DNA from: Saprospiraceae bacterium
GTDB lineage: Bacteria; Bacteroidota; Bacteroidia; Chitinophagales; Saprospiraceae
Length of the DNA: 48,555 bases
Direction: 5' to 3'
NCBI GenBank assembly: GCA_013001975.1
Contig: JABDKX010000013.1
Location: 1 to 48,555 of the forward strand
In this document: positions 1 to 48,555 of the stretch, in pieces
How the letters are laid out: each line of letters begins with the position of its first letter
Position numbering within the stretch: position 1 is the first letter of the stretch
Translations under genes and position numbers: made by a program
Notes under the pieces: model-generated
Told to the model about the DNA's origin: nothing
What the model saw: the letters and a program-made list of their open reading frames with translations, nothing else
The model's database searches: none

Positions 1-57
1 ATGAGAGTTGAGCTGGATGCTTTAAAAAAGGAATTAGCGGATTCTAAGAGAGATTAA
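1..57 (+). CDS. C-terminal end of an upstream gene (partial)
   Basis: An open frame enters from the left edge and ends at TAA (55-57), giving 18 codons rich in Lys, Glu, Leu and Asp that read like the end of a coiled-coil helix. A hairpin terminator follows 25 bases later, as expected after a gene end. The start lies outside the window, so the family cannot be named. The ATG at position 1 is probably internal. Confidence 0.5.
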   Translation: MRVELDALKKELADSKRD

Positions 58-82
58 GTAAAAACAATATTATAAATGAATG

Positions 83-113
83 AGCCAATTTTATTTTGAA
101 GTTGGCTTCTTTT
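83..113 (+). terminator. Intrinsic terminator after the upstream gene
   Basis: AGCCAATTT (83-91) pairs with AAGTTGGCT (99-107), a 9-bp stem with one G-T wobble and a 7-base loop, followed by TCTTTT. It lies between the partial plus-strand gene and the convergent small lipoprotein gene, so it may serve both directions. Confidence 0.6.
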
Positions 114-122
114 ATCACTTCG

Positions 123-320
123 TTACTCAGAAACATTTCTAATAACTGTATATGTTGACTTTAACTCGTCTTCTTGAATGACATTTTTATGTTCGATTTT
201 TGTCGGCGTTTTTATCTCTGTATAATCACAACCATAACCGGAAGTTGATGTACATGAAGTAAACGTTGATACTGATGCTATAACGCCGAAAACAATTAAT
301 TTACTCGCTACTTTTTTCAT
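123..320 (-). CDS. Small lipoprotein of unknown function
   Basis: This 65-residue product starts with a Lys-rich n-region (MKK), a hydrophobic stretch at about residues 7-20 and a lipobox F-T-S-C with Cys23, so it should be exported and lipidated. The mature part is only about 42 residues, polar, with a second Cys near residue 31, and matches no family I recognise. It is convergent with the gene entering from the left. No clear promoter box was found upstream. The short length makes it less certain than the long genes, but the signal sequence architecture is hard to get by chance. Confidence 0.6.
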   Translation of the reverse strand: MKKVASKLIVFGVIASVSTFTSCTSTSGYGCDYTEIKTPTKIEHKNVIQEDELKSTYTVIRNVSE

Positions 321-696
321 GATCTTTTAATTTAGAAGGTAATCAATTGTAGAACTAACACTTATAAGCAATTTTTGTTTTGGTGATTTGGGTGTATTAA
401 CGAGCTGGAAAATCAGTTTGGTATCTTGTCTTTATAAATTTTCATATTATAATTAATATTTTAAATCAGCGCGAGTCAGTAAAATAGATACTTCAAGATC
501 ATTTTTTTGACATATTGCTTAAAATATTAATATATTTGTTACTGATAAATAATTAGATACACATTATAATTATTTGTTATACCAACCTTTGATAAGCAGA
601 TCGCTTATATATTCCTATTTATACTAAAAAAATACGCTATACGTAAGTGATTTACTTACAGATATTTATAGATGTAAAATATATTTCATATTTAAG

Positions 697-731
697 TGAA
701 AAATATTGGGTTAAAGTGGGAAAAAGTGGAA
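697..731 (+). promoter_or_regulatory. MraZ operator: TGGGN direct repeats with 10-base period
   Basis: TGGGT (707-711), TGGGA (717-721) and TGGAA (727-731) are separated by exactly 5 bases each, and a weaker TGAAA lies one period upstream (697-701). Direct TGGGN repeats with 5-base spacers are the known binding site of MraZ, the first gene product of this operon. The array ends 8 bases before the -7 box, so bound MraZ would cover the -33 region. Autoregulation is inferred from this position. Confidence 0.75.
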
Positions 732-739
732 AGTTAGTT

Positions 740-747
740 TACTTTTG
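740..747 (+). promoter_or_regulatory. Promoter -7 box of the dcw operon
   Basis: TACTTTTG matches the Bacteroidota -7 consensus TAnnTTTG exactly. A start about 6 bases downstream would give a leader of roughly 20 bases before the mraZ ATG at 775. No TTG -33 element is visible; the MraZ repeats occupy that place. Confidence 0.6.
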
Positions 748-774
748 ACCTGTCGACCGAACGAAAAGAATGAT

Positions 775-1242
775 ATGTACCAGCTAACTGGAGAGTACGA
801 GTGCAAGATTGATGCAAAAGGACGCATCAAAATGCCTGCAGGTTTAATCCGGCAGATCAGTTCTGATGGTACATATGAATTCATGGTCAACAGAGGATTT
901 GAGAATCACTTGATGCTCTATCCGAAAGATGTATGGGACAAAAAGACGAAGGAATTAAACCAACTCAACATCTACATTAAAAAAAATAGGGAAGCCGTAA
1001 GATATTTTTATCGAGGTGCCACCAAAATAATAGGTGATGCTTCTGATCGGATCTTGTTGCCTAAAAGCTTAATCGAATACGCAGGTATTCAGAAACAGGT
1101 CGTGCTTTTTGCATATCAAGATCAGATAGAAATATGGGCGAAAGATGCTTATGCTCAAATGTTAAACGCTGAGCCTGACAGTTTTTCTGAATTAGCTGAA
1201 GAAGTTTTTGGAGGAGGACATCAAGGATCAGATAATGAGTGA
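775..1242 (+). CDS. mraZ: Transcriptional regulator MraZ
   Basis: MraZ is a ring-forming DNA-binding protein of the AbrB-like SpoVT fold that controls the dcw operon. The product has two SpoVT/MraZ repeats, the first beginning with the typical G-E-Y-E-C-K-I-D-A-K-G-R and the second with the related G-D-A-S-D-R-I-L-L-P near residues 80-90. I chose ATG 775 (155 residues), not the in-frame TTG at 745, because the family starts just before the G-E-Y motif and the TTG lies within the promoter -7 box. The gene opens the dcw cluster and overlaps rsmH by 8 bases. Its own operator lies just upstream. Confidence 0.95.
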   Translation: MYQLTGEYECKIDAKGRIKMPAGLIRQISSDGTYEFMVNRGFENHLMLYPKDVWDKKTKELNQLNIYIKKNREAVRYFYRGATKIIGDASDRILLPKSLIEYAGIQKQVVLFAYQDQIEIWAKDAYAQMLNAEPDSFSELAEEVFGGGHQGSDNE

Positions 1243-2134
1243 GTATCATGAGCCAGTTCTGCTAAAGGAATCTATCGATAGATTAATTACTAATACAAAA
1301 GGTACTTATGTCGATGTCACCTTTGGAGGCGGCGGTCATTCAAAAGAGATTTTAAATCGATTGGATTCCGAAGGGAAATTAATCGTTTTTGATCAAGATA
1401 ATGAAGCGCAGGAAAATTTGATTAACGATGAGAGAATTTTTTTTATCGATTCAAACTTCAGGCATATTTATCGTTTTTGGAAATGGCTTAATATTGACTT
1501 AGTCGATGGCATATTAGCTGACTTAGGAGTTTCTTCACATCAATTTGATGTTGATTACAGAGGATTTTCTTATCGGTTTGATGCGCCACTTGATATGAGG
1601 ATGAATGAAGATTCTTCCTTAACAGCTGAAAAAGTTTTGATGACTTACGACGCAATCCAATTGCAAGATGTGTTTTCACGATATGGCGAAGTAAGAAATT
1701 CCAGAAAGTTAGCACAAGAAGTTGTGAAGCTGAAAAAATCTGGACGAATGTTATCAACAAGTCAGGACTTGAATTTGCTTTTAGATAGCTTATATGTTGG
1801 AGACAAAATGAAATATTATTCTCAAGTATATCAAGCTTTAAGAATAGAGGTAAATGATGAGATGAGTGCTTTAGGTGAAATGTTGACAGGAGGATTAAAA
1901 ATTTTGAAGCCAGGCGGAAAGTTTGTTGTGATAAGTTATCACTCACTTGAAGATCGAATGGTTAAGAAATTCATGAAGTCTGGAAATATTGAAGGAAAAA
2001 TAATAAAAGACGCATACGGAAGAGTATTGTCTGATATCAAAATGGAGAAGAAAATAATTCTTCCCTCTGAGGAAGAACAAAATATAAATGTGAGATCTCG
2101 GAGTGCGAAGATGAGAGTAGGAGAGAAGCTATAA
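1235..2134 (+). CDS. rsmH: 16S rRNA (cytosine(1402)-N(4))-methyltransferase
   Basis: RsmH (MraW) uses SAM to N4-methylate C1402 in the decoding centre of 16S rRNA. The 299-residue product has the SAM-binding loop V-D-V-T-F-G-G-G-G-H-S (residues 26-36), the D-L-G-V-S-S-H motif (96-102), R-G-F-S-Y-R-F-D-A-P-L-D-M-R-M, and V-I-S-Y-H-S-L-E-D-R near the C-terminus, all diagnostic. ATG 1235 is chosen over an upstream in-frame TTG (1208) because S-E-Y-H-E-P-V-L-L is the normal N-terminus. It overlaps the end of mraZ, which suggests translational coupling. Confidence 0.96.
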   Translation: MSEYHEPVLLKESIDRLITNTKGTYVDVTFGGGGHSKEILNRLDSEGKLIVFDQDNEAQENLINDERIFFIDSNFRHIYRFWKWLNIDLVDGILADLGVSSHQFDVDYRGFSYRFDAPLDMRMNEDSSLTAEKVLMTYDAIQLQDVFSRYGEVRNSRKLAQEVVKLKKSGRMLSTSQDLNLLLDSLYVGDKMKYYSQVYQALRIEVNDEMSALGEMLTGGLKILKPGGKFVVISYHSLEDRMVKKFMKSGNIEGKIIKDAYGRVLSDIKMEKKIILPSEEEQNINVRSRSAKMRVGEKL

Positions 2135-2148
2135 ATAATTTAACTGTT

Positions 2149-2415
2149 ATGCGAAATGTTTCGAAACATGTAGGGTTTGTTTTACTTCTTGCTTTATTAG
2201 CCATGTTGTATATCGCAAACGCACACAAGGGTGAAAGAAAATTGAGAAGAATAGCAAAATTGAAAAAGGAAGTTGAAAGTGCGAAATCTGACTATCAGGA
2301 AATAAAAAGTAGTAATACATATAGTACTACAGAATCCCAATTAAAGAAAAAGCTTGAATCCCAAGGGCTTAAGATTAATTCTGAAGCACCGATTTTAATT
2401 GATTCAGAAAACTGA
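2149..2415 (+). CDS. ftsL: FtsL-like cell division protein
   Basis: An 88-residue bitopic membrane protein: short cytoplasmic N-terminus, one transmembrane helix (about residues 8-25) and a Lys/Glu-rich heptad-like coiled coil in the periplasm (about 28-75). Size, topology and place between rsmH and ftsI fit FtsL, which joins FtsQ/DivIC to the FtsW-FtsI synthase. FtsL sequences diverge strongly, so the name rests on synteny and architecture more than on residue matches. It lies 14 bases after rsmH and 8 before ftsI. Confidence 0.8.
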   Translation: MRNVSKHVGFVLLLALLAMLYIANAHKGERKLRRIAKLKKEVESAKSDYQEIKSSNTYSTTESQLKKKLESQGLKINSEAPILIDSEN

Positions 2416-2423
2416 TTTGTAAC

Positions 2424-4520
2424 ATGCAGATGGATAGAAAAAGTGAATTGCTTTTAAGAGTCTATGTAGTATTCTTTGCATTCGCACTGTTTGCAGCAGT
2501 TATAATGTGTAAAGTGGTAAAGATCACTTTAGTGGAAGGAGATAAATGGCGAGAGCTTGGTGGTCGTAATGTGAAGTGGGTAGATGTGAAAGGTGAAAGA
2601 GGAAATATTTATGACCAACATGGCAACTTACTGGCTACTTCACTTCCGTACTTTGACATATATGTTGACTTAGTTACCAGTCCTGATCGGTTGTTTGATG
2701 AGAACATTAACGCATTGAGTAGAAAATTATCTCAGGTATCTTCTAAATCTGCAGCAGCTTGGAAAAGCGAACTTGTAAATGGTAGAAAGAAAGGCAAAAA
2801 GTACTACCCATTATTTAGAAATGCAACTAAAGATAAAAGAGACTTACTTAAGACTTTTCCAATTTTTAATAAAGGAAAACATAAGGGAGGTCTACAGTGG
2901 GAAGAAAAGCGAACACGAGAAAAGCCATATAAACTTTTAGCTTCTCGAACTATTGGCTTGGATAGAGAAAATGCTTCTAAAATTGGACTTGAACGAACTT
3001 ATGATGCCATCTTGGAAGGGGAAAAACAAAAACGATTGTTGCGAAGATTTCCGGGAGGTGATTGGTTGCCGGTTTTTGATCCAGGTGAGACCAATCAGAA
3101 GAAAGGTGGTGATGTTGTGACAACCTTAGATATGCACATTCAGGATATTGTACACCACGAATTGCTTGAAGCTTGTGAAGCTTATGCTGCTCAAGGAGGG
3201 ACTGCAGTAGTCATGGAAGTTGAAACGGGAGCTATTAAGGCGATGGCAAATCTGAAGCGACTCAAAAGTGGAAATTATAATGAAGAATATAATTATGCAG
3301 TTGGACGGTTGAGTGAACCTGGATCGACATTCAAATTGATTTCTTCCTTGGCGATGATTGAAGATAAAAAATTGGATATCACAAAACAGATTGCGCTTAA
3401 TAAGGGAAAGAAGAAATTCTATAATCATTGGATGAGAGATTCAGAACGTCACAATTTGGAAATTGCAACTTTTAAACATGCATTCGAGATTTCTTCAAAT
3501 GTAGGTATGGCCAATGCCGCTTATTCGCTTTATGGAAGATCGCGAAGTCAGTGGGTTGAGTTTTATGAAGCATTGAATAATCTTGGTGTTATGGAGCCGA
3601 CGGGAATTGAAATAGCAGGTGAATTAAAACCTTATTTCAAAAACCCGAGTAATAAAAAAGTTGAGCCAAATAAAAAATGGTCAGGAACAACAGTGCCTTG
3701 GATGGCGCATGGATATGAACTTGAAATGACGCCATTGCAAATATTGAATGTCTATAATGCAGTAGCGAACGATGGAAGAATGATGAAGCCATATTTGACT
3801 AAGGAGTTGATTTTTTCTGATGGCACAAGTAAAAAAATAGCACCTAGGGTGTTAAAACAAAAAATAGCAAGCGAAGAAGCCATAAAAAAAGCTCAAGAAA
3901 TGCTTGAAGGTGTTGCCGAAAGAGGTACCGCTAAAAGATTGAAAGTAACAAATACAAGTTTTGCTGGAAAGACAGGAACAACAAGATTGAATTATTGGGG
4001 AGGGAACGATAAAAAAGAATATAACGCATCGTTCGCAGGTTATTTTCCTGCTGACAATCCAAAGTACTCAGTTATGGTAGTTATTTATAAGCCTGAAGGA
4101 GCTTATTATGGTTCAACAGTCGCTGGTCCAGTTTTTCAAGATATCGTTCAACGTGTTTCAGGTCTTGGAAATCGAAATCTTCCAGAATTTGTTGAAGGAA
4201 GAAAAGTTGTGAAAGCACATTCTGGATACAATGCTGACTATAAAAAACTTTTAGAATTTGTTGGACTTGATTACAGTGATGAAAGCAAAGGAAATTGGGT
4301 GCATATGAAACCAGATTCAGATGTCGTAACGATTGAAAAGCGAACTATTAAAAAAACTGTTGTGCCAGATGTAAAAGGTATGGGTTTGAGAGACGCAGTA
4401 TACGTATTAGAAAGTTTAGGACTACAAGTTGATGTCCTTGGAGTTGGCCAAGTTTATAAACAATCTATGAAACCTGGTACAGCGATAGATAAAAAGTCAA
4501 TTACAATACATTTAAAATAA
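2424..4520 (+). CDS. ftsI: Septal peptidoglycan transpeptidase FtsI (PBP3/PBP2x type) with PASTA domain
   Basis: This class B penicillin-binding protein cross-links septal peptidoglycan. The 698 residues comprise one N-terminal transmembrane helix (about 10-32), a PBP dimerisation domain starting near R-G-N-I-Y-D, and a transpeptidase domain with the active-site S-T-F-K (Ser301, Lys304), S-S-N (357-359) and K-T-G-T (from 516). A C-terminal PASTA-like segment (V-P-D-V-K-G-M, about 640-698) is present, as in Bacteroidota and Gram-positive FtsI but not E. coli. The start could be Met1 or Met3. It sits between ftsL and murE and should work with FtsW. Confidence 0.95.
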   Translation: MQMDRKSELLLRVYVVFFAFALFAAVIMCKVVKITLVEGDKWRELGGRNVKWVDVKGERGNIYDQHGNLLATSLPYFDIYVDLVTSPDRLFDENINALSRKLSQVSSKSAAAWKSELVNGRKKGKKYYPLFRNATKDKRDLLKTFPIFNKGKHKGGLQWEEKRTREKPYKLLASRTIGLDRENASKIGLERTYDAILEGEKQKRLLRRFPGGDWLPVFDPGETNQKKGGDVVTTLDMHIQDIVHHELLEACEAYAAQGGTAVVMEVETGAIKAMANLKRLKSGNYNEEYNYAVGRLSEPGSTFKLISSLAMIEDKKLDITKQIALNKGKKKFYNHWMRDSERHNLEIATFKHAFEISSNVGMANAAYSLYGRSRSQWVEFYEALNNLGVMEPTGIEIAGELKPYFKNPSNKKVEPNKKWSGTTVPWMAHGYELEMTPLQILNVYNAVANDGRMMKPYLTKELIFSDGTSKKIAPRVLKQKIASEEAIKKAQEMLEGVAERGTAKRLKVTNTSFAGKTGTTRLNYWGGNDKKEYNASFAGYFPADNPKYSVMVVIYKPEGAYYGSTVAGPVFQDIVQRVSGLGNRNLPEFVEGRKVVKAHSGYNADYKKLLEFVGLDYSDESKGNWVHMKPDSDVVTIEKRTIKKTVVPDVKGMGLRDAVYVLESLGLQVDVLGVGQVYKQSMKPGTAIDKKSITIHLK

Positions 4521-4521
4521 A

Positions 4522-4541
4522 ATTTATCAAAAGTGATAAAT
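4522..4541 (+). promoter_or_regulatory. Short hairpin between ftsI and murE
   Basis: TTTATCA (4523-4529) pairs perfectly with TGATAAA (4534-4540) around an AAAG loop, with one more A-T pair outside (4522/4541). It lies 7 bases before the TTG start of murE. There is no T-run after it, so it is more likely an RNA processing or translation element than a terminator. A near-identical hairpin follows ftsZ (15954-15971). Confidence 0.4.
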
Positions 4542-4548
4542 AGTTGAT

Positions 4549-6003
4549 TTGAAACGACTGGATGAAATATTAAAACGCAGTTACGTCAAAAATAAATTTG
4601 ACCAATGGTCAGATGTGGTTTATGACATCACCATCGACTCTAGAAAAGTGAAAGAAAAATCGCTTTTCATTGCTTATAAAGGATATGCCCTCAATGGACA
4701 TGAATTTATCAAGCAAGCTATAGAGAATGGAGCAACTACGATTTTATTAGAAGACGAAAATTATATAAATGACAGCAATATCAACTTTATTTTAGTAAAC
4801 AATGCTAAAATATTGTTGGGGGAAATTGCAAGTGCATTTTATGATAACCCTTCTTCATCACTTAAAGTTGTTGGAATTACAGGCACCAACGGAAAAACAA
4901 CAGTAGCCAGTTTGCTACATAATCTGTTTTTCAATTTGGGATTTAAAAGTGGTCTGCTTTCAACAATAATTAATAAAGTTGGTGAAAAAGAATTGTCAAC
5001 TAATTTAACAACACCAGATGCAATAAGCATACAAAAAATGTTTAGGCAAATGGTTGATGAAGGCGTAGAATATGTGTTTATGGAAGTGAGCTCTCATGCT
5101 TTAGATCAAGGAAGAGTGAGTAATGTTCAATTTGATATCGCAGTATTTACTAATATTTCAAGAGATCATTTGGATTACCATGATACCTTTTTGGATTATA
5201 TAAATGCAAAGAGAAAGTTATTCAATGATTTACCTAAAAGTGCTAAAGCTCTGGTAAATATTGATGATGTAAATGGAAAAATAATGATCCAAAATTCTAA
5301 AGCTAACGTAGTTACATATGCTTTACGAAAGCCTGCGGATTTTAAAGTAAAAATATTGTCCAATAGCATTGAAGGATTGCATCTAGTGATGCAAGGGCAT
5401 GAAGTTTACTTAAAGTTAATAGGTGATTTTAATGCTTACAATGCAATGGCAGTTTACGGTGTAGCAACAATGTTAGGAATCGATGAAATGGAAGTTTTGA
5501 CTACGCTGAGTAATTTGATTGCCATTGAAGGGAGGATGGATATTGTGAAGAGTGATGTAAAAGGAATAACGGGTGTCATAGATTATGCACATACGCCTGA
5601 TGCTTTAGAACAAGTGCTTACAACAATTGCAGAACTGAATATTCAAAAAGGAAGAATTATAACAGTTGTTGGGTGTGGAGGAAATCGAGACAAAGGCAAA
5701 CGACCTTTAATGGGTAAAATTGCTTCACGATTAAGTACAATAACCGTTTTGACATCTGATAATCCACGTGATGAAAATCCAAATGTGATTATAGAAGAAA
5801 TGATGGAAGGTGTAGAAAAAGAGAACGAAGAAAAAGTAGTAAAAATTGAAAATAGAAAAGAAGCCATAAAGATGGCAGCTTTAATGGCAAAACCAGGAGA
5901 TATTATTTTAATCGCTGGAAAAGGCCATGAAAAATATCAAGAAATTAAAGGGCAAAAATTGCCTTTCAATGATAAGAAAATATTTAGTGCATTTATGCAT
6001 TGA
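4549..6003 (+). CDS. murE: UDP-MurNAc-tripeptide synthetase (meso-DAP adding)
   Basis: MurE ligates the third amino acid to UDP-MurNAc-L-Ala-D-Glu in the cytoplasm, using ATP. The 484 residues show the N-terminal substrate domain (D-S-R-K-V near 30), the P-loop G-T-N-G-K-T-T (112-118), and D-N-P-R (404-407), the signature of enzymes that add meso-diaminopimelate, not lysine. The start is TTG at 4549: no ATG lies in frame before the conserved N-terminal domain, and L-D-E-I-L after it matches the family start. The gene lies 28 bases after ftsI, with a hairpin in between. Confidence 0.95.
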   Translation: MKRLDEILKRSYVKNKFDQWSDVVYDITIDSRKVKEKSLFIAYKGYALNGHEFIKQAIENGATTILLEDENYINDSNINFILVNNAKILLGEIASAFYDNPSSSLKVVGITGTNGKTTVASLLHNLFFNLGFKSGLLSTIINKVGEKELSTNLTTPDAISIQKMFRQMVDEGVEYVFMEVSSHALDQGRVSNVQFDIAVFTNISRDHLDYHDTFLDYINAKRKLFNDLPKSAKALVNIDDVNGKIMIQNSKANVVTYALRKPADFKVKILSNSIEGLHLVMQGHEVYLKLIGDFNAYNAMAVYGVATMLGIDEMEVLTTLSNLIAIEGRMDIVKSDVKGITGVIDYAHTPDALEQVLTTIAELNIQKGRIITVVGCGGNRDKGKRPLMGKIASRLSTITVLTSDNPRDENPNVIIEEMMEGVEKENEEKVVKIENRKEAIKMAALMAKPGDIILIAGKGHEKYQEIKGQKLPFNDKKIFSAFMH

Positions 6004-6048
6004 GAAGATATATAAGAGTAGGTTCTATTATCATTCTCAGGTTGGTTT

Positions 6049-6112
6049 TAACAGTTGCAGTAGGAATACTTCGAATAAAGATTTGAAACCCTACTGCAAT
6101 CTGTTATTTTTT
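6049..6112 (+). terminator. Terminator-like hairpin between murE and mraY
   Basis: TTGCAGTAGG (6055-6064) pairs perfectly with CCTACTGCAA (6090-6099), extended outward by TAACAG (6049-6054) with CTGTTA (6101-6106) past one bulged T, giving 16 pairs. Six T residues follow (6107-6112). By structure it is an intrinsic terminator or attenuator with a long 25-base loop, although genes of the same pathway lie on both sides. The mraY start codon follows at 6124. Confidence 0.65.
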
Positions 6113-6123
6113 ACAAAATAACG

Positions 6124-7374
6124 ATGCTATATTATTTATTTGAATATTTAGATAAACACGATTGGTTTGGTGCCGGCGTGTTTCAATATATAAGTTTTAG
6201 ATCTGGTCTAGCGGTTATAATGTCATTAGTGATATCTATAATCTTTGGAAAGAAGGTCATAAGTTCTTTGAAAAAATTGCAAGTAGGAGAGTCTGTTAGA
6301 GATCTCGGGCTAGCAGGTCAAAACGAAAAGGCTGGTACACCTACAATGGGTGGTGTACTTATAATAATTTCAATTATTGTGCCAACATTATTGTTATGCA
6401 AGTTGGATAATATTTACATTATCCTATTAATTGTTACAACATTATGGATCGGTGCTATTGGATTTATTGATGATTATATCAAGGTCTTTAAGAAAGATAA
6501 AAAAGGACTGAAAGGTTGGTTTAAAGTTTTTGGTCAAATTGGACTAGGGTTGATTGTTGCTTTTACAATGTTGTTGCATTCTGATATCGTTGTAAGGGTA
6601 CCATTGGAAGTTGCTAAAGAGAATAATTGGGAAATCACTAAACAGTTTGAAGTGAGTATTCCTCAATTAAATCAAGCACCTGTTACCAAAGAGGTGGCTT
6701 ACGTGAAAGCACCTATTACCAATATGCCATTTTTGAAAAATAATGAACTTGATTATAGTTTCTTTTTTGGAGACAATAAGGATTTGGTTTGGATCTTTTT
6801 TATTCCTTTTCTCATATTTATAATTATTGCGGTTTCTAATGGCGCTAACTTGACCGATGGTCTGGATGGATTGCTTACTGGAATTGCAGCGATTATAGGA
6901 GCTGCGTTAGGAATTTTAGCCTATGTCTCAAGTAACGTCATTTTTGCTGATTATTTGAACATAATGTTTTTACCGAATACTGGTGAATTGGTTGTGTTTT
7001 CAGCTTGTTTCTTAGGAGCGTGTATCGGATTTTTATGGTACAATTCATATCCAGCTACCGTATTTATGGGTGATACTGGAAGTTTAGCGATTGGCGGAAT
7101 AATTGCTGTCTTAGCCATCGTCTTAAGAAAAGAACTATTGATTCCTATTTTATGTGGTGTCATTCTAATGGAGACGCTCTCTGTAACATTACAAGTAACA
7201 TACTTTAAATATACTAAGAAGAAATATGGCGAAGGGAAGAGAATTTTTTTAATGTCTCCTCTTCATCATCATTACCAGAAGAAGGGTTACCATGAAATGA
7301 AGATAGTAGTCAGGTTCTGGATAATCGCCATACTACTTGCAATATTTACAATAATAACATTGAAGCTTAGATAA
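6124..7374 (+). CDS. mraY: Phospho-MurNAc-pentapeptide transferase (lipid I synthase)
   Basis: MraY transfers phospho-MurNAc-pentapeptide to undecaprenyl phosphate at the inner membrane, making lipid I. The 416-residue protein has about ten transmembrane helices and the family motifs: [24 protein letters not shown] and M-S-P-L-H-H-H-Y. It is about 55 residues longer than the E. coli enzyme because of a polar insertion (roughly residues 155-220) predicted to face the periplasm, which I recall as usual for Bacteroidota. The 120-base gap before it, with its hairpin, is the largest in the cluster. Confidence 0.96.
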
Positions 7375-7379
7375 ATTTT

Positions 7380-8690
7380 ATGCGTTCAATAACCGTACTC
7401 GGTGCTGGTGAAAGTGGAATAGGAGCTGCCTTATTGGCAAAGGCAAAAGGAATTAACGTGTGGGTATCTGATTACGGTAAAATTGAAGAAAAATATAAAA
7501 ATGAGCTTCTTGAACATAAGATCCCTTTTGAAGAAAAGGGACATAATTTTGACATAATTGACAATACAGAATTAATCGTTAAAAGTCCAGGCATTCCGGA
7601 AAAGTCAAATGTTGTGCAACACTTTCGACTAAGGAACAAAAGGATTATTTCAGAAATTGAATTTGCGTTTGAATTTTATTCTGGTAAGATAGCAGCCATT
7701 ACAGGAAGTAATGGGAAAACTACAACTACAAGTCTAACTTATGAAATTTTAAGAAAATCAAATTTAAAAGTAGGACTGGGAGGGAATATTGGTTATTCTT
7801 TCTCGCGGTTGCTGACAAATGACTTGGAATACGATTGGGTAGTATTAGAATTAAGCAGTTTTCAACTTGAAGATCTTTATGATTTTAAAGCTGATATCTC
7901 TGTCATTCTAAACATTACTCCCGATCACCTGGACAGATACGATTATGATTTTAATAAGTATGCGAAAGCCAAATGGAAATTGGCAGAACATACAAAAAAG
8001 GATGGTTATCTTTTATTAAATAATGATGATCCTACTTTAAAACATTTTGCAATAGAAAACCCAGTAGATGCAAACATAGTTTGGCTATCTGCAAACAATC
8101 TCACTGCATTGGTTTCAAAGGAAACCAATCAAAAATTTGAAATTAATTTATTAGGCATTCATAATATTTATAATGCATCAGTAGGAAAAAGCATTGCTGA
8201 AATTATTGGTTTAAAACCGCCCGAAATAGCTTCAGGACTTTTAAGTTTTAAATCCATAGAGCACCGTCTTGAAACTGTATCAACTTTTAATGAAGTTCGA
8301 TATGTCAATGACAGTAAAGCAACCAATGTTGAATCTGCTGAAGTGGCATTAAAATCATTTGAACCTAATATTATATGGATAGCTGGTGGAACAGATAAAG
8401 GCAATGATTATACAATTTTAGAAAAATTGGTTTTCGAAAAAGTAGTCGCCATAATTTGTTTGTGTGTGGATGATGAGAAGTTAAGATCAGCATTTGCAAA
8501 TAGTGAATGTCAGTTTTATACAACACAATCAGTAGATGATGCATTAGAAAAAGCAACGGCGTTTGCCAAACCGGGAGATACTGTTTTATTATCTCCAGCT
8601 TGTGCAAGCTTTGACTTATTTGATAATTATATCCATAGAGGAAATGAATTTAAAAACGCTGTACATAAATTGATAAATGAGATCAATTAA
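7380..8690 (+). CDS. murD: UDP-MurNAc-L-alanine:D-glutamate ligase
   Basis: MurD adds D-glutamate to UDP-MurNAc-L-Ala in the cytoplasm. The 436-residue product begins with a Rossmann-like substrate domain (G-A-G-E-S-G near 9-14), has the ATP loop G-S-N-G-K-T-T (109-115), the N-I-T-P-D-H-L-D-R motif and, near the C-terminus, L-S-P-A-C-A-S-F-D, characteristic of MurD. It follows mraY by 5 bases and its last 14 bases overlap ftsW, which favours coupled translation. Confidence 0.95.
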   Translation: MRSITVLGAGESGIGAALLAKAKGINVWVSDYGKIEEKYKNELLEHKIPFEEKGHNFDIIDNTELIVKSPGIPEKSNVVQHFRLRNKRIISEIEFAFEFYSGKIAAITGSNGKTTTTSLTYEILRKSNLKVGLGGNIGYSFSRLLTNDLEYDWVVLELSSFQLEDLYDFKADISVILNITPDHLDRYDYDFNKYAKAKWKLAEHTKKDGYLLLNNDDPTLKHFAIENPVDANIVWLSANNLTALVSKETNQKFEINLLGIHNIYNASVGKSIAEIIGLKPPEIASGLLSFKSIEHRLETVSTFNEVRYVNDSKATNVESAEVALKSFEPNIIWIAGGTDKGNDYTILEKLVFEKVVAIICLCVDDEKLRSAFANSECQFYTTQSVDDALEKATAFAKPGDTVLLSPACASFDLFDNYIHRGNEFKNAVHKLINEIN

Positions 8691-9906
8691 TAACATATAT
8701 GATAATTTGAAAGGCGATAAGACCATTTGGTTTCTTATCACCCTTTTAGGTTTATGTTCTCTTTTAGCAGTTTATAGCGCTATTGGCCATAAAGCAAATA
8801 TTGAAAGAAGTGGTAATACAGAATACTATTTAATCAAGCATGGACTCTTACTAATAGTTGGTATTTCAGCAATGTATTTTGCCTATAGGTTTAATTACAT
8901 GATATATTCTAAGCTGGCGCCTTTACTATTGATTATTGCTATTCCTTTACTGGCTTATACAGTTTTGTTTGGCCCAGAAATTAACGAAGCAAGAAGGTGG
9001 TTTGAAATTCCATTGATTGATCAAAAGTTTCAACCTTCGGATTTAGCAAGATTGGCTCTGGTTATGTTTATAGCAAGATCGATTGCAAAAAAGCAAGATG
9101 TTATAAAAGATTTTAAAAGTGCCTTTGTGCCTTTGATTATACCAATTGTGGGTGTTTGTTCATTGATAGCTCCTGCTGACTTAAGTACAGCAGCTTTGTT
9201 GTTTGTGACTTGTTTGTTGATGATGATTATAGGAAGGGTGTCAATGAAATATGTTTTATTGCTCGGCTTGATTGGTATTGCAGCACTTTCATTTATCATA
9301 GTTCTTGGGACGGTATTTCCTGATTTTATCAGACTAGAAACATGGATTAGTCGTTTGGATGGATTTTGGAATAATACGAATCCTGGATTTCAAATTGAAC
9401 AATCAAAAATAGCGATTGCTTCAGGAGAAATATTTGGAGTTGGTCCTGGAAACAGTATGCAAAGAAATTTTTTACCATATGCATATGCAGATTTTATCTA
9501 TGCGATTATCTGCGAGGAATATGGATTGACTGGCGCCTTTTTAGTTATTGGATTTTATCTGGGACTCTTTTACAGATGTACAAAAATGGTAACAAGATGT
9601 CCCAAAACATTTGGATCAATATTAGCTGTCGGTCTGTGCTTAAATGTAGTTATTCAAGCATTCGCCAATATGGCTGTATCAGTAGAGTTAGTACCTGTAA
9701 CTGGTTTGACATTACCTATCATAAGTATGGGAGGAACCTCAATTCTTTTTACATGTATTTCTTTGGGCATCATATTGAGCGTCAGCAAGTATGTAGAGGA
9801 ATATAGTGCATACGAATTGATGGAAGAAGAACAAGCGATTACAGAGGAGAAAGTTGATAAGAATATAATAGGAAGGAACAGGTTGAAGTATGAAAATTAT
9901 TATTAG
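8677..9906 (+). CDS. ftsW: Septal peptidoglycan glycosyltransferase FtsW
   Basis: FtsW is the SEDS-family polymerase that, with FtsI, makes septal glycan strands from lipid II. The 409-residue protein has about ten hydrophobic segments and SEDS features such as the Q-P-S-D-L-A-R segment (near 117) and the C-terminal P-V-T-G-L-T-L-P-I-I-S-M-G-G-T-S motif. A charged cytoplasmic tail follows. It overlaps murD by 14 bases and murG by 17. FtsW, not RodA, is inferred from the dcw context. Confidence 0.94.
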   Translation: MRSINNIYDNLKGDKTIWFLITLLGLCSLLAVYSAIGHKANIERSGNTEYYLIKHGLLLIVGISAMYFAYRFNYMIYSKLAPLLLIIAIPLLAYTVLFGPEINEARRWFEIPLIDQKFQPSDLARLALVMFIARSIAKKQDVIKDFKSAFVPLIIPIVGVCSLIAPADLSTAALLFVTCLLMMIIGRVSMKYVLLLGLIGIAALSFIIVLGTVFPDFIRLETWISRLDGFWNNTNPGFQIEQSKIAIASGEIFGVGPGNSMQRNFLPYAYADFIYAIICEEYGLTGAFLVIGFYLGLFYRCTKMVTRCPKTFGSILAVGLCLNVVIQAFANMAVSVELVPVTGLTLPIISMGGTSILFTCISLGIILSVSKYVEEYSAYELMEEEQAITEEKVDKNIIGRNRLKYENYY

Positions 9907-10978
9907 TGGAGGAGGAACTGGAGGTCACCTGTATCCAGCACTTGCAATTGCAAATGCATTAAAAGAAAAGGGTATAAAAGATATTCTTTTCGTAGGAGCA
10001 AAAGGAAAAATTGAAATGGAAAAAGTGCCGAAAGCTGGATACCCAATCGAAGGATTGTGGATCAGTGGTTTTCATAGGCAAAGGATGTGGAGGAATATTT
10101 CATTTCCATTTAAATTAATAAGTAGTCTTTGGAAGGCTAGAAGTATCATTGAAAAGTTCGAACCGGATGTTGTTGTTGGTGTAGGAGGATATGCAAGTGG
10201 ACCGTTATTAAAAATGGCTCAAAGAAAATCTATACCTACCTTGATTCAAGAACAAAATTCTTATCCTGGCATAACCAATAAACTATTGGCAAAGGGTGCA
10301 AGAAAAATATGTGTAGCATATCAAAATATGAATAAATATTTTGACGAAAATAAAATTGTATTTACTGGTAACCCAGTAAGAAAAGATTTAGCTGACCTAG
10401 AACACTTAAGAGGAGAAGCTATTAACTATTTCGGCTTAGATCGAAATAAGAAAACACTACTGATATTTGGCGGAAGCCTTGGAGCCAGATCCATTAACAA
10501 AGCTGTTTTTCATAATTACGATCTTATTAAAGATCAAAACGAAATTCAGGTTTTATGGCAATGTGGGAAAATTTATTATGATGAATACAAAGATTCAAAG
10601 ATGTCAAATTTGAGTCACGTCAAGATTCTTCCTTTTATTGATAGAATGGATCTGGCTTATGCAGTAGCTAATGCTATCGTCTGCAGAGCCGGAGCTTTAA
10701 CCATCTCAGAAGTTTGTTTGACAGCAAAACCTGTTGTCTTGGTGCCTTCTCCAAATGTTGCAGAAGATCACCAAACACAAAATGCAATGGCATTAATTAA
10801 TAATAATGCAGCTTGGCTTGTCAAGGATAAAGATGCTAATGAGCAGATGATTAAAAAAGCGTTCGAACTTATCAAAGATGAAAAAACTCAAAAAAGTTTG
10901 AGTGAAGCCATTTTTAAAATGGCCAGACCAAATGCAAGAGAAGATATTGCAAATGAAATTTTGAATTTATTAAAGTAA
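9890..10978 (+). CDS. murG: UDP-GlcNAc:lipid I N-acetylglucosaminyltransferase
   Basis: MurG converts lipid I to lipid II on the cytoplasmic face of the inner membrane. The 362-residue GT-B enzyme (family GT28) has the N-terminal glycine loop G-G-G-T-G-G-H (residues 7-13), V-G-V-G-G-Y-A-S-G-P, and the C-terminal UDP-GlcNAc site with F-G-G-S-L-G-A and C-R-A-G-A-L-T-I-S-E. Its stop codon directly abuts the ATG of murC. Confidence 0.96.
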   Translation: MKIIISGGGTGGHLYPALAIANALKEKGIKDILFVGAKGKIEMEKVPKAGYPIEGLWISGFHRQRMWRNISFPFKLISSLWKARSIIEKFEPDVVVGVGGYASGPLLKMAQRKSIPTLIQEQNSYPGITNKLLAKGARKICVAYQNMNKYFDENKIVFTGNPVRKDLADLEHLRGEAINYFGLDRNKKTLLIFGGSLGARSINKAVFHNYDLIKDQNEIQVLWQCGKIYYDEYKDSKMSNLSHVKILPFIDRMDLAYAVANAIVCRAGALTISEVCLTAKPVVLVPSPNVAEDHQTQNAMALINNNAAWLVKDKDANEQMIKKAFELIKDEKTQKSLSEAIFKMARPNAREDIANEILNLLK

Positions 10979-12340
10979 ATGAATTTATCGTCATTAAAGA
11001 AATTGTATTTCCTAGGCATAGGAGGCATTGGCATGAGTGCCATAGCGCGCTTTTTCTTGAAAAATGGCGTTGAAATACACGGTTATGATTTAACCGAATC
11101 ACGCTTAACCAAAAAGTTGGTGGCGGAGGGAATGAATATTCATTATGATATTAATATTGAAAAGATTCCAAGAGATATTGATGGTGTAATTATAACACCT
11201 GCCATACCTCAGAATCATGAAGAATTAATGTGGTTAAATGACAATGGATATTCTATTACGAAAAGAGCTGAAGTGTTAGGAATTATCAGTGAGGAGAAAA
11301 TGACTGTTGCAGTCGCTGGAACTCATGGTAAGACAACAACAAGTTCAATTCTTTCCCATATTTTGACATATTGTGGATTAGATATTTCCGCATTTTTAGG
11401 TGGCTTACTGGTCAAAGAAAATTCAAACTTCATACACGGTAATTCTGATATTGTTGTATTAGAAGCAGATGAATTTGATCGTTCATTTTTAAAGCTCTCA
11501 CCACAGGTTCTTATTATTCTATCTGTAGATCCTGATCACTTGGATATTTATGGTGATGAAAAGAATTTATTGAAAGCTTATTATGATTTGACATTGAAAG
11601 TTAAAAATGGAGGCCGAATATTATTAATGGGCGAATTCGATCATGTATTCAATAAAGCATGGATTGAAAAGATGACTTCAAATGATGTTGAAGTATTAAA
11701 ACTCAGTAATGATTTCAAATTTGAAAATGTGAATGTCAATAGTGAGCGCTATCATTTTAATTTTTCAAACAGTAATATCACTATTGAAAATGTAAAATCA
11801 AACTTGCCAGGAGTACATAATATTTCTAATACAACTGCAGCTATTCAAGTGGCATTGTCACTTGGAGCAAAAGCAGAATGTATTAGAGAAAGTATAGCAA
11901 ATTTCGAAGGCATAAAAAGAAGGTTTGAAATTTTACATGATGGCAAATGTGTATTGATAGATGATTATGCGCATCATCCTGAGGAAATAATGAATGCAGT
12001 TAAAACTGTAAAAACATTGTATCCAAAAAGAAATGTGTTAGGAATTTTTCAACCGCATTTGTTTTCTAGGACTAATGATTTTTACAAAGGATTCGCTAAA
12101 GAAATATCTGGATTAGATGAGGTGTGGTTATTAGAAATATATCCAGCACGTGAATTGCCAATAAAGGGTGTTGACTCGGCAATGATTTATAATCTGATTC
12201 CTATGGACAATAAAAAGTTATTGCACAGTTCACAACTAATAGAAAATCTAAAGAAACACGATAAATTGGATGTTATAATTACGTTAGGCGCATCTGATAT
12301 AGATAAATATCACGAAGAAATTATAAATATTATAAAATAA
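10979..12340 (+). CDS. murC: UDP-MurNAc:L-alanine ligase
   Basis: MurC adds the first amino acid, L-Ala, to UDP-MurNAc. The 453-residue product has the N-terminal Rossmann loop G-I-G-G-I-G-M-S-A, the ATP loop G-T-H-G-K-T-T (114-120), the D-E-F-D-R-S-F motif, and I-D-D-Y-A-H-H-P-E in the C-terminal domain, all typical. The start ATG follows the murG stop with no gap. No fused Ddl domain is present, and no murB or ddl gene is seen within the cluster. Confidence 0.96.
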   Translation: MNLSSLKKLYFLGIGGIGMSAIARFFLKNGVEIHGYDLTESRLTKKLVAEGMNIHYDINIEKIPRDIDGVIITPAIPQNHEELMWLNDNGYSITKRAEVLGIISEEKMTVAVAGTHGKTTTSSILSHILTYCGLDISAFLGGLLVKENSNFIHGNSDIVVLEADEFDRSFLKLSPQVLIILSVDPDHLDIYGDEKNLLKAYYDLTLKVKNGGRILLMGEFDHVFNKAWIEKMTSNDVEVLKLSNDFKFENVNVNSERYHFNFSNSNITIENVKSNLPGVHNISNTTAAIQVALSLGAKAECIRESIANFEGIKRRFEILHDGKCVLIDDYAHHPEEIMNAVKTVKTLYPKRNVLGIFQPHLFSRTNDFYKGFAKEISGLDEVWLLEIYPARELPIKGVDSAMIYNLIPMDNKKLLHSSQLIENLKKHDKLDVIITLGASDIDKYHEEIINIIK

Positions 12341-12344
12341 TAAA

Positions 12345-13130
12345 TTGGGTAAAAGAAGAAAGAATACTAAGACAGACTACATTAAAATAGGTAAAGCTAT
12401 AACGGCGATCGCCTTAATGGTATTCTTGTTTTTTAGCGTCTTTCAAAAGTTAGGCTCTCCTCTCAATGACATCAATATTGAAATTTCGAAAGGCAGTGAT
12501 AAAAAAACATTGATAAAAGAAAAAGATGTTCGTTCATTATTAAAGACCGAGTTAGGATACGACATAAGTATTGCTGAAATAGCGCAATTGGATCTTTATA
12601 AGTTAGAGAAAATTCTAACACGTGATGACAGAATAAATCGCGCGGATTTGTTTGTTGATAAACATAATAACTTATTTATAAAAGTTGAGCAAAAACAACC
12701 CATTGTAAGGATTGATGTCACTGACGGAAATGATTATTATTTAGATTATAAAGGAGAACGGATTCCGGTGACAGATGTATTTAGAGTTCCTGTTGTAACG
12801 GGACATGTTGACAAATATATTATTTCGTTTAAGGAGCATAAAAAGAACAACCTAAATGCAGTTTTAGAATTAGCCCAAAAAGTACATGATGATGATTTTT
12901 TAAGTGCTTTGGTTGAGCAGATTTATGTCAACGAAAAAAGTGAGGTTACGATTGTTCCTAAAATTGGTAGGGATAAAATATTACTTGGTCAAATTGAAGA
13001 CCTCGATGAAAAGATTTATAAATTAAAAGTATACTATGAAAAGGGAATCAAGAACATAGGGATTGATAAATTCGATGAACTTGATTTACAATATAAAGGA
13101 CAGGTATTGGAAAGAGATACCGATACATAA
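12345..13130 (+). CDS. ftsQ: Cell division protein FtsQ
   Basis: FtsQ links early and late divisome proteins in the periplasm. The 261-residue product has a basic cytoplasmic N-terminus (K-R-R-K-N), one transmembrane helix (about 17-34), a POTRA-like region (about 45-110) and a beta-rich domain containing V-E-Q-K-Q-P-I-V-R-I. The start is TTG at 12345, because the first in-frame ATG lies within the membrane helix. Identity rests on topology, the POTRA-like region and position before ftsA and ftsZ; FtsQ is a fast-diverging family. Confidence 0.85.
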   Translation: MGKRRKNTKTDYIKIGKAITAIALMVFLFFSVFQKLGSPLNDINIEISKGSDKKTLIKEKDVRSLLKTELGYDISIAEIAQLDLYKLEKILTRDDRINRADLFVDKHNNLFIKVEQKQPIVRIDVTDGNDYYLDYKGERIPVTDVFRVPVVTGHVDKYIISFKEHKKNNLNAVLELAQKVHDDDFLSALVEQIYVNEKSEVTIVPKIGRDKILLGQIEDLDEKIYKLKVYYEKGIKNIGIDKFDELDLQYKGQVLERDTDT

Positions 13131-13172
13131 ACCAAATTAAAAACCGATAATTAATTTTTAAAAAACTGTCGT

Positions 13173-14483
13173 ATGAACGATATTAAAAGAAATGACCGAC
13201 AAATAGCTATAGCGCTCGACATTGGTACAACCAAGGTCTGTGCAATGGCTGGATGCAAAAACGAGTATGGAAAAATTGAAGTGCTTGGTGTTGGAACTGT
13301 AAAGTCTGAGGGCGTGTCAAGAGGTGTGGTTTCAAATATTGACAAAACGGTTAAAGCAATTAACGAAGCTATTCAAATTGCTCAAAAAAATGCAAAAACA
13401 AAATTCGGACGTGTCCATGTAGGCATCGCTGGACAACACATCAAAAGTATTCACCATCATGGATTACTGGTTAGACATGAACCAGAAGCTGAAATTAATG
13501 AAGCAGATGTAAGTAAGCTGATCAGTGATATGCACAAATTAGTGTTACCGCCTGGAGATAAAATATTACATGTTTTTCCTCAGGAATTTACAGTCGATGA
13601 TGAAACCAATATAGTCGACCCAATTGGAATGTCAGGCGTTCGTCTGGAAGCAAACTTCCATATTATTACGGGACAAATTTCAGCATCACGTAACATATTG
13701 AGATGTGTGGAGAAAGTTGGCCTTGAAGTAGCAGATATCACTTTGGAACCCATAGCATCTTCAAAAGCTGTTGTTACACCTGAAGAAAAAGAAGCTGGTG
13801 TTGCTTTGGTTGATATTGGAGGTGGAACGACGGATATTACCATTTTTAAAGATGGTATTATAAGACACACTTCAGTCATACCGTTTGGTGGTAATGTAGT
13901 TACTAATGATATTAAGGAAGGATGTACGGTTATGAAAGACCAAGCAGAAAAATTGAAAGTAAAATTTGGTTCTGCATTGTCTGAAGAGATTACTGACAAC
14001 CGCATCATAACAATTCCTGGATTTAGAGGTAAAGACTTTAAAGAAATATCTGAAAAGAATTTATCTAAAATAATTGAAGCAAGAGTAAGAGAGATTTTTG
14101 ATTACGTTCTTTGGGAAATTAAGAGGTCGGGATATGAATCAAAATTGATTGCAGGCATCGTTTTAACAGGCGGTGGATCACTGCTGAAAAATATTGAATT
14201 GTTGTCAGAAAATCATACCGGATTAACAACAAGAATAGGACAACCTGTAGAACACTTAGCTCATGGCTATTCAAGTGTTTTGGCAAATCCTATTTATTCA
14301 ACCGCTGTGGGTTTGCTTGGAATTGCCATTGATAACTTGCAATATTCAAGTACGTCAAATGTGATTTCAGAAGAAAATGAAGATGACAGTGTTAATAGTG
14401 AATCACCGACTAACAAATGGTATTCTAAATTATTTACATATACAAAAGACTTTTTTGAATCTAACCCAGATACAGAATTATAA
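13173..14483 (+). CDS. ftsA: Cell division protein FtsA
   Basis: FtsA is an actin-fold ATPase that tethers FtsZ to the membrane. The 436 residues contain the phosphate-1 motif A-L-D-I-G-T-T-K (14-21), the phosphate-2 motif D-I-G-G-G-T-T-D and the adenosine motif T-G-G-G-S-L-L. The C-terminus, after an acidic linker, is rich in aromatics and Lys (W-Y-S-K-L-F), consistent with the usual membrane-binding amphipathic helix, though an additional polar tail follows. It lies 42 bases after ftsQ and 17 before ftsZ. Confidence 0.95.
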   Translation: MNDIKRNDRQIAIALDIGTTKVCAMAGCKNEYGKIEVLGVGTVKSEGVSRGVVSNIDKTVKAINEAIQIAQKNAKTKFGRVHVGIAGQHIKSIHHHGLLVRHEPEAEINEADVSKLISDMHKLVLPPGDKILHVFPQEFTVDDETNIVDPIGMSGVRLEANFHIITGQISASRNILRCVEKVGLEVADITLEPIASSKAVVTPEEKEAGVALVDIGGGTTDITIFKDGIIRHTSVIPFGGNVVTNDIKEGCTVMKDQAEKLKVKFGSALSEEITDNRIITIPGFRGKDFKEISEKNLSKIIEARVREIFDYVLWEIKRSGYESKLIAGIVLTGGGSLLKNIELLSENHTGLTTRIGQPVEHLAHGYSSVLANPIYSTAVGLLGIAIDNLQYSSTSNVISEENEDDSVNSESPTNKWYSKLFTYTKDFFESNPDTEL

Positions 14484-14500
14484 TTTCATAAAAAAAACTC

Positions 14501-15940
14501 ATGAATATGTTATTTGAAGAAAGACATAACTCAATAATAAAAGTCATCGGTGTCGGTGGCGGAGGTGGTAATGCTGTAGCTTACATGTATAAGCAAGGAA
14601 TTGTTGGAGTTGATTTCGCCATCTGTAATACTGATCATCAAGCTTTAGATATCAGTCCTGTTCCTATCAAAGTACAATTAGGTCCTAATTTGACCGATGG
14701 TATGGGCGCTGGTTCTGTGCCTGAAGTTGGAAAGCAAAGTTGTATCGAATCTATTGATGAAGTCAGAAGATTTCTTGAACAAGATACGAAGATGCTTTTT
14801 ATCACCGCCGGAATGGGTGGTGGAACAGGAACAGGCGCAGCACCTATTATTGCAAAAGCTGCTAAAGAAATGGGTATTTTGACAGTAGCCATTGTTACCT
14901 TACCGTTCAAGTTCGAAGGCTTGAGAAGACAAAATCAAGCTGTTGAAGGTTTGGAAAATTTAAAGAAATGTGTTGATTCAATATTGGTTATTTCCAATGA
15001 CAGATTGCGTCATATGTATGGTAACTTAAGTTTATCCAATGCATTTTCAAAAGCAGATGATATCTTAACTACAGCAGCAAGAGGAATAGCAGAGATCATC
15101 ACTGTTCCTGGGTATATTAATGTTGATTTCAAAGACGTTAATACCGTAATGAAAAACAGTGGCGTATCTATTATGGGTTATGCTGAAGCTGAAGGTGAAA
15201 ACCGAGCTAAAGAAGCCGTTGAAGAAGCACTAAATTCTCCATTATTGGAAGATAATGACATCAGAGGAGCACAACATATCTTATTAAATATTTCGTCTGG
15301 AGACCATGAAGTCACAATGGATGAAATAGGAGAGATCACTGAATATATTCAAGAAGAAGCGGGTTATGGAACCCACATGATTTGGGGTAACTGTAACGAT
15401 GAGGCATTAGGAGAGAAAATAAGTGTAACAATCATCGCAACTGGTTTTGATGAAGGTAAAAAACGCCTTGATGAATTATCAACTGAAACGATCAAAGTTC
15501 ATTTGGATGAACCTTTTGATTTAAAAGAAGATGACGTTGTAATTGAAAAGCCGCAGTTTGATCCTAATCGCTCTAATGTTGTTGATTTTGATTCCTTGGA
15601 ATCTATTTCCAATATAAATGTCAATAGTAATAACTATAAAACAAGCGATCCATATCTAAAGTCGACCAGTGAACCTGTAGCCAGAAACACAGAAGTAACT
15701 AAGGACAATAGTCCACAACGTATGGAAGAGTTAAGAACAAAATCTTCTTTGCCTCTAGATAATCCAAAAAGAATTTCTGAAATGGAAGATATTCCAGCTT
15801 ATAAAAGAAGGGAAATTGAATTGGAAGATGTCAAGAACAAAGCTGATAAAGGAAACTCAAAGTTGAGTATCAATATTGATGAAAATGAAGTGCCTTTTAT
15901 TGAAAGGAATAATTCATTTTTTCATGACAATGTAGACTAA
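14501..15940 (+). CDS. ftsZ: Cell division GTPase FtsZ
   Basis: FtsZ polymerises into the cytokinetic ring. The 479-residue product carries the N-terminal V-G-G-G-G-G-N-A-V loop and the tubulin signature G-G-G-T-G-T-G (106-112), then a long disordered acidic linker. The conserved peptide that binds FtsA lies before the end (D-I-P-A-Y-K-R-R, about 40-45 residues from the C-terminus), followed by a further tail ending N-S-F-F-H-D-N-V-D, a pattern I recall from Bacteroidota FtsZ. It is the last gene of the dcw cluster; a hairpin-rich stretch and terminator follow. Confidence 0.96.
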   Translation: MNMLFEERHNSIIKVIGVGGGGGNAVAYMYKQGIVGVDFAICNTDHQALDISPVPIKVQLGPNLTDGMGAGSVPEVGKQSCIESIDEVRRFLEQDTKMLFITAGMGGGTGTGAAPIIAKAAKEMGILTVAIVTLPFKFEGLRRQNQAVEGLENLKKCVDSILVISNDRLRHMYGNLSLSNAFSKADDILTTAARGIAEIITVPGYINVDFKDVNTVMKNSGVSIMGYAEAEGENRAKEAVEEALNSPLLEDNDIRGAQHILLNISSGDHEVTMDEIGEITEYIQEEAGYGTHMIWGNCNDEALGEKISVTIIATGFDEGKKRLDELSTETIKVHLDEPFDLKEDDVVIEKPQFDPNRSNVVDFDSLESISNINVNSNNYKTSDPYLKSTSEPVARNTEVTKDNSPQRMEELRTKSSLPLDNPKRISEMEDIPAYKRREIELEDVKNKADKGNSKLSINIDENEVPFIERNNSFFHDNVD

Positions 15941-16200
15941 AACCAAAATAAGATTATCCAAAAGTGGATAAGCTAGAAGTATTATAAAAAACACAATCAT
16001 CCAATACTCGAAAAGTCATTTAAAGATGACATGGAGTAAACTAGAATCTGATAATCGAACCGAGTCACGATACATAAATACTTGGTCGTGATGAATTATC
16101 ATGGATTTCGTCTTTTTCATATATCCAGAAATTCTAAAGAGCGTTTTTGGAATATATTTTTTTAACTTTTCTTTTAATGAGATTGGTTTATTGATTGAGT
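15941..16200. other. Hairpin-rich non-coding region after ftsZ
   Basis: No convincing gene. The stretch holds three inverted repeats: TTATCCA/TGGATAA (15954-15971), GTCAT/ATGAC (16015-16030), and a nested pair with outer TGATAAT (16049-16055) / ATTATCA (16095-16101) and inner TCACGA (16065-16070) / TCGTGA (16086-16091). It could be a structured 3' UTR of the dcw transcript or a small RNA; neither is shown. Confidence 0.45.
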
Positions 16201-16227
16201 GCCTCACCTCTCCGGTGGGGCTTTTTT
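16201..16227 (+). terminator. Intrinsic terminator closing the dcw cluster
   Basis: GCCTCACC (16201-16208) pairs with GGTGGGGC (16214-16221), 8 bp with one T-G wobble and a 5-base loop, followed by six T (16222-16227). It is the clearest terminator in the window and lies 260 bases after the ftsZ stop. Confidence 0.85.
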
Positions 16228-16235
16228 ATGCCCAA

Positions 16236-16243
16236 TATTTTTG
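16236..16243 (+). promoter_or_regulatory. Promoter -7 box upstream of the OmpA-family gene
   Basis: TATTTTTG matches TAnnTTTG exactly, just after the dcw terminator. It would give a leader of about 50 bases to ATG 16302. No -33 TTG is seen; that place is filled by the terminator stem. Confidence 0.4.
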
Positions 16244-16301
16244 TCTAACTTAGATACTTTGACATTGAACCTTGCGTTCTTGTTGTAATGGAACTTTAAA
16301 T

Positions 16302-17411
16302 ATGAAATACTTATTTAATTACATCATATTCTTATTGTTTATAAATGTGTCCAGTGCCCAATCAATAATTGACACGAGCATAAGTACAAGTCAATTTTCA
16401 ATATTATTCGATTCTGATAAACACACAATTAGAGATTCTTTTAAAGTTCAATTGGATAGCTTGATTACGAAATGGCATTCAGGAAAAGAAACTCATCTTG
16501 TTTTAAAAGCACATACTGATAGTATCGGTTCTGATGAATACAATATCAACTTATCAAAAAGAAGATTAAATGCAGTAACAGCTTACCTTGAAAAAGGCGG
16601 AGTCAGTGATACGTTAATTGTTTCCAACTTTTATGGTGAAAAATTACCTACCGTTGATAACAAAAACGCATCGTTGCGTCAATTAAACAGGCGTGTTGAG
16701 GTATTCGTTTCACAAAAAACCAAAGCTAAATTATTAGTTGGTAGGGTAGTGGATGCAAAATCCAACCAAGGACTGAAGTCTCATCTGGATATATCATTTG
16801 GAAATGAGGATCAAAGGTTATTGACAGAGTCAGATGGTAAATTTGAATTGTTGATTCCCTTGACTAACGGTATTGAAATAGTTGCCAATGCTGAGAACTA
16901 TTTTTTCAGACATTTAAAAATAAAACCACAGGTACTTGCTAATCTCGATTCAATTATAATAAAAATGTCGAAAATGGACATAGGTTCTAAGTATAGTTTG
17001 AAAGGACTAAATTTCGTTTCTAATAAATGCATAATACTTCCAAAGTCAATACCTATATTACATAGACTGATCTCAACAATGACTACTAATGAAGATTTGT
17101 GTATTGAAATTGGGGGACATATCAATTTACCAAACCGACCTAAAGTGACCAATCAGAGTGATTATTACGATTTATCATTGTCTCGAGCAACTGTTGTTTA
17201 CGATTCTTTGGTTAATGCAGGTATTGAATCAGTGCGAATGTATACCAAAGCATATGGTAATTGGGAAATGATTAATCCCAAAGCAAAATCTGAAATTAAA
17301 CAAGCTGAAAACCGCAGAGTTGAAATTGAAGTTGTTGATTGTGCTGATTCTGCAACCATACATAACGAACAGGTTAGATGGCCAGCGATCCACGGATATA
17401 AAGTACGTTAG
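16302..17411 (+). CDS. Exported protein with two OmpA-like domains
   Basis: The 369-residue product starts at ATG 16302 with a signal peptide (M-K-Y-L-F, hydrophobic core, cleavage near S-S-A/Q). A first OmpA-type peptidoglycan-binding domain (about 28-140) includes I-L-F-D-S-D-K, A-H-T-D-S-I-G and the final R-Q-L-N-R-R-V-E-V. A beta-rich segment resembling a carboxypeptidase regulatory-like domain follows (about 143-225). A second, diverged OmpA-like domain (about 235-355) ends A-E-N-R-R-V-E-I-E-V. Anchoring the outer membrane to the cell wall is inferred. No barrel is present, so it is probably periplasmic or a soluble anchor. Confidence 0.85.
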   Translation: MKYLFNYIIFLLFINVSSAQSIIDTSISTSQFSILFDSDKHTIRDSFKVQLDSLITKWHSGKETHLVLKAHTDSIGSDEYNINLSKRRLNAVTAYLEKGGVSDTLIVSNFYGEKLPTVDNKNASLRQLNRRVEVFVSQKTKAKLLVGRVVDAKSNQGLKSHLDISFGNEDQRLLTESDGKFELLIPLTNGIEIVANAENYFFRHLKIKPQVLANLDSIIIKMSKMDIGSKYSLKGLNFVSNKCIILPKSIPILHRLISTMTTNEDLCIEIGGHINLPNRPKVTNQSDYYDLSLSRATVVYDSLVNAGIESVRMYTKAYGNWEMINPKAKSEIKQAENRRVEIEVVDCADSATIHNEQVRWPAIHGYKVR

Positions 17412-17718
17412 AGTCAATGAAATTTTATATACTGATTACAAAAAAATATGCTAAAAATTCTGATATCAGGCCCAGTGTGATTTTATAGTCCTAAACAAAT
17501 TATAAGAGTTTTTACAAGCATTAACATTATCTATAATTTAAAAAGAAAAAACTCTTAGTTGTTAGTTTTAACAAAATATTTACTAAATTACTTTAATTAC
17601 CGAATTGTTTTAGAAAGTTTCATTCCATTTAATGAATTATACTCACTATATATTTAATATATAATATATCAAACATTATAAATTATTTATAAAGTGTTAC
17701 TGGAAAAACTAACTGTAA
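17412..17718. other. AT-rich intergenic region before the surface operon
   Basis: No gene. A perfect 10-bp inverted repeat, AAGAGTTTTT (17504-17513) with AAAAACTCTT (17547-17556), encloses a 33-base loop and could be a weak terminator for the OmpA-family gene. No TAnnTTTG box was found before the barrel gene at 17719, so the operon promoter is not located. Confidence 0.45.
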
Positions 17719-19407
17719 ATGAAATTGAAGCTGATTATATTTTCTGTACTATTTCTATGTAATAAAGTAAACGCTCAGAACTTTGATAACTTTAAAGAAA
17801 AAGATCCCTTTAGTTACTCTGGAAATGTTACAATTGGAACTTCTTTTTATAATGCTGAAGGAAGAGAGAACCGAAGAAATCCTTTTGCTTATTATATAAG
17901 TGCATCTCCAACTATTTCAATCTATGAAATTGATATTCCAATTAGTTTTACTTATAGAGATCAGCAAGGAAGTGTATCTAATCCGTTCCAACGATTCACA
18001 ATTAATCCAAGCTATAAATGGATTAAACTTAGTGTAGGAAATACAAGTCTTGACCTCAGTCCTTATACGCTTTCTGGACAATATATAAAAGGTGCTGCTA
18101 TTGAATTAACACCAGAAAACTTTAGAATTAAAGCTGCATATGGTGAATTGGAAAATCCATTAGCTCAAATTGACACCCTACTCGAAGGGCCATTGTTACT
18201 CCCAACGTATAAAAGAAAAGCTGCTGCGGTATCTATTGGTTATGGCTCTATGAATAATTATATTGATCTCATTTTTTTTAAGGCGAAAGATGATGTTAAG
18301 GCATCAGATATCCCTGCAATAAATCAAAACCTAATTAAACCCGAAGAAAATATTGTTGTTGGTACTTCGTTTGCAGTTTCGCCTATTAATCAGTTATATA
18401 TAAAAGCAAATGTTGGTGCTAGTGCACATACAGCCAATCAAGAAAGTGCAAGTGAATTTAATTACACCGATAGCAATAATTCTTTAGGACGGCTAGAAAA
18501 TGCTTTTACAGTTAATCTTTCTTCCAAACTTCAATTTGCTGGCAATGCAAGTATTAATTATAAGTTTAAAAAAATCGGAATTGGATTTGATTACAAAAGA
18601 GTGGACCCGCTTTATAAAAGTTTAGGTACGTATTATTTTCAAGAAGATTATCAGAATTTTACGATGACATTAAACTTCTCAGCGCTTAACAATAAAGTTA
18701 GATTTAGAGGTTCAGCTGGTATACAAGAAAATAATCTAAGCAAATTAAGATCCAGTACAAGAAAGAGAAAAATATTCAATGGAAATCTGACCCTTATGCC
18801 TTCAAGGACTTTTACAACCTCATTAAGAATGGCAAACTTTACAAGTGATAAAACACCAGTACTTAATACGTTAAATGATAGTATTCAATTTACCCAGACA
18901 ACAGAAACATACAGTATTACACCTGTGTATTCCATCTTAGGGGATAATATTAATTCAACATTTATAGCCATGGTCAATTACCAAAAACTTGTTGATTTGG
19001 GATTGAGCTTTACTGAGGCAAGGCTAGTTGATAATTATATAGCTAATCTATCATATAGTATGTATCTGAAAGCAACTAAGCTTGCAATTACAACAAGTCT
19101 ACTTGGTAACAGGAATATGATTGCTGGTAATGAAAACTCTAGATTGGGTGCTACGGTAACCGCAAGTAAGAAATTTTTTGATAACAAATTATCTGTGTCA
19201 ACTAATGTCGGATTCACTAGAAATTTCATTAATAAAATTATAGATGGTAATACAATAACAGGTAATATTGGTTTAAGATATAATGTAAAAAGAACGATCA
19301 GCATTGGCTTTAATACTAATATTTTACATAGGAAATCTGATATAGAATCTTATCGTGAGCTTAGAGGTACTGCAAAAGTTTCTTATCAATTTAACTCAAA
19401 AAAATAA
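17719..19407 (+). CDS. Outer membrane beta-barrel protein, first gene of surface operon
   Basis: This 562-residue product has a signal peptide (M-K-L-K-L, cleavage near V-N-A/Q) and then a long run of alternating hydrophobic and polar residues broken by short turns, ending in a typical barrel closing strand (A-K-V-S-Y-Q-F) close to the C-terminus. There is no TonB plug signature and no sorting tail, so the protein probably sits in the outer membrane. The family is not recognised. It lies 9 bases before the 2166-residue gene, so both are likely cotranscribed. A channel or anchor role for the downstream exported proteins is inference only. Confidence 0.75.
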   Translation: MKLKLIIFSVLFLCNKVNAQNFDNFKEKDPFSYSGNVTIGTSFYNAEGRENRRNPFAYYISASPTISIYEIDIPISFTYRDQQGSVSNPFQRFTINPSYKWIKLSVGNTSLDLSPYTLSGQYIKGAAIELTPENFRIKAAYGELENPLAQIDTLLEGPLLLPTYKRKAAAVSIGYGSMNNYIDLIFFKAKDDVKASDIPAINQNLIKPEENIVVGTSFAVSPINQLYIKANVGASAHTANQESASEFNYTDSNNSLGRLENAFTVNLSSKLQFAGNASINYKFKKIGIGFDYKRVDPLYKSLGTYYFQEDYQNFTMTLNFSALNNKVRFRGSAGIQENNLSKLRSSTRKRKIFNGNLTLMPSRTFTTSLRMANFTSDKTPVLNTLNDSIQFTQTTETYSITPVYSILGDNINSTFIAMVNYQKLVDLGLSFTEARLVDNYIANLSYSMYLKATKLAITTSLLGNRNMIAGNENSRLGATVTASKKFFDNKLSVSTNVGFTRNFINKIIDGNTITGNIGLRYNVKRTISIGFNTNILHRKSDIESYRELRGTAKVSYQFNSKK

Positions 19408-19416
19408 TTCTGGATT

Positions 19417-22400
19417 ATGATATACATGCTAAAAAATATATCCATATTAATTTGTGTTGTTTTTTTCTCATTTTCATTGAATGCACAAAATTATGACTTA
19501 GAAATTAATGTTTTTGTACCTCCACCATATCCCACTGAATTAGATGTTTACGTCGATAAAATGGAGCAAGGTATAATTACTGTAACAAACTTAACTTCAG
19601 AACCAGTGGAGGCTTTCTTTGGTGTATCGCTTACTGAAAACTCTGGAAAATTTGCAATAACAACAAATGGAATTCTTACGCAAGGAGTAACGGTATCTCA
19701 AGGTGCGACAATGTTAACACCTTCTGATATTAGAGATATTTTTACAGGTTTTTCAGAATCTGATATTAATACGGCTGGTTTATCACCTGCTCAAAAAGAT
19801 GCATTCCTTTTAAATAAGCAATTACCTGAAGGATCTTATACTTTGTGTGTGTTTGCATTTGATAATCGACCTGTATTAATTTCTGACCCTGAAGGAAATG
19901 CATGTTTTGATTTCGATATAGTTTATCCTGAAAGACCCATTATTGATATTCCATTTAATGATGAGGTATTGGATACGCTAAACATTTTCAATATTCTTTG
20001 GAGCCATGAGCTTTCAGATCAAAATGCGTTGTCTAGAACCGAATATGTGATTACTATTATTGATTTGACAGAGCAAGAAATAAGTAACGTTCAAAATGCG
20101 TTTCTTGATCCTGGTATTTCGCCGGACTTTGAAGAAGATGTCGGTCCTCTTAGGTTTAAAACCATTCAAGATGATGTAGAGTTGCCTTTGATAACGGGAA
20201 ATAAGTATGCCGTCAGGGTAACCGCCAAAGATCCTATGGAAATTATTGCATATAAGTTTGGTGGTCATAGCGAAATAGTTGAATTTTTTTATGGCTCTGT
20301 TGAAACAAAAGCAGCAGATGAAAAACCAAAATTGGCAGCTCCCGAAATTATAATTCCTGCTGATGGTAAAGATTTGCCCGTTTCTGACATCATAAATATT
20401 CAATGGGATCACACTATAGAAGATACTACTGATTTTTCTTATACATTAAAAATAATTGATAAGACAGTTGAAAAACTTACGGCAACAATTATTAAACCTG
20501 ATGATCTCGAGAATGACAATTACAATTATATCTTAGATACCAAGATTACTTCCAAAGACACAAGTTTTACTGCGGACAGTACTCTTTGGATTAAAGACCA
20601 TTTTTATGCTGTCGCAATAAAAGCTGAAAGTTCTGATACAAATTTTGTGTTAGAAAATAGCGGATACAGCAAAGTTTCTGGTTTTAAATTCGGGAAAACC
20701 GTCGTTGTTGAAAAAGAAGACAATTGTAGTGATGAATTTATTAGTCAAATTCCTGATAATACAACTAGTGTTAAGCTTAAAAAAAATAAAGAGTATAAGT
20801 TTGGACAATTAAAATTGGATTCAGGAACTGGCTTTACAGGTAACGAAGTTTCAGGATATGAAGGAAAAGGATACATTACGGTCAAGTTAGGTGAAAAAAA
20901 AATAAAGGTTATTGTTTCTTATAAGGATCTAAAAGTAAACAAAGACAAAGAAGTTTTTGCTGGAACTGCTAAAGTAGAAAATGATGCAAACGTAAATCTG
21001 GATGAAAAAATTGCAAATTATATTTCTGGTAATTCCGATCTTCCTTTTGATGAAGTAGCAGGATTTACTACTTATACCAGATTACGTACAAAAATAGAAT
21101 TGGCTAATAATGGAAAACAAGTGGCCCTTCCTCTGGGTATAGATAGAAAGATTGGACAGGAAAACATGGTTATAGGTATTTCTGCTATGGATATAAGTCT
21201 GACACGAGCATCACTTACAGCACTTTTCAGTATTGAAAATCCAGAATGGGGTGATAATATTCCAACCCTTGCTGCTACTGGTGTTTGTTTTAATTCTGAT
21301 GGATTAAGCAATACCGCAAAACTCAGTCTCATAAAAGATTATACTATACCATTAAGCAATGAAACCCTCACTTTAAAGGCTGCTAAATCTGACAATAAAG
21401 AGGAAATTGAAGGGACATTCGCTAGCTTTGGTAAAGACGGATTTGAAAAAGGTCAAATTACCGGAGAAATAAAAATACCTAGAGAAATTTTGGTTCCTGA
21501 AGAAGAAAACGGCGAAGTAAAAGAAACCGGACGCGCAACGCTCTTCTTGTCGGGCACCTTTATGTCTAAGAAAAATTTTCTTCTCGAAGCCAGCTTAACT
21601 TCTTGCCAGATACCGGGGTTGGAAGGATTCAGTTTTCAGCTAAAAAAAGGATCCTATGACAACTCTGATGAGGTGAATCCTTCAGGAATAGATTTTCCAC
21701 AAGGTTATGAAGCTTCTGAGGCAGATGCAAAATGGAAAGGTGTTTGGTTTTCTAATGCAGAAATCAAAGCACCTCAAGGTTGGGGATTTGCAGATGATGG
21801 AAAGAGAACAAGCATTAATTTGAAAAACTTTATTAAAGATAAAGTTGGTGTGTCAATTAAGGGTGAAGCATCTCAATCAATAAAAGGTGAGTTGGAAGGA
21901 TTTGCAATTTCCCTAGATAAAATTAGTCTTGATATCATTCGAAATCAATTTAAATCCATAAAAATAGAAGGAAACTTAGGATTACCTATTCTTCCCAAAG
22001 ACCGACCTCTCGAATACGTTGGGATGGTGGACAAAGACCTCATGAAAGAAAATATTGACAAGAAAGAGAATGCTCTAAGCATGAGTTTTACTATAAAGCC
22101 CAATAAAGAGGGATATGATATCGACTGGTTAAAGGCACATGTAGATTTTGATAGAAACACTCAGTTTTTTATTAAAAATGACGCTAAGGAAAAAGGTCTT
22201 AAAGGTACAATGGGAGGTCTCATTTCTATTAAGACCTCAGATTCAGATGAGACAAGTCTCGAACTCCCTAAACTAAAATTTGAAGGTATGGAGTTGCGTA
22301 AGCTTACACCAAAAAATAAAGAGACAAATGAAAATGATAAAAAAGAAGATAAAAAATCGTTTGTTTTTATTGCACCAAAATTTAGTCTTGAAGGTCTTCC

Positions 22401-25400
22401 CGATAATTCAGAACAAAAGACAGAGGAATCCAGTAACAACCCAGATACAAAAAAGGATGAAAAAAAGAAGGTCAACGGCTTTTCTTTTGAGTTGAAAAAA
22501 CTTGAATTCGCTGATGATGCACAACTCATTGAAAATGGAAGTGAACTGGCATTAAACATTGCTGCGAAAGTCATGCTGGTAGGAGAATCTAATAAAAAAG
22601 ACAAGAGTGGAAAAAAGGCAAAAAATGAAAACGGATATGCGATTTCCGCTGAGGGTGAAATCACATTAAAATCTAAAGTGAGCTTAGACGAATCTATAGC
22701 AACAAATGCTCCTTTAGAAAAACTAAGATTCAGTGCCCCGTCTATATCAGTGAAGAAAATGGCTATCGACACCGAAGTAAAATCTTTAAAATTAGCGGGT
22801 TCAGTTGAATTTGTCAGTGGAGATGCTACTTATGGTAAAGGAGCTGCTGGCAAATTAAAGGTGGAAACTCCACTCACAAGTGTAAACCTTGACGCAAGAT
22901 TCGGTACCAAAGATGACTTCAACTACTGGTGCGCCTATGGAAGCGTAGGTCGCGTCGGAAATTCAGGAAATAAGCCAGCAGGTCCATTATATCCAACTCC
23001 AAAAACACCTAATCCAGGTATTCTTCAACTTTGGGGCTTTAGAGGGGGTGCTTATTATCACATGCGAGATGAAGGGCAAGATGCCAATGATAAAAATGTA
23101 ACCTTAAGCAGATATGTGCCAGACAAATCAAAAGATCTAGGTTTGAAAGCAGGAGTTACCATAGCACTTGACAAGAAAAAAATGGGTAGCACTAAAAAAG
23201 AAGTTTTTTGGGCGAACCCAGAGTTAGGAATCGAAATTGGAGATGGAACAAAGGTCACATTGGAAGGCAGCGGGTATATGCTCAAAGATGATATGACACC
23301 GAATGGAGAAACAATTGATGGTATAGAATTCCGGATGATTAATACCAAAGCGAGACCAACTGCATTTAATATCAAAGGAGACAAATGGGATTTGCAAGCC
23401 AACATGGATGTGTTTGTCAACATGGAAGGTGGAATTATGAAAGGGGGTTATGACGGTTTGAAAATGGTGGAAGCGAGTCTCAAAGTAAGCGAACAAGAAA
23501 ATTATGTCAAATTAGGAACGCCTAAAAAACCAGGTAAAGCGACGTTCAGTATTCCTAATACTGAAATTTCCATAACACCAAGTGCTTACCTTATGGCCGG
23601 CTATCAAACAACTTTACCAAAAGCAGAGTTGGACCCATTTATAGGTGGTATGTTCAAGAAAAGTAACAGTGGATTTTCTGGTGCTGCATCTGGCTCCCAG
23701 GTATCTACCAGAACGAACGGTCAAACTGGATTTGCCTTTGGCGCTAAACTGGATTACAGCTTGAATTTAAGAGCAGCCATTCTTTATGCTGATTTCAGAG
23801 CCATGGCTGGATTTGATCTCAGTTTGATTTCACAAGATATTGCATGTGTAGGTCTTGGGAAGAAAGGTCTTGATGGGTGGTATGCTGAAGGAAAAGTATA
23901 TGCTGGCTTTAAAGGAGATATGGGTCTCTATGTTGACATTTTCTTTTACGAAGGAAAAATCTCATTGTTGACACTACAGGCGGCATTGCTTCTTGAAGGC
24001 GGATTGCCTAATCCTGTATATGCCCACGGTAAAGCCAGCATGTCCTACAGGGTTCTAGGTGGACTTGTAAGTGGTACAACTCAATTTGATGTTAAGATAG
24101 GTGAAAAATGTATTCCAATTGAAGAGGACGATCTAGGCCTGGATGATGATTTCATTGCGGCAATGTACCCTAGGGATCAGCAGAAGGACGCTTCTGTATT
24201 TTCAAAACCTATGGTATCCTTTAATGGAAAAATAGGTACTAACAAGACTACAATCAATGATCTTAATCAGATTTATCAAGTTAAAATTCCTAAGTCAAAA
24301 GTAGCCACCAATCCTGATGGATCTGTAAAGGTTGTTGAAAACAAAAATGCGGGTCAGGTGAGAACATTCAGAGTAAAGATTAAATTCTTTAAATATACAG
24401 ATGAAAACAGCGAACTAATAAAAGGAAAAGGTGAAATATTAGATGATGTTGAATACAAATATACGATCACTAAGATGCTCAGTCCTGAAGCCACACATAA
24501 TTTCGAAATCGTTTTGGTCGCAGACGAGTATGTCGATGGAAATTGGATTCCATTCAAGAAAAATTCAGGAGATCTATGGGAGCTGAAAAGAAGTCACAGC
24601 TTTTTAACTGGTCAACGTCCAGACAGAATCACTTATGATAACGTTGACTTCCTTTATCCTATGTCAAGACAAAGTACATATCTGCAGGATGAAAATTCTG
24701 CTAAGGAAGGATTTGTTGAATTTGGTGTACCTATTGATTATCTCTTTGAATCCAGAACGGAAGGAGATGGACAATGGAAATCAAAAATAGAAGCGAGATT
24801 TATTGTGGACAGACCTTCAACTTTTTTGAAGGCATCAAGTAATGACTGGAACAGAAAAGCCAACAAGGAAGTATTCTATGCTGTAGAGCCTAAATTAGGA
24901 AAAGGTAAGTTTCTGGTTTTCGATATGCCTTCTGGAGAAAATGCATTACCTAATGCTTCTATTATTCGCATAAATATTGTGAGATCGTTTGAAAAAAATC
25001 CTGATTTCAAAGGAGATAAATTGAAAGCGGTTCAGGTAGAAGAGTATAATGCCACAATTAATATTGAAGGCAAAGACTATCAGAATTTTCCACCCGATCC
25101 TCCTAAGGATAAATTTCTTTACCAGATGGTTTTTAGGACAAGTAAATACAATAATCTGGAAGAAAAGTTAGCTGACCAATCGAAAGCTAAGGCCACTTTA
25201 ATTAAACCGAGGAATTATAGTTATCACGCCGTTTCATTCAACACGCCAACCGATGAGAAATTTTCAGATTATGACTTATATGGCAAAGCATTGTCAAGAG
25301 ACTTCAAGCACTTGTTATATATCAATCAGATTCGGAGAACAGGTCTTACAAGTTCATTGCAATATTTCTTTGAAACTGAAAATAATTTTTTCAAAAATTA

Positions 25401-25917
25401 TAAAAAAGTGTTTAAAGAAGATAAGGGATTTGAATTGGAAAAATTGAGGATAGCTTCAGCTATTGAATTTGCAGACAATTTCCTTAAATGGAAATGGTCA
25501 AGTGGCTCTGATCTTAAGTTTTTATACAAAATATGGAAAGAATATTATGAGGACCGCGTACATGATTGTCCAGTATATCCTACTAGATGGAATGGACTGG
25601 TTGCTTCTGATTTCTACAATGCGGCATATCATGCAGATCAATTGAAACCCATTTTGGAAACAGTAAATTATTCATTGAAAACCGGTGAAGCTAAGGATAG
25701 GTATAGAATGCTCGATTACAAAAAGAAAATTTTAGAAGATTATTATGAAAGACCAGGAAAACAATTTGGTCCAAAATATTATAATAAGGCTTATAAAGTA
25801 AAATTTCAATACAGAAGTCCTGCGGTAGAAGGAAAAAATTCCGGCAAACCAAATAGGAGATATGTTAATGGCAAAACAATAGTAATAGACTACGGAGCTC
25901 TTAATAATTATAACTAA
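19417..25917 (+). CDS. Giant exported protein (2166 residues) of unknown function
   Basis: The product begins with a signal peptide (start at 19417 or the in-frame ATG 19426; cleavage near L-N-A/Q). Residues about 25-180 form an N-terminal domain in which Pro-rich P-P-P-Y-P is followed by a beta-rich fold. Two immunoglobulin/FN3-like repeats follow (about 185-300 and 310-425), each with a Pro-rich start and a Trp in the N-I-x-W strand. A very long beta-rich central part (about 440-1600) contains Lys/Glu-rich low-complexity segments near 970-1060 and 1105-1120, and Gly/aromatic repeats that resemble amphipathic strands. The last 500 residues are mixed alpha/beta. I see no T9SS sorting tail. 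The N-terminal part may relate to the TANFOR-type regions of Bacteroidota surface proteins, but that is from memory and unverified. Confidence 0.8.
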   Translation: MIYMLKNISILICVVFFSFSLNAQNYDLEINVFVPPPYPTELDVYVDKMEQGIITVTNLTSEPVEAFFGVSLTENSGKFAITTNGILTQGVTVSQGATMLTPSDIRDIFTGFSESDINTAGLSPAQKDAFLLNKQLPEGSYTLCVFAFDNRPVLISDPEGNACFDFDIVYPERPIIDIPFNDEVLDTLNIFNILWSHELSDQNALSRTEYVITIIDLTEQEISNVQNAFLDPGISPDFEEDVGPLRFKTIQDDVELPLITGNKYAVRVTAKDPMEIIAYKFGGHSEIVEFFYGSVETKAADEKPKLAAPEIIIPADGKDLPVSDIINIQWDHTIEDTTDFSYTLKIIDKTVEKLTATIIKPDDLENDNYNYILDTKITSKDTSFTADSTLWIKDHFYAVAIKAESSDTNFVLENSGYSKVSGFKFGKTVVVEKEDNCSDEFISQIPDNTTSVKLKKNKEYKFGQLKLDSGTGFTGNEVSGYEGKGYITVKLGEKKIKVIVSYKDLKVNKDKEVFAGTAKVENDANVNLDEKIANYISGNSDLPFDEVAGFTTYTRLRTKIELANNGKQVALPLGIDRKIGQENMVIGISAMDISLTRASLTALFSIENPEWGDNIPTLAATGVCFNSDGLSNTAKLSLIKDYTIPLSNETLTLKAAKSDNKEEIEGTFASFGKDGFEKGQITGEIKIPREILVPEEENGEVKETGRATLFLSGTFMSKKNFLLEASLTSCQIPGLEGFSFQLKKGSYDNSDEVNPSGIDFPQGYEASEADAKWKGVWFSNAEIKAPQGWGFADDGKRTSINLKNFIKDKVGVSIKGEASQSIKGELEGFAISLDKISLDIIRNQFKSIKIEGNLGLPILPKDRPLEYVGMVDKDLMKENIDKKENALSMSFTIKPNKEGYDIDWLKAHVDFDRNTQFFIKNDAKEKGLKGTMGGLISIKTSDSDETSLELPKLKFEGMELRKLTPKNKETNENDKKEDKKSFVFIAPKFSLEGLPDNSEQKTEESSNNPDTKKDEKKKVNGFSFELKKLEFADDAQLIENGSELALNIAAKVMLVGESNKKDKSGKKAKNENGYAISAEGEITLKSKVSLDESIATNAPLEKLRFSAPSISVKKMAIDTEVKSLKLAGSVEFVSGDATYGKGAAGKLKVETPLTSVNLDARFGTKDDFNYWCAYGSVGRVGNSGNKPAGPLYPTPKTPNPGILQLWGFRGGAYYHMRDEGQDANDKNVTLSRYVPDKSKDLGLKAGVTIALDKKKMGSTKKEVFWANPELGIEIGDGTKVTLEGSGYMLKDDMTPNGETIDGIEFRMINTKARPTAFNIKGDKWDLQANMDVFVNMEGGIMKGGYDGLKMVEASLKVSEQENYVKLGTPKKPGKATFSIPNTEISITPSAYLMAGYQTTLPKAELDPFIGGMFKKSNSGFSGAASGSQVSTRTNGQTGFAFGAKLDYSLNLRAAILYADFRAMAGFDLSLISQDIACVGLGKKGLDGWYAEGKVYAGFKGDMGLYVDIFFYEGKISLLTLQAALLLEGGLPNPVYAHGKASMSYRVLGGLVSGTTQFDVKIGEKCIPIEEDDLGLDDDFIAAMYPRDQQKDASVFSKPMVSFNGKIGTNKTTINDLNQIYQVKIPKSKVATNPDGSVKVVENKNAGQVRTFRVKIKFFKYTDENSELIKGKGEILDDVEYKYTITKMLSPEATHNFEIVLVADEYVDGNWIPFKKNSGDLWELKRSHSFLTGQRPDRITYDNVDFLYPMSRQSTYLQDENSAKEGFVEFGVPIDYLFESRTEGDGQWKSKIEARFIVDRPSTFLKASSNDWNRKANKEVFYAVEPKLGKGKFLVFDMPSGENALPNASIIRINIVRSFEKNPDFKGDKLKAVQVEEYNATINIEGKDYQNFPPDPPKDKFLYQMVFRTSKYNNLEEKLADQSKAKATLIKPRNYSYHAVSFNTPTDEKFSDYDLYGKALSRDFKHLLYINQIRRTGLTSSLQYFFETENNFFKNYKKVFKEDKGFELEKLRIASAIEFADNFLKWKWSSGSDLKFLYKIWKEYYEDRVHDCPVYPTRWNGLVASDFYNAAYHADQLKPILETVNYSLKTGEAKDRYRMLDYKKKILEDYYERPGKQFGPKYYNKAYKVKFQYRSPAVEGKNSGKPNRRYVNGKTIVIDYGALNNYN

Positions 25918-25935
25918 GCTATTCAAATTAAGATT

Positions 25936-28020
25936 ATGAAAGAATTTATAATACTTACAGGATTGGTTCTTTTATCGACTCATGGGATCGGACAGGTAAG
26001 TGAATTCCTGGACAACCCCGATGCTGAAGAAGTTTTGGACTCTAGTCAAACCAGAGATGCAGACATCTATTTGTTCTCAAAATCTACTGATGATGGGTTA
26101 AGCTTAAGGTGGGCCCCTTCTTCACCGAATGTATGGTTGGAAGGAAATACATATGGCTATTCAGTAGACAAAATGCAACTCGATTCAAATAATGTAGAAA
26201 AATTTATACCACTTGGTCAAGGCCTATACAAAGCATGGCCATTGGATGAATGGAAATCCATCGTTTCTGAAGATTCACCTTATACGGCGGCTGCAGCTAT
26301 GACAATTTATGGAGCAGAAGAATCAACAGGAGGAGATAGCTTCACCAAAGGAGACCAAGACCTCAATAATAGATTCGGATTTGCACTGCTCTCAGCCGAT
26401 CTTGATAAAAATGCCGCAACTGCATCTGGGCTATCTGCAACTGATCAGAAAGTTGAAATCGGAGAATATGTAATATATAGGATCTATATCAAAGATGAAT
26501 TGGGAAATGCACGCTCCGATACCAGTTTTTACTTATGTCAAAGAGAAGAAGTTGTTCAGGAAACAGCACCAATAATTTCTGAAATAGAAGAATTGGAAAA
26601 TGTAGTGAATTTGAGTTGGGACAAATATTCAGGTTCCACAACATTTACAGGATTTTACATTGAACGTTCTGATGATAACGGAAGTACATATTTACGTATT
26701 ACCGAAAGACCCGTTTTGGATATATCTACAAACCTTATGGAAGGAGATATCATCAGTTATGCAGATTCACTTGAAACCAATTACCAATCATATTATTACA
26801 GGTTAGTTGCTGTGGATGCATTTGGGGATGAAAGTTTACCCAGTGAAGCTGTCATAGCTATGGGACGAGATAAGACAGGCCCCGAGGCACCAGAAAATTT
26901 TATTGTAGAAGAACAGAATAATGGATTTCAATTGTCATGGGAATTTGATAATGCCCTCAATGATATTACAGGATTCAATATTTATAAATCTGTTGAAACC
27001 GAAGACAACTATGATCTCATTTCTCAAAACCTCTCTCCAGAAAGCAGAGCCTTCATTGATAACGATCCCGATCCTATAAAAACAAATTACTACTATGTAA
27101 CTGCCATTGATACTGCTGGAAATGAATCCTCCAGTAAAATTAATTTTGGTATTACCACGGATAATATTCCTCCTCAAGCACCTGGTAATTTAAGATACAG
27201 TATAGACACTATGGGTCAATTGCTCATCCTTTGGGACGCTCCAAGGGATAATGATATAAGAGGGTATAGAGTATATGTAAGTAATGCACAAGATGATGAG
27301 TTCGCATCTGAATCTGGAGATTATCTCAAGCAAACATATTTTGCTACAAATATTGAATTAGAAACGCTGACTGAAAAGATATACTACTTTGTTCAAGCTA
27401 TAGATTGGAGTTATAATGTATCTGAAAATTCAATGACATTAGAGGTTGTTAAACCGGATATTTTACCGCCATCTCAGTCTATTTTTGTTGATTATGAAGT
27501 TACTGAAGAGGGTATATCTTTTAATTGGATACCTAGTATCAGTGAGGATGTAAAAGAAATACAGTTACTGAAAAGAGAACTGGGACAAGAATGGGTTTCA
27601 GTAAACAACTTTGATCAAAACACGCTTACTTTTCTGGATAAAAGTGTCGAAGAAGGTGTGTTTTATGAATATACATTAAATACAATAGATGATGCAGGTA
27701 ATTCCACTCTTTCTGAAAAAACACTAAATCTTGAAGCTCTAAAATCTTTCTTTTTAAAAGAGATTCCTACACTGGAAGCAAAATCTGAAGATGAAGGTAT
27801 CGTTTTGACAATTGGATACCCGGAAAAAGAAAATTTCACATTTACAATTTACAGAGGAGAAAATGAGGGCCTTCTAAGTACCTTAAAAATATTGGAATCT
27901 GGAGAAGAATTCGTTGATAAGGATATTAGAAAAAAAGTCAAATATCAATATGCTGTCAAAGCTAACGCCATGGATGGGCGTGATTCAAAACTGAGTAATA
28001 TAATTTCAATCAAAAAATAA
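25936..28020 (+). CDS. Exported fibronectin type III repeat protein
   Basis: A 694-residue product with a signal peptide (cleavage near G-I-G/Q) and an N-terminal domain (about 22-205) of unknown fold rich in Trp and Asp. At least four FN3 modules follow (about 215-310, 318-410, 412-505, 510-600), recognisable by repeated L-S-W / I-L-W / F-N-W strands, Y-Y-Y-R/V-x-A-x-D and D-T/A-G-N-E-S turns; a fifth, weaker one closes the protein. There is no C-terminal sorting domain. It starts 18 bases after the giant gene and 12 before the T9SS-tail gene. A binding or scaffold role at the surface is inferred from the FN3 repeats. Confidence 0.85.
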   Translation: MKEFIILTGLVLLSTHGIGQVSEFLDNPDAEEVLDSSQTRDADIYLFSKSTDDGLSLRWAPSSPNVWLEGNTYGYSVDKMQLDSNNVEKFIPLGQGLYKAWPLDEWKSIVSEDSPYTAAAAMTIYGAEESTGGDSFTKGDQDLNNRFGFALLSADLDKNAATASGLSATDQKVEIGEYVIYRIYIKDELGNARSDTSFYLCQREEVVQETAPIISEIEELENVVNLSWDKYSGSTTFTGFYIERSDDNGSTYLRITERPVLDISTNLMEGDIISYADSLETNYQSYYYRLVAVDAFGDESLPSEAVIAMGRDKTGPEAPENFIVEEQNNGFQLSWEFDNALNDITGFNIYKSVETEDNYDLISQNLSPESRAFIDNDPDPIKTNYYYVTAIDTAGNESSSKINFGITTDNIPPQAPGNLRYSIDTMGQLLILWDAPRDNDIRGYRVYVSNAQDDEFASESGDYLKQTYFATNIELETLTEKIYYFVQAIDWSYNVSENSMTLEVVKPDILPPSQSIFVDYEVTEEGISFNWIPSISEDVKEIQLLKRELGQEWVSVNNFDQNTLTFLDKSVEEGVFYEYTLNTIDDAGNSTLSEKTLNLEALKSFFLKEIPTLEAKSEDEGIVLTIGYPEKENFTFTIYRGENEGLLSTLKILESGEEFVDKDIRKKVKYQYAVKANAMDGRDSKLSNIISIKK

Positions 28021-28032
28021 AATCCTATAAAT

Positions 28033-28509
28033 ATGAAAGCACTATTTACACTCATTTTTCTATGTACTGGAATATTTTATTCCAATGCACAGGAAATTCT
28101 TGCAGTGACAGGAGGTGATGCCTTTGGCAATGGAGGATCATCATCCTATACTGTAGGTCAACAATTTTTTGGATTTAAAACTGACGGTACGAATACTGTG
28201 ATAGAAGGTATTCAACATCCTATTGAAATTTCTGTAATTACAGGAACAGAAAACGACTTGGTGTTAAACCTGAATTTATCGGTTTATCCGAATCCTACTG
28301 CTCAATTACTAAATCTTGAAATAATAGATTATAACAAAGAAAAATTAAAGTTCCAGTTATTTGATTTTCAAGGCAAATTAATAGATGACCAATTCATCAC
28401 AGGTTCAATTACCAAAATTTTCCTTGGGAATTTAATTCCGTCTACATATTTACTGAAAGTCGTTGATCAGAACCAATCTTTCAAATCATTCAAAATCGTT
28501 AAAAACTAA
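28033..28509 (+). CDS. Small secreted protein with T9SS type A sorting domain
   Basis: The 158-residue product has a signal peptide (cleavage near S-N-A/Q), a short domain (about 22-75) with the pattern T-G-G-D-A-F-G-N-G-G and Y-T-V-G-Q that ends G-I-Q-H-P-I-E-I, and a T9SS C-terminal domain (about 80-158) starting V-Y-P-N-P-T and ending in F-K-I-V-K-N. The Y-P-N-P start and Lys-rich end are the hallmarks of type A sorting tails, so the protein should cross the outer membrane through the T9SS. It is the only member of this operon with such a tail. The first domain occurs widely in Bacteroidota, to my recollection; its role is unknown. Confidence 0.88.
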   Translation: MKALFTLIFLCTGIFYSNAQEILAVTGGDAFGNGGSSSYTVGQQFFGFKTDGTNTVIEGIQHPIEISVITGTENDLVLNLNLSVYPNPTAQLLNLEIIDYNKEKLKFQLFDFQGKLIDDQFITGSITKIFLGNLIPSTYLLKVVDQNQSFKSFKIVKN

Positions 28510-28513
28510 TACA

Positions 28514-29857
28514 ATGAAAAAATTATTCACAATAATATTTACTCTTTTTATCTGCACTTTTGTTTGGGCTCAATCACCAAAAAAAATGAGTTATCAAGCT
28601 GTAGTTAGAAATGCCAGCAACGAATTGATAGGAAATAAATCCGTAGGAGTACAAATAAGTATTATCCAGGGCTCTGTAAACGGGACCGTGGTATATGCTG
28701 AAAGACAAACTCCAAGCACAAACAATAATGGTCTAATAAGCTTACAAATAGGATCGGGTAATCTGGTTTCTGGTGATTTTGATTCAATAGATTGGTCAAT
28801 GGGTCCATATTTTATAAAAACAGATACAGATGTTACCGGTGGAACAAATTATACTATTTCAGGTACCAGTCAATTATTAAGTGTTCCTTATGCACTTTAT
28901 GCAGAAACGTCAGGCAGTGGCGCAACAGGTCCTCAAGGACCTCCAGGTGCTGATGGTATGGATGGTGCTCCGGGTGCACAAGGACCTCCAGGAGTTGATG
29001 GTATGGATGGTGCTCCGGGTTTACAAGGACCTCCAGGAATTGACGGTATAGACGGTATCGATGGTGAAGATGGACTGAGTGCTTTTGAAATTTGGTTAGA
29101 TCAAGGTAATACAGGCACAATTGAAGATTTCTTAATGTCAACAGGTGGTTCTATAGGTCCTGAAGGGCCCGAAGGACCGCAAGGGCCTCCTGGAGCTGAC
29201 GGTCAGGATGGAGCACAAGGTGCTGAAGGACCAATGGGACCTCCAGGACCACAAGGCTTGCCGGGAATGGATGGTGTTGACGGAATGGACGGAGCACAAG
29301 GTGCTGAAGGACCAATGGGACCTCCAGGACCACAAGGCTTGCCGGGTATGGATGGTGCTCCTGGTATGGATGGTGCACCAGGTATGGATGGTGCTCCCGG
29401 TATGCAAGGGCTTCAAGGTGAGGACGGACCTATTGGTCCGCAGGGCCCACCAGGTTCTGCAAATATAAACGGAACTCCTGGGCGAATAATTAAATTTGAT
29501 ACGCCTACAAGGGGATCAAATTCTATTATGTCTGAAAGTGGAAACAAAATCCAAATTGATGGGTATATTAAAACAGGATCGGCATCTTTCTACCCTGCTT
29601 TTAAGATCAAAGACACAGAAATTACAACCGGGTCTAATGAAGGTGATTTCACATTTGCACAACATTTTTTAGATGCAAATAAAATATTGAGCTGTACAGT
29701 ATTGGTCAATGGGGTACCCCCTCATTTTACAGCACAGGATGGATTTGAATATACTTTCTTCTTTGATGATACTGATTTTTATTTATGGTTGTCTAACTCG
29801 AACTCCTTTAATATTCTGAATCAAACAGCAAAATTTGTTTTTTTAGTTCAGGAGTAA
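28514..29857 (+). CDS. Collagen-like repeat exported protein
   Basis: The start is ATG 28514, giving 447 residues with a signal peptide (cleavage near V-W-A/Q). Residues about 20-132 form a domain common in Bacteroidota exported proteins (M-S-Y-Q-A-V-V-R-N near the start, S-V-P-Y-A-L-Y-A at the end). Gly-X-Y collagen repeats run from residue 136 to 314 with one non-collagen interruption (188-214), and a beta-rich C-terminal domain (about 315-447) follows. The repeats are rich in G-P-P, G-M-D and G-A-P triplets; at DNA level they include near-identical copies. It lies 4 bases after the T9SS-tail gene and ends the operon. It has no sorting tail. A trimeric rod-like surface or matrix protein is the likely nature. 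Confidence 0.88.
   Translation: MKKLFTIIFTLFICTFVWAQSPKKMSYQAVVRNASNELIGNKSVGVQISIIQGSVNGTVVYAERQTPSTNNNGLISLQIGSGNLVSGDFDSIDWSMGPYFIKTDTDVTGGTNYTISGTSQLLSVPYALYAETSGSGATGPQGPPGADGMDGAPGAQGPPGVDGMDGAPGLQGPPGIDGIDGIDGEDGLSAFEIWLDQGNTGTIEDFLMSTGGSIGPEGPEGPQGPPGADGQDGAQGAEGPMGPPGPQGLPGMDGVDGMDGAQGAEGPMGPPGPQGLPGMDGAPGMDGAPGMDGAPGMQGLQGEDGPIGPQGPPGSANINGTPGRIIKFDTPTRGSNSIMSESGNKIQIDGYIKTGSASFYPAFKIKDTEITTGSNEGDFTFAQHFLDANKILSCTVLVNGVPPHFTAQDGFEYTFFFDDTDFYLWLSNSNSFNILNQTAKFVFLVQE
29210..29405 (+). repeat. DNA tandem repeats within the collagen region
   Basis: A segment of about 56 bases starting at 29210 recurs at 29291 without visible change (offset 81 bases, 27 residues). Right after it, an 18-base unit encoding G-A-P-G-M-D appears about three times (about 29350-29405) with third-base changes only. 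Recent in-frame duplication or slippage is the likely origin. Confidence 0.8.
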
Positions 29858-29877
29858 TAATTTAAATTAATTAGATA

Positions 29878-29919
29878 AAGGAAGGGATGATCTTCTTGTA
29901 GGATTATCCCTCCTTATTT
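29878..29919 (+). terminator. Terminator of the surface operon
   Basis: The arm at 29878-29892 (AAGGA, one bulged A, GGGATGATC) pairs with GATTATCCCTCCTT (29902-29915), 14 pairs with one G-T wobble and a 9-base loop. A TATTTAATTTAATTTTT tract follows. It begins 20 bases after the collagen gene stop. Confidence 0.65.
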
Positions 29920-29938
29920 AATTTAATTTTTAGAATTA

Positions 29939-29946
29939 TAAATTTG
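29939..29946 (+). promoter_or_regulatory. Putative -7 box before the DUF6265-like gene
   Basis: TAAATTTG fits TAnnTTTG exactly. It lies only 8 bases before the ATG at 29955, so the transcript would be nearly leaderless. The region is AT-rich, so a chance match is possible. Confidence 0.35.
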
Positions 29947-29954
29947 ATAAAGTT

Positions 29955-30482
29955 ATGATAAGATTCAATCACACTTTTATTCTTATAGTATTGATGAGCG
30001 TTCTTTTTCTCTCATGTAATTTAGATAAAAAAACACCTTATTCGGACTCTAAAAGTGATGACAATATTGGTCAACAAGAATTTTTTGATTTTGAATTATT
30101 GTTAGGAAAGTGGAAACGGACTAATGACTCAGAAGGAAAAGTGACTTATGAATCATGGCATCAAAACGAAGAAGGAAAGTATGAAGGCTTTGGATGCACA
30201 CTCCAGCATGGAGATACCATCTGGCAGGAAAAAATTGAGATTGATGATAGTGAAGGCTATCTGTATTTTAAAGTGACAGATAAAACAGGACATTCTGTTC
30301 CGTTTAAAATTATGGAACAATCACAAAATTCATTTTCCTGTCATAACAAGGAAAATGATTTTCCGAAGACTATTACATATAAGGTCAACAAAAACAAAAT
30401 AATGGCAACCATTTCTGGGGGAGGAACGAAGGTAGATTTTGATTTTGTTAAAATGGATAAGCCAATTGAATTTTCGAAGTAA
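29955..30482 (+). CDS. DUF6265-like lipoprotein
   Basis: A 175-residue product with a lipobox L-F-L-S-C (Cys21), so an exported lipoprotein. The mature part resembles the DUF6265 family: L-L-G-K-W-K near its start, a W-x-x-N-E-E-G-K-Y-E-G strand, and H-N-K-E-N-D-F-P-K-T-I-T-Y close to the C-terminus, matching the usual N-x-E-H-D-F-P pattern. The function of that family is unknown; the fold is probably a lipocalin-like small barrel. It stands alone after the surface operon terminator and is convergent with the ABC-F gene. Confidence 0.75.
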   Translation: MIRFNHTFILIVLMSVLFLSCNLDKKTPYSDSKSDDNIGQQEFFDFELLLGKWKRTNDSEGKVTYESWHQNEEGKYEGFGCTLQHGDTIWQEKIEIDDSEGYLYFKVTDKTGHSVPFKIMEQSQNSFSCHNKENDFPKTITYKVNKNKIMATISGGGTKVDFDFVKMDKPIEFSK

Positions 30483-30508
30483 AAAAAGATAAGCTATAAA
30501 TTATTGTC

Positions 30509-32137
30509 TTACCCTAATTCTTTGATATTTTTTATTCGATTACGCTCCAGAAATGCATCTATATTTTCAAAATGTTCAATAACTCTCTTGTCTTTAAATT
30601 CAAATACTTTTTCTGTAAGCCCCTTTTGGAAATCTCGATCATGTGACACCAGTATTAAGGTGCCATCAAAAGACTTTAGAGCTTCTTTTAAAACATCTTT
30701 TGATCTGAGGTCTAAATGATTAGTTGGCTCATCAAGTATGAGAAGATTGATAGGTTCCAATAAAAGTTTCACCATCGCCAGTCTCGTTTTTTCTCCACCT
30801 GATAATACCTTTACGTTTTTATCAATATCATCGCCACTAAACATAAAACAACCCAAGAGGTTTTTAAGCTGTGAACGCACATCACCTTTGGCAACTTCGT
30901 CAACTGTTTGGAATACGGTAAGATCATGATCTAATAACGAAGCTTGATTTTGGGCAAAGTATCCTATCTGAACGTTATGCCCGATTTTACATTCGCCTTC
31001 AAAATCTATTTCTCCCATAATGGCTTTGATCATCGTTGATTTACCTTCACCATTCCTTCCAACAAATGAAACTTTCTGTCCTCTTTTTATTGAAAACGAG
31101 GCATCCTTGAAAACAACCTTATCATCATATGATTTTGAGAGGTCAACAACTGTGACAGGGTAGTCTCCCGATCTTTTGCAAGGAGGAAATCGAAGTTTCA
31201 ACGCTGAATTGTCCACTTCATCCACTTCTACGATCTCTAATTTTTCTAGCATACGTTCACGAGAATTCACTTGGTTGGCTTTAGAATACGTTCCCCTAAA
31301 CCGTTCAATGAAACGATTACTTTCTTCAATAAATTTCTGTTGTTCTTTGTATGCTTTTAATTGAGCTTCTCTGCGTTCTGCTCTTAATTCCAGATAATGA
31401 CTATAAGTTGCCTTGTAATCATAAATCCTACCCATGGTCACTTCAATCGTTCTGTTTGTAATGTTATCAATAAATGCGCGATCGTGTGAGATGACAACAA
31501 CGGCTTTAGCACTGTTGATCAGGAAGTCTTCTAACCACACGACAGATTCTATATCTATATGATTGGTTGGCTCATCTAAAAGAATCAAATCTGGTTTTCT
31601 CAGTAATATTTTTGCCAACTCTATTCTCATTCTCCAGCCACCACTAAATTCACTTGTTGGTTTGTCAAAGTCTTCCCTTTTGAAACCCAATCCCTTTAAT
31701 GCTTTTTCTACTTCTGCATCATAATTGATATCTTCTATTGCATAATACCTCTCTCCAAGATCAGAAACTTTCTCAATGATTTTCATGTAATCATCAGATT
31801 CATAATCGGTTCTTGTTTCTAATGATTTGTTGAGCGCCTCTAATTCATCTCGCATCGCAAAAATTTCCTTGAAGGCTTTTGAGGCTTCTTCAAAAACAGT
31901 ACTATTATCTTCGGTTAACAAATGTTGAGGGAGATAGGCAATAACCATTTCTTTTGGATAACTGACATGGCCTTGACTTGGCTTTTGAAGACCAGCAATA
32001 ATTTTCATCATCGTAGATTTGCCTGCGCCATTTTTACCCATTAGTGCAATTCTATCTTTTGGGTTAATGACAAATGAAACCTTACTAAATAGCGTTTTAC
32101 CACTGAATGAAACACCTAAATTATCTACTGAAATCAT
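30509..32137 (-). CDS. ABC-F family ATPase
   Basis: The 542-residue protein has two ABC ATPase domains in one chain and no membrane segments. Walker A motifs are G-K-N-G-A-G-K-S-T (34-42) and G-R-N-G-E-G-K-S-T in the second half; signature motifs are S-G-G-W-R-M-R and L-S-G-G-E-K-T-R; both Walker B sites read L-I-L-L-D-E-P-T-N-H / L-L-I-L-D-E-P-T-N-H. The inter-domain linker is charged and helical. ABC-F proteins act on the ribosome, not in transport. The layout is nearest to the YbiT/YheS-like housekeeping type, but the subgroup (translation factor or antibiotic resistance) cannot be set by eye. An inverted repeat lies just before its start. Confidence 0.92.
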   Translation of the reverse strand: MISVDNLGVSFSGKTLFSKVSFVINPKDRIALMGKNGAGKSTMMKIIAGLQKPSQGHVSYPKEMVIAYLPQHLLTEDNSTVFEEASKAFKEIFAMRDELEALNKSLETRTDYESDDYMKIIEKVSDLGERYYAIEDINYDAEVEKALKGLGFKREDFDKPTSEFSGGWRMRIELAKILLRKPDLILLDEPTNHIDIESVVWLEDFLINSAKAVVVISHDRAFIDNITNRTIEVTMGRIYDYKATYSHYLELRAERREAQLKAYKEQQKFIEESNRFIERFRGTYSKANQVNSRERMLEKLEIVEVDEVDNSALKLRFPPCKRSGDYPVTVVDLSKSYDDKVVFKDASFSIKRGQKVSFVGRNGEGKSTMIKAIMGEIDFEGECKIGHNVQIGYFAQNQASLLDHDLTVFQTVDEVAKGDVRSQLKNLLGCFMFSGDDIDKNVKVLSGGEKTRLAMVKLLLEPINLLILDEPTNHLDLRSKDVLKEALKSFDGTLILVSHDRDFQKGLTEKVFEFKDKRVIEHFENIDAFLERNRIKNIKELG

Positions 32138-32142
32138 AGTTG

Positions 32143-32175
32143 AAATTACTTTGGAGGTGCAAAGAAAAGTAATTT
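32143..32175 (-). promoter_or_regulatory. Inverted repeat in the ABC-F start region
   Basis: AAATTACTTT (32143-32152) and AAAGTAATTT (32166-32175) form a perfect 10-bp inverted repeat with a 13-base centre. The near arm ends 5 bases before the ATG at 32137, and the centre holds TTTCTTTG on the minus strand, one base off the -7 consensus. It could be a repressor operator over the promoter or a leader hairpin that hides the start codon. Confidence 0.5.
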
Positions 32176-32240
32176 AATAACTTGATGTATATTTAATCAG
32201 AAAAACTGTTTTCACTCGGTTACTAATTCTGTTTTAATTA

Positions 32241-34781
32241 TTAATTCTGAATTATTAATCTGCCATTTATAAGTAAAGTACCTTTTATAAATGCTGGCAC
32301 AGTCCCATCTTGTAAGCTATTTATATTTAGAAAACTATCTTGTTGAATAGTGATTGAAGTATTAGGTATGGCTTCAATTCCCTTACATGCAAAAACACCA
32401 TCTACAATAATTGTATCATTAATATTTATATTTACAAATTGACATGATAATGGCACCATGAGCTGATCCCAATTATTTGGGTCACTCCATAAATTATTTC
32501 CTTGTGCGCCTGTCCAAGAAACGACTGATCCTACATCTGACATACCATTACAGTTATTGTCTTTATTATCACATAATTCGAGTGCACCTGGATAAACAGT
32601 GTTGTCATTATCGTCACAATCTACATCATCGCAAAAGCCATCTTGATCAAGGTCTACTTCTGAATTTCCGAAACATGTTGGACAAGGATTATATATTGAT
32701 GTGACATATAAGTCGAGTTCATCAAAATAACTGTCGTTATCAGCACCTGCATTTCTATTTCCTTTTAAGATCAATAAACATTCAGTCGTATTTAAGGGAA
32801 TAAGTACCATATCTTCTTTTAGTGTCCAAGTTGCAGCGTTTGAATTGATTGAATTTGAAGTAGATATTAAACTACCATTATCATAAAATTCTACATACAT
32901 TTCTGGAACATCAGCTCCATTATAATTTCTAAGATAACCACCGTAATTAACATACGCTGTTCCTGCGGCAATTTCATTACTGAATGGTGAGAGGTCAATA
33001 GATTGATTGGCAAACCCTACAGGAGATTCATTACTGCAAATTCCTCCTACTGCAAAATTATGAGTTCCTAAATATGGATCAACGGAATTGCATTCTGCAT
33101 TTTCTAATGATTCAATATCTCCACTCCAAGAAGTTGTTCCATTTTCAGCGCCTCCATTTATAATAAGATTTGCTGACAAGGTATCTACATTATTTTCAAT
33201 ATAAATTGTAGTAGGAATTGACCACTGACTCCACTCCAGATTTTGATCTCTATACCTTACTCTCCAATGGTAGACAGTTTCTGATGGTAACGATTGGAAT
33301 GCAGAATCTGTTAAGTCATCATTGGCTTGTAAATCTACTTCGAAGTAAAAGTTTTCATTTTGATGCCATTGAGCTGTGATCAGTGAATCTGTAAAATTGC
33401 CTCCTTTTGAAACTTGCCATTGAGACGCTTGGATAGAATCTTCAATTCCTAAAAATTGAGATGCTTTCAGATTAATACAATTAGAAAGCACCGTATCCCC
33501 ATCACTTGGGTAAATATTGGTTGGTGTATAAGGTATCCATTCTTTTTTATAGATTGTAATTTCATCTCTTAAGACATTATTTTGAATGACATCTTGATCG
33601 CCTCGTGAATATCTCTTAAGTGTAAATTGTGGTTCATCACCAGCTAAAATTTCAACAAGTACAAAGCCATATTCATCTTGACTTTTTACAAATTCTTCGT
33701 AATCGGCATTCGGAAATTCTCCCCAATTATCAATTGCCCCACCAGCTGTTGCTACATTAACCCAAAGATGTTTGTGGTCTCTAGATTGCCCACGACTATA
33801 CCCGTGTGTATGTCCAAAAAAATGGATAGACGGCTTATTACTTAGTGAAGTAAAATTCTCCAATGAATCAATAACCATACCCGTAAAGTCATTTTCTCCG
33901 GGTGTCCATAATTCTGATTTAAATGGATGATGTAGTTCTGCAAAAACAAAATCAATATGATCAGCTGTAAGCGTTGAATCTAAAAGTTCACTGAGCCATG
34001 ACAATTGTATATTTTGATCTGCAGTCCCACTATTAGAATTAAATCCAATTATTCTGAGATTAGATATATCCTTGTACCAACATTGATTTTCTAACCCAGG
34101 TGGACCATTATCTGGAAGTGAGAAGTATTTTAAAAAATGGGGTAGTCCACCATCAAAATATTCATGGTTTCCAGGAACAGGATAAAATGGTACATATGGA
34201 AAAAGACTGTCTGAAGGATTGAAAAAATGATCTTTCCATTGACTATAAGTGCCACCAGAAGTAACAAGATCACCAGGAATAAGAACCGCTTCTAAATCGG
34301 TTATATCAGAACCTATTTCAGAAAAAGTAATTGGTATCATGCCTTGCTCTATTATTTCATTAAATTTATTGGGATGATTGCCATCACGCTGCATGTCTGA
34401 AATGGCTATTATTTGAGTGGGAGATTCAACATTGTGCTCTTGAATAGTAGTAAAGTAATAAAGTTGAGATACTTGCCCTAAGTCCATGACAACCTTGTAA
34501 TAATATTTTTGCCCACTAAGAAGAGGAGATAAAATAGCCGTATGAATTCGGGTTAATCCTGAACCAACAATCGAAGTACTGTGCACAATGGAATCCAAAC
34601 TAAAGGGTGTTAACCCATAATGAACTTCACCATTGCCTGAATTATCGACTTCCCACATGATGGTAATCTCATCCAGACAATTATTTTGTAAATATGGATT
34701 TATGATAATATTTTGAGTATGGCCATTTATTGTGCAAAATAAAAATGATAGGATTAGAAAATATAAAAGTCTGATTTTCAT
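32241..34781 (-). CDS. Large secreted metallophosphoesterase, purple acid phosphatase-like
   Basis: The 846-residue product has a signal peptide (about 1-22), then a PAP-type N-terminal FN3-like domain (about 25-112) and a calcineurin-like metallophosphoesterase domain (about 120-390). Metal motifs seen are D129-M-Q131 (variant of D-x-H), G170-D171, G204-N-H-E207, H284/H285 and G-H-T-H (323-326). Downstream are an FN3-like module (about 415-530), a jelly-roll-like module (about 535-690), a Cys/Asp-rich putative metal-binding motif like that of MopE (about 708-750, D-Q-D-G-F-C-D-D, C-D-D-N-D, N-N-C-N-G) and a beta-helix-like C-terminus starting W-T-G-A. No recognisable T9SS tail. An extracellular phosphatase or nuclease-like hydrolase is likely; the substrate is unknown. 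Confidence 0.85.
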   Translation of the reverse strand: MKIRLLYFLILSFLFCTINGHTQNIIINPYLQNNCLDEITIMWEVDNSGNGEVHYGLTPFSLDSIVHSTSIVGSGLTRIHTAILSPLLSGQKYYYKVVMDLGQVSQLYYFTTIQEHNVESPTQIIAISDMQRDGNHPNKFNEIIEQGMIPITFSEIGSDITDLEAVLIPGDLVTSGGTYSQWKDHFFNPSDSLFPYVPFYPVPGNHEYFDGGLPHFLKYFSLPDNGPPGLENQCWYKDISNLRIIGFNSNSGTADQNIQLSWLSELLDSTLTADHIDFVFAELHHPFKSELWTPGENDFTGMVIDSLENFTSLSNKPSIHFFGHTHGYSRGQSRDHKHLWVNVATAGGAIDNWGEFPNADYEEFVKSQDEYGFVLVEILAGDEPQFTLKRYSRGDQDVIQNNVLRDEITIYKKEWIPYTPTNIYPSDGDTVLSNCINLKASQFLGIEDSIQASQWQVSKGGNFTDSLITAQWHQNENFYFEVDLQANDDLTDSAFQSLPSETVYHWRVRYRDQNLEWSQWSIPTTIYIENNVDTLSANLIINGGAENGTTSWSGDIESLENAECNSVDPYLGTHNFAVGGICSNESPVGFANQSIDLSPFSNEIAAGTAYVNYGGYLRNYNGADVPEMYVEFYDNGSLISTSNSINSNAATWTLKEDMVLIPLNTTECLLILKGNRNAGADNDSYFDELDLYVTSIYNPCPTCFGNSEVDLDQDGFCDDVDCDDNDNTVYPGALELCDNKDNNCNGMSDVGSVVSWTGAQGNNLWSDPNNWDQLMVPLSCQFVNININDTIIVDGVFACKGIEAIPNTSITIQQDSFLNINSLQDGTVPAFIKGTLLINGRLIIQN

Positions 34782-34951
34782 AGTAAAGAATAGATGTATG
34801 CGACAACCTTAAGCTCGATTGAATATTGAATTTACAAGTTTAAATATACAGTAATAAACTTTTTCTCTCATTTTTAAATGCGATTGAAACTTGTCATATA
34901 AAATTCTTAAAAGAAAAACGCTTTAAGTACAGTCGACTAACTTCCTTAATA

Positions 34952-34959
34952 TATCTTTG
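34952..34959 (+). promoter_or_regulatory. Promoter -7 box directly before PEP carboxylase
   Basis: TATCTTTG fits TAnnTTTG exactly and is followed by C, the common next base. It ends 4 bases before ATG 34964, so transcription would start at or next to the start codon. No clear -33 TTG is visible. Confidence 0.5.
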
Positions 34960-34963
34960 CGAC

Positions 34964-37510
34964 ATGATGAAGAAAGGACAATCAAAACGTGTAGACCAGT
35001 ATAGTAGGTTGGTCAAGAATAAATTTAATTTATATAATAGTTTGTTTCTGAATTTGCCTTACAGCAAAGTCAGCGATACAGGAGCAATGATTCCTTTGTT
35101 AGCTCAAGTGTGTCAAAGAGATCTTGAAAAGAATCAACAGCCTGATCAGATCTTAAATAATTTCTTTAAGAACACATTAAACATCTACGATGAAAAGCGG
35201 CAGATAGATTATATGTTTCGAGTTATCCAATTTGTAGAACGCCAAATTGTATTATTTGATAGTGTGGAAGATGCGGCCTTTGGCGAATTACATAAATTGG
35301 GAGATTACTTAGCTATAAAAGATATTTTTAAAAAATCCAATCACCCCGCTTCTCATATTGAAGCGGCTGTTGATAAACTGAATAAGTTTTGTGCTAGAAT
35401 TGTTTTTACAGCCCATCCCACACAATTTTATCCACCCAGTGTTTTAGAAATTATAAAAAGGCTGCGCATATCTATAGCTGGTGATAATATTGATGATGTA
35501 GATACATTGCTCAGACAGTTAGGATTGACGTCATTGCTTAACAGCAAACAACCCACTCCTCTAATTGAAGCTAAGAATATTATATACTATTTAAGGACGG
35601 TTTATTATGATTCTATAGCTGAACTTTACAGTAACATTAAGCGGCAATTCTCTAATGAAGAATTTAATAATCCTAATATAATAAAATTAGGATTTTGGCC
35701 TGGAGGCGATAGAGATGGGAATCCATTTGTGACTGCTGATGTCACTAAGCAAGTTGCGAGCGAGCTTAGAGTGACGCTGGCAAAATGTTACTACAATGAT
35801 ATCAAGAGGCTTCAGGTTAAATTAACTTTTAAAGGCATAGCAGAGAAATTGTCAATGGTTAGAGAACAATTGTATAAAGCAATGTTTGATCCTTCTATAA
35901 TCATTCCACTTAAAGAGATTCAAACTTCCTTTCTATCGATACGTAAATTACTTGAGGAAAAGTACCATAGCCTTTTTTTAGAAGACGTTGATAATTTTAT
36001 TGATAAACTTCAAATCTTTAAATCTCATTTCGCCACTTTAGATATAAGGCAAGACCACAGTGTACACTATAAATTAATTAAAGAAATACTTATATCGAAA
36101 GGCAAGATTAAAAAGTCACTTTCTGAGTTAGATCAAGATGCGCTTGTAAATATTCTATGCAACGAAAACTTTAATTTAATGGGTCAAACATTTTCATCTG
36201 ACTTACTAAATGATACGATAGCTAATATTTCACAATTAAAAGATATTCAGGCAAGTAATGGTGAAGAAGGATGTAATCGATATATCATCAGTAACTCAGA
36301 AGACATCTACTCGGTATTATTTGTTTATGCACTTTTTAGATGGTGTGGTTATCAAGAAGAAGATATACATTTTGATATTGTGCCTTTATTTGAAACAATG
36401 GCAGGGATGGATAATTCTTCAGAAATCATGACGACATTATTTAACCTTCCTTCTTACAGCAAACACCTTCAATCAAGATCTTCTAAACAAACAATGATGC
36501 TTGGTTTTTCTGATGGTACCAAAGATGGTGGTTATTTAAAAGCTAATTGGTCGATCTTTCAAACCAAAGAAAAACTCAGTAAAGTTTGCAAGACATATGA
36601 TTATGAAGCCATCTTTTTTGATGGCCGAGGAGGGCCTCCTGCCAGAGGTGGTGGAAAGACACACAGATTTTATGCTTCTCAAGGTAAGCATATATCAAAC
36701 AATGAAATTCAATTAACAATTCAGGGACAAACCATAACGAGCACTTATGGAACAAATGAGCAGTTTATTCATAATTGTGAGCAATTGATTACTGCAGGAA
36801 TAGCTGATAACAGTCAAGATATCTCAGTAGATCATCGTCACTTGATCTTAGATTTGGCAGAAAAGAGTTTTGATAAATATAAGGCACTCAAAAACCATGA
36901 TAAATTTCTTGATTACCTTGAAAAGAAAAGCACATTACATTTTTATAAGAAAGCAAAAATTGGAAGCAGACCCGGAAAAAGAGGGAACAAGGCCAAATTA
37001 GAGTTGACAGACTTGAGAGCCATTTCTTTTGTTGGTTCATGGAGCCAGTTAAAACAAAACGTTCCTGGATATTTCGGCATTGGCAGTGCATTAAAATCAA
37101 TGAAGGATAAAGGGCAATTATCGAAAGTAAAAGAGCTGTTTAATGAAGTCCCTTTTTTCAAAGCGCTTATTTCTAATAGTATGATGGCATTAACCAAATG
37201 TTACTTTGAATTGACATCGTACATAAAAGATGATCCAGAATTTTCTGAATTTTGGCAGATCCTTTTTGATGAATATTCATTGACAAAAGAATTGCTTTTA
37301 GAAGTCGCTGGTTATCAAACACTGATGGAAGAGGAACCAATATCTAAACAATCTATTATGATGAGAGAATTTATTGTTTTGCCATTACTGGTCATCCAGC
37401 AATATGCGCTTCAGAAAGTTGGAAGTGGTTCAGAATTTCAAGATGAATATGAGAAAATTATTGTCAGGTCACTTTATGGTAACATCAATGCATCGAGAAA
37501 TTCAGCTTAG
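34964..37510 (+). CDS. ppc: Phosphoenolpyruvate carboxylase
   Basis: PEP carboxylase fixes bicarbonate onto PEP to make oxaloacetate, refilling the TCA cycle. The 848-residue product has the catalytic His in F-T-A-H-P-T-Q (His151), the PEP/metal loop G-F-W-P-G-G-D-R-D-G-N (about 243-253), the mobile-loop signature F-D-G-R-G-G-P-P-A-R-G-G-G (from 552), and ends in S-R-N-S-A where the family usually has an N-T-G type C-terminus. It is slightly shorter than the E. coli enzyme (883) and of the bacterial type. It is monocistronic, divergent from the metallophosphoesterase. The start could be either of two adjacent ATG codons. Confidence 0.95.
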   Translation: MMKKGQSKRVDQYSRLVKNKFNLYNSLFLNLPYSKVSDTGAMIPLLAQVCQRDLEKNQQPDQILNNFFKNTLNIYDEKRQIDYMFRVIQFVERQIVLFDSVEDAAFGELHKLGDYLAIKDIFKKSNHPASHIEAAVDKLNKFCARIVFTAHPTQFYPPSVLEIIKRLRISIAGDNIDDVDTLLRQLGLTSLLNSKQPTPLIEAKNIIYYLRTVYYDSIAELYSNIKRQFSNEEFNNPNIIKLGFWPGGDRDGNPFVTADVTKQVASELRVTLAKCYYNDIKRLQVKLTFKGIAEKLSMVREQLYKAMFDPSIIIPLKEIQTSFLSIRKLLEEKYHSLFLEDVDNFIDKLQIFKSHFATLDIRQDHSVHYKLIKEILISKGKIKKSLSELDQDALVNILCNENFNLMGQTFSSDLLNDTIANISQLKDIQASNGEEGCNRYIISNSEDIYSVLFVYALFRWCGYQEEDIHFDIVPLFETMAGMDNSSEIMTTLFNLPSYSKHLQSRSSKQTMMLGFSDGTKDGGYLKANWSIFQTKEKLSKVCKTYDYEAIFFDGRGGPPARGGGKTHRFYASQGKHISNNEIQLTIQGQTITSTYGTNEQFIHNCEQLITAGIADNSQDISVDHRHLILDLAEKSFDKYKALKNHDKFLDYLEKKSTLHFYKKAKIGSRPGKRGNKAKLELTDLRAISFVGSWSQLKQNVPGYFGIGSALKSMKDKGQLSKVKELFNEVPFFKALISNSMMALTKCYFELTSYIKDDPEFSEFWQILFDEYSLTKELLLEVAGYQTLMEEEPISKQSIMMREFIVLPLLVIQQYALQKVGSGSEFQDEYEKIIVRSLYGNINASRNSA

Positions 37511-37539
37511 AATTTCGAGTTATTAAAATTGGTTTACGC

Positions 37540-37613
37540 CTCGTTTTTAAGACAAAAAAACGAGCGATTCATTCAAATTGAAAATTTTCTATCCCCCTAT
37601 GAAGGGATTTTTG
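37540..37613 (+). terminator. Two hairpins after ppc
   Basis: CTCGTTTTT (37540-37548) pairs with AAAAACGAG (37556-37564), 9 bp. A second stem, ATCCC (37591-37595) with GGGAT (37604-37608), is followed by a T-run (37608-37612). The second has the form of an intrinsic terminator, though its stem is short; the first lacks a T-tail. Confidence 0.5.
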
Positions 37614-37704
37614 AGTTAAATGACATCATTTACTTTATTAATTGAAGATTAAGTACATAACTTAGGTTGTGAACTATAATTTAAACTTCATTTAATTCAT
37701 TGTC

Positions 37705-38256
37705 ATGAAGTATTTAACTGTATCAATTTTTGTTGTTATTCTGGTAGCTTGCCTGTCACAAAAAGGGGAGGAGTCTATAAAGGATAACTCGGTTGAAAAC
37801 AAAGAAGTTGATGTCGATAAAGATAACTCAGAATTCATAACCCATGAAATAAAGTACCAGAACGGAGATTTTGTTTTAGCTCATTCTACAGTTTCTAAAA
37901 CCCACATTCCAAATAATTTAGATTTGAAAAAAATTGCGAAAATCGTTGAAAACGGTAATGGACAATTAGTTCAAATTGTTGCCTTAGATGAAACAGGTTT
38001 AAATATATTTTCAGATATTTTCTTTGTAAATCATAATACAGATAAGTATTGTGATGAAAGTGAAAATGAGCAATCTCTTTTATCAAAGGAGAATGAATCA
38101 ATTATTGAATTCCATATTCCGAGAAGGGTAGCGGAAAAAATATTTTCTATTGCAATCAAAAACATTGCTGTTATTAATGGAATTCCTGAAATCGAGAAGT
38201 TCCCTAAAAAGTTTTCACAGGATGATCTGGAAAGTTTGCAAGTGCTTGAAGTGTAA
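37705..38256 (+). CDS. Lipoprotein of unknown function
   Basis: The 183-residue product has a short signal peptide with lipobox L-V-A-C (Cys16). A polar, Asp/Glu/Lys-rich linker (about 18-45) is followed by a mixed alpha/beta domain with no motif that I recognise; it contains a single Cys in the mature domain (in D-K-Y-C-D-E). It lies about 190 bases after ppc and its terminator, and is convergent with proC. Lipidation and export are well supported, function is not. Confidence 0.7.
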   Translation: MKYLTVSIFVVILVACLSQKGEESIKDNSVENKEVDVDKDNSEFITHEIKYQNGDFVLAHSTVSKTHIPNNLDLKKIAKIVENGNGQLVQIVALDETGLNIFSDIFFVNHNTDKYCDESENEQSLLSKENESIIEFHIPRRVAEKIFSIAIKNIAVINGIPEIEKFPKKFSQDDLESLQVLEV

Positions 38257-38280
38257 GCGTGTTAAGCAAATTTCATTTCA

Positions 38281-39090
38281 TCAATTGATTTTCATTCCAA
38301 GCTCATCTGCTCTTAATTTTGCGGCTTCAATTCCTAAAAATATTTTTTCTGATAAACTTTCTTGAATAAATTTTTCAATAGCAGCTTCAGTGGTTCCTCC
38401 TTTGGATGATATGACATCAATCCATTCCTGACAAGATATTGAGTTTTGTTGAAACAACTCAATAGCACCTAGAAAAGTTTGCTTAACTAACAAATTTGCT
38501 TCGGACTTACTTAAGCCCAATTTCTCAGCAACTTTAATAATGGAATCCATAAAAAAATAAACATAAGCAGGACCGGACCCAGAAATAGCAGTTGTAGCAT
38601 TTAGAGTTTCTTCTTTTTCAAGATTCAATGTTTTACCTGTGGCTGCTAATAAATTTTGAATCATACTGATTTCTATTCTTGTCACTTCTTCAGACGCATA
38701 AAACGCGGTCATACCAGAGCCTATTTTTGAAGCGATATTTGGCATCGCTCTCACTACTTTATCTATACTTAAATTGTCCTTTATCGATTGAATAGTTATA
38801 CCTGCCATTATACTTAGAATGACTTGATCGTGGCTTACATAGCTTTTTATATTAGCAAATAAGGCGTTTGCATCTTGAGGTTTTACAGCTAGAATTATGA
38901 GGTCAGCATTTTTTACACACTCAACATTTGTTTCAATAGTGCCAATGTTCAATGATTTTAAATGCGCAATTCTATCTCCTTTTTCTTTTTCTAAAATAAT
39001 GAGATTGTTAGTATCTGTGACATGGTTTTCTATAAATGATCTTGCATATGATAGACCCATATTACCAGCTCCAATTAATAAAATTTTCAT
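38281..39090 (-). CDS. proC: Pyrroline-5-carboxylate reductase
   Basis: ProC reduces pyrroline-5-carboxylate to L-proline with NAD(P)H. The 269-residue protein starts with the Rossmann motif I-G-A-G-N-M-G (6-12), has L-A-V-K-P-Q-D, V-R-A-M-P-N-I, and the family signature region S-G-S-G-P-A-Y-V-Y-F-F-M-D-S with the following S-K-G-G-T-T-E-A-A near the C-terminus. Length is normal for the family. It stands alone on the minus strand, with no other proline genes nearby. Confidence 0.94.
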   Translation of the reverse strand: MKILLIGAGNMGLSYARSFIENHVTDTNNLIILEKEKGDRIAHLKSLNIGTIETNVECVKNADLIILAVKPQDANALFANIKSYVSHDQVILSIMAGITIQSIKDNLSIDKVVRAMPNIASKIGSGMTAFYASEEVTRIEISMIQNLLAATGKTLNLEKEETLNATTAISGSGPAYVYFFMDSIIKVAEKLGLSKSEANLLVKQTFLGAIELFQQNSISCQEWIDVISSKGGTTEAAIEKFIQESLSEKIFLGIEAAKLRADELGMKIN

Positions 39091-39409
39091 AATTTAATTT
39101 GTACTTTTTTGAGTTGCTTAGTTGTATTAATGTCGGTGTTTGTAATTTCTTGTTCACTTACTTATTCTGTAATGATAAAGAATAACTTAATTCATCATTT
39201 TATTGTTTGATGAAATGATTAATTTAGTATTATAAATTTATTTAACAATGGTGTGTGATATTATATAGCAAGCTGTTGCTGAACTTATATAATTATATCG
39301 ATTGATCGAATCGTTATTACCTACAGCCAATTCTAACTAGGACTAAAGACTATGCAACTTATAAACTGCAATACACTTAAAAAGCAGAGATTATATTTAC
39401 TAGCTTTGC
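39091..39409. other. Intergenic region without recognised content
   Basis: A 319-base AT-rich gap upstream of proC and downstream of the DUF1801 gene, both on the minus strand. I see only small imperfect inverted repeats (for example AGCAA/TTGCT near 39270-39283), with no gene, RNA or promoter consensus. Confidence 0.5.
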
Positions 39410-39865
39410 TTATCTTTTTAGGTTTGCCTCATAATTATCTATCCACTTTTTTACACTAATTTTTTTCATTAATTGACCAATCAGCTTGTAGGGAATTTGA
39501 TCCATCTTTTTAAATCGAACACAACTCTTTCCCATATCTAACTTTTGTGAGCTGTGCTTTGGATATTCTTTTACAAACCAATCCAGCAATTTAGCATCAC
39601 CATAAATTCCCATATGGTAAAAGTTAATAGAATTTTTTTGAGAAGCAATACCTGCGAATGGTAATGGCTCACTTGGTTTACAATGATAACCATCTGGATA
39701 TAGTGAATGTGGAACAACATAGCCTAGGCCACCATAACTTATGCCAGCTTCAAATCCTTTAGGTAGGTTTTTCATAATGACATCGTGTAGTTTGTTAAAC
39801 GGTTCTACACGATCTTCAGGTAGGTTGATGAGAATTTCTTTAACTGTTTTTCCAATTGCCTTCAT
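39410..39865 (-). CDS. DUF1801 family protein
   Basis: A 151-residue cytoplasmic protein with no signal peptide. It fits the DUF1801 (YdhG-like) family: an N-terminal helix with L-P-E-D-R-V-E-P-F-N-K-L, then the strand motif G-F-E-A-G-I-S-Y-G-G-L-G-Y, F-A-G-I-A-S-Q-K-N-S-I-N-F-Y, and a C-terminal G-K-S-C-V-R-F-K region. These proteins have a small alpha/beta fold of uncertain function; some Bacillus members were linked to iron handling. It is not obviously part of an operon. Confidence 0.8.
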   Translation of the reverse strand: MKAIGKTVKEILINLPEDRVEPFNKLHDVIMKNLPKGFEAGISYGGLGYVVPHSLYPDGYHCKPSEPLPFAGIASQKNSINFYHMGIYGDAKLLDWFVKEYPKHSSQKLDMGKSCVRFKKMDQIPYKLIGQLMKKISVKKWIDNYEANLKR

Positions 39866-40438
39866 TATATAAAGATTTTTTGTTCTTGTATTTACTAAAA
39901 TAAGGACTTTCTATATATATACAAGATAATTTATAATGTTAGTTGGCTAAAATGGGAATTATATGCATCAAAATATTTACTGAAAGTAACCTAAGGCAAA
40001 GACGTCCCCGCCTCTTACGGGTATATAAAAAGAGAAATTTTATTGAGAAGAGACGAGACCACCTTTCTCTTAAAATCTGGTTTTATATGGATTGTTTTCT
40101 GCGATCCTTATAGATTCCAAGGTCAAAAACAAAACCTCACCGGCCTGCGTCTTTGAAATTTCGGAATGTCTTTTTTCGTGTGCATTTCCTTACAAACAAG
40201 TTTGACGAAAATTATAAATAAGGTCACAATCTAAGGCAAAGGCGTCCCCGCCTCTTGCCGACATAAAAAGCCCATGACTAAGTCATGAGCTTTTGTTTCT
40301 CTGGTGACTCCGGAAGGATTGCTTTCAGCGATCCTTGTTGATTACAAGGTCAAAAACAAAAGCTCACCGGCCTGCGTTTGCTGTTGTCTTATTTCATGCA
40401 AATTTCCTTACAAACAAGTTTGACGAAAATGTTGAATG
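39866..40438. repeat. Diverged tandem repeat region beside tRNA-Arg
   Basis: No gene. Two diverged copies of a roughly 220-240 base unit lie in direct orientation. Matching blocks are 39991-40020 with 40231-40260 (3 differences in 30), 40101-40150 with 40328-40377 (4 in 50) and 40184-40212 with 40402-40430 (identical over 29). The first block is GC-rich and holds AGGCG/CGCCT arms around TCCC. Between blocks the copies differ: the second copy carries a duplicate of the tRNA 3' end and terminator, while the first has unrelated sequence with its own AAGAGAAA/TTTCTCTT inverted repeat (40030-40071). The changing offsets (240, 227, 218) show small insertions and deletions. Confidence 0.8.
40265..40320 (-). 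repeat. Duplicate of the tRNA-Arg 3' end plus its terminator
   Basis: This segment matches 40440-40495 with 4 differences in 56 bases. It contains the last 15 bases of the tRNA gene (the T-arm side and acceptor strand, 40306-40320) followed on the minus strand by a terminator hairpin, GCTCATGAC with GTCATGGGC, and a T-run. In this copy the tRNA-like end is followed by CCA, which the intact gene lacks. The rest of a tRNA is absent. It could be a remnant of tandem tRNA duplication or an integration scar. Confidence 0.75.
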
Positions 40439-40465
40439 AAAAAAGCCCATGACATTGTCATGAGC
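40439..40465 (-). terminator. Terminator of tRNA-Arg
   Basis: Read on the minus strand, GCTCATGAC (40465-40457) pairs with GTCATGGGC (40453-40445), 9 bp with one T-G wobble and a 3-base loop, followed by six T. It starts 15 bases after the tRNA 3' end. Confidence 0.8.
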
Positions 40466-40479
40466 TTTTGTTTCTCTAG

Positions 40480-40553
40480 TGACTCCGGAAGGATTCGAAC
40501 CCTCAACCCCCAGAGCCGAAATCTGGTATTCTATCCAGTTGAACTACGGAGCC
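40480..40553 (-). tRNA. tRNA-Arg (anticodon TCG)
   Basis: The minus strand folds as a tRNA of 74 bases. The acceptor stem is GGCTCCG with CGGAGTC (one G-T pair) and discriminator A; the D-arm has GTTCAACTGGATAGAAT; the anticodon stem CCAGA/TCTGG encloses the loop TTTCGGC with anticodon TCG; the T-arm contains GGTTCGAATCC. It would read CGA codons, and by wobble other CGN. The CCA end is not encoded. It follows the glycan operon by about 50 bases and has its own promoter box and terminator. Confidence 0.93.
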
Positions 40554-40563
40554 AAAATGATTG

Positions 40564-40571
40564 CAAATATA
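40564..40571 (-). promoter_or_regulatory. Promoter -7 box of tRNA-Arg
   Basis: On the minus strand TATATTTG matches TAnnTTTG exactly and ends 10 bases before the tRNA 5' end, a natural distance for a short-leader tRNA transcript. No -33 element is evident. Confidence 0.6.
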
Positions 40572-40601
40572 TCACATTAAGTTTAATGAAGTATAGTGAT
40601 T

Positions 40602-41492
40602 TTATAAATTAAGATAGCCCAATAATGCAAGCCATCTGAACCTAATCACATATTTTCCTTTTATCCATTGCCCTTTAAGAAGGTAGTAAAATGCTATTAA
40701 GTATGTAGCAAAATATTTAAAAATAAACTCTCCAAGCTTTGGCAGGAATGCATATTTTTTATTACTCAAAATTCGTAATCTTTCTTCCGATCCTAAAAGA
40801 CGACTGAGTTTATCAAAATTTTCATCTGTCAATCGTTGTGCATCTATATGATGCCCAACTGAAATTTTTGGGTAATAATAAATTTCATCATTGTACTTTG
40901 ATATAGCATTGAAAATATATTTATCATCAGCTCTCCACTTCAACGCATTGTTGAAACCGCCTGCTTTTTCAAGCCATTCTTTTTTATAAATCATACTGCA
41001 TCCAGCAGGATATTTTTTGCCATAACATTTAAATACCTTATCACCAAAATCTATTCTGGTAACCATCATTCTTAGGAAATCGTTGTACCACAAAGGCTCT
41101 TCAGTTTCATAAATAGGAATGACTTTTCCACCTATTCCAATAACCGAAACGTTATCATTAAAATAAGAAATTATTTTTTCTAAATAATCCTTGGATGCCA
41201 TGCCATCATCATCGATATAACAAATGAGATCACTTTGAGCTTCTTTAATACCTCTATTTCTAGCAAAACTTAATCCCTGATTGGTTTCGATAACTTGTCT
41301 AAGATTGAGACTTGGATTATCAAGCGCATATTGGTCAACAATTTGTTTTGTATTGTCTGTGCAGTTGTTATTGACCAAAATAACTTCAAATAACTGTTTA
41401 TCTAATGTTTGATTGAAAAGATGATCAAGACAATCTTTTATAAATCGTTCTCTATTATAAGTACAAACAATGACTGAAATTTTGTAGCTCAT
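40602..41492 (-). CDS. Family 2 glycosyltransferase
   Basis: A 296-residue GT-A enzyme: N-terminal S-V-I-V-C-T-Y-N-R (nucleotide-sugar fold), N-N-N-C-T-D-N-T, N-Q-G-L-S-F-A-R-N-R-G, and the metal-binding Y-I-D-D-D-G (about 92-97). A later Trp/Asp segment (W-R-A-D-D-K) is the probable catalytic region, and the C-terminal 60 residues are hydrophobic and basic, suggesting membrane association. It is the last gene of the minus-strand glycan operon, 4 bases after the DUF115/GT42-like gene. It should add a sugar to a lipid-linked or surface glycan; donor and acceptor are unknown. Confidence 0.88.
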   Translation of the reverse strand: MSYKISVIVCTYNRERFIKDCLDHLFNQTLDKQLFEVILVNNNCTDNTKQIVDQYALDNPSLNLRQVIETNQGLSFARNRGIKEAQSDLICYIDDDGMASKDYLEKIISYFNDNVSVIGIGGKVIPIYETEEPLWYNDFLRMMVTRIDFGDKVFKCYGKKYPAGCSMIYKKEWLEKAGGFNNALKWRADDKYIFNAISKYNDEIYYYPKISVGHHIDAQRLTDENFDKLSRLLGSEERLRILSNKKYAFLPKLGEFIFKYFATYLIAFYYLLKGQWIKGKYVIRFRWLALLGYLNL

Positions 41493-41496
41493 TTAT

Positions 41497-42366
41497 TTAC
41501 AATTCAGTTAATGGTTTTCTTTCAAAAGCATCGATATAAGACTTATAAGATGCATTATATATTTTGACCTTTTTCTTTTTAGCGTATTCATTAATATCTA
41601 CATACCCTCTAAATGCTAGCATCCATTTTTCAAACACTTCATGCATTTTTCGATCTCTCTTTCCAGCATATTTCATTGTTCTCCAATTCTCTTTTTTATC
41701 AAAATAGTGCTTCTGATCAAGTTCTACTTTGTTTTGAGAATCGATTCTCAGTAACTCATGCCAAGAGTGATCAGCACCCGTCAAAACAATTTTTTTATAA
41801 CCTAACCAAATACCAATCATAATGCTTGGAATCATAACGTTATGAGGTCTTGGCATTCCTAATTTGAGATGAAAAAGTTGATGACTAAAAAAGTCTAATC
41901 CTTCAATTGGTGTGTTGTTGTAAAAGTGAATGGTTATGTTTTTATTGTTTTCTATGATTTTTAGTCGACTTGATTTTTTAGCATCATTAGCAAGGAATAA
42001 TTCTAATGGCCATTGTGTATTTTCATTTAAAGCATTGAAAAAAGCCAATCCTTTACTTGTATAATATTCGTTTAAACTTTCATCCCACATTTCAGGAGCG
42101 CCAACGATATAATACTTAGGTTTGAGTTTTACAAATTCTTCCTTCTCAGCAAAATGATTTAATCCAATAAGATCATTATTGGCTAATGCTGATTGGTCAT
42201 GTTTTAAGGTTTCTTGGAATGAAGGTCCTGTACCTAAAATTATAAATGCTTTTTCTCGCTTTCTAGGTTTTATGCTAAACTGTGGTTTGGAAAGTATCAT
42301 AATTTTTATTGATGATCCCAAACTCTTTTGAAGATTAGATAAAAATGTTCCCAGCGCTTTTAACAT
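41497..42366 (-). CDS. DUF115/GT42-like putative glycosyltransferase
   Basis: The 289-residue product contains F-I-I-L-G-T-G-P-S-F (41-50) and, further on, I-G-I-W-L-G-Y-K-K-I-V-L-T-G-A-D-H-S-W (184-202). A glycine-rich G-x-G-P-S loop followed by an A-L-G-Y-K-x-I-x-L-x-G-x-D motif is shared by the DUF115/Maf-type family and by GT42 sialyltransferases such as Cst of Campylobacter. Between nonulosonate genes, a role as nonulosonic acid transferase is attractive, but it rests on these short motifs. It starts 4 bases after the PseG-like gene. It has no signal peptide or clear membrane helix. Confidence 0.6.
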   Translation of the reverse strand: MLKALGTFLSNLQKSLGSSIKIMILSKPQFSIKPRKREKAFIILGTGPSFQETLKHDQSALANNDLIGLNHFAEKEEFVKLKPKYYIVGAPEMWDESLNEYYTSKGLAFFNALNENTQWPLELFLANDAKKSSRLKIIENNKNITIHFYNNTPIEGLDFFSHQLFHLKLGMPRPHNVMIPSIMIGIWLGYKKIVLTGADHSWHELLRIDSQNKVELDQKHYFDKKENWRTMKYAGKRDRKMHEVFEKWMLAFRGYVDINEYAKKKKVKIYNASYKSYIDAFERKPLTEL

Positions 42367-42370
42367 AGCT

Positions 42371-43357
42371 TTAGTTTATAATTGCTTTTGCAACATTAGC
42401 CAACGGATTTGAATTAAACGATTGTTTTGAATTTTTATGAATGTCTAAAAGTAAATTTTTGTTATTAAGCACATGTGACAAATCTTTCATTAATGTCTTT
42501 TCATCATAGCATATACTTACACAAAGTTTTAATTCTACTAATTCCTTGACAAGATAAGATTTTGTAGGATCTTGAAAATAGTTTATGGCAGGCAAACCCG
42601 CATAAGCAGATTCATAGGATGTCACACCTCCAGTTAATATTGCTAAGGAACAATTGCTTAAAATGTGCCACATATTTTTATTAGTCTTCGCTAGAATGAT
42701 TTCATGTGTTGTATCTTCATTAACAGATTGTGTTAATGCCTCATAGTTATGTTCATACCCTTCACCAAGCAATACCCAAAATACGGCAGGTTGCTCCAAA
42801 TCTTTAATAGCTTTCAATACCTTTAATGTATTGTTATTTGGATCCGTTCCACCCATGCTGATAGCAATATTAATAGATGACTTTCTTAAGTTGTTTTCAA
42901 ATTGTAAACCATCAATTTTATAACAATCTGATCTTATAATTGTGTTCTGAAGTCCAGCTTCAATTTTCAACTTTGATCCAAAGTCTTTTGTTTGATACTT
43001 CGTTCTTGTAACGAGTAAGTCACATTTTGACATCTGATTAAAGATGGGTGAAATGCTGGTGATTTTTTTACCGATATTCGCAACGGACTCAAACTCCGAA
43101 TCTGTGAAAGACAGCATATCTAAAACGACACGATCATAGGACTCTGTATCATCAATTTCAAGAGATTCGGTTACTTGAATGTGGTAGGCAGTATCTTTTA
43201 AAAGATGAGACAAGTCTAAGTCTGTTATCAATTGAAATGTGATTTCCCACTCGGGATAAGTGGAAGCCCAAAAGTCAGCCAGCGTTTTGGTTCTTATCAG
43301 ATGACCAAGACCTTCTTTAATAGAAGCCTTACATATCAGAAGAATTTTTGGATTCAT
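42371..43357 (-). CDS. PseG-like nucleotide-sugar hydrolase / GT-B protein
   Basis: PseG removes UDP from a 2,4-diacetamido sugar in pseudaminic acid synthesis. This 328-residue protein has the PseG/MurG-type G-L-G-H-L-I-R (16-22, with the candidate catalytic His19), a central M-G-G-T-D-P-N-N (near 180) and L-T-G-G-V-T-S-Y-E-S-A-Y-A-G-L-P near residue 260, fitting the family in order and spacing. Its first 29 bases overlap the neuB/pseI-type gene, which suggests coupled translation. No pseB, pseC or pseH lies in the window, so the exact substrate is open. Divergence from known PseG means a glycosyltransferase role is also possible. Confidence 0.7.
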   Translation of the reverse strand: MNPKILLICKASIKEGLGHLIRTKTLADFWASTYPEWEITFQLITDLDLSHLLKDTAYHIQVTESLEIDDTESYDRVVLDMLSFTDSEFESVANIGKKITSISPIFNQMSKCDLLVTRTKYQTKDFGSKLKIEAGLQNTIIRSDCYKIDGLQFENNLRKSSINIAISMGGTDPNNNTLKVLKAIKDLEQPAVFWVLLGEGYEHNYEALTQSVNEDTTHEIILAKTNKNMWHILSNCSLAILTGGVTSYESAYAGLPAINYFQDPTKSYLVKELVELKLCVSICYDEKTLMKDLSHVLNNKNLLLDIHKNSKQSFNSNPLANVAKAIIN

Positions 43358-44357
43358 GACTTTTGATATGTGAGTGTGAAAATGCTTCGTATTGTTTGAT
43401 ATCCTTTGAGACGGTACTTCCTATTAAAGTATCAATCTCGTTGGCATTCATAATGGCACTGGGTCTTACGCAAAGAACATCGTCATCTGATATCAAATGT
43501 CCGGCTGGTAAATCTCTAGATGCATATAAAGAACGTCGTGCTCTTTCAGATGTATATTTTTCAGCATCCGTTATTTTATTGGAAGCAGGATTTAATGAAA
43601 ACTCGATGTCTCTGATCGCACTAATATAACGGGTAAATTCTTCTTCATTTTGTGCGTGCTTATGGTCAAAACCTTCTAAAGAATTGTCAAAAGTAAAATG
43701 TTTTTCAAACCATCTAGCACCATATGCATAAGCTGCAATGGCTGCCTCCGCAGTACGCGTATGATCTGAAAATCCCACTTCATAACCAAATTTGTCTTGC
43801 AATACTTTTATAAAAGCAACATTCGTCTTTTCAACAGGACAAGGATAAATCGAAACGCAATGGAGTAATACAAGGTTATTGAAATTAGCTTTTTCTAAAA
43901 CGTTCAGAGATTTTTCAATTTCCTGAAGCGTTGACATGCCAGTCGATAGTATCATTTTAATACCGCGCTCAGCAACTTGTCGTAACAATCTGATATTACT
44001 TAAATCACAAGAAGCGATTTTGATATATGGAGGATTAAAAGAAGCTAAGAGATCAAGTCCTTTTTCATCAAATATAGACCCACTAAATGCAATACCTTTT
44101 TCTGCACTAAAATCATTGAGTGAACGATATTGCTCATCTGTCAATACAGTGCTGAATCTGTTTTCTATAACCTTCTTAATATCATAGTGACCGTAATTAT
44201 AATCACCTGGAAGATAAAGGCCATACGGATTTATTATTTGAAACTTTACAGAATCTGCACCACAATTGGCTGCAATTTCAATAAGTCTTTTGGCATAGTC
44301 CATATTACCGTTATGGTTGACACCAGCTTCTGCAATTATATGTGCATGTTTATTCAT
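43329..44357 (-). CDS. Nonulosonic acid synthase with SAF domain (NeuB/PseI/LegI family)
   Basis: This family condenses PEP with a six-carbon amino sugar to give a nine-carbon sialic-like acid. The 342 residues hold a TIM barrel starting I-I-A-E-A-G-V-N-H-N-G (about 7-17), with S-V-K-F-Q, K-I-A-S-C-D, S-T-G-M-S, H-C-V-S-I-Y-P, F-S-D-H-T and E-K-H-F-T in the expected order, then a C-terminal SAF antifreeze-like domain (about 275-330, R-R-S-L-Y-A to the K-D-I region) that contacts substrate. Whether it makes neuraminic, legionaminic or pseudaminic acid cannot be read by eye; the PseG-like neighbour hints at pseudaminic-type. It starts 5 bases after the pyruvyltransferase gene. Confidence 0.88.
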   Translation of the reverse strand: MNKHAHIIAEAGVNHNGNMDYAKRLIEIAANCGADSVKFQIINPYGLYLPGDYNYGHYDIKKVIENRFSTVLTDEQYRSLNDFSAEKGIAFSGSIFDEKGLDLLASFNPPYIKIASCDLSNIRLLRQVAERGIKMILSTGMSTLQEIEKSLNVLEKANFNNLVLLHCVSIYPCPVEKTNVAFIKVLQDKFGYEVGFSDHTRTAEAAIAAYAYGARWFEKHFTFDNSLEGFDHKHAQNEEEFTRYISAIRDIEFSLNPASNKITDAEKYTSERARRSLYASRDLPAGHLISDDDVLCVRPSAIMNANEIDTLIGSTVSKDIKQYEAFSHSHIKSHESKNSSDM

Positions 44358-44362
44358 AAATA

Positions 44363-45436
44363 CTAAAGTGTACTTTTAGCCATGTCGGCAAAATCATTAA
44401 AGTTCTTCTCAAACGTTTGTCTGATATCTTGCCAATGACCTTCGTTATTTTTAGCTTTTAACGTTTCTAGTTCGTTTATGTTGTCAATTCGATATTTGAC
44501 TTCTTTCATCACATCATCCTTCACATAATTAATGTTCCAATCGTCCATACCTAAGGTATCTACCAAGCTCAGCGCTCTTTCATCATAACTGACTTTGATT
44601 GTAGGAATATCTAAAGACAAGCAAGGGATAAATGAATGTAATCTGAAAGTTAAGTTTAATCGTGTATGTCTTAACAAGTTGATAAATTTATAAGCATCAT
44701 CTGTGTATAAATAATCAACATCCTTAAATGAATCCGCAAAGGCAATGTCTCTGTGATCGTGGCAAAGAATTTTTACGTTTTCATATCCATTGTCTTTCAA
44801 ATAAGCAATAGTATCCAACATCATGTCTCTGAGTTCGTATTGTTTGACAGGAGGAACGGACATTAGGTTTGGTGTTCGAATTGAAATCAAACAATCCGTT
44901 TTATATTTTTCACTTAACTTATTTATAGAAGGAAAAAATTCTTTTAAAAATAGGGTAGGACAAGCACCATTAATATTGTTGCAACCTAAGTTTTTGACGT
45001 ATTGGTAAGTCGCATCATCACGAGAAAGCGCAATCGCAGCTTTGTCGTTTATCATCTTTAATTTGCTATCAGAAATGACATCTGTTCTATCAACCAAAAC
45101 ACCTTGCTTATTATAAATACGTCCGCGAGAAACACTGCAAATCATCAATGGTTTATCTAGAGCATTTAGTGCAATAGGATCGATGTCAATTTCTCCATTT
45201 TCATATAAATTTCCACCGCCTAAAATAACACCATTTCCAAATTGATTGATTTCATAAATGGTGCTCTTACTGAAACCTGATTTCTTTTGGGATTCATATT
45301 TATTTGTTGCTGGTAATGAAATAATATTGATTTCGTCATCAGCAAAAGCATTTTCTACAAATCCTTTGAGCGCGATATATATCACATCATTGCCTACATT
45401 AAATCCTTTTGGTCTAATTGAATATAAATTAATCAT
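44363..45436 (-). CDS. Polysaccharide pyruvyl transferase family protein
   Basis: The 357-residue product fits the polysaccharide pyruvyl transferase family (PF04230, CsaB/WcaK-like): N-terminal G-F-N-V-G-N-D, the G-V-I-L-G-G-G-N-L-Y loop (about 70-78), D-D-A-T-Y-Q-Y-V in the middle, and the C-terminal R-L-H-S-F-I-P-C-L with I-K-V-S-Y-D-E-R. Members add a ketal pyruvate to sugars using PEP, though the family also includes members of unknown activity. The ATG follows the stop of the cytidylyltransferase gene without a gap. Confidence 0.82.
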   Translation of the reverse strand: MINLYSIRPKGFNVGNDVIYIALKGFVENAFADDEINIISLPATNKYESQKKSGFSKSTIYEINQFGNGVILGGGNLYENGEIDIDPIALNALDKPLMICSVSRGRIYNKQGVLVDRTDVISDSKLKMINDKAAIALSRDDATYQYVKNLGCNNINGACPTLFLKEFFPSINKLSEKYKTDCLISIRTPNLMSVPPVKQYELRDMMLDTIAYLKDNGYENVKILCHDHRDIAFADSFKDVDYLYTDDAYKFINLLRHTRLNLTFRLHSFIPCLSLDIPTIKVSYDERALSLVDTLGMDDWNINYVKDDVMKEVKYRIDNINELETLKAKNNEGHWQDIRQTFEKNFNDFADMAKSTL

Positions 45437-46144
45437 TTAAGTGCGCATTATTTTTTCGTAATCGTTTATCAAAATTGATAGTTCAGCATTTCCAATATCT
45501 TTTATATTGGTTTTTTTTAAATAAGCATTCAGTCTCTCTAAATCCTCTGGTGTATCAACAGCCCAGTCTATATCACTGAAATCTTTATCTAGTTTGGCTA
45601 AAGCGGTAAAGTTAAACTCTTTTAAGTTCTTATAATAAAAATTTGTAATATGTTCTTTCTGATCTTCGCTGTATTTTGGGTAATTTTCTTTAAATGTCTT
45701 CACTTTTATCAGTTCACAGCTTAATCCATAAGGATATGTTCGTTCTATTAAGTTTGTGATAAAATCGTATTCTTGATTTTTAAGCAACTTAACAGCGTCG
45801 TGTATTAAGTTTTGATTGACAAAAGGACTGTCTCCATTTATTCTCAAAAAATAATCCAATTGATATTCTTGACAACAATCAATGATCCTTTTGGCGATAT
45901 CATAAGTATTTCCCCTAAAGCAATTGATATCCTGAGTATCAGCGAAATGTTGAATGGGATCGTCGACCGTTCGATCAGTCGTTGTAATAATTGGAATGAC
46001 ACCAGCCATTTTTTTTAAAGTATCAATCGGCCATTGAATAAGCGGTTTGTCATTCAACCTTTTCAAAGCTTTCCCTGGCAGTCTGCTTGAATCAAATCTT
46101 GAAAGTATTAATGCACCAATTCTATATGTCGCTAGAGCGCTCAT
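45437..46144 (-). CDS. SpsF/NeuA-like cytidylyltransferase
   Basis: A 235-residue nucleotidyltransferase: L-S-R-F-D-S-S-R-L-P-G-K-A-L (about 14-27) is the CTP-binding loop, followed by T-T-T-D-R, R-I-N-G-D-S-P-F (about 100-107) and a C-terminal D-I-D-W-A-V-D-T-P-E-D-L. These features match SpsF and CMP-sialic acid/KDO synthetase-like enzymes, which activate acidic sugars with CTP. With a nonulosonate synthase two genes downstream, CMP activation of the nine-carbon acid is the likely role. It lies 15 bases after the dehydrogenase gene. Confidence 0.82.
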   Translation of the reverse strand: MSALATYRIGALILSRFDSSRLPGKALKRLNDKPLIQWPIDTLKKMAGVIPIITTTDRTVDDPIQHFADTQDINCFRGNTYDIAKRIIDCCQEYQLDYFLRINGDSPFVNQNLIHDAVKLLKNQEYDFITNLIERTYPYGLSCELIKVKTFKENYPKYSEDQKEHITNFYYKNLKEFNFTALAKLDKDFSDIDWAVDTPEDLERLNAYLKKTNIKDIGNAELSILINDYEKIMRT

Positions 46145-46159
46145 GTGTAATCAAATAAT

Positions 46160-47440
46160 TTAAAGCGACATGTAGTCGATATCTTCAACATTTAATAATT
46201 CACCATGTGAAGATTTGACATCAAATATGATGGCATTTTTTGCTAGGTTGGATTTCCAATCTTCAAGTGATTCATTTACAAATTGATTATGGGAAACAGC
46301 TAAAATCAAAACATCATAAATGCCTGTTGGTTTTGTTATTAGGTTGACATCACCTTTCACCAATTCTTGAGGATCAACATGAGGATCTTCTACGTCGGTA
46401 GAAATCAAATAATGTTGGAGACCAGTCACCAAATCGAAGACACGAGAGTTTCTGATGTCACTGACATTTTCTTTAAATGTCAACCCTTTAATCAGTGTTC
46501 GACATTCACTTAATTTCTTTCCTGAGTTAAGCAGGGCATGCACAATTTTTTCAACAATAAACCTGGGAATATGACTGTTTATTTTTCTACCACTTAAAAT
46601 GACTTCAGGCGTATACCCATTTTGTTCAGCTTGATAAGTTAAATAATAAGGATCAATATCAATGCAATGTCCACCGACCAAACCAGGATGAAATTTTAGA
46701 AAATTCCATTTTGTACCTGCAGCTGCCAATACATCGCGCGTATTGATATCTAACTTATCAAAAATGATGGCCAGCTCATTCATCAAGGCTATATTCAAAT
46801 CTCTTTGTGTATTTTCAATAACCTTAGAAGCCTCAGCAACTTTAATTGAGGAAGCTTTGAAAACGCCAGCTTCAATTATACTTGAATATGTTTCAGCAAT
46901 AAACTCCAAACTTTCCTCATCACAGCCAGAAACAACCTTAATAATTTTTGTTAATGTTCTCAATGTATCTCCTGGATTAATCCGCTCTGGAGAATAACCA
47001 ACTTTAAAGTCTTTTTTAAAGGTTAATCCAGATGAGCTTTCTAAAATTGGAATACAAATTTCTTCCGTACATCCTGGAAAAACCGTCGATTCAAAAACAA
47101 CATAATCGCCTTTGGTCAATTTCTCAGAAACAATTTGACTGGCTGATTTTAATGCTGTCAGGTTTGGAACCTTGTATTTATCTACAGGAGTTGGGACTGC
47201 AATCACGAAAAAATTACAATCAGACAGATCTTCTTTATTATGCGTATAAACTAATTCGGCTTCTTTAAGAATTTCTGTTGGAATTTCTTTAGAAGGATCG
47301 ATGTTCTTTTTAAGTTTTTCAATTTTGGAAGCATTGATATCATATCCTACGACATCATATTTCTTTGCAAATTCCACAGCAATTGGAAGTCCGACATATC
47401 CTAATCCTATAACGCCTATTTTCAAATTTTCTAAATGCAA
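46160..47440 (-). CDS. UDP-sugar 6-dehydrogenase (WecC/TviB-like)
   Basis: These enzymes oxidise the C6 hydroxyl of a UDP-HexNAc to a uronic acid in two NAD steps. The 426-residue product has the Rossmann motif G-V-I-G-L-G-Y-V-G (9-17), A-V-P-T-P, E-S-T-V-F-P-G, and the catalytic Cys259 in G-G-H-C-I-D-I-D-P-Y-Y-L, all typical of the UDP-N-acetyl sugar branch (WecC, TviB, WbpA) more than UDP-glucose dehydrogenase. The start is TTG at 47440, since no ATG precedes the Rossmann loop in frame. It is the first gene of the minus-strand operon; divergent to the second neuB-type gene. Confidence 0.9.
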   Translation of the reverse strand: MHLENLKIGVIGLGYVGLPIAVEFAKKYDVVGYDINASKIEKLKKNIDPSKEIPTEILKEAELVYTHNKEDLSDCNFFVIAVPTPVDKYKVPNLTALKSASQIVSEKLTKGDYVVFESTVFPGCTEEICIPILESSSGLTFKKDFKVGYSPERINPGDTLRTLTKIIKVVSGCDEESLEFIAETYSSIIEAGVFKASSIKVAEASKVIENTQRDLNIALMNELAIIFDKLDINTRDVLAAAGTKWNFLKFHPGLVGGHCIDIDPYYLTYQAEQNGYTPEVILSGRKINSHIPRFIVEKIVHALLNSGKKLSECRTLIKGLTFKENVSDIRNSRVFDLVTGLQHYLISTDVEDPHVDPQELVKGDVNLITKPTGIYDVLILAVSHNQFVNESLEDWKSNLAKNAIIFDVKSSHGELLNVEDIDYMSL

Positions 47441-47613
47441 ACCAAGCTATTTAAGGGTGCAATTTACAAATTATTCATAGATAATATTTTATAATATGTT
47501 ATCCTTGACCAATCAATCCAATAACAGGTCATTTTACTCTATAATCGCACGTGATTCCTCTGTTTTATGACATATTTTGCTACTATTCCTTCCATTTTTT
47601 AATCAAATTATAA

Positions 47614-48537
47614 ATGGCTTACCGATTTTCGATTAATTTAGCCCCAAATCCAATAAAAATCGAAGAGAAAATTGAATATAATAAGCCTAAAGTTGTTGCT
47701 GAAATAGGATGCAATCATAAAGGTGATATACAAATCGCCAAAGATCTGATTAAGTTAGCCAAGGAAGCAGGAGCAGATTATGCAAAATTCCAGAAACGAA
47801 ATCCAAGTGAATTACTCACTACGGAACAATATAATCTTCCTCATGGTGTACCCTATAATGCCTTTGGAGAAACATATGGCAAGCATAGAGAATATTTAGA
47901 GTTTGATATAAATCAACACAAAGAATTAAAACAATATTGTAATCAAATTGAAATCGGTTATGCTTGTTCAGCGTGGGATGTCACTTCCGCTAAAGAGTTG
48001 ATTTCAATTTCTCCCGACTACATTAAAGTCCCTTCTGCATGTAATACGCATTTTGAACTACTACAAGAATTAAAAGATAATTATCAAGGGGATATTCACA
48101 TATCGTTAGGTATGACATCAGCAAAAGAAGAAAAGGAATTGATGTCCTTTCTATCGAAAGTTTCCAAAGAAAGACTTGTGCTTTACAGTTGCACGTCAGG
48201 ATATCCTGTTGATTTCAATGATGTTTGTCTTCTTGAAATCAAACGCCTACAGAATCAATACAAAGACCAAATTAAAGAAGTCGCTTTTTCAGGACATCAC
48301 TTAGGTATCGCTATTGATGTGGCTGCCTATACTTTAGGAGCTGCTTGGATAGAAAGACACTTCACTAAAAATAGGACTTGGAAAGGAACCGATCATGCTG
48401 CTTCTTTGGAACCACCAGGTTTGGCAAAACTTGTGAGAAATTTAAAAGCTACCTACAAGAGTCTGACGTATAAGTCTTCAGATATATTAGATGTTGAACA
48501 AGTTCAGTACGAGAAGTTAAAGTACAGGAAGGGGTAA
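47614..48537 (+). CDS. N-acetylneuraminate synthase family protein lacking SAF domain
   Basis: A second NeuB-family TIM barrel, 307 residues, starting V-V-A-E-I-G-C-N-H-K-G-D (about 27-38), with A-K-F-Q-K-R, I-K-V-P-S-A, L-G-M-T-S, Y-S-C-T-S-G-Y-P, F-S-G-H-H-L-G-I and E-R-H-F-T with G-T-D-H-A-A-S-L-E-P. The chain stops soon after the barrel, so no SAF domain exists; such shorter members are known in surface glycan loci. It runs divergently from the dehydrogenase gene, with 173 bases between and no clear consensus promoter. It may start another operon that continues beyond the window. Confidence 0.88.
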   Translation: MAYRFSINLAPNPIKIEEKIEYNKPKVVAEIGCNHKGDIQIAKDLIKLAKEAGADYAKFQKRNPSELLTTEQYNLPHGVPYNAFGETYGKHREYLEFDINQHKELKQYCNQIEIGYACSAWDVTSAKELISISPDYIKVPSACNTHFELLQELKDNYQGDIHISLGMTSAKEEKELMSFLSKVSKERLVLYSCTSGYPVDFNDVCLLEIKRLQNQYKDQIKEVAFSGHHLGIAIDVAAYTLGAAWIERHFTKNRTWKGTDHAASLEPPGLAKLVRNLKATYKSLTYKSSDILDVEQVQYEKLKYRKG

Positions 48538-48539
48538 CA

Positions 48540-48555
48540 ATGAATTCAATGTTTC
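48540..48555 (+). CDS. Possible start of a next gene (partial)
   Basis: An ATG at 48540 lies 2 bases after the stop of the SAF-less synthase, preceded by AGGAAGGGG, an unusually good ribosome binding sequence for this genome. Only five codons (M-N-S-M-F) are inside the window. In such loci the next gene is often a nucleotide or sugar transferase, but nothing here shows that. Confidence 0.4.

What the first reader, a model, noticed from the sequence alone, without database searches (positions are those of the whole stretch)
17719..29857. Five-gene surface operon: barrel, giant protein, FN3 protein, T9SS-tail protein, collagen-like protein
Gaps of 9, 18, 12 and 4 bases and a terminator at the end make this one transcript of about 12 kb. 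Every product has a signal peptide, yet only the 158-residue protein has a T9SS tail. The set reads like an outer membrane anchor plus several fibrous or modular parts, a possible surface assembly, adhesion or matrix system in which the small tailed protein could be the exported base or cap. I do not recall a named system with this composition.
Basis: inference. Interest (0 to 1): 0.75.

Follow-up and report, generated by a model that had tools for sequence, protein, structure and literature searches.

The report
Conserved outer-membrane barrel, giant-protein operon
Five neighbouring genes in an uncultured Saprospiraceae bacterium are two modules, a widely conserved set of an outer-membrane barrel, a giant protein and a fibronectin-type protein, plus an add-on pair for a fibre, which together probably put a large adhesive structure on the cell surface.

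Summary
The five genes, their gaps (9, 18, 12, 4 bases), the single T9SS tail and the closing hairpin are as described. The set is two modules. (1) Barrel > giant > FN3 protein is a conserved operon: 27 of 40 Saprospiraceae loci picked for the giant have the three consecutively; 27 of 30 loci picked for the barrel across Bacteroidota hold a giant-family gene. The giant starts with a divergent TANFOR-type module of ~300 residues, present in 57 of 62 giants that directly follow a barrel; bodies behind it differ. Three natural proteins fuse this module to the barrel. Some relatives' clusters also hold TANFOR proteins with nuclease ends. The one TANFOR paper found (PMC7073777) proposes T9SS export and never uses the word 'barrel'; here 0 of 92 complete giants carry a T9SS type A tail. 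(2) The T9SS-tailed small protein plus collagen/MAT-like fibre protein is a separate pair, near the triad in 7 of 40 loci where 0.2 is expected. Best reading: the barrel exports or anchors the giant at the surface; the pair adds an adhesive fibre. Export is inferred. No toxin domain or immunity gene was recognised in this window.

The parts
17719..19407 (+). Barrel: 562-aa predicted outer-membrane beta-barrel, about 26 strands, no separate domain before strand 1; presumed exporter or anchor of the giant
   Evidence: no Pfam/NCBIfam family
19417..25917 (+). Giant: 2166-aa secreted beta-rich protein with N-terminal divergent TANFOR-type module (about residues 25-300), long conserved body (about 430-1990) and fast-diverging C-terminal end
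19489..20316 (+). DNA of giant residues 25-300: TANFOR-type module, shared by nearly all giants that directly follow a barrel and fused to the barrel in three natural proteins
25936..28020 (+). FN3 protein, 694 aa, family-specific N-terminal region followed by FN3 repeats; third member of the conserved triad
28033..28509 (+). Small 158-aa protein with a short core and a T9SS type A sorting tail; first gene of the fibre pair
28514..29857 (+). Collagen-like fibre protein, 447 aa: N-terminal domain resembling the MAT (mosaic adhesive trimer) N-domain, two Gly-X-Y shafts, C-terminal region; second gene of the fibre pair
29883..29911 (+). Probable intrinsic terminator closing the operon

Best explanation
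The operon makes an outer-membrane surface assembly. Shown: barrel, giant and FN3 protein form a conserved three-gene unit across Bacteroidota; the feature most constant in giants beside barrels is the N-terminal TANFOR-type module, while the body behind it differs; the fibre pair is an add-on. Inferred: all parts enter the periplasm by Sec; the TANFOR-type module docks on the roughly 26-strand barrel, which exports the giant or holds it in the outer membrane with its body and fast-diverging end outside; the FN3 protein is an accessory stalk or stabiliser; the small protein goes out by T9SS and helps place the collagen-type trimeric fibre. In this organism the result is most likely an adhesion or contact structure; in relatives the same clusters also hold TANFOR proteins with nuclease ends.
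For: Triad: 27 of 40 giant-selected family loci have barrel>giant>FN3 consecutively, 30 of 40 hold all three; median gaps 8 (n=53) and 5 (n=50) bases over the family and phylum loci. Reverse selection by the barrel across the phylum: 27 of 30 loci hold a giant-family ORF (25 of 28 without the window and G028). 57 of 62 barrel>giant pairs have the TANFOR-type module (L141 and L176 are one locus). Nine giants of about 2,850-4,140 aa share mainly the N-terminal ~300 residues with the window giant. Three single-ORF fusions of module and barrel: 895, 903 and 947 aa. No T9SS type A tail on 82 barrels, 92 giants, 65 FN3 and 7 fibre proteins with complete, non-identical C-termini. Nuclease ends: AHH in L181, Col-Pyo_DNase in L166. 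Fibre gene near triads 7 of 40, 0.22 expected.
Against: No experiment shows export, surface location or contact. Five barrel>giant pairs lack the module (L049, L141/L176, L180, L181); in L180 and L181 it sits on the second giant, after FN3. Of the four strongest TANFOR places in the phylum sample none has a barrel within 1.5 kb; in 20-kb views three share the cluster with a barrel (L166 twice, L176) and one (L167) has FN3 but no barrel. Barrels without a giant: L078, L090, L096, L111, L138 and others; giants without a barrel: L037, L044, L060 and others. All 97 barrel-positive genomes also have SprA, so T9SS dependence is not excluded. The barrel model resembles many barrels (usher hits at TM 0.5 or less). 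The giant's body could itself be membrane-embedded (query TM about 0.1).
Confidence: 0.5

Rival explanations
1. TANFOR polymorphic toxin exported by T9SS (hypothesis of Jana et al. 2020): the giant is a toxin-delivery protein, T9SS is the exporter, and the barrel is only an associated outer-membrane protein.
For: Module homology to TANFOR; T9SS-tailed ORFs in 19 of 40 family loci; all 97 barrel-positive genomes have SprA; nuclease-ended TANFOR proteins in sister clusters; the window giant's last 150 residues have no match among 46 other giants, so a replaced end is not excluded.
Against: No T9SS type A tail on any of 92 complete giants; neither type A nor B matched in 22 giants at E<=0.01. In the window no toxin domain is found and FN3 follows at 18 bases, leaving no room for an immunity gene there. 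Identity to the closest relative falls gradually toward the end and a few end residues are kept in 22 giants. SprA is in 118 of 122 genera, so its co-occurrence says little.
Confidence: 0.15
2. The triad is an envelope complex facing the periplasm (for example handling lipid or polysaccharide), not a surface structure; the giant's long antiparallel sheets line a conduit ending at the barrel.
For: Giant body model is almost all beta with long strands; the lowest-E Foldseek hits are LptD entries and ApoB100 also appears.
Against: Query TM-scores near 0.1; mean pLDDT 72.7, pTM 0.41. Fast divergence of the C-terminal end and recurrent neighbours with T9SS tails, SprB, PKD/Ig, TSP3 repeats or fibres fit a surface role better.
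Confidence: 0.15
3. The fibre pair has no functional link with the triad and only shares its transcript in this genome.
For: The pair is common without the triad (of 20 fetched pair loci only L157 holds the triad); its closest copies are in genomes without a giant match.
Against: 7 of 40 triad loci hold the fibre gene against 0.22 expected (P 3.5e-9; 5e-6 at threefold density; genomes are not independent), on either side of the triad.
Confidence: 0.2

Closest known systems
TANFOR-domain polymorphic toxins of Bacteroidetes (Jana, Salomon, Bosis 2020, PMC7073777)
   Same: Large secreted proteins with the TANFOR-type N-terminus; neighbourhoods rich in FN3, PKD, SprB and T9SS-tail genes.
   Different: The window protein is below detection by TIGR02542; no toxin domain or immunity gene recognised; a barrel gene beside it, a word that does not occur in that paper's main text (supplements not seen).
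Two-partner secretion (type Vb, TpsB/TpsA; recalled)
   Same: Barrel gene beside a giant with a near-constant N-terminal module and a variable passenger.
   Different: About 26 strands and no domain before strand 1 (TpsB recalled as 16 strands with POTRA); no TPS-type match.
SprB/SprF of the gliding/T9SS system (recalled)
   Same: Giant surface protein encoded beside an outer-membrane barrel in Bacteroidota.
   Different: SprB has a T9SS CTD and SprF belongs to the PorP/SprF family (recalled); neither was found here.
Mosaic adhesive trimer (MAT) fibres of Bdellovibrio (PMC10769870)
   Same: N-terminal domain resembling the MAT N-domain model (NF053851) before a shaft and a C-terminal region.
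   Different: 40.7 bits against a cut-off of 60; collagen shaft; paired with a T9SS-tailed small protein.
Chaperone-usher pores (FimD, PapC)
   Same: Top Foldseek hits for the barrel model.
   Different: No sequence family match; TM-scores 0.3-0.5; no chaperone or pilin family among the seven window proteins scanned.

Membership tests
TANFOR domain protein (TIGR02542) | N-terminal domain over curated cut-off (67 bits) | tested here: not met
   No match in the window protein at E<=1. Relatives match at the same place under cut-off (8 of 22 giants, best 5e-7).
TANFOR polymorphic toxin class | C-terminal toxin domain with adjacent immunity gene | tested here: not met
   No Pfam/NCBIfam toxin over cut-off in the window giant (Mrr_cat_2 at E 0.097 not counted); next gene is FN3 at 18 bases. 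An unknown toxin fold cannot be excluded.
T9SS type A substrate | C-terminal Por_Secre_tail over cut-off | tested here: met
   Small protein only; window barrel, giant, FN3 and fibre proteins not.
MAT superfamily | Conserved MAT N-terminal domain | tested here: inconclusive
   NF053851 2.1e-10, 40.7 bits, under cut-off 60.
MAT superfamily | Trimeric beta-prism shaft and binding tip | not testable with these tools
   Window shaft is collagen; no multimer prediction.
Two-partner secretion (type Vb) | TpsB with POTRA domains and TpsA with TPS domain | tested here: not met
   No such Pfam/NCBIfam match at E<=1; strands start near residue 31 of the barrel.
SprF/PorP barrel with T9SS-CTD giant | PorP/SprF family match and CTD on the giant | tested here: not met
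Chaperone-usher | Usher family match | tested here: not met
   No Pfam match; fold similarity only; no PDB sequence relative at E<=0.1.

The most novel reading that the evidence does not exclude
Barrel plus TANFOR-type module is an undescribed two-partner outer-membrane secretion/display system of Bacteroidota: the module is the export tag, the barrel the pore or anchor that may serve several clients of a cluster, and passengers range from surface scaffolds and adhesins (as in this window) to nuclease-ended toxins.
Probability: 0.33. Interest if true: 0.85.

Novelty: new variant of a known kind. Interest (0 to 1): 0.62.

Why it matters
How TANFOR proteins leave the cell is open; the published guess is T9SS. 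A conserved, sometimes fused, barrel partner gives a direct alternative that deletion strains can test, and it groups many unannotated giant proteins of Bacteroidota into one system. The work also outlines a recurrent pair of a T9SS-tailed small protein and a MAT/collagen-type fibre protein.

Tried and rejected
Rejected: LptD identity for the long (801-947 aa) distant barrel relatives: no LptD family in Pfam or NCBIfam for the five scanned. Not found: a toxin domain in the window giant. Led nowhere: PDB sequence search with barrel and fibre N-domain (no hit at E<=0.1); giant body hit only VDAC2 at 9e-4 with no stretch passing on its own, taken as composition. Phylum search with TIGR02542 alone: 3 of 247 genomes at E<=1e-4, none over cut-off. 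Same-genus genome G032 has no giant match; in the stretch fetched after its FtsZ none of the window's genes from 16.3 to 40.5 kb were found, so there is no clean empty site. Neighbour gene 29955-30482 had no match in five genomes. Immunity search beside toxin-ended or TANFOR genes: 7 proteins, only a sub-cut-off Imm11. Paper searches for the composition: and for TANFOR; nothing relevant beyond PMC7073777 (one search listed two other papers with one mention each, not opened). Not used: viral collection, remaining fold search.

Full report
What is there. The five + strand genes at 17719-29857 are real, with gaps of 9, 18, 12 and 4 bases and a strong hairpin with T-rich tail at 29883-29911. The window lies in a Saprospiraceae-like genome: of 11 named loci found with the barrel, ten are Saprospiraceae MAGs and one a Lewinellaceae MAG, the closest 66% identical (L061). 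Upstream are an OmpA-domain gene (about 307 bases away) and FtsZ, both outside the operon.

Triad. I searched 100 family genomes with the giant: 39 had a match, the window's own included. From these places I fetched 40 regions, not all of them, called ORFs and built profiles. In the 40 loci, all picked for a giant match, a barrel is found in 33, an FN3-family protein in 36, all three in 30, and barrel>giant>FN3 consecutively in 27; some misses are contig or region ends. Order variants exist: giant>FN3>barrel in L034, L041, L046. A test from the other side started with the barrel: its profile hit 97 of 247 genomes of a phylum sample, 66 of 122 genera, though many weak hits are longer relatives. 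Of the 30 loci delivered for the best hits, 27 hold a giant-family ORF within the 1.5-kb flanks (25 of 28 without the window and G028; misses L078, L090, L096; in L099 it lies upstream, and in L097 an overlapping ORF displaced the barrel ORF). In 40 larger phylum loci, picked by barrel hits of any strength, 38 show a barrel ORF, 33 a giant-family ORF and 17 an FN3-family ORF; several end inside a giant of about 4,000 aa, and of six such giants followed further downstream five have FN3 as the next gene (L168-L172; not L173). Giants are few per genome of some thousands of genes, so adjacency at this rate is not chance (inference).

The N-terminal module. In 12 family genomes TIGR02542 (TANFOR) gave 21 places at E<=1, none over cut-off; 16 of the 21, and 10 of the 11 with E below 0.002, lie in giants found (compared by eye). 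8 of 22 aligned giants match, best 5e-7; the window protein itself does not. Nine giants of about 2,850-4,140 aa in other families share mainly the first ~300 residues with the window giant. Of 62 barrel>giant pairs, 57 giants have the module; the exceptions are L049, L141/L176 (one locus), L180 and L181. In L180, L181 and L176 a module-bearing giant lies elsewhere in the cluster. In three proteins (L127 895 aa, L142 903 aa, L130 947 aa) module and barrel are one polypeptide (for L127 NCBIfam independently gives a weak TANFOR match). Fusion of otherwise neighbouring partners is classical evidence for contact (established reasoning, not a measurement). Against a strict pairing: the four strongest TANFOR places of the phylum search have no barrel within 1.5 kb; in larger views L166 (two places) and L176 share the cluster with a barrel, while L167 has FN3 but no barrel, and the barrel of that genome (L107) stands alone.

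Barrel. AlphaFold2 on 34 sequences gave pLDDT 83.4, about 26 strands and no separate domain before strand 1. Foldseek's top solved matches are usher pores (TM 0.3-0.5) among many other barrels; no PDB sequence relative. I take only 'wide barrel without a recognised plug' from this.

Giant. Model of residues 430-1625: nearly all beta, pLDDT 72.7, pTM 0.41; hits to LptD, ApoB100 and porins at query TM about 0.1 are not evidence of a family. Among 47 family giants with complete ends, 17 of the last-150-residue segments match any other giant, compared with 38-41 for segments 300-900 residues from the end and 44 for the TANFOR segment; the window's last 150 have none. With the closest relative, identity is 48-90% over residues 751-1600 and 18-52% over the last 360. 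The fall is gradual and several relatives end in a similar strand pattern (by eye), so I read it as a fast-evolving exposed end; at such low identity a replaced last segment is not excluded. No toxin domain and no immunity gene were recognised.

T9SS. With a tail profile built from the small-protein family, none of 83 barrels, 100 giants, 69 FN3 and 8 fibre ORFs ends in a type A tail; leaving out ORFs cut at region ends and identical copies the counts are 82, 92, 65 and 7. 19 of 40 family loci contain a tailed ORF. NCBIfam shows no T9SS tail in 22 giants or 32 FN3 proteins at E<=0.01. SprA is in 190 of 247 genomes and in all 97 barrel-positive ones (lists compared; hypergeometric 2e-15), but only 4 of 122 genera lack it, so this is largely lineage and does not decide who exports the giant. 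Of seven neighbours scanned, single proteins carry SprB, PKD/Ig or TSP3 repeats, two with T9SS tails.

Toxin relatives. Clusters in other genomes hold TANFOR-type proteins with an AHH nuclease end (L181) or a colicin/pyocin-type DNase end (L166); L179 has a weak, sub-cut-off TNT match; 7 of the 10 ends scanned had no toxin family. A 66-aa ORF follows the L166 gene; the gene after L181's has a sub-cut-off Imm11 match. The window genome has a single giant match and no TIGR02542 hit.

Fibre pair. In 61 family genomes the small protein matched in 60 (mostly through the common T9SS tail) and the fibre N-domain in 39, 97 hits. All 20 pair loci that I fetched, chosen because the hits were close, show small>fibre with gaps of -25 to 135 bases; one (L157) continues directly into barrel, giant and FN3. 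Among the 40 triad loci the same query finds the fibre domain in 7 (L027, L028, L029, L033, L035, L048, L053) where 0.22 is expected (related genomes are not independent). The pair lies upstream of the barrel in five of these, after FN3 in the order small>fibre in L028 as in the window, and after FN3 in reversed order in L053.

Literature. Jana et al. 2020: I saw the outline, the first of six parts of the text (abstract, introduction, first results section), section 9 and passages, not the supplements; they define TANFOR toxins and suggest T9SS export. The MAT paper was seen as passages only. Searches for TANFOR and for the composition found nothing else relevant; the library lacks most subscription journals, so absence in print is not established.

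Judgement. Conserved triad: near certain. Barrel as exporter or anchor of a surface giant with an add-on fibre: about 0.5. Toxin role in this window: less likely.

Noticed in passing
L131 3602-9062; L126 1515-5030: Distant barrel relatives (801, 909 aa) sit beside a small FecR-like protein, and in L131 also a CHASE2/adenylate-cyclase-like protein (all read by eye, 54 translations), an envelope-sensor-like cluster.
   Followed up: partly
L166 11925-18707: TANFOR-type protein ending in a colicin/pyocin DNase domain, followed by a 66-aa ORF that by eye resembles colicin immunity proteins, then a short 336-aa barrel-family ORF.
   Followed up: partly
L109, L110, L112, L141: Barrels of 816-819 aa carry an unassigned C-terminal extension of about 250 residues after the barrel match.
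   Followed up: no
L030 5121-10421: One ORF carries both a giant body part and the FN3 protein, a further fusion of triad members or a lost stop.
   Followed up: no
window 16272-17411: Protein with two OmpA-type stretches just upstream of the operon and downstream of FtsZ; only one of the 40 family loci showed a match to it (L030).
   Followed up: partly
window 16300-40500: Same-genus genome G032 goes from FtsZ, past one unmatched gene, to polysaccharide genes matching window 40.6 kb onward; none of the genes between were found in the stretch fetched.
   Followed up: partly
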